Below, piece by piece: positions 1 to 64,000 of a stretch of 64,000 nt of DNA. Origin of the DNA: Thiomonas sp. Lineage in GTDB: Bacteria; Pseudomonadota; Gammaproteobacteria; Burkholderiales; Burkholderiaceae_C. The number at the start of each line of letters is the position of its first letter. The stretch's first letter is position 1. Location of the stretch: assembly GCA_027311065.1 (NCBI GenBank), contig DAICZP010000073.1, positions 29,133 through 93,132 of the forward strand, given 5' to 3'. Both the position numbers and the translations under genes were made by a program. The notes under the pieces were generated by a model. The model was not told the DNA's origin. It saw only the letters and a list, made by a program, of their open reading frames with translations, and did no database searches.

Positions 1-1
1 C

Positions 2-1153
2 CTACGTGAGCGCAAGGTCTTCAAGATGTCGCTCGGCGCCTCGTGGAGCGACGAGGGAACCAAGGTTTTCGATTACTGCCTCAAGAACAGCTGCATCCTT
101 CTTGGCTGGGGTGGAGACATCGACTTCTCAGACTGCGACACTCGAGAGGCGATCGAGCGAAAGCTGAAGCAGGAGGCGCCAGACATCGAAAAGCCCGGAT
201 CGCACCTCCGCTTTGTCGACTGCTTCAAGCGCGAGATGAAGATTGGCGACCTAGTCATGGTTTCCTATGGAAATTCGAAGTTCCGCGGCATCGCGGAGGT
301 TGCCGACGACTACGAATTCGCCGAGGACGCTCCTTTCCATCAGATGCGTCGGGTGCGCTGGCTCGCTACTTCCGCCGATGGTTGGTCCGCATCCGATCTC
401 TACGAGAAGGCCGTTGTGATGTCGACGCTGTATGTACTTGGCGCCGACAACATCAACTGGGAGACGCTCCAGGGGATTGTTGGCGTGCCGGAGCCAGCGC
501 AAGGCGCACAGCAGCATGTCATCATCATCGACGAGATCAACCGCGCCAACATCTCCAAGGTCTTCGGCGAACTCATCACGCTCATCGAACCCGACAAGCG
601 AGCGGGCGCGCCGAACGCCGTGACGGTGAGACTGCCCTACTCCGGTGAGGACTTCAGCGTCCCGTCCAACCTGCACATCATCGGGACGATGAACACCGCG
701 GACAGATCCATCGCGCTGCTCGACACGGCCCTTCGTCGGCGCTTCGACTTCGTGGAAGTGATGCCGGACCCGGCGCTCTTGCGTGGGGTCGAGATCGAGG
801 GCGTCGATTTGGAGCAACTGCTGCGCGCGCTCAACGAGCGTATTGAAGTCCTCTACGACCGGGACCACACGATTGGGCACGCCTACTTTCTGGGGGTGAC
901 GACCCTGTCTGATTTGGAGGCGGTGTTCCGAAGGAAGGTCCTTCCTCTGCTGCAGGAGTACTTCTTCGAGAACTGGGCCAAGGTGCGCCGTGTGCTCAGC
1001 GACCGCGGAGACGGAGACTTCATCCGCAGAGTCATCAGGCCAGCCCTTGCCGTGGACGACGACGATGGCGATCAGGGCGAGCCGACCTTCGTCTACTCCG
1101 TGAACCCCGCGACGTTTCCGGTCCAAGCGTATCAACGTATATACGCGGGCTAG
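2..1153 (+). CDS. mcrB: McrB-type AAA+ restriction subunit, 5'-truncated by window edge; EVE/PUA-like segment followed by Walker B and downstream AAA motifs
   Basis: Frame stays open upstream of ATG at 26 (LRERKVFKMSLG...). Motifs VIIIDEINRANISKVFGELITLIEPDKR, NLHIIGTMNTADRSIALLDTALRRRF; followed directly by McrC. Confidence 0.85.
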   Translation, partial: LRERKVFKMSLGASWSDEGTKVFDYCLKNSCILLGWGGDIDFSDCDTREAIERKLKQEAPDIEKPGSHLRFVDCFKREMKIGDLVMVSYGNSKFRGIAEVADDYEFAEDAPFHQMRRVRWLATSADGWSASDLYEKAVVMSTLYVLGADNINWETLQGIVGVPEPAQGAQQHVIIIDEINRANISKVFGELITLIEPDKRAGAPNAVTVRLPYSGEDFSVPSNLHIIGTMNTADRSIALLDTALRRRFDFVEVMPDPALLRGVEIEGVDLEQLLRALNERIEVLYDRDHTIGHAYFLGVTTLSDLEAVFRRKVLPLLQEYFFENWAKVRRVLSDRGDGDFIRRVIRPALAVDDDDGDQGEPTFVYSVNPATFPVQAYQRIYAG

Positions 1154-1156
1154 CCG

Positions 1157-2440
1157 ATGCACGCAGTACTTCAAGTCGGGGAATTCGAACAGATCACCTG
1201 CGGGCCCTGTTGGGATGCGCAAGGGCGCGCGGTGACTTCGGCGCAGCGCAGCCAGCTTGAGCGCATCAGCGAGGCATTTCGCAGGGCTCGGGGCAAGCCT
1301 GTCTTCGCCAACGGTCCCCGCGGAAGTCTTGTGGCCCAGAACTTCGTGGGTGTCGTCTGCCTGGGGCGGTGCCAGGTCGAAATCCTGCCGAAGGTCGGGG
1401 GCGCGATGCGCAAAAGCCTCTTGCCGATGATCGCCGCAACGCTCGATCTCGTCGTTGACGGACAGCCATCAGGGCAGGTCGGGGAGTCAGATGAGTCGGT
1501 TCTGGAACCCATCATCCGGTTGTTCTGCTCGGAGCTTTGGGGCGCCGTGAGGCGGGGGATGATCCACCAGTACGTCAAGCGCGAGGAAAACCTGGCAGTC
1601 ATGCGTGGCAAGCTGCAGGTTGCGAACCAGTTGCGCCACAACTTGGCGCGGGTGGAGAGGCTGCATTGCGAGTTCGATGAATTCTCGCAGGACAACAGCC
1701 TCAACCGCCTTCTCAAGGCCGCATTGCGCCTGCTGTTGGGCGTGACCCGGAGCGCCACGAATGCGAGAAGCCTCTCTGAGCTGCTGTTCTGCTTTCAGGA
1801 CGTTGCGGATACGCCACCCATCTCCGCGCTGTGTCAGAGCGTCAAGCTCGATCGCATGAGCGAGCGCTATCGCCCACTTGTCGAGCTGGCCCGGCTGTTC
1901 CTCCGGGCGACCACCCCGGACGTCGTCTCCGGAGATGCGCATGGCTTCTCGTTCCTGTTCGACATGAACGAATTGTTCGAGGAGTACGTGGGACGCCAGG
2001 TACGCGCTGCGTTGCGGCCTCTGGGCTTTCAGGTCTCGCTGCAAGGACCAAAGCGCCATCTGGCGCGGTTGGCCAGCGGATCTCCCGCATTCGAGCTTCG
2101 CCCCGACATCGTGAACTCACGGGACGGGCGGGTCAGCCTCATCATCGACACCAAGTGGAAGCGCCTGAAGGAGGACGAGCGGCGCGAGGGAGTCTCATCC
2201 GCCGATGCGTATCAGATGTTCGCGTACGCGGAGCGCTACGACGCGCAAGACGTCGTGCTCCTTTACCCGCATCACTCGGGCCTGGGCGCTTGGACCCCAC
2301 GACGCGCGGAATACCACCTGGGTCACGCCGATGGCTTCGGCAAGAGGCGCGTGGCGATCTCGACGGTCGACCTTACGAACCTTTCGACGGTCCGACCACA
2401 GCTGCTCGCCTTGGTGGCGGAAGGCGACCGGCGTCATTGA
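1157..2440 (+). CDS. mcrC: McrC-like 5-methylcytosine restriction system component
   Basis: 427 aa, McrC-like N-terminus (GPRGSLVAQNFVGVVCLGRCQVEILPKV) and nuclease-like C-terminus (LRPDIV...LIIDTKWKRL); 3 bp after mcrB stop. Confidence 0.85.
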   Translation: MHAVLQVGEFEQITCGPCWDAQGRAVTSAQRSQLERISEAFRRARGKPVFANGPRGSLVAQNFVGVVCLGRCQVEILPKVGGAMRKSLLPMIAATLDLVVDGQPSGQVGESDESVLEPIIRLFCSELWGAVRRGMIHQYVKREENLAVMRGKLQVANQLRHNLARVERLHCEFDEFSQDNSLNRLLKAALRLLLGVTRSATNARSLSELLFCFQDVADTPPISALCQSVKLDRMSERYRPLVELARLFLRATTPDVVSGDAHGFSFLFDMNELFEEYVGRQVRAALRPLGFQVSLQGPKRHLARLASGSPAFELRPDIVNSRDGRVSLIIDTKWKRLKEDERREGVSSADAYQMFAYAERYDAQDVVLLYPHHSGLGAWTPRRAEYHLGHADGFGKRRVAISTVDLTNLSTVRPQLLALVAEGDRRH

Positions 2441-2601
2441 CAGGCAAAGCGCTTGCGCCGCCCGCGCCCAATGTCACCTGCCTGTCGGTCAAATCGCTAC
2501 GGCGGTGCCTGAGGTCCTCAAGGGCCTATGCGCTGCGCCAACAGCGGGCAAGGGGCAGGCACAGTTGCACTTGCAAAGTCATGATGCACATGATACGGTG
2601 C

Positions 2602-2617
2602 ACCAATTTGGTATACT
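2602..2617 (+). promoter_or_regulatory. Candidate TA promoter/operator: ACCAATTTGGT dyad overlapping TATACT -10
   Basis: ACCAA-T-TTGGT at 2602-2612 and TATACT at 2612-2617, 11 bp before toxin ATG (2628). Confidence 0.4.
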
Positions 2618-2627
2618 AAACGTCGCG

Positions 2628-2957
2628 ATGAAGATCTCCTTCATTGACGCGGGCATGGAGACGCTTTGCAGACAGACGAAGGTGTCAGTCAAGAAGCTCG
2701 GGCCGTTGTCTGCCAGGAAGCTCCAGACCCGGTTGGCGGAGCTTTTCAACGCCAAGTGCGTGACCGAATTGATTGCTGGGGCGCCGCATCCCCTGAAAGG
2801 GGATCGGGCGGGCGAGTTCGCGGTGTCCCTGCATGGAGGAGATCGACTTGTGTTTCGACCCGCGCAGCGGCCGGTACCGATTCGTACAGACGGTTCGATC
2901 GACTGGTCTGTGGTGACGGAAATAGTGATCATTGAAGCTGGGGACTACCATGACTAG
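2628..2957 (+). CDS. HigB/RelE-superfamily toxin
   Basis: 109 aa MKISFIDAGMETLC...LHGGDRLVFRPAQ...VTEIVIIEAGDYHD; overlaps the next XRE gene. Confidence 0.7.
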   Translation: MKISFIDAGMETLCRQTKVSVKKLGPLSARKLQTRLAELFNAKCVTELIAGAPHPLKGDRAGEFAVSLHGGDRLVFRPAQRPVPIRTDGSIDWSVVTEIVIIEAGDYHD

Positions 2958-4092
2958 CGCCGCCAACCAGGCGTTCGCGACGCTTGCAGAATTTTCGCCT
3001 GACTGGATCAGCGCGCCGGGCGACACGATCGTCGACCTATTGGAAGAACGAGGCTGGACTCAGGCCGAGCTTGCGCTGCGGACGGGCTTTACTCGCAAGC
3101 ACATCAATCAGCTACTGAAGGGCGATGCGCCAATCTCCGAGGAGACGGCGCTGAAGCTCGAACGAGTGCTCGGCAGTACGGCTCGGTTCTGGCTGGGTCT
3201 TGAAGCTCAGTACAGGGAACAGCTGGGTCGCAGGGAGGATTTGGACCAGTTGGCTGGCGAGACAGGCTGGCTCAAGGAGCTTCCTCTCGCTGACATGGTT
3301 CGCTTCGGGTGGGTCAAGAAGTCCATCGACAAGGCACGGCAAGTCGATGAGTGTCTTCGATACTTTGCGGTATCCAGCGTAAGTGCTTGGCGGGCTCAGT
3401 ATGAACAGCCAGTAGCTGCGTATAGAGCCTCAGCTACCTTGAGAAGAACTCCGGCAGCAGTGTCAGCTTGGTTGAGAGAAGGTGAGAGGCGGGCTGCCAC
3501 GTTGCGCTGTGGCGAATTTGATCAGCGGAAGTTTGAGTCGGCACTGGTTTTCGCGCGTGGACTGACGCGAGAACGATCGCCGTCACGGTTTTTTGTCCAA
3601 CTTGCTGAGGCTTGCAGCAGCGCTGGCGTTGCCGTCGTGATTGCCCCGGCGCCGAAGGGCTGTCCAGTCAACGGTGCGACGAAGTGGTTGTCTCCGACCC
3701 GTGCGTTGATTCTGCTGAGCGTGAGAGGAAAGTCTGACGACAAGCTGTGGTTCACGTTCTTCCATGAGGCAGCGCATCTGCTCAAGCATGGAAAGCGCCT
3801 CACTTTCCTAGACATCCTTGGCGAAGATGGCCTATCGGATGGAGAGGAGCGAGAAGCCAATGACTTCGCAAGGGACTTCCTGCTGCCGATGGAGGCCATT
3901 CGCACTTTTACGAAGGCTGGAGTATTTTCTGCCGCCCGGGTCGAAGCATTTGCTGAGCAGCAAGGAGTATCGCCTGGAATAGTTGTGGGACGCCTTCAGT
4001 TCGACGGCTTGCTGCCATGGACGCAACTCAACGATCTCAAGGTCAAGTACGTCTGGAATCACGAAGCCCAAAAAACGGAGGGCACGGCGTAG
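2950..4092 (+). CDS. HigA-type XRE antitoxin fused to ImmA/IrrE metallopeptidase-like domain
   Basis: N-terminal HTH (RGWTQAELALRTGFTRKHINQLLKGDAPISEETALKLERVLG) and C-terminal FHEAAHLLKHGKR zincin motif; 8-bp overlap with toxin. Confidence 0.8.
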   Translation: MTSAANQAFATLAEFSPDWISAPGDTIVDLLEERGWTQAELALRTGFTRKHINQLLKGDAPISEETALKLERVLGSTARFWLGLEAQYREQLGRREDLDQLAGETGWLKELPLADMVRFGWVKKSIDKARQVDECLRYFAVSSVSAWRAQYEQPVAAYRASATLRRTPAAVSAWLREGERRAATLRCGEFDQRKFESALVFARGLTRERSPSRFFVQLAEACSSAGVAVVIAPAPKGCPVNGATKWLSPTRALILLSVRGKSDDKLWFTFFHEAAHLLKHGKRLTFLDILGEDGLSDGEEREANDFARDFLLPMEAIRTFTKAGVFSAARVEAFAEQQGVSPGIVVGRLQFDGLLPWTQLNDLKVKYVWNHEAQKTEGTA

Positions 4093-4272
4093 AACGATAT
4101 TCATATCGCATCCATGACCTCGTCCAAGCAATGATGTTTTTGAGAGCGAGAGCTGACGTCGTTCGTGTCACATCGAATCCGCGCGAGTTCGACGACGTTG
4201 CCTGACCCCCGATGGCCACTTCAAATTCCCCCACTTATGGCCAGTCAAACTCCTCCATGCAGGACGAGCGGA

Positions 4273-5037
4273 TTATGAGGCATCGGCGGTGACGGCGATG
4301 CGCGCGGCGGCCTCCTTGAGGCGGTAGCTGCGGCCCTCGAACTCGAGCATGGCGGCGCGATGCATGAGACGGTCGAGGATGGTGGTGGCCATGGTGGCGT
4401 CGCTGAGGTACTTGCCCCAGTCCTGCACGACGCGGTTGGAGGTGACGATGATGGAGCGGCGGTGCTTGTAGCGCTGGTGGACGATGGCCTGCAGCAGTTC
4501 GGCCGCGGCGTCGCCGATGCGCCGGGCCAGGAACAGGTCGTCGAGCACGAGCAGGTCGGGCTCGATCCAGGCCCGCAGCAGCGTGGCCTGCTCCGGCGTG
4601 CTGGCCAGGGCGTAGCGGGCGAACTCGGTGTCGGCCTCGACGTAGCGCACGTCATAGCCCTGCAGCGTGGCCTGGTAGGCCACGGCCTTGGCCACATGGC
4701 TCTTGCCGGTGCCGGGCTTGCCGATGATCAGCGCGTTGGCGCCGTCGCCGAGGAACTTGAGGGTGTGCAGCTCGAAGCAGGCCGCACGCGGCAGCTTGGG
4801 GTTGAAGCGCCAGTCGAAGTCGGCAAGCGTCGGGCGTTCATCCAGGCGCGATTGCTTGAAGCGCCGCTCGGTGAGGCGCGAGTGGCGCCGGTCGAGCTCG
4901 TCCTGCAGCATGGCGCCCAGGGTGCTCAGGAACGGCTCCTGGCTGCTCTGCGCCTGCAGCACGCGGGTGGACAGCGTATCGGCGATGCCCGAGAGGCGCA
5001 GCTCGCGCAGGGCTCGTTCGATCTCATTGAGGGTCAT
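4273..5037 (-). CDS. istB: IS21-family helper ATPase IstB
   Basis: GKPGTGKSHVAKAVAYQA, LLVLDDLFLARR, IIVTSNRVVQDWGKYLSDATMATTILDRLMHRA. Confidence 0.93.
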   Translation of the reverse strand: MTLNEIERALRELRLSGIADTLSTRVLQAQSSQEPFLSTLGAMLQDELDRRHSRLTERRFKQSRLDERPTLADFDWRFNPKLPRAACFELHTLKFLGDGANALIIGKPGTGKSHVAKAVAYQATLQGYDVRYVEADTEFARYALASTPEQATLLRAWIEPDLLVLDDLFLARRIGDAAAELLQAIVHQRYKHRRSIIVTSNRVVQDWGKYLSDATMATTILDRLMHRAAMLEFEGRSYRLKEAAARIAVTADAS

Positions 5038-6604
5038 GCTGGGGGCTCCTGTCGTGGGTGAGGGAATCGGCGGCGGCACGGGCGAACAGGTCGGCGTACT
5101 CCTCGGCCGGACGGATCAGCTCGTGCTGCTGGGTCAGCGGCTCGGCGCTCGGGGCGGCATCCAGGGCCTGCAAGGCCTCAGTGACGAGCCGCTCGGTCAG
5201 CGCCTTGACGTGGCGATAGCTGTAGACGCCCTCCTGCAGCGCGCGGGCGCAGGCGGCGTCGACCAGGCGGCGGGGGTAGCGCTCGGCCAGCGAGACGATG
5301 CCCCAGAGCTTGCGCTGGCCCACGCGGCCTTCGACGGCGAACAGCAGCTCGCACAGGCGCAGGGCCTCGGAGCCGATGGCGCGCGCCTGGGCCAGGATGC
5401 GGCGAGTCTCGCGCGAGGGGTTGAACACGCGCTCCTCGGTGGGCAGGACCACGGTGCCGGGGTGCTCGGCGCGGTCATGGGTGCGCAGCAGCTCCTGGGT
5501 CTTGAGGTCGCGGATCTCGATGCGCCGGGCATAGATGCGCACCAGCACCTGGCTGCCGATGCGCGCCGGGCGCGCGGCGTAGCTGCAGTGGTCGACGCGC
5601 ACGCAGCTGTCGTCGGCGACGGTGCGCTCGGCCTCGGTGAAGTACTGCATGCCCAGCACCGGCAGCGGCTGCAGGTGGGCGCGCTCCTCCTCGAACATGG
5701 CCTGCACCTGCCGGCGCGCGCTGCCGTGGATGCGCGGCGCAGCCCACTTGGTCTCCCAGTGCTCGAGAAAGGCGTTGTGCTCCTCCAGGCTCTCGAAGCG
5801 ACGGCCCTTGAGGGCGGTGGCCTGGGTGTGCCCGATGGCGTTCTCGACGCTGCCCTTGCGGTTGGGGTCGCGCACCCGCGCCGGGTCGGCGATCACGCCG
5901 TAGTGCTGGAGCGTGGCGGCGTAGACCTTGTTGAGCTCGGGCTCGTACAGGTCGGGCTTGACGACGCCTTCCTTGAGGTTGTCGAGCACCACGTAGTGGG
6001 CCGAGCCGCCGAAGTAGCGCCAGGCCTGCTCGTGCAGTTCGGCCCAGACCTGCTGGCTGGACTTCCAGACCACACGGCGGAAGCTGCGCCGGGAGTAGCG
6101 CAGCGTGGCCACGAACAGACGCGGGCGGCGGTAGCGCGAACTGCCGGGCACGCGCGTGAGCGCGCCCTCGCCGTAATCGACCTGCATCTCCTCGCCGGGG
6201 GCGAACTCCAGGCGATCGAACTGCTCGGGCTCGCGCACCTTGAGCCGGGCCACGAAGCGCTTGACCGAGTTGTAGTGGCCGGCGAAGCCGAACTGGTCGA
6301 CCAGGTCCTGGTAGATCGCGGTGGCGTTGCGCTTCAGACGCAGCTGGGCCTCGATGAAGGCCCGGTGCGGCTCGCACAGCGACGTCGTCGAGGCGGTCGG
6401 CGCCGGTGGCCGGGGTGGAGGAGTTTGCTCGGCCGAGCCGGTGGCCACCCCGGGGGAGTTTGCTTCGCCCTCCCCAAAGCGCTGCGCGTAGGCGCGGATC
6501 GTCTTGCGGTCGATCCCCGTCAAGCGCGCGATCTCCCGCTGGCTGCTGCCCTTGCGCAGCAGCGTCCAGATGGTCGTTTGCAAATGCGGCTTCAAGACGT
6601 TCAC
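5024..6604 (-). CDS. istA: IS21-family transposase IstA
   Basis: 526 aa, N-terminal HTH (SQREIARLTGIDRKTIRAYAQR) and DDE core (MQVDYGEGAL, YVVLDNLKEGVVKPDLY, GSVENAIGHTQ). Confidence 0.92.
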   Translation of the reverse strand: MNVLKPHLQTTIWTLLRKGSSQREIARLTGIDRKTIRAYAQRFGEGEANSPGVATGSAEQTPPPRPPAPTASTTSLCEPHRAFIEAQLRLKRNATAIYQDLVDQFGFAGHYNSVKRFVARLKVREPEQFDRLEFAPGEEMQVDYGEGALTRVPGSSRYRRPRLFVATLRYSRRSFRRVVWKSSQQVWAELHEQAWRYFGGSAHYVVLDNLKEGVVKPDLYEPELNKVYAATLQHYGVIADPARVRDPNRKGSVENAIGHTQATALKGRRFESLEEHNAFLEHWETKWAAPRIHGSARRQVQAMFEEERAHLQPLPVLGMQYFTEAERTVADDSCVRVDHCSYAARPARIGSQVLVRIYARRIEIRDLKTQELLRTHDRAEHPGTVVLPTEERVFNPSRETRRILAQARAIGSEALRLCELLFAVEGRVGQRKLWGIVSLAERYPRRLVDAACARALQEGVYSYRHVKALTERLVTEALQALDAAPSAEPLTQQHELIRPAEEYADLFARAAADSLTHDRSPQHDPQ

Positions 6605-6762
6605 TCCTGGCCCCTCTCCTGTGGAGGGGCGAAAGTAACGTCCTGCCAGACCTCTGGCCGCCGGCGTGCTCGCCGGCCTGTCAGCGCGTCATCGCGCCGT
6701 GGCCAGGGTGGGGGAATTTAGGTGGCCAAAGGTGGGGGAGTTTGGGTGGCCATCGGGGTGCA

Positions 6763-6855
6763 GTCAAGCAGACAGGCGGAAACATTACCCGCGCTGCTTC
6801 TCTTCTTGGCATTTCGAGATCCCAGTTGGATTATCGCTGCAAGAAGCTCGACTAG
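6763..6855 (+). pseudogene. C-terminal Fis-type HTH remnant of an NtrC-like (sigma-54) activator
   Basis: VKQTGGNITRAASLLGISRSQLDYRCKKLD* directly abutting the IS21 right end. Confidence 0.7.
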
Positions 6856-6998
6856 GGCGTGTTAGCGCGAATTGCCCCGATGGCGCAGTGAGCGACACGG
6901 CTGCGCATAGCCCCGAGCATTGTCTGCCCTAGCGACGAGGCAAAGTCGGCATGACCAATCTGCAGGTCGTCAATTCCATGAACCGCCCCGGGGCGGTT

Positions 6999-7231
6999 CA
7001 GTAGAGAATGGCATGATTGAGTCATTCAATGGCCGCCTGCGCGACGAGTGCCTGAACACGAACGTGTTCACCTCGATCGATGATGCGCGCCGCACCCTTG
7101 AAGCTTGGAGGCAGGACTACAACGAGCATCGCCCGCACAGCTCCCTCGGTCACCTGACCCCGAGGGAGTTCATTCGAAAAGGCCAGGACAACCCGTCACA
7201 GACGGCTGGATTCTCGTTTAGAACTGCCTGA
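6999..7231 (+). pseudogene. IS3-family transposase OrfB C-terminal remnant
   Basis: ENGMIESFNGRLRDECLNTNVFTSIDDARRTLEAWRQDYNEHRPHSSLGHLTPREF. Confidence 0.85.
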
Positions 7232-7383
7232 AATTCGGTCCGACCTCAAGAAGCGGAAGTCTCTATTTTTAACCTGTCTCCCATGCGGGGAAGCCTACGT
7301 CCCCATCGGTTCGACAACTGGCACACGATTTACACGCGCATGCGGCGTTGCGCTAAGGCCGGCGCGCTGGACTTGTCTGCTTC

Positions 7384-7666
7384 TTGGCCAAGTTAGGGCC
7401 GCTCATGCCTGAGCTGTTACCACCGTTCGGCATAAAGGGGCGGATTGTCGAGCACGGGGCATTCTGGACCAACTTCGCTGGCGGTGCCCTCAGGCAGGTG
7501 CCAGGAAATCGACGCCTATCGCGACATTGTTGGCGGAGTTCAGCAGCTCGCGCGTGGAATGAGCGGCAGCAAGGAAGGCGACCCGGACAAGGCTGTTCGA
7601 GCTGTAGCGCACGCACTGGATGCAGACGTGATGCCACTGTGGCTTCAACTGGCGCCGACGCGTTGA
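7384..7666 (+). pseudogene. Frameshifted short-chain dehydrogenase/reductase C-terminal remnant
   Basis: PFGIKGRIVEHGAFWTNFAG in one frame, DAYRDIVGGVQQLARGMSGSKEGDPDKAVRAVAHALDA in the next. Confidence 0.5.
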
Positions 7667-8141
7667 CCGCGGTGCGCAACCATTCTGTTCAATTGCTCAA
7701 GGGTCTGGACTGTTGCCGCCGACTGCGGAATGAGCCAGTTCAACGATAAATCGGTGAGCCATACCAATCATTGCGGAGCTCGCATGATGCTCCGGTATCG
7801 CCTCGCGGCAAAGGCTGAGTGCCCCCGTCAGCAGTTCTCCGAATTTTGGCTTATTTGGAGGTCGCCGGCAACAGCTCTGCACCGATGCCTCTTGACCGCT
7901 TGCTGTTTTCGTCGAGCGTTGCGACCAGTACAAACGACCCTTACGTCCTGCTGGAGCGAGGCCGCCAGTTCGCGGGGGCATGGGAGCTGATTTTCGACTT
8001 CTTGGCGCCCGAGATCACATTGGCAGCGCGGCCAAGCTGGGATTATGGGCTGAAGGTCAGGCGCTCCTGGACGGATTGTGCAAAATTTGCCGTGTCACAG
8101 CGTCTCCATAAACTTGAACGATCCTTGCAATCAACACCTTA

Positions 8142-8288
8142 GCCTTGGCTCAGCAGATGGATAATGTTGGCACCAACCTGCTCAACAAGAACCTGAGCAT
8201 CCAACCGATGCTGACAATCCGGCAGGGCTATGCGTTCAACGTGCTAGTGAACCGCACGATGATCCTGCCGCCGTATCCGTGGCAGTAA
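8142..8288 (+). pseudogene. VirB10/TrbI C-terminal remnant
   Basis: ALAQQMDNVGTNLLNKNLSIQPMLTIRQGYAFNVLVNRTMILPPYPWQ*. Confidence 0.65.
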
Positions 8289-8369
8289 GGCGCAAGCTAG
8301 CGGGTTCAGCATGGTACGGAATATGGTATGTATGCTTTATTGCATTGAAAATAAACGAAAAGTGTCTCT

Positions 8370-8383
8370 CACCCTTTCCGCCA
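8370..8383 (+). repeat. att-like core copy 1 (CACCCTTTCCGCCA)
   Basis: Identical 14-mer at 19456 and 27445; near integrase start; terminator follows. Confidence 0.65.
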
Positions 8384-8405
8384 GAATTCACCCGTCGATT
8401 TCCCT

Positions 8406-8430
8406 AAGCCATCCATCGTGATGGCTTTTT
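8406..8430 (+). terminator. Rho-independent terminator-like hairpin
   Basis: AAGCCATC-catcgt-GATGGCTT + TTT. Confidence 0.6.
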
Positions 8431-8575
8431 CTTTGGTAAATCAATGCGTTACATAGGGTCAAGGGTGCGTTTGCGTCAACACGCGTGACCGCTGGTTGAC
8501 GCCGATCGACAACCTTGCGGGGGTGATTTGGGGGCAATAGCATGGATTCCATCGTCCACTTGCCCCCAGCCCACC

Positions 8576-9817
8576 ATGTCCACGCTCACCGACGCCCAAG
8601 CGCGCGCGGCCCAGCCCAAAGCCGGCAAACTCACCCGCCTGTTTGCCGGCGGCGGCCTCTATCTCGAAATCACCAAGACTGGCAGCAAAGGCTGGCGCTT
8701 CAAGTACCGCTACGGCGGCGTCGAGAAGCGCCTCTCGTTCGGCGCCTATCCCCTGGTCAGCCTAAAAGAAGCGCGCCAAGCGCGCGACGACGCCAAGCGC
8801 CTGCTCATCCAGGGCGTCGACCCCAGCGCCGTGCGTCAGGCCAACAAGGCCCAAGCGCAGATCGACGCCACCAAGAGTTTCGAGCACGTCGCCACCGAGT
8901 GGTTCGAGCGCCAGCGCCGCATCTGGGTGGACAGCCACACCCGCGATGTCAAGCGTCGGCTGGAGGCTGACCTCTACCCCGACCTCGGGCCTCTGGCGAT
9001 TGACCGCATCACCTCGGTGCAGGTGCTCGAGACCCTGCGTAAGATCGAAGCGAGGGGCGCTTTTGATCTGGCACACCGTGTCAAACAGGTCGCCAGTCAG
9101 GTCTTCAACTACGGCATCGCCTCTGGACGCTGCACCGTCGATCCCTGTGTCGGCCTGAAAAAAGCGCTCACTCCCCATGCGGCCAAGCACCAGCCCGCGA
9201 TCCGGCCCGACGAATTTCCCCAACTCCTGCACGCCATCGACCAGTACGTAGCGCAGGGCGGTGAACCCCAGACCCAGCGCGCCCTGCGGTTCCTGGCCCT
9301 GACCTTCGTGCGCACCAAGGAACTCACCGAGTCCACCTGGGACGAGATCGATTTCGACAAGGCCCAATGGTTGATCCTGGCTCCGCGCATGAAGATGAAG
9401 CGCGACTTCATCGTGCCCCTGTCCACCCAGGCTCTGGCCATCCTGCGGCAACAACAAGCCGCCTGCCGCAACAGCGTCTATGTCTGGCCGGGCCGGAACT
9501 CGCGCACCACCATGAGCAACAACACCCTGCTGTTCGCCCTGTACCGCATGGGCTACCGCAGCAAGATGACCGGGCACGGCTTCCGCACCGTGGCCTCTAC
9601 CATCCTTAACGAGCAGGGCTGGCGCCATGACGTGATCGAACGCCAGCTTGCCCACGAAGAGGAAAACAAGGTGCGCGCCGCCTACAACCGCGCCGAGTAC
9701 CTGCCCGAGCGCATCAAGATGATGCAGTATTGGGCGGATCACATCGATACGTTGCGGGCCGGTCGGCAAGAACCAGAGACACCGACTGGATCGAAACAGG
9801 CGCAGGCTGTAAACTAA
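8576..9817 (+). CDS. P4-type tyrosine integrase
   Basis: MSTLTDAQARAAQPKAGKLTRLFAGGGLYLEITKTGSKGWRFKYRY...; TFVRTKELTESTWDEIDFD; HGFRTVASTILNEQG. Confidence 0.93.
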   Translation: MSTLTDAQARAAQPKAGKLTRLFAGGGLYLEITKTGSKGWRFKYRYGGVEKRLSFGAYPLVSLKEARQARDDAKRLLIQGVDPSAVRQANKAQAQIDATKSFEHVATEWFERQRRIWVDSHTRDVKRRLEADLYPDLGPLAIDRITSVQVLETLRKIEARGAFDLAHRVKQVASQVFNYGIASGRCTVDPCVGLKKALTPHAAKHQPAIRPDEFPQLLHAIDQYVAQGGEPQTQRALRFLALTFVRTKELTESTWDEIDFDKAQWLILAPRMKMKRDFIVPLSTQALAILRQQQAACRNSVYVWPGRNSRTTMSNNTLLFALYRMGYRSKMTGHGFRTVASTILNEQGWRHDVIERQLAHEEENKVRAAYNRAEYLPERIKMMQYWADHIDTLRAGRQEPETPTGSKQAQAVN

Positions 9818-9827
9818 GGCTTAACAC

Positions 9828-10106
9828 ATGATCCGCTCGTTCCGCCACAAAGGCTTGGAAGCCTTCTTCAAGACCGGCAAGCACAAAGGCATCCAGGCCA
9901 TTCATGCCGAACGTCTGCGCGAATTGCTCACCGCGTTGAATGTCGCTGTCGGCCCGCAGGATCTGGCTCGGCCGAGTTGGCGGCTGCACACGCTCTCGGG
10001 CAAGCTCCAGGGCTTTCAAGCGCTGACGGTGCAAGCCAACTGGCGCGTGGTGTTTCGTTTCACCGGCACCGATGTGGAACTGGTGGACTATGTGGATTAC
10101 CACTGA
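9828..10106 (+). CDS. higB: HigB-type toxin
   Basis: MIRSFRHKGLEAFFKTGKHKGIQAIHAERLRELLTALN...NWRVVFRFTGTDVELVDYVDYH. Confidence 0.88.
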   Translation: MIRSFRHKGLEAFFKTGKHKGIQAIHAERLRELLTALNVAVGPQDLARPSWRLHTLSGKLQGFQALTVQANWRVVFRFTGTDVELVDYVDYH

Positions 10107-10110
10107 AACG

Positions 10111-10407
10111 ATGGAGAACATGATGGACATGCACGACCCCGCACACCCTGGAGAAATCCTGGCCGGATGGCTGAGGGATCTTGAACTGAACGTGACTGTT
10201 GCGGCAGGCCACCTGGGGATGTCCCGCGTCATGCTCTCACGCATCCTGCATGGGCACGCGGCGATCACGGCTGATATGGATGTCAAGCTGTCCCAGGCTC
10301 TGGGCACCTCGCCTGGCTATTGGTTGCGTCTGCAGACCCAGCGCGATCTGTGGGAGGCCCAGCAACGGGCCAAGGATCGGCCGGCCTTGCAAAGACTCAC
10401 AGCGTGA
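10111..10407 (+). CDS. higA: HigA-type antitoxin
   Basis: DPAHPGEILAGWLRDLELNVTVAAGHLGMSRVMLSRILHGHAAITADMDVKLSQALG. Confidence 0.88.
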   Translation: MENMMDMHDPAHPGEILAGWLRDLELNVTVAAGHLGMSRVMLSRILHGHAAITADMDVKLSQALGTSPGYWLRLQTQRDLWEAQQRAKDRPALQRLTA

Positions 10408-10481
10408 ACACCAATCCGCAACAAGCCACCCAGAATGACGGAAAACTGATGTTATGATCAGTACCACATAAAAACACAGCC

Positions 10482-10802
10482 ATGCTGCAAGCCCTGCGCC
10501 ACATTGACAACCAACTGCGACCCGCCTTGCGCGCGTGGCCGATGCTGGTGGCCGCCTTGATCATGCTGTGGTCCCTGACCGGCCACCCGCCGCAAGCCGC
10601 TGGCGGCTGGATGGCGGTGATCCATGTGGTCTACGTCCTCGGCATCGTCTGGCTGCTGACCATGGCCACCACCATCGCCATGGAAGCCTTGGGTTCACGA
10701 CCTGGGGGGTTGACTCCAGCGCCCGGTTTGCCCGACATCACCCCACCTAGCCGCAAGCCGGCACCCGACACCCCGCCTCCTCGCCACACCGCTCGCGATT
10801 GA
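10482..10802 (+). CDS. Small membrane protein, unknown function
   Basis: 106 aa with two hydrophobic segments. Confidence 0.45.
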   Translation: MLQALRHIDNQLRPALRAWPMLVAALIMLWSLTGHPPQAAGGWMAVIHVVYVLGIVWLLTMATTIAMEALGSRPGGLTPAPGLPDITPPSRKPAPDTPPPRHTARD

Positions 10803-10915
10803 CACTGCGCCTGGATCAATCCAGGCATCAATCAACGCGGGCGGTCGTGCGCAAACCACTTCGTTGATCTGCACGTCCGTCCCATCCCTGGCGCAAGCCG
10901 GGGCGGAGTGTGACT

Positions 10916-11203
10916 ATGGCAGTCAATAAGAAGTCTGATTTTGATCGCCTTTTGGCGATGGGGGTGGCGTTTTTGCTCACCGACCGGGACATTGCCTACA
11001 TGCTGGGCTACAAGCCTGGCACGATCCGGCAAAAGCGCTATCGAAACCCCGCCAGCCTGCCCCCATCCTATCTGCTGGGCAAGTTCCACCGTTACGTCCC
11101 CGATGAGGTGTGCCAATGGCTGATCGACAAGCTTGGCATGACGCTCGAGCAGGCTAGGCGTCTCGTGCCGGTTCGACAACATAGGCATGACGGGGACAGG
11201 TGA
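10916..11203 (+). CDS. Small HTH/AlpA-like DNA-binding protein
   Basis: DRDIAYMLGYKPGTIRQKRYRNPASLPPSYLLGKFHRYVPDEVCQWL. Confidence 0.5.
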   Translation: MAVNKKSDFDRLLAMGVAFLLTDRDIAYMLGYKPGTIRQKRYRNPASLPPSYLLGKFHRYVPDEVCQWLIDKLGMTLEQARRLVPVRQHRHDGDR

Positions 11204-11507
11204 AATAGGCGTGGATGCGGGAGGGTCAATGCCAGTCCTCTTGCATCCAAAGGTTATGAATGGGAACTATTTTACCGGCCTATTCAAGGATCAAGCCGCG
11301 TAGCGAGCCCGGCGGTCCTTCGGTGATCAAGCGCGAGCGACGCCTCCTCGGCCAGGGACCGGTCAGGCTGATCGTTCCGTATGGCAGGTCTTTGGCCATA
11401 AGCAGTCAAGGCGCCGCCAAACGTTCGGGCGTAACCCAGCTCGCGCAAGCAAGCATGGCTCAGCGTTGATATTGGTATGGGCTTTGTCGTCGTGTGAGTC
11501 GGCGTAC

Positions 11508-12467
11508 TCAGAGGGGCGTCGCCACGGCGGGGACACGTTTCTTAGGCGTCCACTGGATGATCACGATCCCGCTCAGCAGGACGACGGCGCCGAGCACCCC
11601 AACCCACGTCATGCGCTCATGCAGCAGGATGACAGCAAGCACGGTAGCTACCAGCGGCTCAAGCAGACTCGCGATCGCACCGCCGATGGCACCTGTGCCC
11701 TTGAGCCCGCTAAGGAACAAGGTCTGGGCAATCGCCGTCGGCACTGCTGCCACATACAAAAGCAATGCCCAACCGCTAGGCGAATAGCTCAGTTGCAAGC
11801 CTTCGACCAAGCCATAGGGGAGCAACGCAAGCGCGCCGATGGCGAAGCCGATTCCTCCGGCGTGCATGGGCCCGCAGACTCCGCTCGAGGCGCGCGCTGC
11901 AAGCACGTAGAACGCCTGGCAGACCGCGCATACAACGGCAATTGCCACGCCAATCCAGAAGCCATCGATGTTCTGGTTGACCTCGGTGGGCAAGCCCACC
12001 AGCAACACCGTCCCCACGATGGCCGTCACCAACGCGACCAGGGTCCGCGGTTGCAGGCGCTCACCCAGCCACACCACCGAGATCAGCGCCACGAAGATCG
12101 GGGCAAGGCAGATGCTGATCAGTACGGAGATGGCGACACCCACGCGATCGATGGCCAACACATAAGTGAGCTGATAGGAAGCCATCGCGAGTCCAAGCCA
12201 GACCAGCAGGAAGAAGCCGCGCACCGTCAGCGGTGCGAGCCAAATTCCCATACGGATGCGGGCCATGACCAGCAGAAACGGTACGGACAGCGCAAGCCGC
12301 AGAAAACTGATCGAGACCGCGTTGGCGCCACCCGACGTGCCCAGCGTGTGGAACACGATGCCCGTTGTCCCCCACAGCGTGGCGGCGGTGAGCACGGCAG
12401 CCCAGCCATCACGAACAGACTTTCCGCTAGCGGCCTCCGTGTTGGCGGGACGTTGAATTCTGTCCAT
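11508..12467 (-). CDS. EamA/DMT-family transporter
   Basis: 319 aa, ten hydrophobic segments, EamA-like repeats. Confidence 0.88.
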   Translation of the reverse strand: MDRIQRPANTEAASGKSVRDGWAAVLTAATLWGTTGIVFHTLGTSGGANAVSISFLRLALSVPFLLVMARIRMGIWLAPLTVRGFFLLVWLGLAMASYQLTYVLAIDRVGVAISVLISICLAPIFVALISVVWLGERLQPRTLVALVTAIVGTVLLVGLPTEVNQNIDGFWIGVAIAVVCAVCQAFYVLAARASSGVCGPMHAGGIGFAIGALALLPYGLVEGLQLSYSPSGWALLLYVAAVPTAIAQTLFLSGLKGTGAIGGAIASLLEPLVATVLAVILLHERMTWVGVLGAVVLLSGIVIIQWTPKKRVPAVATPL

Positions 12468-12469
12468 GG

Positions 12470-12898
12470 TTATCCCTTGAAAAGTGAAAATCGCTTGGTC
12501 AGTGGTTCGACGTCTTCGCGTGGGCCGAAGAGGACGACCACGACGAAATCCAACTGTTCACCCGCGGCTTCTTGTGTCGCTGCCACCTGGGCGTCGGCGG
12601 ACCGGCCGATCATGGACGTGGTGAACACGTTGTACGCAAGGTTTGCGCTGTCCATTGCTGCCGACACGAGTGTTTGCAACTGGCTATTGTTCTTGGCCTC
12701 GAGGATGATGAACGGTGATTCATCCACTTTGGCCAAGAAGCCGATGGCATGATTGGGATAGTCAAGCAGGCGTCCGACATGCGTGCCGTTGCCTGACATG
12801 CCGAATGCCGCGTGCGCGAGCGCATTGAGAATCACGGGCAGCGGGTGCTTGCGGTTGACTACTGCCACGAACTTCCTGTCGTTGTTTTCATAAGCCAT
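12470..12898 (-). CDS. DUF2000-like protein
   Basis: MAYENNDRKFVAVVNRKHPLPVILNALAHAAFGMSG...AYNVFTTSMIG; stop adjoins exporter start. Confidence 0.6.
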   Translation of the reverse strand: MAYENNDRKFVAVVNRKHPLPVILNALAHAAFGMSGNGTHVGRLLDYPNHAIGFLAKVDESPFIILEAKNNSQLQTLVSAAMDSANLAYNVFTTSMIGRSADAQVAATQEAAGEQLDFVVVVLFGPREDVEPLTKRFSLFKG

Positions 12899-13030
12899 GT
12901 TTGTACGTTTGTGAGGTCCGCCGAGGGGCATTGAAACTGTGTAGATCAGAGCGTTCGCCGAGACCGGAACGCTTCGGCTGCATCCATGTGAAGCGTGTCA
13001 GAGGCCACTTGCCCCTGGTGCACGCGATAT

Positions 13031-14386
13031 TCATCCAAACCGGGCAGGTGCGCGTGACATGCTGAGTACGACGTGACGAACCATATTGCCAATTCCCCAA
13101 ATCTCCCGGCCCTCCATGTCGGCTGAGTTCCCACTGTCGATCGCACGCTGTCGTTCGTAGATTGCGCGTGGCCAACTGCTTGCGCTGTGTCCAACCGCCG
13201 CCACCAGGTGGTGCCAGTCGTGCGCCGGTAGGTCTCCCACCAGGATGGCGATACGCGTTGGAACATGGACGAGCAGTGTGCGGACCCACCATGCAAGCCA
13301 GGTACGCGCCGACGCTGGAGAACCGTCCGTGCCAGGAACCCGCTCGCCGCTGAAGCGACCATGGCACCGCTGCGCGTATGCGTGTACGTTAGTGTTGGGA
13401 GCCTCGCCGACCAGCCAGGCGTGCTCTGTCGCAAACTGCAACAGAGCACACATCTGGTAAAGGATGGTCAGCGGCAACCAGAGCGCCAAGCATGCGGCAA
13501 CCACGCCATACTGCCAAGGAACAACGACGAAGATCAGCACCATCCAGGCAATGGCAATGGAACGGTCGACGATCGGGCGTCGCAGATTCGACAGCAGGCG
13601 CGCCTTCAAGAACCAAAGGTGATAGCGCGGCGAGACGAGCGCGGTGAACAGCGCTCGGTTCAGCTCGTTGAGCGGCTTGCCCGGACGCACGCCGAGCGCA
13701 TACAGGTGAGCGGCGTCCGCATCATTCAGCGTTGTGAAAATGGTGCGTCGGTGGTGGTCTAGGTGGTCCTTCTCATACTCCACCTCGTTCTGTGACAGCG
13801 CGAAAATCGTCAGACCGCGAGCGGCATAGGCATTGGCATGGCGGCGTTTCTTGAACAGTGTGCCGTGGATCGCGTGATGTCCGTAGACGACCTGCACCTT
13901 CCTCAGCACCCCGGTCAGGTAGAGCGCGAACACTGGCGTGAGTGCGTAGCCGATTAGCAAGAGCGACGCCTTTTCTGCTGCGAGCAAGCTCAGGTTCAGC
14001 GTGCAGACCAGCAGCGCGATGGTCAGGTCCAGCCCCATGGTCAGCGTAGCCGGCAAGCGCACAAGCGGTTGTTCGTGGGGCAACGGCTTGCCTGTCAGTA
14101 GCGTCCAGAAAGGTTGGGTCCAGGCCGGAAAACGCAGATAGGACTCTCTGACGGACAGACGCCGGTTCCCGGAGGCGGACAGCAAAGGGTGAACTATGTG
14201 CGAACCTCGGTGCGTACGGTGGCGCGACTGGCTGCGACGGCGGGCATCGCGTTGCGTGCCGGATGGGAGTGCGTTGCGCGGAACGCAGCCGGACTTATCA
14301 GCGTTAGGTCGCGCAGATAAGCGCGTCGCGGCGGACGCGCCTTGGCGCTGCGGCACGACGCCTACTGGTACAACTCGTCCGGACAT
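13031..14386 (-). CDS. Fatty-acid-desaturase-like membrane protein (start uncertain)
   Basis: Histidine boxes GHHAIHG, KDHLDHHR, HDWHHL with hydrophobic segments between; upstream 68 aa of the ORF overlap the PhyH gene. Confidence 0.7.
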   Translation of the reverse strand: MSGRVVPVGVVPQRQGASAATRLSARPNADKSGCVPRNALPSGTQRDARRRSQSRHRTHRGSHIVHPLLSASGNRRLSVRESYLRFPAWTQPFWTLLTGKPLPHEQPLVRLPATLTMGLDLTIALLVCTLNLSLLAAEKASLLLIGYALTPVFALYLTGVLRKVQVVYGHHAIHGTLFKKRRHANAYAARGLTIFALSQNEVEYEKDHLDHHRRTIFTTLNDADAAHLYALGVRPGKPLNELNRALFTALVSPRYHLWFLKARLLSNLRRPIVDRSIAIAWMVLIFVVVPWQYGVVAACLALWLPLTILYQMCALLQFATEHAWLVGEAPNTNVHAYAQRCHGRFSGERVPGTDGSPASARTWLAWWVRTLLVHVPTRIAILVGDLPAHDWHHLVAAVGHSASSWPRAIYERQRAIDSGNSADMEGREIWGIGNMVRHVVLSMSRAPARFG

Positions 14387-15174
14387 GGTGTCAGCGGCTC
14401 GAAACTGCGTGCGCACAAGAACTCCGGTCGTGGCGCCCGGGTAGGCTTTGGGAGGTTCTTGACGCTGTTGTAGGAGATGAAAGCCACGCGCCGCTCGAAC
14501 GGCGAAATGTTGACACCCGACGCGTGAAACAGGTTGGCGTGGAAGACGATGCTGTCGCCGGCCCTGCCCTTTGGCGCATCCATTCCGCATTGGCGCACGA
14601 GCGTGCGCAGGACGTCGCGGTCGACCGTATAGCGCAGCTTGGCGGTGGTATTGCTAAGCCAGTCGCTCTTCAGGTCGTAGTCCACAATGGTGTGCTTGAA
14701 GCTGTCCAGGAAGCCTGCACCGTGCGAGCCGGGAATGACCGTCAGCGGTCCGTTGAACTCGGTAACGTCGTCTAGGAACACGGCGATCGTCAGAAACTCC
14801 GGCTCCGGCAGTTCGTCCTCAAGGTGGTAGAAGGTCATGTCCTGGTGCCACTCCCAGACGTCGCCCACGAAAGCGGCTTTGATGTTGAGCTTGAACTGGT
14901 GGACATAGACATCCTGTCCTAGGATCTGCTTGGCTGCATCGAGCAGCACTGGATGGCGGCACAGGCTGGCAATGGCCTCGTTGCGCAGGTGGGTGCCGTG
15001 TAGCCCACGCACCGTGACGCCATCCTGCTCGGTCACGCGCCCAGGGTCGTGGATGTCGAGCGCGCAGGCTTCGGCCGCTTCGCGCAGAATTTTCAGGGCA
15101 GGCTCGCTGACCACGTTCCGCAGGACGCAGTACCCCTTCTCCTGGTACTGCTGCTTCAATTCTTCGTTCAACAT
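14362..15174 (-). CDS. PhyH-type Fe(II)/2-oxoglutarate dioxygenase
   Basis: WEWHQDMTFYH (HxD) and distal NLFHASGVNISPFERR; PhyH N-terminus YQEKGYCVLRNVVSEPAL. Confidence 0.85.
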   Translation of the reverse strand: MLNEELKQQYQEKGYCVLRNVVSEPALKILREAAEACALDIHDPGRVTEQDGVTVRGLHGTHLRNEAIASLCRHPVLLDAAKQILGQDVYVHQFKLNIKAAFVGDVWEWHQDMTFYHLEDELPEPEFLTIAVFLDDVTEFNGPLTVIPGSHGAGFLDSFKHTIVDYDLKSDWLSNTTAKLRYTVDRDVLRTLVRQCGMDAPKGRAGDSIVFHANLFHASGVNISPFERRVAFISYNSVKNLPKPTRAPRPEFLCARSFEPLTPCPDELYQ

Positions 15175-15223
15175 GTAGATGCTCCGATACGCTTGTAAGT
15201 TGCGTCAGGCGCGCAGGCGCCGC

Positions 15224-16096
15224 TCAGGCCGTCGCGGCGTCGGCCAGCACAGCTTTCGTCGCAGTCGGCAAGTAGTCGGCGAATTCGTTGAGCGCGGTGT
15301 TCCAGTTCTCGGCGTATTGCCGCGTCAGGCGCAGCATTTGGATCTGTTTGTCCTCGGTATCGGCGATGACCGTAGTGTCCGTGTCGTCGTCGCTAACAGC
15401 CTTGTGGTGCTCGACCTCGGCATGAATGTGTGAGTCCATCCACAGAAACTGCTCCGGGCGCGTGAAGACATGGTTGCCGTCCGCCACAGCCTTGGAGAAC
15501 ACTCGCTTGAAGGCTACAGTGATGTCCAGCGCAATTGCCTCCACCACGCGCAGCTGTACCGCGGCGCCTAGCGGCTCGTGAATCAGCTCGCGCATGTTGG
15601 CGATCAGATGCTTCGCGCCAGCGCCCAACATGTCGGTCGTGTCGTTGGCGGGCACGCCCACCGCACTCTTGAGAGGGTCGACGATGGCACTTTCCCACCA
15701 GGCATAGTGCATGCCGTCCGGGCCTACGGGCGCTACTTCGCGAAAGACCGGCAACAGGTTCGAAAGATCATCGCCAATGACGTGGAAAATGGTCTGGATT
15801 GCCTTGAGCTGGTTCCGATTGGGCTGAGCCTGCGCATCCGCATCAGCGGCCATCACGCCGAGCCCGGCGATGGAGGTGAACATAAAGGCCTTGGTCATCT
15901 CGCGCCAGCCGTAGGCAATGTGCAGAGCAGGGAGAGCCTCGATTGATTTGACCGACCTTGCCAGCACGAAGAACCGATTGGTCTCGCGCGTGAGTTGCGC
16001 GGACTCGAGACAGTCGGCAATCTGCGCGTCAAAGCGAGCCTGGGCGTTGTGGCGGGCTTGCGTGGCGGTTTCGGCGCCATGACTCTGTGCATTCAT
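15224..16096 (-). CDS. Heme-oxygenase-like fold protein, possible diiron oxidase (DUF6202-like)
   Basis: All-alpha sequence with [16 protein letters not shown]-terminal motif, preceded by [11 protein letters not shown] helix; start chosen at MNAQSHG. Confidence 0.55.
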
Positions 16097-16256
16097 AAGG
16101 TCAACTCCACTCATAGTTAAGAACATGAAAAGTGTGACTGCAGTGCGACAGGGACACACCCAAGCAACGCCACCAAGCTCAGCGCCAGCGCATCTGGATG
16201 GGCTGGCGCGTACCCTGTGGCCGGACAGTTCAGAAGAGTCCTTTGCGCAACCGCGC

Positions 16257-16295
16257 TATAATTGACATAGTAGTCAACGTTGACTTAGTCGTCAA
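16257..16295 (-). promoter_or_regulatory. Divergent promoter/operator with perfect 14-bp palindrome AGTCAACGTTGACT
   Basis: Minus-strand -35 TTGACG (16290-16295), 17-bp spacer, -10 TACTAT (16267-16272); palindrome 16272-16285 lies in the spacer. Confidence 0.6.
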
Positions 16296-16324
16296 ATTAT
16301 TGAGGATTGGAGGGCCCAAATCCG

Positions 16325-16921
16325 ATGGTTATGGTCAGGCAATTCGATGAGGAAGCCGTGCTCGGCAAGGTGCTGGAACTGTTCTGGGCGAAAGGTTGGC
16401 AGGCAACCTCCATGGCCGATTTGGCCGAGGCCACCGATGTTCAGCGCGGCTCCCTGTATCACGCGTACGGCAGCAAGGAGCATCTCTTTCAGCTGGCGTT
16501 CGATCGATATGCGGAGCGGGTTCTTGCCGAGTCTCGGCAGGCGCTGGATGCTCCCTCCGCGCGTCTCGCGCTGGAGCGCTTCTTCGATGTGTCTATCACC
16601 AGCATGACGGCCGATATGCCGCCTCGTGGCTGCTTCACGACCAAGACAGCCGTGGAGAGTGACGTGATCGGGGCGTCCGTGCAGAACCGCGTGCGTGACC
16701 TGCTGGAACAGTTGGAGGCGGTCATCGCCGAGGCGTTATCCCGCGACGCATTGCGGGCATCACTGGCTGTGCCGCCCGACAAAGCCGCTCAGGCCATCAT
16801 TGCGTTTACGCGTGGACTTGCCGTCATGGAGCGCATCTATCACGAACCAATGCGGCTACGCGACTTGGCGGCGCTTCAGATCATGCTTCTTGTTGGGCCT
16901 GAGGGCGGCAACCGACGGTAG
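16325..16921 (+). CDS. TetR/AcrR-family transcriptional regulator
   Basis: MVMVRQFDEEAVLGKVLELFWAKGWQATSMADLAEATDVQRGSLYHAYGSKEHLF; alternate starts possible. Confidence 0.92.
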   Translation: MVMVRQFDEEAVLGKVLELFWAKGWQATSMADLAEATDVQRGSLYHAYGSKEHLFQLAFDRYAERVLAESRQALDAPSARLALERFFDVSITSMTADMPPRGCFTTKTAVESDVIGASVQNRVRDLLEQLEAVIAEALSRDALRASLAVPPDKAAQAIIAFTRGLAVMERIYHEPMRLRDLAALQIMLLVGPEGGNRR

Positions 16922-17213
16922 GTTGGTCTACCCCACTGAGATAATAGAGTTCTTGGCGCGGCTGGCTATGACTCCACTTCGTTCTGCGTGGTACGGCCAG
17001 TAGGGAGGACGTCAGCGTATCGACGTCAGCGATGTGCCGCATTGCTGACGTTCGCACTTACGGTGCTCAATGGCTGCACTGGCCGAGCTTGGGACCTTCG
17101 CGATCAAGCACTGGATGACACCAACGGGTCGAAACAACCCGTTGCCGACTGACGATTTGCGCGGTTCAGCAAACCTTGGGTTTTTCGTTGGAATCAAGCC
17201 GGTGTTTCTGAGA

Positions 17214-17444
17214 TCATTTAAATTGCGAACGCGACCTGCGGCGCAACATTGGTTTTGTGTTCCCCATTTCTTTGTTGAAATGTTCATCGCCGCTTGGTGC
17301 GTCAGGCGCGTTGCGAGAAACCTGACACACGCTTATCCGATGGCGCCTGGTGTCTTCCGCCAGCCAGGCAACGAATGCCGTGAACGCTCCCAGGCAAACC
17401 ACAGCCAGGAGTGCGGTCAAATAAACCCCCGCCATGAAGCTCAT
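17214..17444 (-). CDS. Small single-TM protein, unknown
   Basis: MSFMAGVYLTALLAVVCLGAFTAFVAWLAED; ATGA-type overlap with upstream ORF. Confidence 0.4.
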   Translation of the reverse strand: MSFMAGVYLTALLAVVCLGAFTAFVAWLAEDTRRHRISVCQVSRNAPDAPSGDEHFNKEMGNTKPMLRRRSRSQFK

Positions 17445-17761
17445 GCCTTGCTCCCAGGTTCTTGCTGATAGATCAGCCGTTCAAGGGCGAGTGTGACGTT
17501 TTCCCCGCTGCGGCGCAAGCCTTTGAGCCGCAGATAGGCATCCTCGCTGATGCGAACCAGCTTGACCCCCTGGGGCGCCGGCGGCGGCTCATAGCGCACC
17601 AAGGCCCCCGCCAGGGCCTGGTACTTGGCCCCGTTGCCCGGAAGACCCTTGAGGAATGTTCCGTCACACCGTTGTGTGATCAAGATGGCATCCGGCGCCG
17701 CCGGATCGCCGGTCAGTTTGGCAATGACCTCGATCGTGTCAGATTCAGCCTTCTTCTTCAT
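17441..17761 (-). CDS. Hypothetical protein
   Basis: 106 aa MKKKAESDTIEVIAKL...; overlaps integrase 3' end and next ORF. Confidence 0.5.
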   Translation of the reverse strand: MKKKAESDTIEVIAKLTGDPAAPDAILITQRCDGTFLKGLPGNGAKYQALAGALVRYEPPPAPQGVKLVRISEDAYLRLKGLRRSGENVTLALERLIYQQEPGSKA

Positions 17762-18641
17762 AGAACCCCCGCAGGTAGACGCTTTTGACATACCGTCCTC
17801 GCCCGTCACCGTGGCCGAGGTCGTTCGATAACAGCCGTAGCGCTTCGTGCTCCGGCCGGCCTTCATCGAGATAGGCGCGCATCCGATCATGCGCAAATCG
17901 ATAGCGCAGCGCATGGCTCGCCTGTTTGCCGGACAGCCCCGCTTCGGCGCACAGCCGGCCGTATTGCCGGCGCGCCGCCGCGGGATTCGGGCTTGGAACG
18001 AGAAAGGCGCGTCCGTCCTTGAAGACATTCTCCGCCTGGGCGATCGCACTCCTTGCCGCAGACTCCATGGACGGGGCGATGCTGATCACACGCGGACGCC
18101 CGCCCTTGGTGGTGCCGGCGCGTACAGGCAACATGGGACGTCCCTCGCCGAACAAACGACTCCAGGCCTGGAGATCCGCTCGGGTCACACTCAGGGCCTC
18201 TTCCATACGCAGCCCGAGAGATGCCTGCAGGCTCGCCAGGGCGCAGAACTCCGGCCGTCCCTTGTCGAGGGCGGCCGTGATCTTCTCCCAGGTCAACGCT
18301 TCGTGCTTGCCCGTGCGGTCGCCGGGACGACTCGCGATCATCAGCGCCGCGTTCGACCATTCCGGCGCTTTGGCGGTCGTCTCGCGGCCTGCACCCTTCA
18401 GCGCCGCCCGGATATGGCTGGCGATGTTCTGCAAGGATCGAGGCGTTCCGCCCTGTGCCTGAATGAAGGCTTTGAATTGCTTGAGCGTCAGCGTTTCGGG
18501 CGTAAGGCTTCTCCACGTGTGCTCCTTGGCATAGCGCTCAAGTTGCGCAAAGGTGTGTTGCTTGTCATCACGGCTGCGCGTCGCGCCGCGCGCATGCCGC
18601 AGCGCGGCCTGCATGAAGCTCGCCTTGGTGCTCATTGCCAT
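17745..18641 (-). CDS. Tyrosine recombinase/integrase-domain protein
   Basis: LGLRMEEALSVTRADL, HALRYRFAHDRM, LGHGDGRGRYVKSVYL. Confidence 0.8.
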   Translation of the reverse strand: MAMSTKASFMQAALRHARGATRSRDDKQHTFAQLERYAKEHTWRSLTPETLTLKQFKAFIQAQGGTPRSLQNIASHIRAALKGAGRETTAKAPEWSNAALMIASRPGDRTGKHEALTWEKITAALDKGRPEFCALASLQASLGLRMEEALSVTRADLQAWSRLFGEGRPMLPVRAGTTKGGRPRVISIAPSMESAARSAIAQAENVFKDGRAFLVPSPNPAAARRQYGRLCAEAGLSGKQASHALRYRFAHDRMRAYLDEGRPEHEALRLLSNDLGHGDGRGRYVKSVYLRGFYEEEG

Positions 18642-18966
18642 GTTGTTCTCCCGGTCGGTCAGGTGCTAGTGCCCGCCTGGCGGCCCCTGGGACAGGAGCT
18701 TGAGGCATGAATGGGCTGGTTGTGTCACGTCGCGCACGTGACAAGCGTTGCTCGGTTGATGCGGCGCGAGCGGGCCTGCAGGAGTGGCCTGGCGGCCTGT
18801 GAGCGCGCGCCGAAGGCGCGCAGGAAGGGAAGGCCGCGGCTCTGGGCCGGGCGTAACGTGCAGGATCGGCCGATGGCGGCCCTTCTGGACAAACAATCGC
18901 GTGGAAGGCTGACCGCTCGGATCAGCGTCTAGGCGTCGTCACGAGGACGAAAGAGAAGGGTGTGCG

Positions 18967-19013
18967 TGTGTGTCACGTGGACACGAGCAAGGCTCGCATC
19001 ACCGTGACACACA
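18967..19013. repeat. Nested inverted repeat: 11-bp outer arms TGTGTGTCACG/CGTGACACACA with inner CGAGC/GCTCG stem
   Basis: Arms 18967-18977 and 19003-19013; inner stem 18984-18988/18992-18996, symmetric 6-nt gaps. Confidence 0.75.
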
Positions 19014-19455
19014 GGATCAAGAACGCGCGTGGAGGGCGCAATCTGTGCGGCGCTCCAAGGCAAACGCATGGAGCGGTGCCGTCTGGCGCAGCCAACGGCC
19101 TTGGCGCCGAGGGACTCAGGAAGCGGCTGAGCAGCCGACGTTCAAAGAGGGCAGCGCGCCCCAGATTTCAGGATCAAGGGCGCTGAGCCCATCACAGTGC
19201 AAACATGCACGACAACGCTTGTATTCCGCTTCTGCGGGAGGTTCAATGGAGTGCGCCGTGCAGCGCATATCGATAATGTAGCAGTTCGGTGATCATGTGC
19301 AAACTGCCATTTGGGGCGCGAATCGATGTCGCTCCTCCGCCACATTCTGGCGGAAGATTTACGAAAAAATCGTGGGGGCAAGGGCAGGTGAACGCGATTA
19401 TCGCGATGCCGAAAAACTGAATGAAATCGCGGGCTTAGCGTGGAATTCAAATTGA

Positions 19456-19469
19456 CACCCTTTCCGCCA
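19456..19469 (+). repeat. att-like core copy 2 (CACCCTTTCCGCCA)
   Basis: Identical to copies at 8370 and 27445. Confidence 0.65.
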
Positions 19470-19474
19470 TTATG

Positions 19475-19508
19475 AAAGCCCAAGCAATTGATTTGCATGG
19501 GCTTTTTT
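19475..19508 (+). terminator. Rho-independent terminator
   Basis: AAGCCCAaGCAAttgatTTGCaTGGGCTTTTTT. Confidence 0.7.
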
Positions 19509-19837
19509 AACTTTGGGTGCACCGACTCTTACCGCTGCTCTTACCCGGCGACGGGGTTCCCATCCTCCCCAGGGCATCGGCCCTCATCTCTTGGTGCTCT
19601 CCCTCTGGGTTGAGCGATGCCGGGGCACGCTCCGCCGCATTGGTGCGATGCCTTTGGTTACATTGCCAGTCAATGCGCATTGCGCGCAGCGTTGACGACC
19701 GCCGCACCATTGCCTTAATCTGAAAGCAGCTCCTGTATCCCCCAAACTCTGGAATTCACCGGGGGACGCTCGGCAAAAGTTTTCATGCAGGGCCTGCTGC
19801 CAAAACTGCGCACAAATTTTCAAAATTCGGCGGCCTG

Positions 19838-20464
19838 CTACCGATTCGGGTGAGCCTTAAGCCACTGCAGCGCCGCGCTTTTGGCTAGGGCGATCTGCCC
19901 TGGTGTCAAATCCGATGTAAGGACGAGAACTTGCAATTCAGTTTTTGCGAGACTGATGTCTGCGCCTGAACTGTTCGCGTTACGAGTCGCCAAATAGAAC
20001 CAACGATAGGAATCTACAGGGTCAACTGGAACCCCACGGCCCATTTCTCTGGCGAAACCAAGTACGAGTTGTGCTCGGGGGTTTCCTTGATTTGCGGACT
20101 TGCGGTACCAGTAATTCGCTAGTAATAGATTTTTCCGATCTTCGTAAAGCTGACCTAATTCAAGTTGAGCTGTGCTATCTCCGTCATTCGCGGGTTGGCT
20201 AAGTGAAGCAAATGCCTTGGCGTCTCCTTTTTCTGCTTGGCGTTGCAGCCCTGAGTAGAGAGTAAACGCTCTCGTGTACTCGCCCAGAGCAAGCGGTTGC
20301 TGTGGCGGAGGCGGGGTCGTTACCGCATCCGAAGCGGGAGGTTTCCAAGCGGAAGTAGGATGGGAAGATGTGGGGCTTTGCGGTGTAGTTGGACCTGGAG
20401 CAGACTGCACCAACCTTGCAGTTGAAGGATCGAACGGCGCGCCAGGCTCTTTGCCAGAAGACAC
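19838..20464 (-). CDS. Sel1-repeat protein (5' end uncertain; see finding on in-frame TAG)
   Basis: GDSTAQLELGQLYEDRKNLLLANYWYRKSANQGNPRAQLVLGFAREMGRGVPVDPVDSYRWFYLATR. Confidence 0.65.
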   Translation of the reverse strand: MSSGKEPGAPFDPSTARLVQSAPGPTTPQSPTSSHPTSAWKPPASDAVTTPPPPQQPLALGEYTRAFTLYSGLQRQAEKGDAKAFASLSQPANDGDSTAQLELGQLYEDRKNLLLANYWYRKSANQGNPRAQLVLGFAREMGRGVPVDPVDSYRWFYLATRNANSSGADISLAKTELQVLVLTSDLTPGQIALAKSAALQWLKAHPNR

Positions 20465-20629
20465 AGCGGGTGGCGCATATTTTGTCCACGGGCCTCTCGT
20501 TGGCTTGGGCGAAGGTGCGCTAGAAATGTCATTTGGCGTATTTAATGGTGCTGTGGTTTTTAAACAATCTGGGTACGGTACCTCGTTGGCAATAATTGTT
20601 TTGACTGATTCGCTGCATTTCCACCAGAA

Positions 20630-21163
20630 CTATTGATCGGATGACGGTGTGCTCGAACCTTCGTTAGGTTGAAGAATTTGAGGACTTTGATTTTGACGGC
20701 CTGCGTTGCTGGTGTTTTGCGGAGGGCTTTCGCTTTGCGAGTTGTTTTCGCCAAAGAAGCTACGTATTTTGTTTGCCGTGCACTGTTCGTGCGTCGGTAA
20801 GATGCTTGGTTGGCCCGGGGTTTCTTCAAACAATGATCCACCTTCGCATGCGGAGTAATCGTCACCTTCCATTTTTATATGGATGCATCCTTTGATGCTC
20901 CCGGCCGTTGCGCACTCTGCTCGAACTTTTTCATAGCGCCGGCAGACGGCCTTTAATTTGCATGTATTCGTTATATATTGCGTCAGGGGAATGCGGAATT
21001 CGCGTGCTACGCGGCTTTGTGCAGATATCTGCTCAGAGGATGGAAATGTGCTTACAAGAAGCCAAAGGTGGACGCCGGCAGTGATCAAGAAGTAGGCTAT
21101 ACCGGCGCCCAGTAGCAAGACAATAATTTCCCCCTCGCCGCGCTGTCTGGTGGTGATTTTCAT
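20630..21163 (-). CDS. Cys-containing membrane-anchored hypothetical protein with low-complexity tail
   Basis: N-terminal TM (IIVLLLGAGIAYFLITAGVHLWLLV), several Cys, Gln/Ser/Pro-rich C-terminus. Confidence 0.5.
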   Translation of the reverse strand: MKITTRQRGEGEIIVLLLGAGIAYFLITAGVHLWLLVSTFPSSEQISAQSRVAREFRIPLTQYITNTCKLKAVCRRYEKVRAECATAGSIKGCIHIKMEGDDYSACEGGSLFEETPGQPSILPTHEQCTANKIRSFFGENNSQSESPPQNTSNAGRQNQSPQILQPNEGSSTPSSDQ

Positions 21164-21441
21164 ATTTTTCTTTTGGTTGCGGCGTTGATTATCGATGTGC
21201 AGTCAGCGATGGCCATCCTAAGCAGTCGCTTCTCGTCTGCGAAGGCCTTTGACTCGTAGCCATCAACCTTCTTGCAGATGGAAGCAAGATGCTCGCGCCA
21301 CTCCGGGGTCCTGCGCACCTTGACGCGCTCCCAGGGACGGTTCTCCAGTACCCACTTCCGCCAAGCCTCGCGGCGCTCCGGCGTCCAGCCCGTTCGGCCT
21401 GCGTTACGGTGTTTCTCGCTCATTCTGCGGACCTCGTTCAT
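21160..21441 (-). CDS. Hypothetical protein
   Basis: ATGA overlap with downstream gene; 93 aa. Confidence 0.45.
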   Translation of the reverse strand: MNEVRRMSEKHRNAGRTGWTPERREAWRKWVLENRPWERVKVRRTPEWREHLASICKKVDGYESKAFADEKRLLRMAIADCTSIINAATKRKI

Positions 21442-21886
21442 TTTCCACGATGTGAAAACTGTTGGGTGGGGCGTTGTTCACCTGCTGCGGTCCGGTCGCC
21501 ATGTTTACCTGCTTGGCTATCACCATAGGCCCCGCTTTGATAGTTGCAAGTGCCTCCGTGGCGCGAATCGCTTGTCCCTTGGCCTTGAAAGCCATTTTGG
21601 CATACATCTCCTGCATGCGGGGAGAGGGCGCTTGCTCAGACTTGGTGATGTAGCTGTGGAACAGGGCGTCAAGCGTGGCGATGCTTGCGACTAGTTTGGC
21701 CTCGATGTCGCGCATGTCGCCATCATTCACACGCTTGGCTTGTTCGCCGATAGCGGTCGCCACGGACGCTGCGGCGAGGCCGTCCTGAACATGGCAGATA
21801 GTGACTGCTGCGTCGGTGAGGCCCGCGATGGCGGCCTCCGCTTCGCGCTGCTCGTACCGCTGAAGGGCGAGTGATTTGGTCTCCAT
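21404..21886 (-). CDS. Hypothetical protein of the integrative element
   Basis: 160 aa METKSLALQRYEQREAEAAIAGLTDAAV... Confidence 0.5.
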   Translation of the reverse strand: METKSLALQRYEQREAEAAIAGLTDAAVTICHVQDGLAAASVATAIGEQAKRVNDGDMRDIEAKLVASIATLDALFHSYITKSEQAPSPRMQEMYAKMAFKAKGQAIRATEALATIKAGPMVIAKQVNMATGPQQVNNAPPNSFHIVENERGPQNERETP

Positions 21887-22009
21887 CGCGGCTCAATCTC
21901 CCAAGAGGTGGCGGCGAACGCCGTGCGCCGGGTCGGGTTTCAAGTTCACGGATACAGCCCCCAGTAAGGCCGCGGCGACAGTTGCAATCGCATTCGTCGG
22001 CCCGACCCC

Positions 22010-22319
22010 TTGCGAATCCTGCGAATCCTGCGAATCGCTAGCGTTTATGCGGGTTCCAGCGGTTGCGAACGGGTTGCGAATATTGCGAATCGGGCTTCGT
22101 GCGGCTGCTGCATCCGGGGCGCCGCTTAGCGAATCAACGATGCTGTTGCGGGGTAGTTGCGAATTCTGCGAATCGCAAGCGTTTATGCGGCTGTTCGCAG
22201 AATTCGCAGCGTTGGTGGCGCCGCCGATCGCCGCTGCGAATTCGCAAGATTCGCAACCTATTCGCAACCCCGCAAAGCGAGCATTTATGCGGGTGTTCGC
22301 AGGATTCGCAAGATTCGCA
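22010..22319. repeat. Iteron-like array of TGCGAAT heptamers in both orientations
   Basis: About 17 copies, many with 9-bp spacing; perfect palindrome TGCGAATTCGCA at 22235-22246; three copies of GC(G/A)TTTATGCGG. Confidence 0.85.
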
Positions 22320-22352
22320 GGGGTGGCCGTGCGCTGCACGGTCCCCTGCACC

Positions 22353-24701
22353 TCAGTGCTGTGCATGATCGACTCCAAGTGCTGTGATGGCATCGCCATT
22401 GATTGCTACAAGGTTGCATGCGTGCAGACGCTCAATGGCTTGATCCCGGCGGTTCGCTGGGCGCACTGCGTTGGGGCCGATCCTTGGGATGTCGCGCAGC
22501 CGGGTAGGCGTGTTGCGCTCCGCAAGCCAGCGGTAAAGCGTCAAGGCCCAGTCCGGTACTGGGTCCGCTTTGCCGTCGAGTGCCGACAGCCACTGCGATA
22601 TCGAGTGCTGTGCCAAGGTTATGCCTGATTGCGCCTCGGCAAGAGCGACTGACTGGCCGCCACCAAACGCGGTCAGCACCCCAGCGATGCGGCATGCAAG
22701 TTCCGCCGCCCGCAGCGCGAAGGCCCGTACGTCTGCCAAGCTGCCGCGCCGGCCTTCTTCTTCCATCCCTTCAAAGAACTTTGCGATTGAGGCTCTGGCG
22801 TTAGCTGTAAGCGTCAGTGTGGGGAGGTTGTCGCACTCATGCGGCATCGGCAGCGATAGCAGCTTCTCGCAGCGATCCCAGTAAGCGCGGATTGCCTCGC
22901 TTTGCTCCGCCTGCCACGGTCGATCCTTGCGCGGCTGAAGCGGCGCAGGCCATGCGAGTAGAAATCGCGGCCAGAAGCCAATTCCCGACAGCGCATCGTC
23001 TGCCAGAACGTCGCCCAGCGCGGCAGGTTGAATCAGCAGGTGAGCGCTCAGGCGGACGCCATACCGCTCGGTTCGGCCACCACCTCCGCGAACGACGCTG
23101 ATATGGCCACGGTCCCAAAGGCCGCAAAGGCTCGCTGTGGTCTTGATCCGGTTCTCCTGGCTCATGGCGTGTCCGGCCAGGACGGCGCCCGCTTCAGTGC
23201 TGAAAATGCCTTGGGCAGCCACACCTTCATCGAAGCTGCGCCGCAATCCTTCAATGGTGAGATCTGCCGCCAGCCGATACGGGGCAGGCCCAAGTTCTGG
23301 AGCCGTTGCCTCGGCTTTTTTGCGCTTCGCCTTTTCCTGTTCGTGCATGTCACGCAGGAGTTGATACCGCTGCCCCTCACGGCGCTGAAATTCGTGAATG
23401 ACGCGCAGCGCGGGGCGGTCGGCGGTGTCCTTCCCATCGCCACTGTTCGCGACGGTCAGGCAGTAGAGGCTCAGCGGCTTTGTCGATCCATTCAAGGTCT
23501 GCACGTTGGCGATGCTCTGCGTGAGCAACGCGGCAGCGGCTAGCAGCGACTGACCGGCCATCGCGGGCGCTACCTGAGCCCCTGTTGCCAGATCGGCGGC
23601 AGCGGCGGCCAGCGGCCCAAGGGCATTGATCGGGTATGCCTGCTCCGTGTTTTGAAGCGCTGGCTTGAGGATGCTGGCAGCGCGGGCAATCGCGGCCTGT
23701 CGCGGCAGCCCGGGCAGCCGCGTCGCATCCTTCACCAGGTAGCGGACCGTGCCATAGGTGATGCCACCGTCCGGCTTATTGCTCGCCCAAGTGCGGTCAA
23801 ACACCTTCGCGTCGTACTTGTCCGATCTCATCGACCATTGGCGCGCTATGTCCTCGCCACTGGCCAGCCCAGTAGACGCAATCCCCCACAGGACATTACG
23901 CCAATTTTCGTACCCCATGCCGGGGTCAAGATGCGCGAGATCTGCCAGAATTTCGGCCTCGCTGACCTGGCCGGCGATTACGTCGCGAGCGAGTCCCAGC
24001 ACAGGCGCGCTGGTCCGCTGCGCCGCTGTGATGGCGATCTGCCCCATGATGTGATCAACGTCGATTGGCATCCCTTCAACGGCCTCTGACCTCGCGTTAC
24101 TCAACTGGTCAGCGGGACAGCGCGGCGAGTAGAAAAGCCTGGCCGGCTCTAGCGCACTGCGGTCGACGCAATGGTCCAGCCCGAGCATGCTTGCGACGTG
24201 TAGGCCGAGCGGCTTCAGTTGGGCGGGCAGCAGGGGATGGTTGATACCCAGGACGATGCGATAGCGTGGCGCGTCAGGAAGATGCTGAAAAGTTGTGTAT
24301 AGGTGGGCGGCCCACCCTTGAGCCCGGATGCGCTTGATTGTTTCATCCAGCGATGGCGGCTGGAGGTGTGGTGTGCTTTTCGCAGCCTCTATGTCGAGCA
24401 CCAAGAGGCTCAACGCTTGCACACGTTCACCTGTGCGCGGCCCGGGGTCGATCTGGGCCGGCATCCAGGCGGGGCCGTCTTTCAGATCGTTCACCGTCGC
24501 AGGGGTGACGACGCCACTAATTGCTACATGTTGGCCGAGTGCGTTGCCCAGTTGTTCCCACGTCACAGGCCCTGATTTTTTTACAGGGGAATGCCTATTA
24601 CTGACCAATGCGACGTTAATCCGCATAGAATTGACCATGTGCGCTGTATATTCGCTCGGATTATTGCAGGAGTCCGAGTGATTTTTTTCTTGGGCGATCA
24701 T
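22353..24701 (-). CDS. Primase/DUF3987-type replication protein of an integrative element
   Basis: PriCT-2-like segment (LDPGMGYENWRNVLWGIASTG...WSMRSDKYDAKVFDRTWASNK...ITYGTVRYLV) followed by a DUF3987-like region; start by ATGA overlap at 24698-24701. Confidence 0.75.
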   Translation of the reverse strand: MIAQEKNHSDSCNNPSEYTAHMVNSMRINVALVSNRHSPVKKSGPVTWEQLGNALGQHVAISGVVTPATVNDLKDGPAWMPAQIDPGPRTGERVQALSLLVLDIEAAKSTPHLQPPSLDETIKRIRAQGWAAHLYTTFQHLPDAPRYRIVLGINHPLLPAQLKPLGLHVASMLGLDHCVDRSALEPARLFYSPRCPADQLSNARSEAVEGMPIDVDHIMGQIAITAAQRTSAPVLGLARDVIAGQVSEAEILADLAHLDPGMGYENWRNVLWGIASTGLASGEDIARQWSMRSDKYDAKVFDRTWASNKPDGGITYGTVRYLVKDATRLPGLPRQAAIARAASILKPALQNTEQAYPINALGPLAAAAADLATGAQVAPAMAGQSLLAAAALLTQSIANVQTLNGSTKPLSLYCLTVANSGDGKDTADRPALRVIHEFQRREGQRYQLLRDMHEQEKAKRKKAEATAPELGPAPYRLAADLTIEGLRRSFDEGVAAQGIFSTEAGAVLAGHAMSQENRIKTTASLCGLWDRGHISVVRGGGGRTERYGVRLSAHLLIQPAALGDVLADDALSGIGFWPRFLLAWPAPLQPRKDRPWQAEQSEAIRAYWDRCEKLLSLPMPHECDNLPTLTLTANARASIAKFFEGMEEEGRRGSLADVRAFALRAAELACRIAGVLTAFGGGQSVALAEAQSGITLAQHSISQWLSALDGKADPVPDWALTLYRWLAERNTPTRLRDIPRIGPNAVRPANRRDQAIERLHACNLVAINGDAITALGVDHAQH

Positions 24702-25060
24702 GCGGCCTCCAGCGTGGAATAGAGATGGCCCTTGGCTTCTACGCGGAAAACAAGTGCAAAGGCTGCGCGGCATTCCTTGCAGTAAAGGGGGATGCGCAGC
24801 GCCGCGAATAGGTGGGTGTCATGCAGGACGCGCTCTGCATGTGCAGCGCCATCGACAAGGCACAGGTTGATGGCGTGGCGCCCTTGGTCCTCATTGCTCC
24901 TGTAATAACAGCCTTCGTACTGGATTTCATGCGCGAAGCGCAAGCCGCCAGTCTTGCAGTCAGGGCACACGTGGACGACCTTCTGCCCGAGGTTGGATAG
25001 GACGTAAGGCCCCGCCACTGGCGCTTGGCCAGCAACGAATGGAAAGCGCGGCTTAAACAT
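24698..25060 (-). CDS. Hypothetical protein with CPDC and CKEC zinc-ribbon-like pairs
   Basis: 120 aa, VVHVCPDCKTGGL...IPLYCKECRAAF. Confidence 0.55.
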   Translation of the reverse strand: MFKPRFPFVAGQAPVAGPYVLSNLGQKVVHVCPDCKTGGLRFAHEIQYEGCYYRSNEDQGRHAINLCLVDGAAHAERVLHDTHLFAALRIPLYCKECRAAFALVFRVEAKGHLYSTLEAA

Positions 25061-25247
25061 GGCTCACCTCGCTCTTGAGCGCCTTCAGCCACTTGGCGAC
25101 GTCTGACGCATACCAGCCCACGGCGCGCTGACCGAGCTTCACCGGCTTGGGAAATTCGTCGCGTGCGAGCTTGTCATAGATCGTTGAGCGTGCCTGCCCT
25201 GTCAGCCGTGCGACCTCGGGCAGTCTCAAGATCGGGTCGATGTCCAT
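25053..25247 (-). CDS. AlpA-family regulator
   Basis: MDIDPILRLPEVARLTGQARSTIYDKLARDEFPKPVKLGQRAVGWYASDVAKWL. Confidence 0.9.
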   Translation of the reverse strand: MDIDPILRLPEVARLTGQARSTIYDKLARDEFPKPVKLGQRAVGWYASDVAKWLKALKSEVSHV

Positions 25248-25340
25248 TTGAATATCTCCAGTTCCCACCGAGCGGCATTGCACGGTGCTGGAAGAATTGT
25301 CTAATTGGACTCGCGGCACTGTCACTGCACGTTTATTCCG

Positions 25341-25985
25341 CTAAAAGCTCTCCAGCCCTTCTTTGTGCATCTTGACCATCAGTTCCAACTCGGGTGTGCC
25401 CTTAAAGGCGCTGTATGCCTTCAGAGCACTGGATTCGCTGATTCCGTCACGCTCAAGACTCGCGCAGGCGTCCTCAACCTTGAGGCCGGAATCCATTGCG
25501 CACTTGACGCGAGCAGCAATCATCAGCGTCCTATAGCTGGTTTTTTCTGATGCTTTGCGCCCCCGTTTGCGGGGCAATGGTCGCGGATTTCGGATTAGGT
25601 AGGCAACTGCTATCGGGTCTGTAGATCGTCCATCCAATTCGCGCCGATGCGCGTATTCCCTGATTTGACGATCCGCCACAGCTCTGAGGTCGTCAATGAG
25701 TGACGCCGGATTACCTCTCGGGTGCTGTCTAACCTGCTCCGATGCTTTCCAATAGGCACCATGCTCGGCAAGACTCACCAAATCTTGGATGTGGCACGGC
25801 AGATCAAACAAGTCCGGCGCATCGCCCCATGAAATTTGCTCGGAGTCCAGCAGATCGGCGACCATGCGTTCAGCCTCTGCTTGGTTGGCGTCATGAGGCA
25901 GCTTGCTCGGATCGACGGGCAGGCTCGGCACCACCAGCCTGGGCTCTGGTGTTGGCGGGTTGCGCGGCTTAGTTCTGCGTGTCAT
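25341..25985 (-). CDS. Hypothetical protein of the integrative element
   Basis: MTRRTKPRNPPTPEPRLVV...; next to AlpA and integrase. Confidence 0.5.
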   Translation of the reverse strand: MTRRTKPRNPPTPEPRLVVPSLPVDPSKLPHDANQAEAERMVADLLDSEQISWGDAPDLFDLPCHIQDLVSLAEHGAYWKASEQVRQHPRGNPASLIDDLRAVADRQIREYAHRRELDGRSTDPIAVAYLIRNPRPLPRKRGRKASEKTSYRTLMIAARVKCAMDSGLKVEDACASLERDGISESSALKAYSAFKGTPELELMVKMHKEGLESF

Positions 25986-26046
25986 TTTTCGCCCCAGTTC
26001 TTGTTCTGCGAACGGCCAAAAGCCCTGATGGTGGTTTCGGTCATGC

Positions 26047-27249
26047 TCAAGCTGCGTGCGCCATGTGGACGACATTGCTCGCCCCGCCGCAATAACTGGC
26101 CCAGGCGTCCATGAGTTCCCGGCGCTTGTCGAATAGATCAGAGCGTTGATAGGCGGCTTCCACCTTGTCCGGGTTACCGTGCGCCAGGCACAGTTCACAC
26201 ACGCGGGCAGGGAAGGCGGTTTGTTCTGCCGCCCAGTCGCGGAATGCGCTCCGGAAACCGTGCACGGTCACATCGGAGGCGACGCTGTGCAATGTCTTGT
26301 TGACGGCCACATCAGACAATAGGCCGCCGCGTGCGCCGGGGAATACCAGCGCGCAGTCCTCACGCCGCCACTGCTGCACGGTGCGCAGGATTGCCAGCGC
26401 GTCCTCTGGCAGCGGCACGCGGTGCGGCTTGGCAGCCTTCATGCGTGCCGCCGGGATCGTCCAGACCTTAGCCGCCAGGTCGATTTCATCCCATGTCGCC
26501 CCGCGTCCTTCGCCCGATCGGCAGGCGGTCAGGATGAGGAAACGAAGTGCCAGGGCCGATACATGCCCCTTGTCGCGCAGCGCGGCCATGATGCGGGGCA
26601 GGTCGGCGTAAGGGGCTGCCGCATGATGTTCCTTCGTGCGCACCTTGTCGGGCTTCGGCAGCACCTTGTCAAGCATGCCCTTCCAGCGCGCCGGATTGCG
26701 TGTGCCGTCGCACAGGTCATGCACAGCGGCATAGTCCAGTACGGCCTCGATGCGCTGGCGCACTCGTGTCGCCGTTTCGGTCTTGGTTGCCCACATCGGC
26801 AGCAGGATGGCCTTTACATCGGCCAGGCTGACCTCCGCCGGAGCCTTTTCCCCCAGGGATGGATAGGCATAGTCTCGCAGCGTGTTCGCCCACTGCTGGG
26901 CATGCTTGGCATTGCGCCAGCCCGGGCGCTTGGCCTCAATCAGTGCCGCCGCGCACTGCTGGAAGGTCATGCCCTGCGGCTTGGCGTTGCCGCGAAGCAA
27001 CTCGGCAGGGTCGCGGCCATCGGCATAGGCGGCGCGCATTCCTGCGGCCAGTTCACGTGCGGCCTTGAGTGTGCGTGCGTTCACGGAACCCAGCCCAAGC
27101 TCGCGCACGCGGCCTTTTTCTTTGAACCGGTACACCCAGGCGCGAGAGCCGCCCTTGACTCGCAAATACAGGTTGCCGCCGTCGCTGTGAAAGCCCTCGG
27201 GCAGCGTGTCCACTTGCCGGGCTGTGAGCTTGCCTATCGTGGTTGCCAT
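26047..27249 (-). CDS. P4-type tyrosine integrase
   Basis: MATTIGKLTARQVDTLPEGFHSDGGNLYLRVKGGSRAWVYRF; LTACRSGEGRGATWDEIDL; VHGFRSAFRDWAAEQT. Confidence 0.94.
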   Translation of the reverse strand: MATTIGKLTARQVDTLPEGFHSDGGNLYLRVKGGSRAWVYRFKEKGRVRELGLGSVNARTLKAARELAAGMRAAYADGRDPAELLRGNAKPQGMTFQQCAAALIEAKRPGWRNAKHAQQWANTLRDYAYPSLGEKAPAEVSLADVKAILLPMWATKTETATRVRQRIEAVLDYAAVHDLCDGTRNPARWKGMLDKVLPKPDKVRTKEHHAAAPYADLPRIMAALRDKGHVSALALRFLILTACRSGEGRGATWDEIDLAAKVWTIPAARMKAAKPHRVPLPEDALAILRTVQQWRREDCALVFPGARGGLLSDVAVNKTLHSVASDVTVHGFRSAFRDWAAEQTAFPARVCELCLAHGNPDKVEAAYQRSDLFDKRRELMDAWASYCGGASNVVHMAHAA

Positions 27250-27444
27250 CGTCTGATCTCCGGTCACTTCGCGCCTGGCATCTGTTGTGCAGGTCGGGTG
27301 GACTGTCTTACCGTTGATCTTACCGTAAAGCTCGGATCACAGGGGATGACGTTGGACGTTTCTGAACTCTAAAGTTTCATAAGTATTTGAAAAAAAACGA
27401 ACTATCGTACGACGTTAGATCTCTCTAGAACTTAGTTCGGCGGG

Positions 27445-27458
27445 CACCCTTTCCGCCA
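27445..27458 (+). repeat. att-like core copy 3 (CACCCTTTCCGCCA)
   Basis: Identical to 8370 and 19456; about 200 bp upstream of integrase start. Confidence 0.65.
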
Positions 27459-27895
27459 GTGAATCAAGGACTTACGTTCCGTTCACAGGGCTCCGCAATG
27501 GGGCATCCTGATACGGAATCGGGCGTGCGATACGAAATGCGCACGGGCGAGGGCCATCTTAGCCGCGTGAACGCCGACGGGGAGGCATCTCCGCGCCCCG
27601 CTGGGGCAATCCTGTACACCACCTGCTGACATCCAGAGTCGCACGATCGACGTGGACTGTCGCTCGCTGGCAACGTGGCCTCCGACGATCCGCCCGATCT
27701 ATCGCTGTTTCGGAGCAAAGGACCCCTGCTCTTGTACGGGCTCCACCCGGACGAGACAGGGCCGAGATGGCGAATGATCCGGCTATCGGCTTCTCATCCA
27801 TCGCTCGCTGGGTCAGTCCGTAATGAAAGCCCAGGCGGTGCAAGGCCTGCACCAACTCACTGGCGATCCATTCGTCCCCCAGCGGACTCGAGCGA

Positions 27896-28250
27896 TTGCT
27901 GGCCAGCAATCGCGACGAGGGCAGCTTCCCACCCGATGTCTTCAACGACCTCTACCACCAACGCTGGCGCATCGACGAAGCCTTCAAACACATCAAGCAT
28001 CGACCGCACTTGGAGTGCATCTCGGGGCTGTCCCAGCATGCCCTGCTCGTCGACGTGGCCACCGAGATCCTCGCCGACAACATCACCACGCTGCTGTGCA
28101 CCGCCGCCCGAGACCAGTCCGACATGTCCGCCCGCTCGCGCAAGTGCAACCGCGCTTACGCCGCCGCACTCTCGCCTGGCGTTCTGCCGCGCCTGTTGCT
28201 CGCCGCCGTCACGCGTGGAGCAGTCGATCGAGGAGCGCGCGACGCGCTCG
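27896..28250 (+). pseudogene. IS4-family transposase C-terminal remnant
   Basis: LASNRDEGSFPPDVFNDLYHQRWRIDEAFKHIKHRPHLECISGLSQHALLVDVATEILADN. Confidence 0.8.
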
Positions 28251-29693
28251 GTGCATGAGATCGTGGCGCGGGGCATCGCGGGTTTCCCGGACCTACGGGT
28301 GCATGAGCAGGCCGATTTGCGAGAACTCGCTGTGCTGGCGGCGAAGGCGGCCGACCGTGCGGCAGATTTCGTGGGCAGAGGCTTCACCGTGTTGTTCGGC
28401 CTTGCCACAGGTGTTCCCGTGCTCCTGCTGACGGCGACGGTTGCTTGGTGGGTGCCGGTCGTGTTGCTGATAGGCCTGGTTCCCACGGTCTGGCTGCGCG
28501 CGCAGGCCGAGCGCAGCATCTGGACGGTAAACGAGCATACCGCGGCAACCTTGGCAGACCTCGGCATCCTGCGGCGCGTGCTGACCCAGCCTGAGTTCGC
28601 GAAGGACCTGCGCATCTATTCGATGCACTCCGGATTGCTTGCGCAATGGTCCACCGCCTATGCGCGGATCCTGCGGGCACTTTTCTCGGTCCGGGCACGT
28701 GGGGCGCTGCGCCTGGGTGTTTCCGCTGCGTTCACCGGGGCATGCTTGGTCGTCCCCTTCGTCGCCGTCGCGCTCGGTTTCCGGAGCGGACATTACGGTG
28801 TGGAGGATCTGGTGGTGTTGTTCGGGGCGCTTATCAACGTGAGCAACGCGCTCGGGCTCGTGAGTTACAACTGCGGCGGTTTGCTGGCTGCAACCTACGC
28901 CTTTGGCTCGCTCCGCCGCTTTCAGCGAGCCTGCGAGTCTGCGGCCCAGGTTTCCACCATGTTCGCTGGCCGCGCCGCGCCTGGGCTGGCGCTGGAATTG
29001 CGCCATGTGGAGCTTCGCTACGCGCAGACCGGCACCGCCGCGTTGGCGGAGCTGTGTTTCAAACTCCGGCAGGGTGAAACCGTGGCCATCGTAGGCCCCA
29101 ACGGCGCGGGCAAATCCACCTGGCTCAAGCTGAGCTGCGGCCTACTCGCGCCAACGGCGGGTCGCATCGCCTGGAGCCGGGCCGACTGCCGCAAGGATCC
29201 GAAGATCGTCGCGGTATTTCAGGAGTGCACGCCGTTGCCTCTGACGGTGCGCGAGGCGCTGGTCACCCGCGACGAGCAAGCAGCTCGCCGGAGTCTTGTG
29301 GCCGTGGGGCTGGACTTCCTTGCGGATAACCTGGACGTACCTCTGAGTTCGGAGCGCAGCGGAGGACGTGATCTCTCCGGAGGGCAGTGGCAGCGCCTGG
29401 CCATTGCTCGGGCGATGGTGCATGCCAAAGACGCCGACCTGCTGGTGTTCGATGAGCCGACCTCGGCCCTGGACCCTGAGTCCGAGGCGGCGATCATGCA
29501 GTTGCTGCTGGACATGGCGCAGGGCCGCAGTGCGCTAGTGGTGAGCCATCGCCTCGCGCTGACGCGGTTCGTGGACCGCATCGTCGTGCTGGAGCACGGG
29601 CGCATCGTCGAGCAGGGATCCCACCAGGAATTGACGCGTCGGGGCGGCCGTTACGCCATGATGTTCGAACACCAAGCCCGGTTCTACCGCTGA
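28215..29693 (+). CDS. ABC exporter (TM+ATPase), N-terminally truncated; possibly a pseudogene
   Basis: IVGPNGAGKSTWLKLSCGLLAPTAG, LSGGQWQRLAIARAMVHAKDADLLVFDEPTSALDPE; missing first part of TM domain, preceded by IS4 remnant. Confidence 0.8.
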   Translation: MEQSIEERATRSVHEIVARGIAGFPDLRVHEQADLRELAVLAAKAADRAADFVGRGFTVLFGLATGVPVLLLTATVAWWVPVVLLIGLVPTVWLRAQAERSIWTVNEHTAATLADLGILRRVLTQPEFAKDLRIYSMHSGLLAQWSTAYARILRALFSVRARGALRLGVSAAFTGACLVVPFVAVALGFRSGHYGVEDLVVLFGALINVSNALGLVSYNCGGLLAATYAFGSLRRFQRACESAAQVSTMFAGRAAPGLALELRHVELRYAQTGTAALAELCFKLRQGETVAIVGPNGAGKSTWLKLSCGLLAPTAGRIAWSRADCRKDPKIVAVFQECTPLPLTVREALVTRDEQAARRSLVAVGLDFLADNLDVPLSSERSGGRDLSGGQWQRLAIARAMVHAKDADLLVFDEPTSALDPESEAAIMQLLLDMAQGRSALVVSHRLALTRFVDRIVVLEHGRIVEQGSHQELTRRGGRYAMMFEHQARFYR

Positions 29694-29762
29694 ACCGTCG
29701 GCGACAACTATCTTGAGCGGTTGACGCACGCCGCCGGGGTGCGTGAAGCGGTCGGGTCGTAG

Positions 29763-29793
29763 AGTGGCCTGCCTCGATGAGGAGGCAGCCACT
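29763..29793. terminator. Hairpin downstream of ABC gene, terminator-like or IS remnant end
   Basis: AGTGGCCTGCCTC-..-GAGGCAGCCACT with one bulged base, no clear T-run. Confidence 0.3.
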
Positions 29794-30072
29794 GTGCCCG
29801 GTAAACGCATCACGGACCATCATTGACCCGTTTGGTGCTCCGCAAAATGGAATTGCCAAGCGTTCGACGGCCTCGCGGAGCTCCCTCGCGGGGTGGGCTG
29901 AGAGTTGCTGCATCCGGGCCGTCGACAGGCGACCTGACGGTTGCAGACGGCCTGCGCATGATTGTGCTGACCGAGTGGCGATTTGGATATATTGTGTTTG
30001 TCGTATCCATACTGAGATCGTGGTTGCCAGATCAAATTGACGGCGATTTGGAAAAGTTGTAAAAATCGTCGC

Positions 30073-30810
30073 ATGGCTACGACGAATCCAAGCAAGTTAA
30101 ATCTCCTCTACACCCGACTGGCCCCGGGAACGCCGCTGACCTCGGAGGACTTGGGGGGCTTGGGTATCTCTGCCGACCTGGGGGTTCACTATGTCCGGGC
30201 AGGGTGGCTCACGCGCCTTGCCCGCGGGGTGTTCTGCCGCCCGAACGATCCCCTGGCGCTGCATCCAAGCCTGTTGCTGCTGCAGCGCAGGTTCGAGGGG
30301 CTGCATGTCGGCGGCAAGTCGGCGCTGGACTGGTATGGCGTGCGCCAGTACGTGCCGCAGCAACCCGTGCTGCATCTGTATGGCTGGAAGGCGGCGCGGC
30401 TGCCCGAATGGTTCACGGAACGCTTTCCGGCCGAGTACCACCGCAAGCGACTGTTCGACGAGCAGCCGGGGGCCTTGCTGCACGTCGGCGCGTTCGAGCA
30501 GCGCGGCGCAGCGCCGCAAGTGTCGGCGCCGGAGCGCGCATTGCTCGAGCTGTTGAGCGAGGTCGGCGTGCGCCAACCCTTGCAGGAAGCTCGGGAACTG
30601 GTCGAGAGCGCGTACAGCCTGCGCGCCGACGTGCTGCGCGAGCTTCTCCAGCATTGCACGAGCGTCAAGACCGTGCGGCTGTGCCTGCAGCTTGGCCGCG
30701 AGGCGTCGTTGCCCTGGGTGGACAAGCTCGATCCGGCCACCTTGCCCACGGGCAGCGACCGGCCGTGGGTAACTCGATCGGCGGAGGGGCTGCTGGTGCT
30801 CAAGCCATGA
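30073..30810 (+). CDS. abiEi: AbiEi-type antitoxin
   Basis: YTRLAPGTPLTSEDLGGLGISADLGVHYVRAGWLTRLARGVFCRPND; followed by AbiEii with ATGA overlap. Confidence 0.85.
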   Translation: MATTNPSKLNLLYTRLAPGTPLTSEDLGGLGISADLGVHYVRAGWLTRLARGVFCRPNDPLALHPSLLLLQRRFEGLHVGGKSALDWYGVRQYVPQQPVLHLYGWKAARLPEWFTERFPAEYHRKRLFDEQPGALLHVGAFEQRGAAPQVSAPERALLELLSEVGVRQPLQEARELVESAYSLRADVLRELLQHCTSVKTVRLCLQLGREASLPWVDKLDPATLPTGSDRPWVTRSAEGLLVLKP

Positions 30811-31727
30811 ACCAGATCTACCTGGATACCGCGCGCCTGCTCACGCAGGTGGCGCCGCTGGTGTTCGTGGACGACACCTTTGCGCTGAAGGGCGGCACGG
30901 CGATCAACCTGTTCGTGCGCGACATGCCGCGCCTGTCGGTTGATCTCGATCTGGTCTTTCCCGACTACACGCTGCGGCGCGACGAGGCGCTGGCGCGCAT
31001 CAACGAGGCTGTCCGGAAAGCCGCCGAGCGTTTGACGAAGCGTGGGTTCCAGACGTATGCGCCTGCAACAGCAGCAGGGGAGACCAAGTTGCTGGTGCGC
31101 CGCGGGGCAATCCAGGTCAAGGTCGAAGTCAATTTCGTCATGCGTGGCACGGTGCAGCCGGTGGGCCGCGCCTCGCTCACGCCGTCAGCGCGCGACGTGC
31201 TGATGGCCGATCTGGATATCCCGGTGGTATCGCTGGACGACGTGTATGGCGGGAAGCTGGTCGCGGCACTGGATCGCCAGCACCCGCGCGACCTGTTCGA
31301 TGTGATGCAGCTTCTTGCGCACGAGGGCATCACGCCTGGCATCCGGCGCGCATTCGTGGTTTATCTATGCAGCAGCAACCGGCCGATTCATGAGGTGCTG
31401 TTTCCGGTGTTGCGAGACATCCGGCACGACTACGAGCACAACTTCCTGGGCATGACGGCCGAGCAGGTGTCGCTCGATGCACTGCTCTCCGTGCGGGAGC
31501 GCATGGTGCGCGAAATCCAGCAGGGTCTGGACGACAGCGAGCGGCGCTTCCTGCTGTCGCTGGCCGCCGGCATGCCAGACTGGTCACTGCTGGGCATCGC
31601 TCACCTCGAACATCTGCCGGGCATCCGCTGGAAGCTGCACAACCTGGAGCAGTTGCAGAAAACAGACGCGAAGAAGTTTTCCGCGCAGGGAGACCTTCTC
31701 AAAGAGATGCTGTCCCACAAGCCGTGA
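30807..31727 (+). CDS. abiEii: AbiEii/AbiGii nucleotidyltransferase toxin
   Basis: FALKGGTAINLFVRDMPRLSVDLDLVFPDY, DIPVVSLDDVYGGKLVAALDRQHPRDLFDV. Confidence 0.93.
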   Translation: MNQIYLDTARLLTQVAPLVFVDDTFALKGGTAINLFVRDMPRLSVDLDLVFPDYTLRRDEALARINEAVRKAAERLTKRGFQTYAPATAAGETKLLVRRGAIQVKVEVNFVMRGTVQPVGRASLTPSARDVLMADLDIPVVSLDDVYGGKLVAALDRQHPRDLFDVMQLLAHEGITPGIRRAFVVYLCSSNRPIHEVLFPVLRDIRHDYEHNFLGMTAEQVSLDALLSVRERMVREIQQGLDDSERRFLLSLAAGMPDWSLLGIAHLEHLPGIRWKLHNLEQLQKTDAKKFSAQGDLLKEMLSHKP

Positions 31728-31751
31728 GCTCGGATCGCGCCCACGACCGGC

Positions 31752-31830
31752 CTGGAGTTGACCCGTTTTCGTGGACACCTGATCTTTTGATGAAGGAGTC
31801 CACATCATGGCCAAGACACGTTCCGCGGAA
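31752..31830 (+). mobile_element. IS3-family end remnant
   Basis: GGAGTTGACCCGTTTTCGTGGACACC...GGAGTCCACATC resembles IS3-group left ends; no intact transposase. Confidence 0.35.
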
Positions 31831-32030
31831 AGTCGCCTGCGGCTGCATGATGAGCTCGAGAGCGCTCGCGCCAGTCACCTCTTTCGCCGCGGCGCGCAGC
31901 TCGGCGGGTCCGTGTATTGCCGACCAGCCAGAACCAGTCGCCGCGCCGGTTGCGGCGCTTGATGAATTCATTGCCCACGATCGAGTGGGCGGTGAAGGCG
32001 ACGTCGAGGGCGGTGATGATCGTGGACATT

Positions 32031-32732
32031 TCACCCACCATATCGATGTGAGCGACCCTGATCCGGCGTCGCGCCGACGTACTGCTTGTAGGCCGCAATC
32101 CAGTTGGTGGCGATGGCATGCTGGGCATGCTCGAGACTGATTCGCCCGCGGCAGACCATGCTGTGCAACCGGTTCTCCAGTTTGTCCTTGGCGTAGCTTC
32201 CCCAGCCGCCAATGACGTGGTGCGGTTCGGGCCAGAGGTTCTGCGGACTGTCCGGCGAGCCGCCGAGTTCCAGGCTGATGAGGTGATCCTCTTCGTAGTT
32301 GCGCAGCATGAATGCATCCTTGCCCATCTGCTGTGGGTAGCGATATCGGCGAACGCCTTCGCGTTTGAGGTTCTCCGTGTAGTGCTCGTCAGGCCGGATC
32401 GATCGGGTGTATCCGCCCGGGCGGCAGATGGTTTCACGCAGATTGGCCTGCGTCACCGCGGAATTCAGCGCACCCGGGGTCAACTGCGGGTCTGGCAGCG
32501 CATCAGCCTCCGGAAACACCAGGCCCATGCGGCCGGAATGCTGGATGTCCTGGTCGCCGCCAAGCTGTCGTTCGTAGGACTGGTCGCTGGCCCGATGGTC
32601 GAGGTAGCGCTCGCTCTCGTGGGCAGCGACGCCCCCGAGCGCATAACCCGCAGCGTGCTCAGCGATGCGGCCGAGCGCGGCGGAGTCATGGCGCTCGCAG
32701 CCAGCCAGGAGCGGGGCGGCAAGTGCCAGCAT
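32031..32732 (-). CDS. Lipoprotein with HNH-like motif
   Basis: Signal with lipobox LAAPLLAGCE; EEDHLISLELGGSPDSPQNLWPEPHHV. Confidence 0.65.
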   Translation of the reverse strand: MLALAAPLLAGCERHDSAALGRIAEHAAGYALGGVAAHESERYLDHRASDQSYERQLGGDQDIQHSGRMGLVFPEADALPDPQLTPGALNSAVTQANLRETICRPGGYTRSIRPDEHYTENLKREGVRRYRYPQQMGKDAFMLRNYEEDHLISLELGGSPDSPQNLWPEPHHVIGGWGSYAKDKLENRLHSMVCRGRISLEHAQHAIATNWIAAYKQYVGATPDQGRSHRYGG

Positions 32733-32752
32733 CAACGAGACGCGGTGCCCCC

Positions 32753-33049
32753 TCACGACGGAACCTCGTCGACATCCTGCGGCGCGCGCCTCGACACTGC
32801 GGCAATGGATTGCACCGCGGCGATGCACATTTTTTCGTGCGGGCGGTGGCCCGGCGCCAGAACGGATGCGTCGGCTCGCGTGGAATCGAGATCCAGCGCA
32901 CTGCGCCCGCTGCGCCCGCTGCGTCTGAGGTTTTCCTGCGCGGCGTTGATTGCCGCCAGCGCATGCGCATTGGCCTCCTGCGTTGGCGGCAGGCCAATGC
33001 GCGCCGTCGCGATGATCTGCTGAACCATGATCAGGCTGTTGGTGTGCAT
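32753..33049 (-). CDS. Hypothetical protein
   Basis: 98 aa MHTNSLIMVQQIIATARIGLPP...; overlaps start codon region with yqaE-like stop. Confidence 0.4.
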   Translation of the reverse strand: MHTNSLIMVQQIIATARIGLPPTQEANAHALAAINAAQENLRRSGRSGRSALDLDSTRADASVLAPGHRPHEKMCIAAVQSIAAVSRRAPQDVDEVPS

Positions 33050-33249
33050 CAGACGCTCCGCCGGTCGGCCAACGCCTTGGCGATCTTCTGGTCGGTCTTG
33101 TATTGGCTCAGTGCGTAGACGGCCCAGATCGTGGCTGGAATCCAGCCGATCAACGTGATCTGGAGGATCAGGCACACGATGCCTGAGATTGGCTTGCCGA
33201 TGGTGAAGAACGTCAGCCAGGGGAGCAAGAGGGCGATGAGTAGGCGCAT
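33049..33249 (-). CDS. YqaE/Pmp3-family small membrane protein
   Basis: MRLLIALLLPWLTFFTIGKPISGIVCLILQITLIGWIPATIWAVYALSQYKTDQKI. Confidence 0.85.
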   Translation of the reverse strand: MRLLIALLLPWLTFFTIGKPISGIVCLILQITLIGWIPATIWAVYALSQYKTDQKIAKALADRRSV

Positions 33250-33607
33250 GGTCGTTTCCAGGGCAGGTGCGTGATCTTGGTCGGAGACTTATGGGCTGAG
33301 AATGGATTGACAGACACTTCGTGTGCGGCAAAGCAGCTGGCGGAAATCTTGCCATAGTCCAGCTTCGTGACGTTCAGCCAGTTCATGTCACGCGTCCTCA
33401 GGATATGGAGCTCGGCTTTGATGCTGTTTTGCTGTGCTCGGCAGTGTCCAGGGCCCGCGATCCGGTCGAAATGGCTGGCGCATTTGCGTCTGCGGTGCAA
33501 GCTGGTCGAAGCGCATGGCGAGCCGGCGTGATCGACAAAAGCGAACGCGCGATACCGAGCACGCCGGTTGGGGGCTGACGACTCGGCCGACGCCCTCCGA
33601 GCCCGTC

Positions 33608-35134
33608 CTAATGACCCGATGCCGCCGGGTCGATGTCTTGAATTCGTGCCAGGATCTGTTCATTCACGTCACGCAGTTCGGCGTTCAGAGCTGCCACCGC
33701 GTCGTCCTTTCTCGCTCGTCTTGCGTCCAGGATATTGCGTGCCACGCGATGCGCAAGGGTGTGGAGGGGCTCGATCGCCTTGAATGCGGAACGTTCTCCG
33801 AAACTCATCCGGCCTTCCGTGTCGTACCACTTGCCAAACGGGCAATGATGTTCATCCAGTAACGTCTCGCCGGTCATTGCAGCCGGGTCCTTGCCTTGCT
33901 CGGCCAGAACATGCTCGATGAAGTGAATATGTTCTTCACGCGCTTTCAGCATCAGCAGGCGGGCGCTGTCACAGTGCAGCTTGCGGATTTGAAGAAGCTT
34001 TTCATGGATCTCATGCTCGGAGTCCGCGTACTGTTTTGCGATGGACTGGAACTCGGTTTGCAAGCCACGAAACGCTTCGACGACATCGGGATCGAAGTGA
34101 CGCCCGGATCCTTCAAAAATGATCTCGGCAGCCATTGCATGCGACATGCCGGCCTTGTAGACACGACGACTGATGAGGGCATCGTAGACATCAGCCAGCG
34201 CCATGAGCCTCGCGGACATCGGAATGGCATCGCCGGCCAGCCCTTGCGGGTAGCCGCTGCCATCCCACTTTTCGTGGTGGTAGTAGACGATGTCCTTGGC
34301 CACCTTGAGAAACGGGAGGTCGACCTCGAGATCTTCCTCCGCACGCTCGATCGCTTCGCGTCCGAGGGTTGGATGGCGCTTCATGATTTCGAACTCCTGC
34401 GGCTCGTAGCGGCCTGGTTTGAGCAGGATATGGTCCGGGATGCCGACTTTGCCGATATCGTGCAGCGGAGCGCATTTGAACAGGAGTTCGATCATGCTGT
34501 CCTGGTTGAGATACGCAGCGAAGCGCGGATGAAAGCGCAGAGCTTCGGCCAGAGCGCGAACATAGCGCTGCGTGCGTCGAATGTGGTTTCCGGTTTCAAG
34601 GTCGCGTGTTTCGGCTAGCGAAGCCAGCGCGTGGATGGTCACGTCCTGCGACGCCACGACCTCAGCCGTGCGCCGCAGCACCTCGAGCTCGAGTCCGTGA
34701 TTTTGCTCGCGCAGCAGGTCCTGCATGAATTTGACACCCAGATGCGTGGCGACGCGCGCGAGCAGAATGGGCGGACTGATTGGTTTGGCGATGTAATCCG
34801 CCGCACCCAGCTCGAGCCCGAGTGTTTCGTCATGACTGTCAGACAATGAAGTCAGAAAAATGACCGGGATGTCATGTGTGCGCGGATCCGCCTTGAGGCG
34901 ACGGCAGACTTCATGGCCGTCGATGCCGGGCATGATCACGTCAAGGAGTACCAGATCTGGAACCGGGCCAGCGGCGAGCAGCTCCAGCGCGCGTTCCCCA
35001 CTGTTGGCAACCTTGACGCGGTAGCGCCCCTTGAGAAGTCCTGTCAGCAGGCTGAGGTTGTCTGGAGAGTCATCAATGGCGAGGATCGTCGGCTGCGCTG
35101 TGGGGCTTTTGTCGGCTTGAACGGTGGGTTGCAT
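33608..35134 (-). CDS. REC-HD-GYP response regulator with C-terminal CZB-like domain
   Basis: REC (LAIDDSPDNLSLL, LVLLDVIMPGIDG), HD-GYP (LHDIGKVGIPD, HHEKWDGSGYP), C-terminal HIHFIEHVLAEQ...HHCPFGKWYDTEG...LHTLAHRV. Confidence 0.88.
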   Translation of the reverse strand: MQPTVQADKSPTAQPTILAIDDSPDNLSLLTGLLKGRYRVKVANSGERALELLAAGPVPDLVLLDVIMPGIDGHEVCRRLKADPRTHDIPVIFLTSLSDSHDETLGLELGAADYIAKPISPPILLARVATHLGVKFMQDLLREQNHGLELEVLRRTAEVVASQDVTIHALASLAETRDLETGNHIRRTQRYVRALAEALRFHPRFAAYLNQDSMIELLFKCAPLHDIGKVGIPDHILLKPGRYEPQEFEIMKRHPTLGREAIERAEEDLEVDLPFLKVAKDIVYYHHEKWDGSGYPQGLAGDAIPMSARLMALADVYDALISRRVYKAGMSHAMAAEIIFEGSGRHFDPDVVEAFRGLQTEFQSIAKQYADSEHEIHEKLLQIRKLHCDSARLLMLKAREEHIHFIEHVLAEQGKDPAAMTGETLLDEHHCPFGKWYDTEGRMSFGERSAFKAIEPLHTLAHRVARNILDARRARKDDAVAALNAELRDVNEQILARIQDIDPAASGH

Positions 35135-35200
35135 TTTTCGATGTTCCAGAGAGTTCGAGTCAAGATGTCAATCGGTACGGCCGCCATCGGGATGGCGGCG

Positions 35201-38200
35201 TCAGCCGATCGACTGGGCCTTCAGAACGGCGTCGATGCGATCCAGGCAGGCAAGCGCTGTGTCGTAGGCAAAGTGATGGATTGCATGTTCCAACGACTGC
35301 AAGTCAGCGCCCGGCATGCGCTGGTCGATGATTGGTTTGAGTTGCTCGAAGGTGTCGCCAGCCGCGGAATCTCCCTCGGCGAGCAGCATGCGAAGCTGAT
35401 CGCGCAAGTGCCCGTAGGCACCCTCGGGGACGGGGCGCGACGTCAGGGCCACGGGCTCGACGTCGGGAAGGTGCTCCAATCCTTCGATGACCGTTCGCAA
35501 GCCGTTGGACACCGCCTGCCAATGCACAGCGATCTGATCAGGCACGGCATGTTGGCGGCACGCCTGCTCGAGTGATGCGGCTTCGGCGCTGAGTTCTCGC
35601 GCTCCGATATTTGCAGCATTGCCTTTGAGGGTGTGCGCTTGCCGCGTGGCATTTTCATGGTCGCCGGCGCTGAGCGCTTGCCGGAACCGGGCATCAAAGT
35701 CCCGCTGCCCGTCACGAAAGGCACGCAGCATTCGACCGTAAAGCCCGGCATTTCCTGCGCAGACTGCAAGTCCCGCGGCCTCATCGATGCCTGGCAGGGC
35801 GTCGCCCCCGGGATGCACGACGGGCTGCGCCGCCGCAGGAGGCGGCGTGGCGCCGGTCGCTTTCGCCGGATGGATCCAGTGCGCCATGGTTTTGAACATC
35901 TGGTTCACATCGATTGGCTTGGCGATATGGTCGTTCATGCCGGCGTCCAGAGCTCTGAGCCGGTCTTCAGCCATCGCGTTGGCCGACAAGGCGATGATGG
36001 GCAATGTCGCCAGGCCGCTGCGCTTGCGAATTTCGCGCGTTGCCATGTAGCCGTCCATGACCGGCATCTGGCAGTCCATGAGAATCCCGTCAATGACTTG
36101 ATCGTGATCCAGGCGATCAAGCGCTTCCCTGCCGTTTTCGGCCAGGATGACCGTCATGCCAGCGCTTTGCAAAATCTCCGACACCAGCGCCTGGTTCATG
36201 TCGTTGTCTTCCACCACGAGTATGCGTGCCCCCGCCAACTGCGCGATGGCGACCTGATTCAACACGGCGCGCTCCCGCGTGCGGGTCTCCATGTCGATGT
36301 GTTTGCCAAGTGCCCCCGCAATGGCCTCCAGCAAGGTCGAGGGAGTGACGGGTTTCGTCAGGACCGAGCGCACTTCAACACCGCTGGTCTCGGCGTCCTT
36401 CATTGCCTGCTCGCGACCGAAGGCGGTGACCATCACAGTCGCTGGCGCGCCCCCCATGCGCAGGTGAAGCTCCTTGATACAGGCAATTCCGTCCATCCCC
36501 GGCATCTTCCAATCCATCAGCACGAGGTCGTAGGCGCGACCGGTGGGCGTCGTCGCTTCAATCAACTGGATGGCTTGTCGGCATCCGTTTGCGAGGTCGA
36601 CCTCGAATCCGAAGCTCTGCGCCATCGACTGCAGGATCTGGCGTGACGCGTCGTTGTCATCGACGATCAGAAGCCGCATTCCTCGCAGCTCAGCGCGTTG
36701 CAAGGTTCGCCTTGGCTGCGCGTCGATCTGGCGCTCGAAGCTGGCGTGAAAGTGGAAGGTGGAACCAAGGCCGGGCTGTGATTCGACCCAGATCGAACCC
36801 TGCATCATCTCCACCAGGGTACTGGAGATCGCGAGCCCCAGGCCCGTGCCACCATATTCGCGTGTGGTCGAGCTGTCAGCCTGGCTGAAGCTTTGGAACA
36901 ACCGGGCCTGCTGTTCCTGCGTGATTCCAATCCCGGTATCGCGGACCCAGAAATGGAGCTTGACGGTGTCTCCGACTTGCGCAACGGTTTCGACACCGAC
37001 CGTCACCTCACCCTGGTGCGTGAACTTGATGGCGTTGCTGCCGAGATTGACCAAGACCTGTGTCAAGCGCAACGGATCGCCGACCAGAGCGGTCGGAACA
37101 TCCTGCATCGGCACGAACAAAAGCTCGAGTCCCTTTTCCTCCGCACGTTTTCCCACCATCGTGGCGAGCTTGCCCATGACATCGTCAAGGCGAAAATCGA
37201 TATGTTCGAGGTTCAGGCGTCCGGCCTCGATTTTTGAGAAATCCAGGATGTCGTTGATGATGCCGAGCAGGTTTTCTCCGGCGCTGTGAATACCCTCGAC
37301 GTAGTAGCGTTGTTTATCTGTCAGGTCGGTTTGCAATGCCAGGTACGTCATGCCGGTCACGGCGTTGAGCGGAGTACGGATTTCATGCGACATGTTCGCC
37401 AGGAATACGCTCTTGGCTCGCGTGGCCGCTTCGGCGGCGAGCTTGGCCTGCTCCAGTTCGAGTTCCGCCTTGCGGCGCTGAACGATTTGCCAGAGGTCAT
37501 TGGCGATCAGTTGCAACTGACTGCTGTCGGTATCGTCATAATCCTGTGACTTGTCGCCGACCCCGACGAGCATGCGGACCTTGGTGCCGTCAATCACCGG
37601 CACGCCAAGGTGCCGGCGCAGTGGTGCGTGACCATCCGGGTGTCCCTGTGGCGAGCCAAGACAGCCGTCGTCGTTGTGGAGTGCCGGTTGCTGTGTCCGA
37701 ACTGCGTCGGCCCACACCCCGGCGCCGCCGACTGAATACTGGGTGTCATATTCAACCCGGCAAGCGTCGGATGTATTCGTCGAGCACATCTTCAGACGAA
37801 TGGTTTCCTGATCATCGCTCACGAAATGAATATGTCCGATGGTGCTCTCGGTCAGGCGGACGGCTTCATCGATGCCCAAGCGCAGGAGTTCATCTTCGGC
37901 GAGGGTTGCAGCTCTCTGGCTCAGCGTCAGCATGGCCTTCAGCCGATCGTCGCTGCGGGCGAGTTGCCGGTTTGCAATCTCGAGTCGCTGGATGAGGCCC
38001 TTGTTCGTCTGGCTTGTCGCCTCGGCAGCATTCTTTGCGTCGATCAATGCCGATTCGTACGCCTTGCGCCGGCGGATGTCGGTCGTGAATGCAATGATCC
38101 GATCGTCGCCGCCGTCGGTGGTGATGCTGTAATACAAGGTGACTTCCGCCTGGATGAGGTTCCCGTCGCGCGTGCGCTGGGTGGTTTCGAGCCGCAAGGA

Positions 38201-39772
38201 CTCTTCCGTGCGTAGCCGTTGGACAAGTGCTGCGACCTGCGCATCATCGAAGTTCGGATCGATATCCTGGATGGACATCTCGAGCAGTTCATCCGGCGCG
38301 TAACCGAGCAGGCTCGCAGCGTAGTGATTGACGTAAATGAATCTGCCCGTCGCGGCATTCGCCCAGTTGATACCGATTCCGGCCCGGTCCATCGCAAACT
38401 GGGTTTCACGCAAGCGCAGGTTTGTGGCTTGCAACTCGGCGGTGCGCTCATTGACCAGCGCTTCCAGATCGGCGCGATGGCGCATGAGCTCTTGTTGATC
38501 ACTTCGCTCCTGCGTGATGTCCCGACTGATTCCGAGCACACCGATGACCTCGCCAGCCTGTCCATAGACGGGGTTCTTCGTGGTCTTGACAAGGGCGTGA
38601 TGGCCGTCATCGGCGAAGGTGATGGTTTCCTCGTTCGTGGTGGGCTCCCCGGCGTTGATCGCAGCGAGATCATGCTTGCGAAACGCATCTGCTTGTTCTG
38701 CCGGTACGAAATCACGATCATGCTTGCCGACAATATCGCGCTCCCGATAGCCGAAAAACTTTTCGAAACTAGGGTTGCAAGCCAGATACACACCATCGCT
38801 GTCCTTGAACCACACGAGATCAGGAATGCTGTCGATGAGCGAACGCAGTAGCGCGCTTTGCCGCAAGCTCTCGCGCACCTTGAGCAGATAGCGCGTCGTC
38901 AACACCGCAAGCGTGGCCACCATCACCGCGATGAGCGCGAGCGCCGCTGTGATCTGCCAGGAGCTGACGGCGTTTTCAAACGCAATCTGGTGGTCGAGTG
39001 CTGTTTGCGCGGCGATCAGCTTGCTGCGCGTTCCCGAGTTCATGACGGTACGAACCGTGGCATCGAGCATCGGGCCTTGCCGTTCGATCACGTCGAAGTG
39101 CCGCGCCATCGACATCAGCACTCCCCGGTACTGTGGCAGGTCGGTCTGCGCACGCGCGAACATCGTGCGCGCGCGGTGACGCCAGCTTTCGGTGGTCGCT
39201 CCGGCATTCGGATCCATCCGTTCACGTACCGAACCGATGAGGATATTGGCCAGATCGTGCTGCACGTTGCGGTTGGGTCCCGCGTCGGGCAGCTTCGGCT
39301 GGAGTGCATGCATCTGAGACAAAAACGATTGCATCGACACCCGCACGACCGCGTTCAAAGCGCTGAACTTCTCGACGTTCACCTGCTCGCGGTGCGCCGC
39401 GGTGAGATACGCGTCGACAATGGTGCGAACCGGCGCTGGCAGTGCCATGGTCGATAGCGCTTGCTGCTCACGCGCCAGCAATCGGGTATCCGCACCGATG
39501 CCGTCATTGTGGGTCGCGAGCCCGAAGCGTGATGCGATGACATCGGCCTTCAAGCGCTCCTCGCCAAGCATGAGCCGCGAAAACTGTGTCTTGGCGCGAA
39601 CCAGCGCGGTTTGTTCGACTTGCCTGCGATGAAGCGCCGAGGCAAGAAAGGCAACGAGCGCAATTCCGGCCAGCATCGCAGTGCCGATGCGCAGTCGACG
39701 CAGGTTCAGCTTCACTTTGCGGTCTCCGAAACGTGCCCAGTCATGGACTGGACGGGCGTGAGGTGGGTGCAT
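35201..39772 (-). CDS. Large hybrid sensor histidine kinase (sensor, PAS, GAF, HisKA/HATPase, two REC, HPt); start uncertain
   Basis: [31 protein letters not shown]...[22 protein letters not shown]...[26 protein letters not shown]. Confidence 0.92.
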
Positions 39773-39945
39773 TGGCACGCGGTGCGGGAATTCGCTCCCG
39801 TCCGGGTTGCCCGCAGGGATCTTACCGAGACCCTGGCAACGGATGGACGTTCCATGTCTTCCTGGTTTCAAATCGATCTGCTACAAACCGGTCGGACGCG
39901 CGTCGCGCGTCGTCAACTGGCGCGACGGTGCGCCGAAGGACCATC

Positions 39946-40347
39946 ATGGGACTATTTTCTGAAGCATTGTCGGCGTTCACTGGCGCCGAAGCGGGTGGCC
40001 AGGGTTCCCTGGTCGATGAGGCGATGTCAATCATCCAGAACCAGCCAGGGGGGCTTGGGGGACTGCTGCAGCAGTTCGAGTCGCAGGGACTCGGCGGGGT
40101 GGTGCAGTCGTGGGTGGGTTCGGGCCAGAACCAGCCTGTCACCGCCGACGCCGTCCAGCAGGTCTTGGGCAACGACACCGTGCAACAGCTGGCGGACAAA
40201 CTCGGCATTGATCCATCCCAGGCAGCGGCGGGGTTGTCGCAGGTGCTGCCGCACCTGGTTGATCACTTGACTCCCGGAGGGCAGATTCCGGATGGTGGCC
40301 TGCTGGCGGAAGGACTCAGCGCGTTCAAGAGCAAGTTTCTCGGCTGA
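39946..40347 (+). CDS. YidB/DUF937-family protein
   Basis: MGLFSEALSAFTGAEAGGQGSLVDEAMSIIQNQPGGLGGLLQQFESQGLGGVVQSWVGSGQNQPV. Confidence 0.9.
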   Translation: MGLFSEALSAFTGAEAGGQGSLVDEAMSIIQNQPGGLGGLLQQFESQGLGGVVQSWVGSGQNQPVTADAVQQVLGNDTVQQLADKLGIDPSQAAAGLSQVLPHLVDHLTPGGQIPDGGLLAEGLSAFKSKFLG

Positions 40348-40426
40348 GATTCAGTGGGCGGCGCCATGTGTTGGAATTGACCGACACCACGACCGAGGAT
40401 CGAGAGCTAACTCGTGTGATCACCCG

Positions 40427-40449
40427 AGAAGACGCGGGAGCGTCTTCTT
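40427..40449. terminator. Bidirectional terminator-like hairpin between convergent genes
   Basis: AGAAGACGC-ggga-GCGTCTTCT perfect 9-bp stem. Confidence 0.55.
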
Positions 40450-40468
40450 GAGGAGACCGGACTATGTG

Positions 40469-41653
40469 TCATTTGTGATGACGCTTGAGTGAACGGCTGA
40501 ATGGCCGCAGCAGCAGCGTTGCGGCAAGGCCGGCGAGCAGTCCCCAGAACGCGCTGCCGAGGCTGAACACCGTGATCCCGGAGGCGGTGAGCAGAAATGT
40601 GACCATTGCGGCGTCACGCTCGGCCGGATCGGCGAGCGCGCCATGCAGGCTGGCGCCGATGGTGCCGAGCAGCGCCAGGCCGGCAACGGCGCTGATCAAG
40701 GCCGACGGAAACGCGGCCAGGAGCGCTGCCATGGTGGCGCCGAAGACGCCGGTGAGAAGGTAGAACAGACCGGCCCACACCGATGCGCGCCAGCGCTGCG
40801 CCGGGTCGGGATGCGCGTTCGGACTCATGCAGATCGCCGCGGTAATCGCCGCCAGATTGAAGGAGAAGCCGCCGAATGGAGCAAGCAGCAACCCGGCCAC
40901 GCCGGTGGCACCGATCAGCGGGGATGACGCGACCCGGTAGCCGTTGCTGCGCAACACGATCAATCCAGGCATGTTTTGCGACGCCATGGTGACCAGGAAC
41001 AGCGGCACGCCGACCCCCAGCACCACGCTGGTGTTCCACTGCGGCCAGGTCATGTTCGGTTGCGCCAACTGGAACTGCACGGACCCGAGGTGCAATTGAC
41101 CTAGCAGACCCGCGACGGCGGCTCCCGCAGCGAGGGTCAGCGGCACCGCGTAGCGGGGTGCCCAACGGCGCCCCAGCAGGAAGGCAAGCACCGCGATGCC
41201 GACGAGCAGCCGGTGATTGCCGAACAGGCCGAACAGGTCGATGCCGAACTGCAGCAATACGCCGGCAAGCATCGCCGAAGCCACGCTGGCCGGTACGCGA
41301 CGCATCAGACGCTCGAACGTTCCGCTGAAGCCGACCAGCGCGGTGAGGGCGGCCGCGAATGCAAACGCAGCCACTGCTTGCGACATGGGCACACCGCGCA
41401 GTGCACCGACCAGCAAGGCGGCGCCAGGGGTGGACCACGCCGTCAGGATCGGTGCCCGGGTTGCCACCGACAGCCCGATGCATGTGACCCCCATGCCCAG
41501 ACCCAGCGCCCACAGCCATGAGGCGACCTCCGCAGGCGTGGCACCCGCGGTGCGTGCAGCCTCGAATACGATCGGTGCGGAGCTGGTATAGCCGACCAGC
41601 ACCGCGATCAGGCCGGCGCTCAGCAGCGACGGCGACAACCAGTTTTTAAGCAT
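40469..41653 (-). CDS. benE: Benzoate/H+ symporter BenE family
   Basis: MLKNWLSPSLLSAGLIAVLVGYTSSAPIVFEAARTAGATPAEVASWLWALGLGMG; NLAAITAAICMSPNAHPDP. Confidence 0.9.
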   Translation of the reverse strand: MLKNWLSPSLLSAGLIAVLVGYTSSAPIVFEAARTAGATPAEVASWLWALGLGMGVTCIGLSVATRAPILTAWSTPGAALLVGALRGVPMSQAVAAFAFAAALTALVGFSGTFERLMRRVPASVASAMLAGVLLQFGIDLFGLFGNHRLLVGIAVLAFLLGRRWAPRYAVPLTLAAGAAVAGLLGQLHLGSVQFQLAQPNMTWPQWNTSVVLGVGVPLFLVTMASQNMPGLIVLRSNGYRVASSPLIGATGVAGLLLAPFGGFSFNLAAITAAICMSPNAHPDPAQRWRASVWAGLFYLLTGVFGATMAALLAAFPSALISAVAGLALLGTIGASLHGALADPAERDAAMVTFLLTASGITVFSLGSAFWGLLAGLAATLLLRPFSRSLKRHHK

Positions 41654-41693
41654 CGCGCGTGATCTTTGTGCAGAAGTGTGACGCACGCGTGCA

Positions 41694-42929
41694 TCAGTGC
41701 GCGAGCTCGATCTCGCCGTTTTCGACGCGGCTGCGCCAACCGACCAGCCAGGCCGCGAGATCGGCTGCCGGCAGGGGACGCGCAACGTAGAAGCCCTGGG
41801 CAATGTCGCATCCGAGATCGCGCGCGAAGCGCCAGTCGGATGCGGTTTCGACTCCTTCGGCGACGAGGGACATGCCAAGACTGCGCCCGATGTCGGCCGA
41901 GGCACGGAAAATCACGGCATGGCGCTCGTTGTCGCCGGCCCCGTGGACGAATGCCTGGTCGACCTTGAGCTCGTCGAAGCTGAAATCGCGCAGCTTCAGA
42001 AGGGTGGAGTAACCGTTGCCAAAATCGTCGACCGAGAGATGAAAGCGTCGCATGCGCAGGCGCGCCATCACTTCGATCGGAATCCGCGCATCACGGGCGA
42101 GCCCGCTTTCCGTGATTTCGAGCACGACCGATGCCGGATCGACGCCGAGTCGCTCGGCGACCGCGGTGACGTACTCCGGAAAATCAATTTCACTGATGTC
42201 CTGCGCAGACACGTTCACGGACATCTTGATGCCGAGGCCCTCGCGCTGCCAGCGAGCCTGCTGGCCCAGCGCGCGATCGAGCACGTTGTGGGTCAGGCGC
42301 GTGATCAGGCCATGGCTTTCTGCCAATTGCGCGAAAACCGCGGGCCCGATGACACCGTCGTCGGGATGGTTCCAGCGTGCGAGCGCCTCGACACCGAGCA
42401 AGGCGCCCGTGCGCATGTCGACTTTCGGCTGGTAGACGCAGTCGATTTCGCCATGATCAATGCCGTGCGCGAGTTCCGCCGCACTCGGCAGCCGGCGCGC
42501 AGGGCGCTCAAACGCTGCTGCCTCCGGGCGGTAGGCACGAATCATGTCACGCAGGAGCTCGAACGCCGGGGGTTTGGGAATCCGACCCAGCAGGCGCAAG
42601 CCGTACGATGCGGCCAACTGTTCCCCGGCGCGCAGCAAGGACTCGCTCTCCCCGCTGGAGAGCACGATCGCGCCGCGGTAGCCGATGCCGGCGAGGTTGC
42701 GGAAAAAAGTCATGCCGTCCATTCCCGGCATGTTGATGTCGAGAATGATGAGATCGGGGCGGGCTTCGCCGGCGCTGATGGCCGCGAACGCGGCGACCGC
42801 GTCGGTGAAACCTCGCAGCGCGAAGTCGCCCATGCGGGCGATCATCAATGTGATGACGTTGACGATGAAGGCATCGTCATCCACGATGCAAATCGTCGGC
42901 AGCGGGGACTTGTCAGGGCTGGCGTCCAT
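41694..42929 (-). CDS. REC-EAL c-di-GMP phosphodiesterase response regulator
   Basis: REC (ICIVDDDAFIVNV, LIILDINMPGMDG) and EAL (GVEALARWNHP, KMSVNVSAQDI, VVLEITESGL, LSVDDFGNGYSTLLKL, DELKVDQAFV). Confidence 0.93.
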   Translation of the reverse strand: MDASPDKSPLPTICIVDDDAFIVNVITLMIARMGDFALRGFTDAVAAFAAISAGEARPDLIILDINMPGMDGMTFFRNLAGIGYRGAIVLSSGESESLLRAGEQLAASYGLRLLGRIPKPPAFELLRDMIRAYRPEAAAFERPARRLPSAAELAHGIDHGEIDCVYQPKVDMRTGALLGVEALARWNHPDDGVIGPAVFAQLAESHGLITRLTHNVLDRALGQQARWQREGLGIKMSVNVSAQDISEIDFPEYVTAVAERLGVDPASVVLEITESGLARDARIPIEVMARLRMRRFHLSVDDFGNGYSTLLKLRDFSFDELKVDQAFVHGAGDNERHAVIFRASADIGRSLGMSLVAEGVETASDWRFARDLGCDIAQGFYVARPLPAADLAAWLVGWRSRVENGEIELAH

Positions 42930-42991
42930 GGTGCTCGGCGCGAGGCGCGGTTGGAATGGATGGGGTGTTGGGGAAACGGAGCGGGCACCCA

Positions 42992-45900
42992 TCAGGGCGT
43001 GGGCGGTGCGATTGTGGCGTTTTCGATCTCGCGAAGCACATCCGCTCCAAGGCGCTCGATGTCAGCGTGAACCTCCGACAGCGTCGCGCGCGATGCAGAC
43101 GCACCGTTGTGTTCCAGCCATTCCAGTCGCGCGGCCAGCGTCGCCGCGCCGACGGTTCGTGAGGAAGACTTCAGCTTGTGCGCGATAGCGGCAATAGGCT
43201 CGCGGTGGGTCTGCGCCATCGCGTCCGACAGGCGTGCGAGTGCGTCACGAAGCTCGTGACAGTACTGTCGGTACAGCGCCGCGAGCATGTCGGCGTCATT
43301 CCCGACCAGGTCTCGAAGCGCCGCGGGGTCGACGAGCCTTTGGGGATCGCGCGCGTCGGATGGTGGTCCGGTCACGGCGAGGGTAGCGGGAGGGCGTGCG
43401 CGTGTTTGCAGCATCTTGCGCAAATCTTCAAGGGCGACGGGCTTCGTCAGATGGTCGTCCATTCCGGCATCCAGCGCCCGCGCCAGCTCCTCCGGCAGTG
43501 CGGCCGCGGTGACCGCAACGATGGGAAGGCGGGGCGCACCGCTTGCTGCTTCAGCGTCCCGGATGGCTCGCGTGAGCGCGAATCCATCGATGTCAGGCAT
43601 GTGCAAATCGCTCAGGAGCAGCGCATAGTGCGCACCGCCGAGGCGCGCCAAGGCCTCGGCACCGTCACGCACGATGTCGGCGACATAGCCCAGGCGCTCC
43701 AGTTGCAGTCGGATGACCTGGCGGTTGGTGTCGTTGTCCTCGGCGACGAGGACCAAGCGCCCCCGCGCTTGCGCATCCTCGCGTGACAGCGTGGGTGGCG
43801 TGGCCACCGACTGCGCGGTGGTGGCGCAAGCCGGCTCCACCGCGGAATCACCGTGTATCGCCTGGAGCACTGCGGCGGCCAGACGGCGGGCAGAGAGGTG
43901 GGCAGCATCGAACTCCACCACACCATCGCTGCGGCGCCGCGGTGCGCGGCGTCGGCCTTCGCGGATGATGAGCACCGCGTCGTCGCCATCGGTGCGCATT
44001 GGGGCGTCCGTGGTTTCCGGCAACAGCCAGATTTGTACACGCGACTGCGCGCTCACATGGTCATCCGGGCACGGGGTGTCCGGCCCCAGCACGGTGGCAC
44101 CGCCCGCGTGCAGGCAGTTCGCGATATCCGCTTCGAGCGCGCCACCGCCCGGATGCACGACACAACAGATGTCACGCAAGGGCAGCGGTGGCGTCGCTTG
44201 CCCAGGGTCGCCCGCCACGGTCAGGGGGAGCCGGACCGTGAAGCGACTGCCTTCGCCGGGTTGGCTTTCCACATGGATATCGCCGTGCATCATCGCGACC
44301 AGATTGCGGGTGATCGACAGGCCCAGGCCGGTGCCACCGAAACGCTTGTTGGTGTAGCGGTCGGCCTGCTCGAAAGGGTTGAAAAGCCGCGCGAGCGCTT
44401 CCGGTGCCATGCCGATGCCGTTGTCGGCCACGGTCAGTTCGACCCACGCCCCGGCGCCGCTTTCGATCCGGTGCGCGCGCACCGACACCGCGCCCGCACG
44501 CGCCTCACGTCCGCTGAACTTGATGGCGTTGCTCACCAGATTGAGGAGGATCTGGCGGATGCGAAGCTCGTCGCCAAGAACCATCGCCGGCAAGGATGGA
44601 TCGATGAACAGACGCAGCGAGACATTGTTCTTTTGCGCCATTTGCGCGAAGAGTTCGGCAGCTTCGAGCAGACAACGTTCGAGGTCGAACGTCGCCTCGG
44701 CGAGTTCGAGTTTTCCGGCCTCGATCTTCGCGTGGTCGAGAATGTCATTGATGATCCCCAGCAGCGAAAGCGCCGAAGCGCGGCTGACGTCGGCCATTCG
44801 CATCTGCTTCGGTGTCAGGCTGCTTTGTAGCAGTAGATCAAGCATACCGATCACGCCGTTCATCGGTGTGCGGATTTCGTGGCTCATCGCCGCAAGAAAA
44901 TCCGACTTGGCGCGGCTCGCCGAGATTGCCTCGTCGCGGTTGCGCTCGAGTTCATGAATCAGCGCATTGCGCTCGCGGAGGTCGTGCAGAGACCCGACAT
45001 GAAAAGCCGTTCCGTGAATCTCAAAGCGATTGACAGAAAGTGATAACGGAATTTCGTGCCCGTGGCTGTTTTTACCGACTATTTCGCGGGTACTTCCTTC
45101 AGGAGGCAGTACCGCCGACCAGAGTTGTCCTGCTTCGACCGGTCCCGCTTGCGGGTGCAGGCCGACCAGAAAATCGTCGACGTGCGCACCCAGAATGGCA
45201 TCGGGCATAAAGCCGAACAACTTGCAAAAACCGAGGTTGCATTCAGCGATGCGGCCATTCGCGTCGAACAGCAGCACGCCGTCAGCGAGATTGTCGAGGA
45301 TGGCCTTGAGACGTATCTGGTTTTCGCGCAGGGCGCGATCCTGCGAGCGCAGTTTCGACGCGGTGTCATTCAGCGTTTCGCCCAGCAGCTGGAGTTCGAG
45401 GTTGCCCCGAAAGACGCGCAGTGGCGCAACATTGGGGTTGCCGATCTGGCGTGCAAACCCGGTTGCGCGGGCCATCGCAGCCAGGCTCGGACGAAGGAAG
45501 CCAAGCAGCAGCAGCGAGCTCGACCCCATGAGAACAAGGAGAAAGGCGAACCCGTTGCGGGCGAGCAAGCCGACTTCGGCGTGAATTTCGGCCGCGGATG
45601 CTTCAAGGTAAAGCCACCCGAGCCGTCCGTTGGCCAGTGGCTGCCAGATTTCGATGCGATCGTCCCCCCCGCCCATTCCGTGCGGGCGCAGCCACCCGCC
45701 GCTGTCACCTTTGCCCCAACGCACTTGCATGCGCGGCGACGTCGGCACCGGCAGTCGGCCGTAGGTGTAGGACACGCTCGGGGCGCCTCCTCGCGGTCGA
45801 TTGACGCGGCTGAGCACCCGCCCCTCCTGATCGACGACGGCGAGGCTGCGAACCCCGGGGAATTGGGCCGCGGCGGTCAGCATGCCCTCGATCGAGCCGT

Positions 45901-46123
45901 AGTCCTTGGTCATCGCCAGCGGCGTGGTGCCAATGGCGAGGTTGCCTGCCACCGCGCTGAAGCGGCGTTCCGTATCGTGTGTTTGAAGCTTGACGAAATC
46001 GCGGCCGACATACCAACCGATCAGCAGCAGGTTCAGCAGCGCAAGGAGCGCCGCGCCGAGGATCACCTGGGTATGGAACCGACGCAGGGGGTGCCCGCGC
46101 AGGCGGCTGTCGTCAGCCTGCAT
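42992..46123 (-). CDS. Hybrid sensor histidine kinase (HisKA/HATPase, REC, HPt)
   Basis: [35 protein letters not shown]...LLLSDLHMPDIDG, AIAHKLKSSSRTVGAATL. Confidence 0.93.
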   Translation of the reverse strand: MQADDSRLRGHPLRRFHTQVILGAALLALLNLLLIGWYVGRDFVKLQTHDTERRFSAVAGNLAIGTTPLAMTKDYGSIEGMLTAAAQFPGVRSLAVVDQEGRVLSRVNRPRGGAPSVSYTYGRLPVPTSPRMQVRWGKGDSGGWLRPHGMGGGDDRIEIWQPLANGRLGWLYLEASAAEIHAEVGLLARNGFAFLLVLMGSSSLLLLGFLRPSLAAMARATGFARQIGNPNVAPLRVFRGNLELQLLGETLNDTASKLRSQDRALRENQIRLKAILDNLADGVLLFDANGRIAECNLGFCKLFGFMPDAILGAHVDDFLVGLHPQAGPVEAGQLWSAVLPPEGSTREIVGKNSHGHEIPLSLSVNRFEIHGTAFHVGSLHDLRERNALIHELERNRDEAISASRAKSDFLAAMSHEIRTPMNGVIGMLDLLLQSSLTPKQMRMADVSRASALSLLGIINDILDHAKIEAGKLELAEATFDLERCLLEAAELFAQMAQKNNVSLRLFIDPSLPAMVLGDELRIRQILLNLVSNAIKFSGREARAGAVSVRAHRIESGAGAWVELTVADNGIGMAPEALARLFNPFEQADRYTNKRFGGTGLGLSITRNLVAMMHGDIHVESQPGEGSRFTVRLPLTVAGDPGQATPPLPLRDICCVVHPGGGALEADIANCLHAGGATVLGPDTPCPDDHVSAQSRVQIWLLPETTDAPMRTDGDDAVLIIREGRRRAPRRRSDGVVEFDAAHLSARRLAAAVLQAIHGDSAVEPACATTAQSVATPPTLSREDAQARGRLVLVAEDNDTNRQVIRLQLERLGYVADIVRDGAEALARLGGAHYALLLSDLHMPDIDGFALTRAIRDAEAASGAPRLPIVAVTAAALPEELARALDAGMDDHLTKPVALEDLRKMLQTRARPPATLAVTGPPSDARDPQRLVDPAALRDLVGNDADMLAALYRQYCHELRDALARLSDAMAQTHREPIAAIAHKLKSSSRTVGAATLAARLEWLEHNGASASRATLSEVHADIERLGADVLREIENATIAPPTP

Positions 46124-46129
46124 GTCTGA

Positions 46130-46966
46130 CTACCGCGGGCGCACGACGAGGGACTCGAGATGCAGATGCTCGAGTGGGCCATAGTCACGCGCGAAGTCCG
46201 CCACCACCGGTCGCGGGATCTCGGCGGCGAACAGCACGGCATGCGCCGCCGGATCGCGTGCCATGGCAAAGAACGCGTCGCGCACGGCATGACGTATGGC
46301 CTGCGGCACACGTGGGTTCGCGGCGAACGCGTGCGGCGCCGTCGTCGGTGTCTGGTAAAGAACGCGCAACTGGGCGCGCAGGGCCGGGGTCTCGCGCGCA
46401 AGCGTTTCAGCAACGCCGCCACCCGCCACGTCATCACCCCGTACCACGGAGCGGTATACGTTTTGATGCGAGCCGACGTAGTGAGGCAGCACATGCACGC
46501 CCTGCGCGAGAAGCAAGGCACGCATGTAGAGCGACGCGCCAAATGCGTTCGGTGCCGGGAAGGCCACTGCCTTGCCGTCGAGATCACGGATGGCGTGGAT
46601 GGGGCTGTCGGCGCGCACGACCAGCATTCCCGACAGCCGCCTGGCATCGTGCACCAAGGGGATGTAGCCTTGGCTTTCGTGTGCCATCACGACGTGATAA
46701 GGATTGAGAAACGCGAAGTCCGGCACACCTTTCGTGAACGCATCTTCGAATTCGGGGATGGTCGAGTACGCCTGGAGCGTGAATGTCAGGTGCGTGCGCT
46801 CGCCGAGGGCATCGAGCAGGGGGCGCCAGCGGGCGTAGATTTCTGCCGGCGCGAATTGCGGCACGACCGCGACCGTGTAGTGCGTCGTCTCCGCACCGGC
46901 GATCTTCGTGACGGCCAAGGCTGCGGACGCAGCGGACTGAAGAAACGCACGCCTGGATGGATGCAT
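46130..46966 (-). CDS. PhnD-like phosphate/phosphonate-type periplasmic binding protein
   Basis: MHPSRRAFLQSAASAALAVTKIAGAETTHYTVAVVPQFAPAEIYARWRPLLDALGERTHLTFTLQAYSTIPEFEDAFTKGVPDFAFLNPYHVVMA. Confidence 0.88.
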   Translation of the reverse strand: MHPSRRAFLQSAASAALAVTKIAGAETTHYTVAVVPQFAPAEIYARWRPLLDALGERTHLTFTLQAYSTIPEFEDAFTKGVPDFAFLNPYHVVMAHESQGYIPLVHDARRLSGMLVVRADSPIHAIRDLDGKAVAFPAPNAFGASLYMRALLLAQGVHVLPHYVGSHQNVYRSVVRGDDVAGGGVAETLARETPALRAQLRVLYQTPTTAPHAFAANPRVPQAIRHAVRDAFFAMARDPAAHAVLFAAEIPRPVVADFARDYGPLEHLHLESLVVRPR

Positions 46967-47241
46967 ATTTTGTCGAATTGTGAGTGAAGGCATCCGGCGA
47001 CCCGCGCGCGGGTACGCGGAGGGCGCCTGCGCGCCAGTATAGGACGCGCCGGCGCCATGTCCCGGGCGCGTTCCCGGGCCGTTGCCGGATATTTAAGGTC
47101 TCCGGAGATGGCACGATGGCAGCACGATCAGAGATCGGACGATGCGTTCCACGCGCGCGACCCGTATCGACCGCCCGAGGGCAGTTCGACACGCGTCGGT
47201 GCGAGGTCGGGGAGCGCGGTTGCGCGCCGGGCGCAGCGCGG

Positions 47242-47634
47242 TCAGTTGGGCTGATGCCCTGCGCTGCGCGCCGCGTAAATGGCAAGCGCTTCGATCAGCT
47301 CGGGGCTTTCGCCGGCGGCAGGCGAGACCACGATGCGCATCGCAGGATGGCGCTGTTCGGCCTCCTGGACCGCACGCGGAATATCGCGCTTGAGATGGCC
47401 CCCGGCGCCGAGGAACAGCGGGATGAGGTGCAACAGGGCACAGCCCTCGACAGCGGCGGCGTCGAGTGCCTCGGGGAGCAGCGGCGCCATCGTCTCCAGA
47501 TACGCCACGTGGACTGTCCACGTGGGGTGATCGCGGTGGATGCGCGCGCGCACCGAGGCAAATGGCACAGCCCATTCGGGTTCGCGCGACCCGTGTGCCA
47601 GCAGCAGAATGTGTGTTTTGTCGTCGGTTTGCAT
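47242..47634 (-). CDS. cbiX: CbiX/sirohydrochlorin chelatase-like protein
   Basis: ILLLAHGSREPEWAVPF...LHLIPLFLGAGGHLKRDIP. Confidence 0.88.
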   Translation of the reverse strand: MQTDDKTHILLLAHGSREPEWAVPFASVRARIHRDHPTWTVHVAYLETMAPLLPEALDAAAVEGCALLHLIPLFLGAGGHLKRDIPRAVQEAEQRHPAMRIVVSPAAGESPELIEALAIYAARSAGHQPN

Positions 47635-47849
47635 GCCTGCATTATCGCTGCATGGCCCCTACACTCATGCAATCAACTGCCTTGACACCACCTTTTTCAT
47701 GCGTGCCACGGCGCTTCCGGATTCTCCCATGCTGATTCACGAAATTCCTGACGTTGCCGTTTTGCAGCTGGGCCGGCTGCTCCCCGGCCCCGACGGTACC
47801 CTGCGGTCGGGGCCGGCCAACTGGCAGCGGCCGTTGGCGCAGGGCCTGG

Positions 47850-48818
47850 ATGTCCATTCCCGTGCGTGACGCGGCGGTGACATCCCTGCTGCGGCGCGTC
47901 GGGCCGGCGCGCGACTTCCTCATCCTGCTCGCTGGCGGCGCCATGCTCGGCTCTGTGGGGGTGCTGGTGCGGCTGGCCGGGGCAGCCGGCGTCGGCCCGT
48001 TCGCCAGCGCCTTCTGGCGCATGGCGCTTGCGGCTCCCGTGCTTGCGGTCTGGGCCTGGCTGGCCGGAGGCGCTCACGAGGGCCCGGTCTGCGCCGGCGT
48101 TGGCTCGGGGGCGCGTCGTGAGCCCGTTGAAGGAATGCGCGTGCCGTTTCCGCCGTGGTCGGGGGCAGCATTGGTCGCGTTCAGCGCCGCCATGTTCGCC
48201 GGGGATCTCATCCTGTTTCATCTCGGCCTGGTCTGGAGCACGGTTGCCAATGCCACGCTTGAATCCAACCTCGCTCCCGTGGTGATCGTGCTGGGCTTAT
48301 GGGCGGCGACCAGGACGATGCCACCTTCAGCGCTGCTGTTCGGGCTGGTTGCGGCCATGGCGGGCGCATTGCTGATGATCGGTCCGCATTTCGGTGTGCG
48401 TCGCAGCCTGCTTGGCGATGCCTGCGGCTTGGGGTCAGCCTTGTTCTATGCCGCCTATCAAGTGGGTGTGCAGCGCGCCCGGCAGCGCTTTGCGACCCTC
48501 CCCTTGATGGCACTGGTCACCGTTGGCGCTGCGCTCGCGCTGGCGCCTTTCGCTTGGTGGGAGGGACGCTTCTGGCCACGGTCCCCCTTGGGATGGCTCT
48601 GGTTGGCGGGGTTGGCGGTTCTGGCCCAGATCTGTGGGCAGGTTGTGATCGCGTATGCGGTCAAGCATCTCAGTCCGGCACGCGCCTCGATCGGCTTGCT
48701 GGTGCAGCCCGTTACCTCGGCCGTCTATGCCTGGGCGTTGCTGGGCGAGAGGCTGAGCCCGCTGCAGGGCATGGGTGCCATGTTGCTGCTAGGGGGAATT
48801 TATGTATCCAGACGCTGA
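47850..48818 (+). CDS. EamA/DMT-family transporter
   Basis: Multi-TM; HLSPARASIGLLVQPVTSAVYAWALLGERLSPLQGMGAMLLLGGIY. Confidence 0.88.
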   Translation: MSIPVRDAAVTSLLRRVGPARDFLILLAGGAMLGSVGVLVRLAGAAGVGPFASAFWRMALAAPVLAVWAWLAGGAHEGPVCAGVGSGARREPVEGMRVPFPPWSGAALVAFSAAMFAGDLILFHLGLVWSTVANATLESNLAPVVIVLGLWAATRTMPPSALLFGLVAAMAGALLMIGPHFGVRRSLLGDACGLGSALFYAAYQVGVQRARQRFATLPLMALVTVGAALALAPFAWWEGRFWPRSPLGWLWLAGLAVLAQICGQVVIAYAVKHLSPARASIGLLVQPVTSAVYAWALLGERLSPLQGMGAMLLLGGIYVSRR

Positions 48819-48996
48819 GGTTGAGCGCGCGCCAGGCCATTGCGCAGGCATTGCCGCACTGCGTGAAGGAGATTGACGGAACGGGGGCGCGCCCCCATAT
48901 GGGTTGATGCAAGGGTTTCGGCGAGGCCCGATCTCTTTTCGACAATGGTCCGCCATCGGGTGTACCAGGTGTGCAGATTCAAGAAAGCGTCGAGCG

Positions 48997-49935
48997 ATGA
49001 AATTCAAGGATTACTACGAAGTGCTCGGAGTGGCGCGTGGCGCGAGCGACGACGAGATTCGGCGTGCCTATCGAAAACTGGCGCGCAAGTACCACCCGGA
49101 TGTCAGCAAGGAGCGTGACGCGGAAGATCGTTTCAAGGAACTTGGCGAGGCTTACGAGGTTCTCAAGGACCCCGAGAAGCGCGCCGCCTACGATCGGCTG
49201 GGGGCGCGCTGGCAGGGTGGCCAGGAATTCCAGCCGCCACCGGACTGGGGAAGTGGATTTGAATTTTCCGGGCGCCCCGGGACGGCTGGGGCTGGTGCGA
49301 CGTTCAGCGATTTTTTCGAGTCATTGTTCGGCGGAATGGGGGGTGCGGGAGGCCGCGCTGGCATGCGTCAGCGGCCGGCGCAGGCGGCCGCCGATCACCA
49401 CGCGCGCATCGCCATTGACATCGAGGATGCGTTTCAGGGGGCCGACAGGGTCGTGACGCTGCAAAGCCCGGAAACAGGGCCCGGTGGCCAGGTCACGATG
49501 CGCGAACGCAGCCTCCAGGTCCACATTCCGCGAGGTGTGCGCGAAGGCCAGCGTCTGCGGCTGGCCGGGCAGGGGGCACCTTCCGCCGACGGGCGGCGCG
49601 GCGATCTCTACCTCGAAATCCAGTTCAGGCCTCACGCCGTGTACAAGGTCGATGGCCGCGACCTGCATATCGTGCTCCCGGTGGCCCCTTGGGAGGCCGC
49701 TCTTGGGGCACAGGTACCCGTACGCACACCCGGTGGCATGGTTGAAATCACCATCGCTGCCGGGGCGCAGACCGGCCGCAAGTTGCGGCTCAAGGGCCGG
49801 GGCATGCCGGGTACCGAGCCTGGCGATCTGTTCGTTGAGCTTCGCGTGGTCCTGCCGTCGGCCGATGATCCGAAGGCGGCTGAGCTCTATCGCCGCATGG
49901 CCAGGGAACTGAACTTCGATCCACGCAGGAGCTGA
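48997..49935 (+). CDS. cbpA: DnaJ-class chaperone CbpA-like
   Basis: MKFKDYYEVLGVARGASDDEIRRAYRKLARKYHPDVSKE J-domain plus DnaJ C-terminal domain. Confidence 0.93.
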   Translation: MKFKDYYEVLGVARGASDDEIRRAYRKLARKYHPDVSKERDAEDRFKELGEAYEVLKDPEKRAAYDRLGARWQGGQEFQPPPDWGSGFEFSGRPGTAGAGATFSDFFESLFGGMGGAGGRAGMRQRPAQAAADHHARIAIDIEDAFQGADRVVTLQSPETGPGGQVTMRERSLQVHIPRGVREGQRLRLAGQGAPSADGRRGDLYLEIQFRPHAVYKVDGRDLHIVLPVAPWEAALGAQVPVRTPGGMVEITIAAGAQTGRKLRLKGRGMPGTEPGDLFVELRVVLPSADDPKAAELYRRMARELNFDPRRS

Positions 49936-49953
49936 CCGTGCCAGGGCATGAAC

Positions 49954-52554
49954 TCAGCGCGCAAGGGCTTCGAGGAGTTCGCGCTCGAATTCGATCTGCG
50001 TCTTCTCGTTGGCCAGTTCGGGCGATTGCAGCACGAACGTATCCTCGACGCGCTCGCCCAGCGTCATGACCTTGGCCAACTGGACGCTGACCCCGCGCGT
50101 GGCCAGGACCCGGGCGATGGCGTAGAGCAGTCCGGTGCGGTCACTCGCGCGCAGGTTGAGAATCCAGCGTTGCCCACGCTCATCTCCGCGCAGCTCGACA
50201 CGCGGACGGACCGGAAAATGCCGCACGCGTCGCGACACGCGCCCGTGTACTGGCTCGGGTAACGGGCCCCGGGCCGCCAGCGTGCGCCGAAGCTCGACTT
50301 CGACCAGCGAGATCAGGTCACGGTAATGCATCGCGAGGGTCGGCTCGACGACAACGAAGCTGTCCAGCGCCCACCCCGCGCGAGTCGTGTGGACTTTGGC
50401 GTCGAGAATGCTGAAGTTGTGGCTGTCGAAAAAGCCGCAGATGCGGGCGAACAGATCGGGCTGGTCAGGGCAGTACACCATCACCTGCAAGCCGTCGCCG
50501 TGGGGCGCAAGACGCGCGCTGACGACGGGATCGGGGCTGGTGGTGCGACGCATCAGCTGCCGGGTGTGCCACGCGACGTCAGCCGGATCGTGGCGCTGGA
50601 AATAGCTGCTGTCCAGCGTGTCCCAAAGTGCCTTGGAGCCGTGTTCGTCGATGCCATAGAGGTTGAGCAGACGGCGCGCTTCAGTTTGCCGCTGCTGAAG
50701 TTCGGCCTGCGCATTCGGTGCTTGTCCGCCGAGCACGCGCAGCGTGATGCGATAAAGATCTTCGATCAGCTTGGCCTTCCACCCGTTCCAGACTTTCGGG
50801 CTGGTGCCGCGAATGTCGGCCACGGTCAGCAGGTAGAGTGCCGTCAGATGGGGCTCATCGCCGACGTGGGCGGCAAATCGGGTCACGACGTCGGGATCGC
50901 TCAAGTCTTCCTTCTGGGCAACCCGGGACATTTCAAGGTGGCTGCCGACCAGGAAGGCGACGAAATCGCAGTCCTGCCGCGTCAGGCCATGCGTCCGGCA
51001 GAACGCACGCACCTCCGCGGCTCCCAGGGTTGAGTGGTCGCCACCGCGTCCCTTGGCGATGTCATGGAACAAGGCGGCGAGCACCAGGCGCCATGGCTTT
51101 TCCATGCCCGCCGCGAGTTGGGCGCAGAAAGGGTATTCGTGGGCATGCTCGAGAATGAAAAACCGCCGCACGTTGCGCACCACCATCAGAATGTGCTGGT
51201 CGACGGTGTAGACGTGGAACAGGTCATGCTGCATGCGCCCGACAATGCGCCGGAACGGCAGCAGGTAGCGCCCCAGGACACTGGTCCGGTTCATTAGCCG
51301 CAGCGCATGGGTGATGCCCTGCGGCGACTTGATGATGCGCATGAAGGTGGCGCGGCTGCGCGGATCGCGCCGAAACGCGGCGTCCATGTGCACGCGCGCA
51401 TGGTAAAGCGCGCGCAGTGTCGGCGCCGTCAACCCGCGAATGCCCGGCACGCGCGCGAACACCAGAAAGGTTTCGAGAATGGCCGGCGCATCGCGGGTAT
51501 AGAGATCGAGCTCGGCGGGTTCGAGACGCCCATCCTTGTCGACGAAGCGACCGTCCTCCACCCCTTCGACGCCAGTAATCGGACGCCCGTGCTGCGTCGC
51601 GAGCTCCGGCCACAGCCGGGCTTCAATGCTCAGCAGGACGATCTGGTTGAGCTGCTCGACGGCCTTGGCAGCCCAGTAATACTGCTGCATCAGGCATTCA
51701 CCGGCGCGCTTGGTGGGATCGGGCCGGCAGCCGAGGGCCGCCGCCACCGCGGTCTGAAGATCGAAGACGAGCCGGTCTTCGCGACGACCGGCGGCGATGT
51801 GCAAGTGGGCACGGATGCGCTTGAGCGTGCGGGCGTTGGCCTGGATCTTGTCGGCTTCGTAGGCACTGAGCACGCCGCTGGCGCGCAGTTGTCGCCAGGT
51901 GGCTCCGAGGCCTGCCGCACGGCCGGTCCAGAGCAGGGCCTGCAGGTCTCGCAGGCCACCCGGGCTTTCCTTGCAATTCGGTTCAAGCGCGTAGGGCGTA
52001 TTTTCAAACTTTGCGTGCCGTTGCCGCATCTCCAGCTGTTTTGCCTGAAAGAATGCTCGCGGATCCAGGTGACTCTTGAACGCGTGGCGGAAGCGGCGCA
52101 TGAGCGCCGCGTCACCGCAGACGGGTCGGGCTTCCAGCAGGGTGGTTTGCACGGTGACATCGCGTGCGGATTCCTCGATGCACGCCTGCACTGTGCGCAC
52201 GCTCGGACCGATTTCCAGACCCGCGTCCCAGCAGGCGGCGACAAACCGCTCCGCGGCGGCCTGGGTTGCCGGCGGTGACGCGTCCTGGAGCAGGATCAGG
52301 ACGTCGACGTCAGAGTAAGGGTAGAGCTCGCCGCGACCGAATCCCCCGACCGCCATCAAGGCGGCATCGGCAGGCATGCCGGCACGAAGCCACAGTGCGC
52401 GCAGGGCAACATCCGCTGCCTTGCACAGCCCGCGTAGCAGGGGCGTCACCTGTCCGGGATGTGCCTGGAACGTGTCGAGCAGGCTGGACCGGTCGTCGCG
52501 CCAGCGCTGGCGGATGGCGCCCAGCTCCGCGTCGGGTTGCAGCGCCGCGCTCAA
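49954..52554 (-). CDS. glnD: [Protein-PII] uridylyltransferase / UMP-removing enzyme
   Basis: GGFGRGELYPYSDVDVLIL, HD domain (ALFHDIAKGRGGDHS), ACT domains. Confidence 0.96.
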   Translation of the reverse strand: MSAALQPDAELGAIRQRWRDDRSSLLDTFQAHPGQVTPLLRGLCKAADVALRALWLRAGMPADAALMAVGGFGRGELYPYSDVDVLILLQDASPPATQAAAERFVAACWDAGLEIGPSVRTVQACIEESARDVTVQTTLLEARPVCGDAALMRRFRHAFKSHLDPRAFFQAKQLEMRQRHAKFENTPYALEPNCKESPGGLRDLQALLWTGRAAGLGATWRQLRASGVLSAYEADKIQANARTLKRIRAHLHIAAGRREDRLVFDLQTAVAAALGCRPDPTKRAGECLMQQYYWAAKAVEQLNQIVLLSIEARLWPELATQHGRPITGVEGVEDGRFVDKDGRLEPAELDLYTRDAPAILETFLVFARVPGIRGLTAPTLRALYHARVHMDAAFRRDPRSRATFMRIIKSPQGITHALRLMNRTSVLGRYLLPFRRIVGRMQHDLFHVYTVDQHILMVVRNVRRFFILEHAHEYPFCAQLAAGMEKPWRLVLAALFHDIAKGRGGDHSTLGAAEVRAFCRTHGLTRQDCDFVAFLVGSHLEMSRVAQKEDLSDPDVVTRFAAHVGDEPHLTALYLLTVADIRGTSPKVWNGWKAKLIEDLYRITLRVLGGQAPNAQAELQQRQTEARRLLNLYGIDEHGSKALWDTLDSSYFQRHDPADVAWHTRQLMRRTTSPDPVVSARLAPHGDGLQVMVYCPDQPDLFARICGFFDSHNFSILDAKVHTTRAGWALDSFVVVEPTLAMHYRDLISLVEVELRRTLAARGPLPEPVHGRVSRRVRHFPVRPRVELRGDERGQRWILNLRASDRTGLLYAIARVLATRGVSVQLAKVMTLGERVEDTFVLQSPELANEKTQIEFERELLEALAR

Positions 52555-52596
52555 GGTGGGTTTCCTGGACAGGGAGGACGTGCGCGAGCGACAGGC

Positions 52597-53415
52597 TCAG
52601 GCGACCGGGGTCGCTTCACGCACGAAGGTCGGGGGCGGCGGCGTTCCAGCCGAAACGGTCAGCACTTCATAGCCGGTCTCGGTTACCAGAACCATATGCT
52701 CCCACTGCGCCGACAGCGAGCGGTCTTTGGTGACGATGGTCCAGCCGTCGGACATCTCACGGATCTCGCGGCGGCCGGCGTTGATCATCGGCTCGATCGT
52801 GAACACCATGCCCGGTCGGAGTTCCTCGAGGGTTCCCGGTTTTCCGTAATGCAAAACCTGGGGGTCCTCGTGAAATTTGCGGCCGATGCCATGGCCGCAG
52901 AATTCCCGTACCACGCTGTAGCCAGCGGCCTCTGCGAAGGTCTGGATCGCATGGCCGATGTCGCCAAGGCGAGCCCCCGGACGTACCTTCACGATGCCAT
53001 GCCACATGGCCTCGAATGTCACGCGGCACAGTCGCTCGACGTGTGGCGGCACCTTGCCGATCATGAACATGCGGCTGGTGTCCCCGTGCCAGCCATCCTT
53101 GATCACCGTGACATCGATGTTGACGACGTCACCATCCTTGAGTGCGCGGTCATTCGGAATGCCGTGGCACACGACGTGGTTGACAGAGGTGCAGATCGAC
53201 GCAGGGTAGGGGGTGTACCCCGGAGGCGCGTAATTGAGCGGTGCGGGAATCACCTTTTGCACATTGACCTGATAGTCGTGCGCGAGGCGATCGATTTCGC
53301 GGGTCGTGATTCCCGCCTTCACGTGCGGGGTCAGATAGTCAAGGAGCTCGGCGCCCAGGCGCGCTGCGACCTTGAGCTGTTCGATGTCCTGCGTGGTTTT
53401 GATCGTGATACTCAT
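52597..53415 (-). CDS. map: Type I methionine aminopeptidase
   Basis: NHVVCHGIPNDRALKDGDVVNIDVTVIKDGWHGDTSRMF, FCGHGIGRKFHEDPQVLHYG. Confidence 0.97.
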   Translation of the reverse strand: MSITIKTTQDIEQLKVAARLGAELLDYLTPHVKAGITTREIDRLAHDYQVNVQKVIPAPLNYAPPGYTPYPASICTSVNHVVCHGIPNDRALKDGDVVNIDVTVIKDGWHGDTSRMFMIGKVPPHVERLCRVTFEAMWHGIVKVRPGARLGDIGHAIQTFAEAAGYSVVREFCGHGIGRKFHEDPQVLHYGKPGTLEELRPGMVFTIEPMINAGRREIREMSDGWTIVTKDRSLSAQWEHMVLVTETGYEVLTVSAGTPPPPTFVREATPVA

Positions 53416-53536
53416 TCGCACATTATCTCACCGGCGGCGCGAGCGCGCCGCCGCGGGGCGCCGTGGAATCTCGGCCCGACCCTAAAATGGGTGGATGACG
53501 CCGCCGGCATCGACCTGCCAAACTCCGCACACTTCC

Positions 53537-57512
<3,976 letters not shown>

Positions 57513-57520
<8 letters not shown>

Positions 57521-58262
57521 GCGCGCGACATCCGGCGCCAGCAGCACCCGGTTCGGGGGGCTGGACACGCTGCGAGGTTTCGCCATCGCCTGGATGATGG
57601 CTTTCCATTTCAGTTTTGACCTGAATTGGTTCGGTTTCATTCATGTCGATTTGTACCGCGACCCCTTCTGGCTCTACCAGCGCGCGACCATCGTCACCAT
57701 TTTCGTGTTCACGGCCGGGCTGACCCAGGCCTGGGGAGACGCGCGGGCGCGAAGCGAGATGGCCTTTTTGCGACGCTGGGCGCAGATTTTCGGCTGCGGC
57801 CTGCTCGTCGCGGTGGGCAGTTGGATGGCTTTTCCCGACAGCTTCATCTATTTCGGCATTCTCCAGGGCATGGCGGCCATGCTGCTGGTGCATCACCTGT
57901 TGACGCGAAAACTCGGGGCCTGGGTGCTGCTGCTGGTTCCGATCGCGTTGGTCGCGCCACATCTGTGGGGAAGCACCGCGTTCGATGGTCGATGGCTGAA
58001 CTGGACCGGATTGATTGCGCACAAGCCCATCACCGAAGACTACGTACCGCTGCTGCCCTGGTTCGGCGTGTTTGCGCTCGGCGCGGGGGTGGGGTATTTG
58101 CTGCGGCGTGTCGAGTTTCAGCCGGTGGCCGCGCTGCCCACGTGCACAGTGCTGGCGTGGCTGGGACGACGCCCGCTGACCATTTACATGCTGCACCAGC
58201 CGGTGTTGATCGGCGCGCTGTGGGTCATCGTGAAGGTGCTGGCCGCCCTCAGCATTCGATGA
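57513..58262 (+). CDS. DUF1624 / heparan-alpha-glucosaminide acetyltransferase-like membrane protein
   Basis: [31 protein letters not shown]...[21 protein letters not shown] start inferred. Confidence 0.85.
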
Positions 58263-59628
58263 TGTTCACCGCGAGGCCGCCGCGCGCGGTCTCCTTGTAT
58301 TTCGAACGCATGTCGGCGCCGGTTTCACGCATGGTCTTGATGACCTTGTCGAGCGACACGTGGTGCCGGCCGTCGCCGTGCAGTGCCATGCGTGCGGCGT
58401 TGATGGCCTGCACTGCACCCATCGCATTGCGTTCGATACACGGGATCTGCACCAGGCCTCCGACCGGATCGCAAGTGAGTCCGAGGTGGTGCTCCATACC
58501 GATTTCCGCCGCGTTCTCCACCTGCGTGGTGCTGCCCCCGAGCACGGCGCACAGCGCTCCCGCCGCCATGCTGCACGCCACACCGACCTCGCCCTGACAG
58601 CCGACCTCGGCACCTGATATCGATGCGTTTTCCTTGTACAGTAGTGCAATCGCTCCTGCGGTCAGCAAAAAATCGATGATTCCCTGCGGATCCGGGTCAG
58701 GGGTCAGCGCCGCGTAATAGTGCAACACGGAGGGGATGATGCCGGCAGCGCCGTTGGTGGGGGCCGTGACCACCCGGCCGCCAGCGGCGTTTTCCTCGTT
58801 GACGGCGAGCGCCCACAGGTTCACCCAGTCGAGCGCGGCAAGCGGGTCGCCGCCGCGTACGCGCGGACGCGCCTGCAGGGCCTGGAACAGTGCCGGTGCA
58901 CGCCGTCGAACCCCCAGACGCCCGGGGAGCACGCCTTCACTGCGGCATCCCCTGTGCACGCAGCGTCGCATCTCTTCCCAGATGCGCAGCAGTCCGGCGT
59001 CGATATCGGCGTCGGTGCGCCAATGCCGCTCATTGATGCGCATCACGTCGGCGATGGCGCAGCCGAGTCGACGGGCATGCTCCAGCAGCTCGTCCGCGCT
59101 GTGGAACGGAAGCACCGGCGCGATTGATTCGACGTCGGGTACGGCACCAGCCTCCTGCGCCGCGTCGATGACGAAGCCACCGCCGATGGAGTAGTACACA
59201 CGTTCGAGCAGCGGCACCGAGGCAGCATCAAAGGCGGTGAAACGCAGACCGTTCGGGTGCAGGGGCAAGGGGCGGCCGGTCTGGAATCGAAGATCGGTGG
59301 CCAGTTTGAAGGGAATCGCCGTGGAGCCAAGCAGCGACAGCCAGCCTTCGGTGCGCACCGCCTCGATCAGCGCCGGGATCGTGTCGACGTCAACGGTATC
59401 GGGCTCCTTGCCCATCAAACCCAGCAGCACGGCGACATCGGTACCGTGCCCGCGGCCGGTGGCTGCGAGGGATCCGTACAGTCTGCATTCGACCCGCGCG
59501 GTTGATCCCAGCAGGCCCGCATCGCCCAGCGCCAGCGCGAATGTGCGCGCCGCCCGCATTGGCCCCACCGTATGCGAGCTCGATGGCCCGATGCCGATCT
59601 TGAACACGTCGAAAACCGAAACAGACAT
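58249..59628 (-). CDS. sdaA: L-serine ammonia-lyase
   Basis: [70 protein letters not shown]. Confidence 0.96.
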
Positions 59629-59663
59629 GGTTGGATATCCCTGGACGCAGCGCCCGTTGCAGT

Positions 59664-60749
59664 TCAGGCCGCCACTGCGCATGCATTGGCGAGATCGGAT
59701 GCGAATGCGTCCACGGTCTCGGGCAGGGTGTCCCATGCGCACATCAGTCGGCAGCCACCACCGGCAATGAACTCATAGAACTTCCACCCGGCCGCGTGCA
59801 GCCTGGTGATGACTGCCGCGGGGAGCTGGGCGAACACCGCGTTCGCCTGGGTCGGATAGAGCACCCGGACACCCGGCAGATGGTGAATGGCCGCATGCAA
59901 GCGTTGCGCCATCGCGTTGGCGTGGCGGGCGTTACGGAGCCAGGTGTCATGCTCGAGCATGCCGACCCAGGGGGCCGAGATGAAGCGCATCTTGGATGCA
60001 AGTTGGCCGGCCTGCTTCACACGCCACGCGAAATCCACTGACAGATCACGGTCGAAAAACACCACGGCCTCGCCCACTGGAAGCCCGTTCTTGGTGCCTC
60101 CGAAGCACAGCACGTCGACCCCGGCACGCCAGGTGATTTCCGACGGATGCACGTCCAGGGAGGCCACGGCATTGGCGAAGCGCGCTCCGTCCATGTGCAG
60201 TTTCAGGTGCCGACGCTTGGCGATGGCTGCGATCGCGCGAACCTCTTCCACCGAGTAAACCGTACCGACCTCGGTCGACTGGGTGATCGATACGACTTTG
60301 GGCTTTGGATAATGGATGTCGCTGCGGCGGTTGACCATGTACTCCACGGCATCCGGCGTGAGCTTGCCCAGACGCGAAGCTTCGTCGTCCCCTTCGGCGA
60401 CAAGCAGCTTGGAACCGTTCGAGAAAAACTCCGGTCCGCCGCATTCGTCGGTTTCGATGTGTGCCATGGGCGCGCAAATCACGCTGTGGTAACTCTGGCA
60501 CAAGGACGCCAGGGCGAGGGAGTTCGCCGCGGTGCCGTTGAACACGTAATACACATCGCAATCGGTCTGGAACAGATCACGGAGCATATCGGTCGAGCGC
60601 GCAGTCCACGCATCGTCGCCGTAAGCCGGCTGGTGGCCACTGCCATTGGCGTCGAGAATGGACTGCAGGGCTTCGGGGCAGATTCCGGCGAGGTTGTCGC
60701 TGGCGAACTGCTGTCGCGTGGGGAGGGACGTGAGAGTGGATGTGCTCAT
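59664..60749 (-). CDS. ltaE: Low-specificity L-threonine aldolase
   Basis: [15 protein letters not shown]...[18 protein letters not shown]...[12 protein letters not shown]. Confidence 0.9.
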
Positions 60750-60952
60750 GGTTGAGAGGGCTTCAGGGTATTGGGGATAGGCTATCCATTCGACCCTGAA
60801 TCCGCCGGCGCTTCAAGCCTTGCGACAAATGACCCGTTCAGGCACGTGTTCAGGCACGTGTCTGGTACGAAACCTGACCAGTGCCAGGGATGCCAGTCGC
60901 GACGGCCCGGGCGTAGCTACCATGCAGGTGTGATTGGACGAAGGAACCACCC

Positions 60953-61393
60953 ATGCTGCTCGAGGCTTTGCTGGCATTTGCTCACATTTCGTCGGTCCTG
61001 TTGCTGGTGGTATTCCTGTCCGCGAAAACGGCTGTGCTCCACGCCGATGTTGCCGGGCCGCGGCCGGGTGTGGCGTGGCTGGCACGCCTGCGGCGCCTGG
61101 ACGGCTGGACCTGGGTGGGGTTCACGGCGATTGCCGTCTCCGGGGCTGCGAGGGTGCTGTGGGGAGCCAAGGGGTGGCATTGGTATGTCGCCAACCCCTT
61201 GCTCTGGGTCAAGATCGCTCTGTTCGCCGCCATGGTTGCGATGGCACCGGGGGCATCGCGTGAACTGGCACGTTGGCAGGACGTAGCGGCAGGCGCGGAT
61301 GCGCTGCGCGCCCATCGCAAGCGCCTCATGTGGCAGGCGCACCTGATGGTGCTCATTCCCCTGTTTGGCTGCCTGCTGGCGTACGGTTTCTGA
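60953..61393 (+). CDS. DUF2214-like membrane protein
   Basis: MLLEALLAFAHISSVLLLVVFLSAKTAVLHADV...RLRRLDGWTWVGFTAIAVSG. Confidence 0.8.
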   Translation: MLLEALLAFAHISSVLLLVVFLSAKTAVLHADVAGPRPGVAWLARLRRLDGWTWVGFTAIAVSGAARVLWGAKGWHWYVANPLLWVKIALFAAMVAMAPGASRELARWQDVAAGADALRAHRKRLMWQAHLMVLIPLFGCLLAYGF

Positions 61394-61584
61394 CGTTGGC
61401 GCCGTTGTCCGGGCGGGCGAGGACGATGCCCGCCGAAACGACATCAAACATCGCGGCTGCGCAGTGAAGCCGCCTCGACGCATCTGGCGATGCAGCGAGT
61501 GACCGGTGAGACCTGACCCGGTGCAACCCACCGTGACAATCCCGCGCGCATCGCCGGGGGAACCGGGAATGCGCGCGACTTCGA

Positions 61585-62373
61585 TTACTGCGTGATCTTT
61601 GCTGCCGCCAACAGTTGTTGTTGATACTTCTGCACGGTTTCGCGTTGCAATTCCTGCGCGATCTGCGGCTTGAGTTGGTCCAGGGTCGGCGGCTTTGCCG
61701 GGCGGGTCTTTTCCAGCTTGATCACATGCCAGCCGAACTGCGTCTGCACCGGGGTTGTGGTGTATTGACCTGGCTTGAGCTTGGCCAATGCCGCGGCGAA
61801 TGGCGGCACGTAGTTCGCCGGGGTGGACCAGCCAAGCTGACCACCGTTGGCGGCGGATCCGGTGTCCTTGGAGTCCTTCTTCGCCAGTTCGGAGAATTTC
61901 GCGCCCTTCTTCAGCTGGGCGATGATGTCCTTGGCCTCTTTTTCAGTCGGCACCAGGATATGTTCGGCTTCATATTCGGTCGTGCCGAACGATTTGACAA
62001 ACTCATCGTACTTTGCCTTGACCTGCGCGTCGGTCACCGGATGCTTTTTCAGATACTCACCGAACAGCGTGTTGATGAGGATGTTCTCGCGCTGGGCCTG
62101 GATCTCCTGCTCGACGTCCTTGCGCTTGTCGATGCCATCCTTTTCGGCCTGCTGCACCACCACGGCGCGCAGGATCAGTTCCTTTTTGACCTGATCCTTG
62201 AGTTCCGGTGTGGCGGGGCGGCCGGATTGCTGCGCGACACTGGCGGCGACGGCGTCGACCGTCGCTTGGGCAATGGGTTGACCGTTGACGGTGACGGCAG
62301 TCTGCGCGTGGGCGCCTGCCGCCATGATCAGCGCGAGAACGGCCGGAATGAGCTTCAGCTTGGGTTGGGACAT
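61585..62373 (-). CDS. Parvulin-type peptidyl-prolyl isomerase (PpiC/PrsA-like)
   Basis: AEHILVPTEKEAKDIIAQLKKGAKFSELAKKDSKDTGSAANGGQLGW...TQFGWHVIKLEKTRPAK. Confidence 0.94.
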   Translation of the reverse strand: MSQPKLKLIPAVLALIMAAGAHAQTAVTVNGQPIAQATVDAVAASVAQQSGRPATPELKDQVKKELILRAVVVQQAEKDGIDKRKDVEQEIQAQRENILINTLFGEYLKKHPVTDAQVKAKYDEFVKSFGTTEYEAEHILVPTEKEAKDIIAQLKKGAKFSELAKKDSKDTGSAANGGQLGWSTPANYVPPFAAALAKLKPGQYTTTPVQTQFGWHVIKLEKTRPAKPPTLDQLKPQIAQELQRETVQKYQQQLLAAAKITQ

Positions 62374-62392
62374 GACTGGGAGTTGGAAGGTT

Positions 62393-62701
62393 TCAGATTC
62401 CGGAAGGCGGGCACAGATGCAGTGGCATCAAACGCGATGCCTCGTCCGGTGTTCGCAGTTCTGCCGAAAGTGCGTGGATGTCGGTTGGAAACATCGAAGC
62501 CAGGGCATCATACACGAGGCGATGTCGCGCGGGCCTTGACAAACCCGCGAAGCGGATGCTCGTGACGCTGACATGGAAATGGCTGCCACGCGCATCATGG
62601 CCGCCATGACCGAGGTGGCGGTGAGATTCGTCGGTGACCACGACCCGGTCGCCGGGGAACGCAGCGCCCAACAGCTGTTCAATGCGTGCGCGTCTGCTCA
62701 T
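62393..62701 (-). CDS. BolA-family protein
   Basis: VVVTDESHRHLGHGGHDARGSHFHVSVTSIRFAGLSRPARHRLVYDAL. Confidence 0.92.
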   Translation of the reverse strand: MSRRARIEQLLGAAFPGDRVVVTDESHRHLGHGGHDARGSHFHVSVTSIRFAGLSRPARHRLVYDALASMFPTDIHALSAELRTPDEASRLMPLHLCPPSGI

Positions 62702-63231
62702 GCCCGTGACGGCATTTCCCGGGCGATCAGCACCGATTGAACGACGGCGAACAACGCGGTGATGCCAAGGCTGCCAAACAGCTTGAAGTTCACCCAGGTC
62801 GCCGTCGGGTAATGAAAAGCGACCCAGAGGTTCGCAGCGCCCATGATGGCGAAATACACGGCCCACGACCAATTGAGCTTGTCCCAGGCGCGTGCGGGGA
62901 GATCAAGCTGCTGGCCGAGTAGTTCGCGAATGAAATTGCGATGCAGCACCCACCGCCCGCCGAGCAGGGCGGTGGTGAAGACCCAGTACAGCACGGTCGG
63001 CTTCCACTTGATGAAGGCTTCGTCGTGCAGCAGCAGCGTCGCTCCTCCGAATACGACCACAATGACAAAGCTGATCCAGAGCATGGGCTCAACCTTGCGT
63101 CCGCGCAGTCGCACCCAGGCGATCTGCGCAATGGTCGCGGCAATCGCAACGCCGGTGGCGGCGTAGATGCCGCCGAGTTTGAACGCCGCAAAGAACAGAA
63201 TGATGGGGAGGAAGTCGAACAGAAGTTTCAT
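62698..63231 (-). CDS. yciB: Inner membrane septation protein YciB/IspZ
   Basis: MKLLFDFLPIILFFAAFKLGGIYAATGVAI...RAWDKLNWSWAVYFAIMGAANLWVAF. Confidence 0.95.
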   Translation of the reverse strand: MKLLFDFLPIILFFAAFKLGGIYAATGVAIAATIAQIAWVRLRGRKVEPMLWISFVIVVVFGGATLLLHDEAFIKWKPTVLYWVFTTALLGGRWVLHRNFIRELLGQQLDLPARAWDKLNWSWAVYFAIMGAANLWVAFHYPTATWVNFKLFGSLGITALFAVVQSVLIAREMPSRA

Positions 63232-63238
63232 ATGCACA

Positions 63239-63661
63239 TTATCTCTGTCCGTTGGTGGCGTCAGGCGCCGGCTGACCTTCGGGCGCGAAGTCGAGTGACG
63301 CCGAATTGATGCAGTAGCGCATCCCGGTCGGTCCGGGGCCGTCGGGGAATACATGGCCGAGGTGCGCTTCGCACCGGGCGCAGCGAACCTCGGTGCGGAC
63401 CATGTTGTGACTGCGGTCATCGAGTTCGCGCACAGCGGCGGTGGCGGTGGGCGCGGTAAAGCTGGGCCAGCCGCAACCAGCGTCAAATTTGGTCGTGGAG
63501 TCGAACAGCGCGGCGCCACAGCAAACGCATCGATAGCTGCCGTCGCCGCGATGGTCCCAGTATTTTCCAGTGAACGGAGCTTCGGTGCCGCTGCAGCGCG
63601 TGACACGGTACTGCTCCGGTGTGAGGCGTTCGCGCCAGAGGGAGTCGTCGTCGGTGGTCAT
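63239..63661 (-). CDS. msrB: Peptide-methionine (R)-S-oxide reductase
   Basis: [51 protein letters not shown]...[13 protein letters not shown]. Confidence 0.96.
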
Positions 63662-63700
63662 GGTGGAAGTCATCGGGATCGCGTGAGAGGCTACGAAAAA

Positions 63701-64000
63701 TCAGGACGAGCACGACAGCGCCGCAGGGGGCGCCCCATCGGCGGGAGGGTCGGCGTAGGCGGCGTGCGCGGGCTGATCGGCGTAGGGAGACCGAAGTACC
63801 GCCAGCAAGGCGCGGGCAGGCTCGAAATCGCCGCCCTCAGCCGCATGAATGGCATCTTGTGCCAAATGGTGCCGCAGCACGTAGCGCGGACTGACCTGTT
63901 GCATGCCGGCGCGCCGCGCCTGGCTGGAGCCCGCCGCGCGCCGCAGGCGCGAGGCATACCGCGTCATCCATGTCGCGAATGCTGCCGGGTCGGCCGCGAA
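63701..64000 (-). CDS. selO: SelO/YdiU C-terminus (truncated by window edge)
   Basis: VSPRYVLRHHLAQDAIHAAEGGDFEPARALLAVLRSPYAD...LSCSS*; frame open to window end. Confidence 0.88.
   Translation of the reverse strand, partial: FAADPAAFATWMTRYASRLRRAAGSSQARRAGMQQVSPRYVLRHHLAQDAIHAAEGGDFEPARALLAVLRSPYADQPAHAAYADPPADGAPPAALSCSS

Follow-up and report, generated by a model that had tools for sequence, protein, structure and literature searches.

The PICI EcCICFT073 requires both rep and ori to replicate in E. coli DH5alpha, and its ori lies immediately 3' of rep (PMC6092414). In SaPI elements, the Rep protein is reported to read iterons located downstream with its C-terminal domain and to bind as two hexamers (PMC7581432). 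For the PICMI satellites, deletion of the primase gene lowers copy number, and the model used to search for such satellites employs DUF3987/DUF5906 (PMC10803314).

The window analysed here, a whole stretch of 64 kb of Thiomonas sp. DNA, contains a dense array of TGCGAA words behind a primase/DUF3987 gene. This array is very probably the replication origin of an integrated PICI/PICMI-like element, to which the DUF3987 protein would bind through a winged helix as two facing hexamers. The reading rests on the position of the array directly behind the DUF3987 gene and on a layout conserved as DNA, on gene-first and DNA-first surveys that link such arrays to DUF3987 genes, and on the EcCICFT073 PICI origin, in which the array detector recognises an array of this kind in the corresponding position.

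Position and symmetry of the array

The element has the order int - alpA - primase/DUF3987 - array. It encodes a tyrosine integrase (26047-27267, minus strand; Pfam and PHROG integrase), an AlpA-type excisionase/regulator (25053-25325, minus strand; Pfam Phage_AlpA, 1.5e-17), and the proposed initiator, an 806-aa protein with primase, PriCT_2, DUF3987 helicase and winged-helix parts (22353-24773, minus strand; Pfam, PHROG, AlphaFold2 and Foldseek). A small protein of 120 aa, without Pfam or PHROG match, is encoded between alpA and the primase gene (24698-25060, minus strand). A search for att sites gave no convincing repeat, and the ends of the element were not found. The whole primase, used as query against the genome contigs, found no relative. 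Some 4 kb beyond the array, the window also carries a second integrase-like gene (17745-18641; Pfam Integrase_1, 298 aa), which may belong to another element or else delimit the present one on its far side.

A distance of 33 bp separates the stop of the primase/DUF3987 gene from the start of the array, whose placement just 3' of this gene by the earlier note was correct. Between 22011 and 22319 lie 17 of the 34 TGCGAAY heptamers found on both strands of the window, while the other 17 are scattered across the remaining 63.7 kb. This agrees with the earlier estimate of about 17 heptamers in 310 bp, and every heptamer position and 9-bp spacing given at that time proved exact. The array reaches a periodic-hexamer score of 10, whereas none of 60 dinucleotide shuffles scored above 1, and no second copy of the TGCGAA array exists in the 2.76-Mb assembly.

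A feature absent from the earlier note is the precise dyad formed by outer and inner triplets. Around a mirror axis at about 22165, 12 of the 17 copies are arranged as six forward and six reverse, two triplets per orientation, with the spacings >9>9>35>11>9> ... <9<11<35<9<9<. The outer forward triplet consists of three TGCGAAT at a 9-bp period (22011-22035, plus strand), and the inner one of TGCGAAC, TGCGAAT and TGCGAAT, spaced by 11 and 9 (22064-22090, plus strand). Beyond the axis, the inner reverse triplet has copies at 22240, 22249 and 22260 (22235-22266, minus strand) and is followed by the outer reverse triplet, again at a 9-bp period (22295-22319, minus strand). Both outer triplets are kept in relatives. 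The inner reverse triplet overlaps one forward copy within TGCGAATTCGCA (22235-22246), the perfect palindrome that had already been noticed at 22235.

Five extra copies go beyond the 6+6 mirror and form an FF..RR..F set inside it. The FF..RR part constitutes an additional central unit with a dyad of its own (22158-22208, no strand assigned), with forward copies at 22158 and 22167, reverse copies at 22193 and 22202, and arms (22158-22172 and 22194-22208) that are 100% complementary. An Rfam search of the window returned no match. A second motif, GC(G/A)TTTATGCGG, of which three interspersed copies had been reported previously, is found on the plus strand as GCGTTTATGCGG at 22041-22052 and in two further copies at 22179-22190 and 22281-22292; in relatives the motif is loosely kept as CATNNATGCGGG adjoining the outer triplets. 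The AT content is 0.42 in the array, 0.37 at its centre and 0.37 on average in the window; neither the array nor the DNA next to it contains an AT-rich region for melting.

Recurrence of the array in related elements

Relatives were sought from DNA and from protein. The DNA scan, which took one genome per species and looked for three spaced TGCGAAT, yielded at least 119 loci. Among the matches listed, a DUF3987 gene accompanied 20 of 27 facing arrays vs 9 of 92 one-sided ones (Fisher 1.9e-10, a test that assumes independent loci although related elements are not independent), and the facing arrays at DUF3987 loci, again among the matches listed, lay almost always just past the 3' end of the gene. 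A cluster analysis of array loci found no gene besides DUF3987 common to most of them. The complex layout is rare, occurring in 4 of 401 genomes of the family, the window's own included; a pattern search at phylum level over 399 sampled genomes matched the window's own array only (1/399).

The arrangement of the array is conserved among these relatives. Two loci (L055 and L078) show the layout >9>9>46>10>10>39<10<10<46<9<9<, and L047, L050, L073, L115 and L148 carry close variants of it. Inner triplets mostly have a 10-bp period, and the gaps between outer and inner triplets measure 35/36, 45/46 or 55 bp, that is, they change in steps of about one helical turn. In an alignment of 11 loci the hexamer columns are near-invariant and the spacers drift. 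Judged from the sequences, conserved hexamers and helical-turn gaps point to DNA bound by a protein and not to a peptide. A hairpin-RNA reading was also considered and rejected, since the hexamers alone are kept.

Other arrangements of the same words were observed. At the 3' end of the DUF3987 gene of five loci (L039, L068, L077, L082 and L104), the order is the opposite one, with a reverse triplet, 28-40 bp and a forward triplet. Facing TGCGAA triplets with no DUF3987 gene in the examined DNA occur in Planctomycetes (L061, L080 and L139) and Falkowbacteria (L074, L092 and L152), where the neighbours are unremarkable (RecG, an aminotransferase and unknowns); the word may serve an unrelated purpose there.

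The protein-based survey covered 89 DUF3987 genes, the majority picked regardless of repeats and a minority through the TGCGAA scan, with a hexamer array defined as a score of 2 or more and same-strand spacings of 8-12 bp allowed. An array was present at the 3' flank of 60 of the 89 genes vs 4 of 85 5' flanks, and at 25 of 807 control 3' flanks (3%) from an unbiased gene-end set. The comparison of 60/89 with 25/807 gives a Fisher value of 9e-51, again on the assumption of independent loci, which does not hold for related elements. For protein-selected loci alone, the figures are 44/89 at 3' flanks vs 2/89 at 5' flanks. Both orientations are represented in 53 of the 60 arrays (all loci), and a same-strand spacing of 9 bp accounts for 134 of 174 cases within 8-12 bp (protein-selected loci). 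Where the score is 3 or higher, a median of 42 bp separates the domain end from the start of the array. As a minimal unit, >9>9>~30<9<9< is the usual form, and the window array looks like an instance of a general rule for DUF3987 elements.

About one third of the 89 genes have no array detectable by the hexamer-score test, and none accompanies yfjI in the cryptic CP4-57 prophage of E. coli K-12. DUF3987 genes were present in 42 of 250 genomes sampled at the order level and 29 of 232 at the class level. Split arrays, with parts on both sides of the DUF3987 gene, occur in L181, L182, L183, L184 and L185 and in L170 and L107, either with the reverse half 3' and the forward half 5' or with a small >9>9>18<9<9< array on each side. 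A circular 19-kb record of P. putida (L187, NZ_CP043577.1) has a YfjI-family (DUF3987) gene as its sole annotated replication-like gene and gave a borderline GTCGCC signal only; the record may represent an excised element or a naturally occurring plasmid that replicates by means of DUF3987.

The repeated word differs among elements, which use TGCGAA, TGCGGA, GGCGAA, TGCTAY, GCGACA or GCTTAA. For instance, one relative (L171) whose C-terminal half is 67% identical to the window protein carries a TGCGGA array, while GGCGAA (L172) and TGGCTA (L008) replace TGCGAA in two others. Words can switch between similar proteins, as between the window and L171 (69% ATPase identity) or between L227 with GCGACA and L222 with CTGCTA (71%). 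A word that changes with its initiator is what is expected of a protein-specific site. Two Psychrobacter plasmids have a GCTTAA array behind the DUF3987 gene and also encode RepM, so the DUF3987 array is not the sole replicon there.

The detector was also run on the EcCICFT073 origin as a positive control. It reported TCTACC with a score of 5, in both orientations and just 3' of pri-rep, against a maximum of 1 in shuffles and a score of 1 at the 5' flank. The Rep of this element has D5_N/DUF5906/Pox_D5 domains, an ATPase family other than DUF3987.

The predicted initiator and readings of the array

The 806-aa protein matches DUF3987 (PF13148) in Pfam at 3.9e-56, with 191 bits against a cut-off of 27, and PriCT_2 at 5e-10; its PHROG matches are to primases and helicases. 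An AlphaFold2 model of residues 350-806, built with 60 aligned homologues, reached a pLDDT of 94 and ends in a winged helix. This C-terminal domain (residues 739-798; 22380-22559, minus strand), delimited by the modelled H-H-H-strand-strand order and by alignment, is the candidate reader of the hexamers. Foldseek comparison of the modelled protein with the PDB placed MCM helicases as best matches (E about 5e-6, TM 0.34-0.44), in line with the published prediction of DUF3987 as a helicase family (PMC5862659); a PDB search by sequence produced nothing useful. DUF3987 together with its winged helix is predicted to fold like an MCM helicase.

Covariation between reader and word is weak and suggestive only. 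Beyond ATPase identity, hexamer similarity correlates with winged-helix identity at a partial r of 0.28 over all loci and of 0.14 (p 0.016) once TGCGAA-chosen loci are excluded. In the alignment, the residue after the conserved winged-helix motif GPxx[VLI]R is mostly S, P or T in users of TGCGAA, D in most users of TGCTAY, and E, Q or D, followed by K, in users of GCGACA, a per-residue pattern that is confounded by phylogeny.

An iteron origin of the element, as first proposed from the letters of the window, gains support from the comparative sequence analysis, in that most DUF3987 loci show the same placement and arrangement, which also match the tested PICI origin. In the mechanism that we propose, which is likened to the description of SaPI Rep (PMC7581432), the DUF3987 protein, which joins an N-terminal primase region to an MCM-like AAA+ ATPase, would bind the TGCGAA hexamers through its winged helix, one site per subunit. 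Same-strand copies about one helical turn apart would set neighbouring subunits on one face of the DNA, and the two mirrored sets of six hexamers each would seat two protein hexamers face to face. We infer that these facing hexamers open the DNA and that, after excision, copying proceeds both ways, with the protein's own primase region presumably used for the start. Against the origin reading stand the missing AT-rich region, the DUF3987 genes lacking an array, yfjI of E. coli K-12 among them, RepM on the Psychrobacter plasmids, and the failure to find the ends of the element.

The array could alternatively be an operator at which some small regulator, or the DUF3987 protein itself, controls transcription of the replication operon or of downstream genes, the origin lying elsewhere. 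Arrays of binding sites also serve in autoregulation, half-arrays flank the DUF3987 gene in some elements, its promoter side included, and the lack of an AT-rich region fits an operator as well. Yet in nearly all loci the full array stands behind the gene and not in front of it, its word follows the replicative helicase, and the tested PICI origin shares its place and build; we regard an operator as improbable.

The suggestion, also made in the earlier note, that the array is a partition, incompatibility or immunity site found no support and is very improbable. Iteron arrays can function in incompatibility, but no ParA/ParB-like gene was seen in the element with Pfam and PHROG, and the gene to which the array is linked is that of a helicase. 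For an immunity RNA the spacers would have to pair, but it is only the hexamers that are kept.

Long reading frames cross the array because TGCGAA and TTCGCA contain no stop in any frame. One of them, of 168 aa (21893-22399, minus strand), has no Pfam or PHROG match and is judged a by-product, as had been suspected of the overlapping frames in general; in relatives the repeat period is not codon-phased. In four loci (L167, L168, L173 and L169), the DUF3987 frame itself has no stop before the array and reads on through it, which extends the C terminus by some 90 aa of repeats. The alignment of homologues had been set beforehand as a comparison of DNA with peptide conservation, and its outcome, conserved hexamers and phasing, goes against the peptide. 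That the array is a coding sequence maintained by selection on a repetitive peptide (SQDSQ, SRINA) is scarcely credible, despite the long open frames and the crossing of some 90 codons in these four loci, given frames held open by composition, conservation in hexamers and not in spacers, 10-bp inner triplets and gaps of 35, 46 or 55 that keep no repeat peptide, and no family match in Pfam or PHROG.

Comparison with described origins and satellites

While this kind of origin is known from PICI and SaPI elements, its DUF3987 version appears to be undescribed in the open-licence literature searched, where no description of DUF3987 function and origins was found. In a broader reading, which we consider evenly poised, DUF3987 proteins would make up a large and so far unrecognised class of MCM-like initiator helicases that load themselves, each with its own two-hexamer origin behind the gene and a winged helix that reads the word by a decodable code. 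If the origin reading is true, one rule, a mirrored hexamer array of 9-bp period just behind a DUF3987 gene, would locate the origins of many mobile elements. The same layout written in different words offers a way into the question of how the origin is read by the protein, and the words and winged helices available in nature would provide a direct test of origin recognition by an MCM-like helicase.

The iterons of plasmids of the RK2 and R6K type are about 17-22 bp long and are read by small Rep proteins. The window array resembles them in having direct repeats bound by an initiator, putatively so in the window, and departs from Rep_3/RepA plasmids in its words of 6-7 bp at a 9-10 bp period and its putative helicase reader. 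Closer in this last respect is the SCCmec Cch2 origin, where the direct repeats bound by a helicase lie just downstream of the gene that encodes it (PMC7581432), although that origin has three 5-nt iterons and a D5-family helicase.

Among satellites, the PICMI elements share with the window element the combination of integrase, alpA and DUF3987/DUF5906-type primase. They reside in Vibrio, whereas the host of the window element belongs to the GTDB family of Thiomonas, and the main text that describes them presents no origin and does not mention iterons (PMC10803314). Further marks of a PICMI satellite are integration downstream of fis and a helper phage that induces and packages it. The PICI origins of EcCICFT073 and SaPIbov1 differ from the window array in having an AT-rich region between the two sets. 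The initiator is DUF3987 with PriCT_2 in the window and D5_N/DUF5906 in EcCICFT073, the hexamer is TGCGAA in the former and TCTACC in the latter, and the strict 6+6 mirror of most close TGCGAA relatives is a further difference. In both cases, the primase-rep gene belongs to an int/alpA element and is followed immediately on its 3' side by two sets of short iterons in both orientations, and the initiator, a putative one in the window, doubles as helicase (PMC6092414, PMC7581432).
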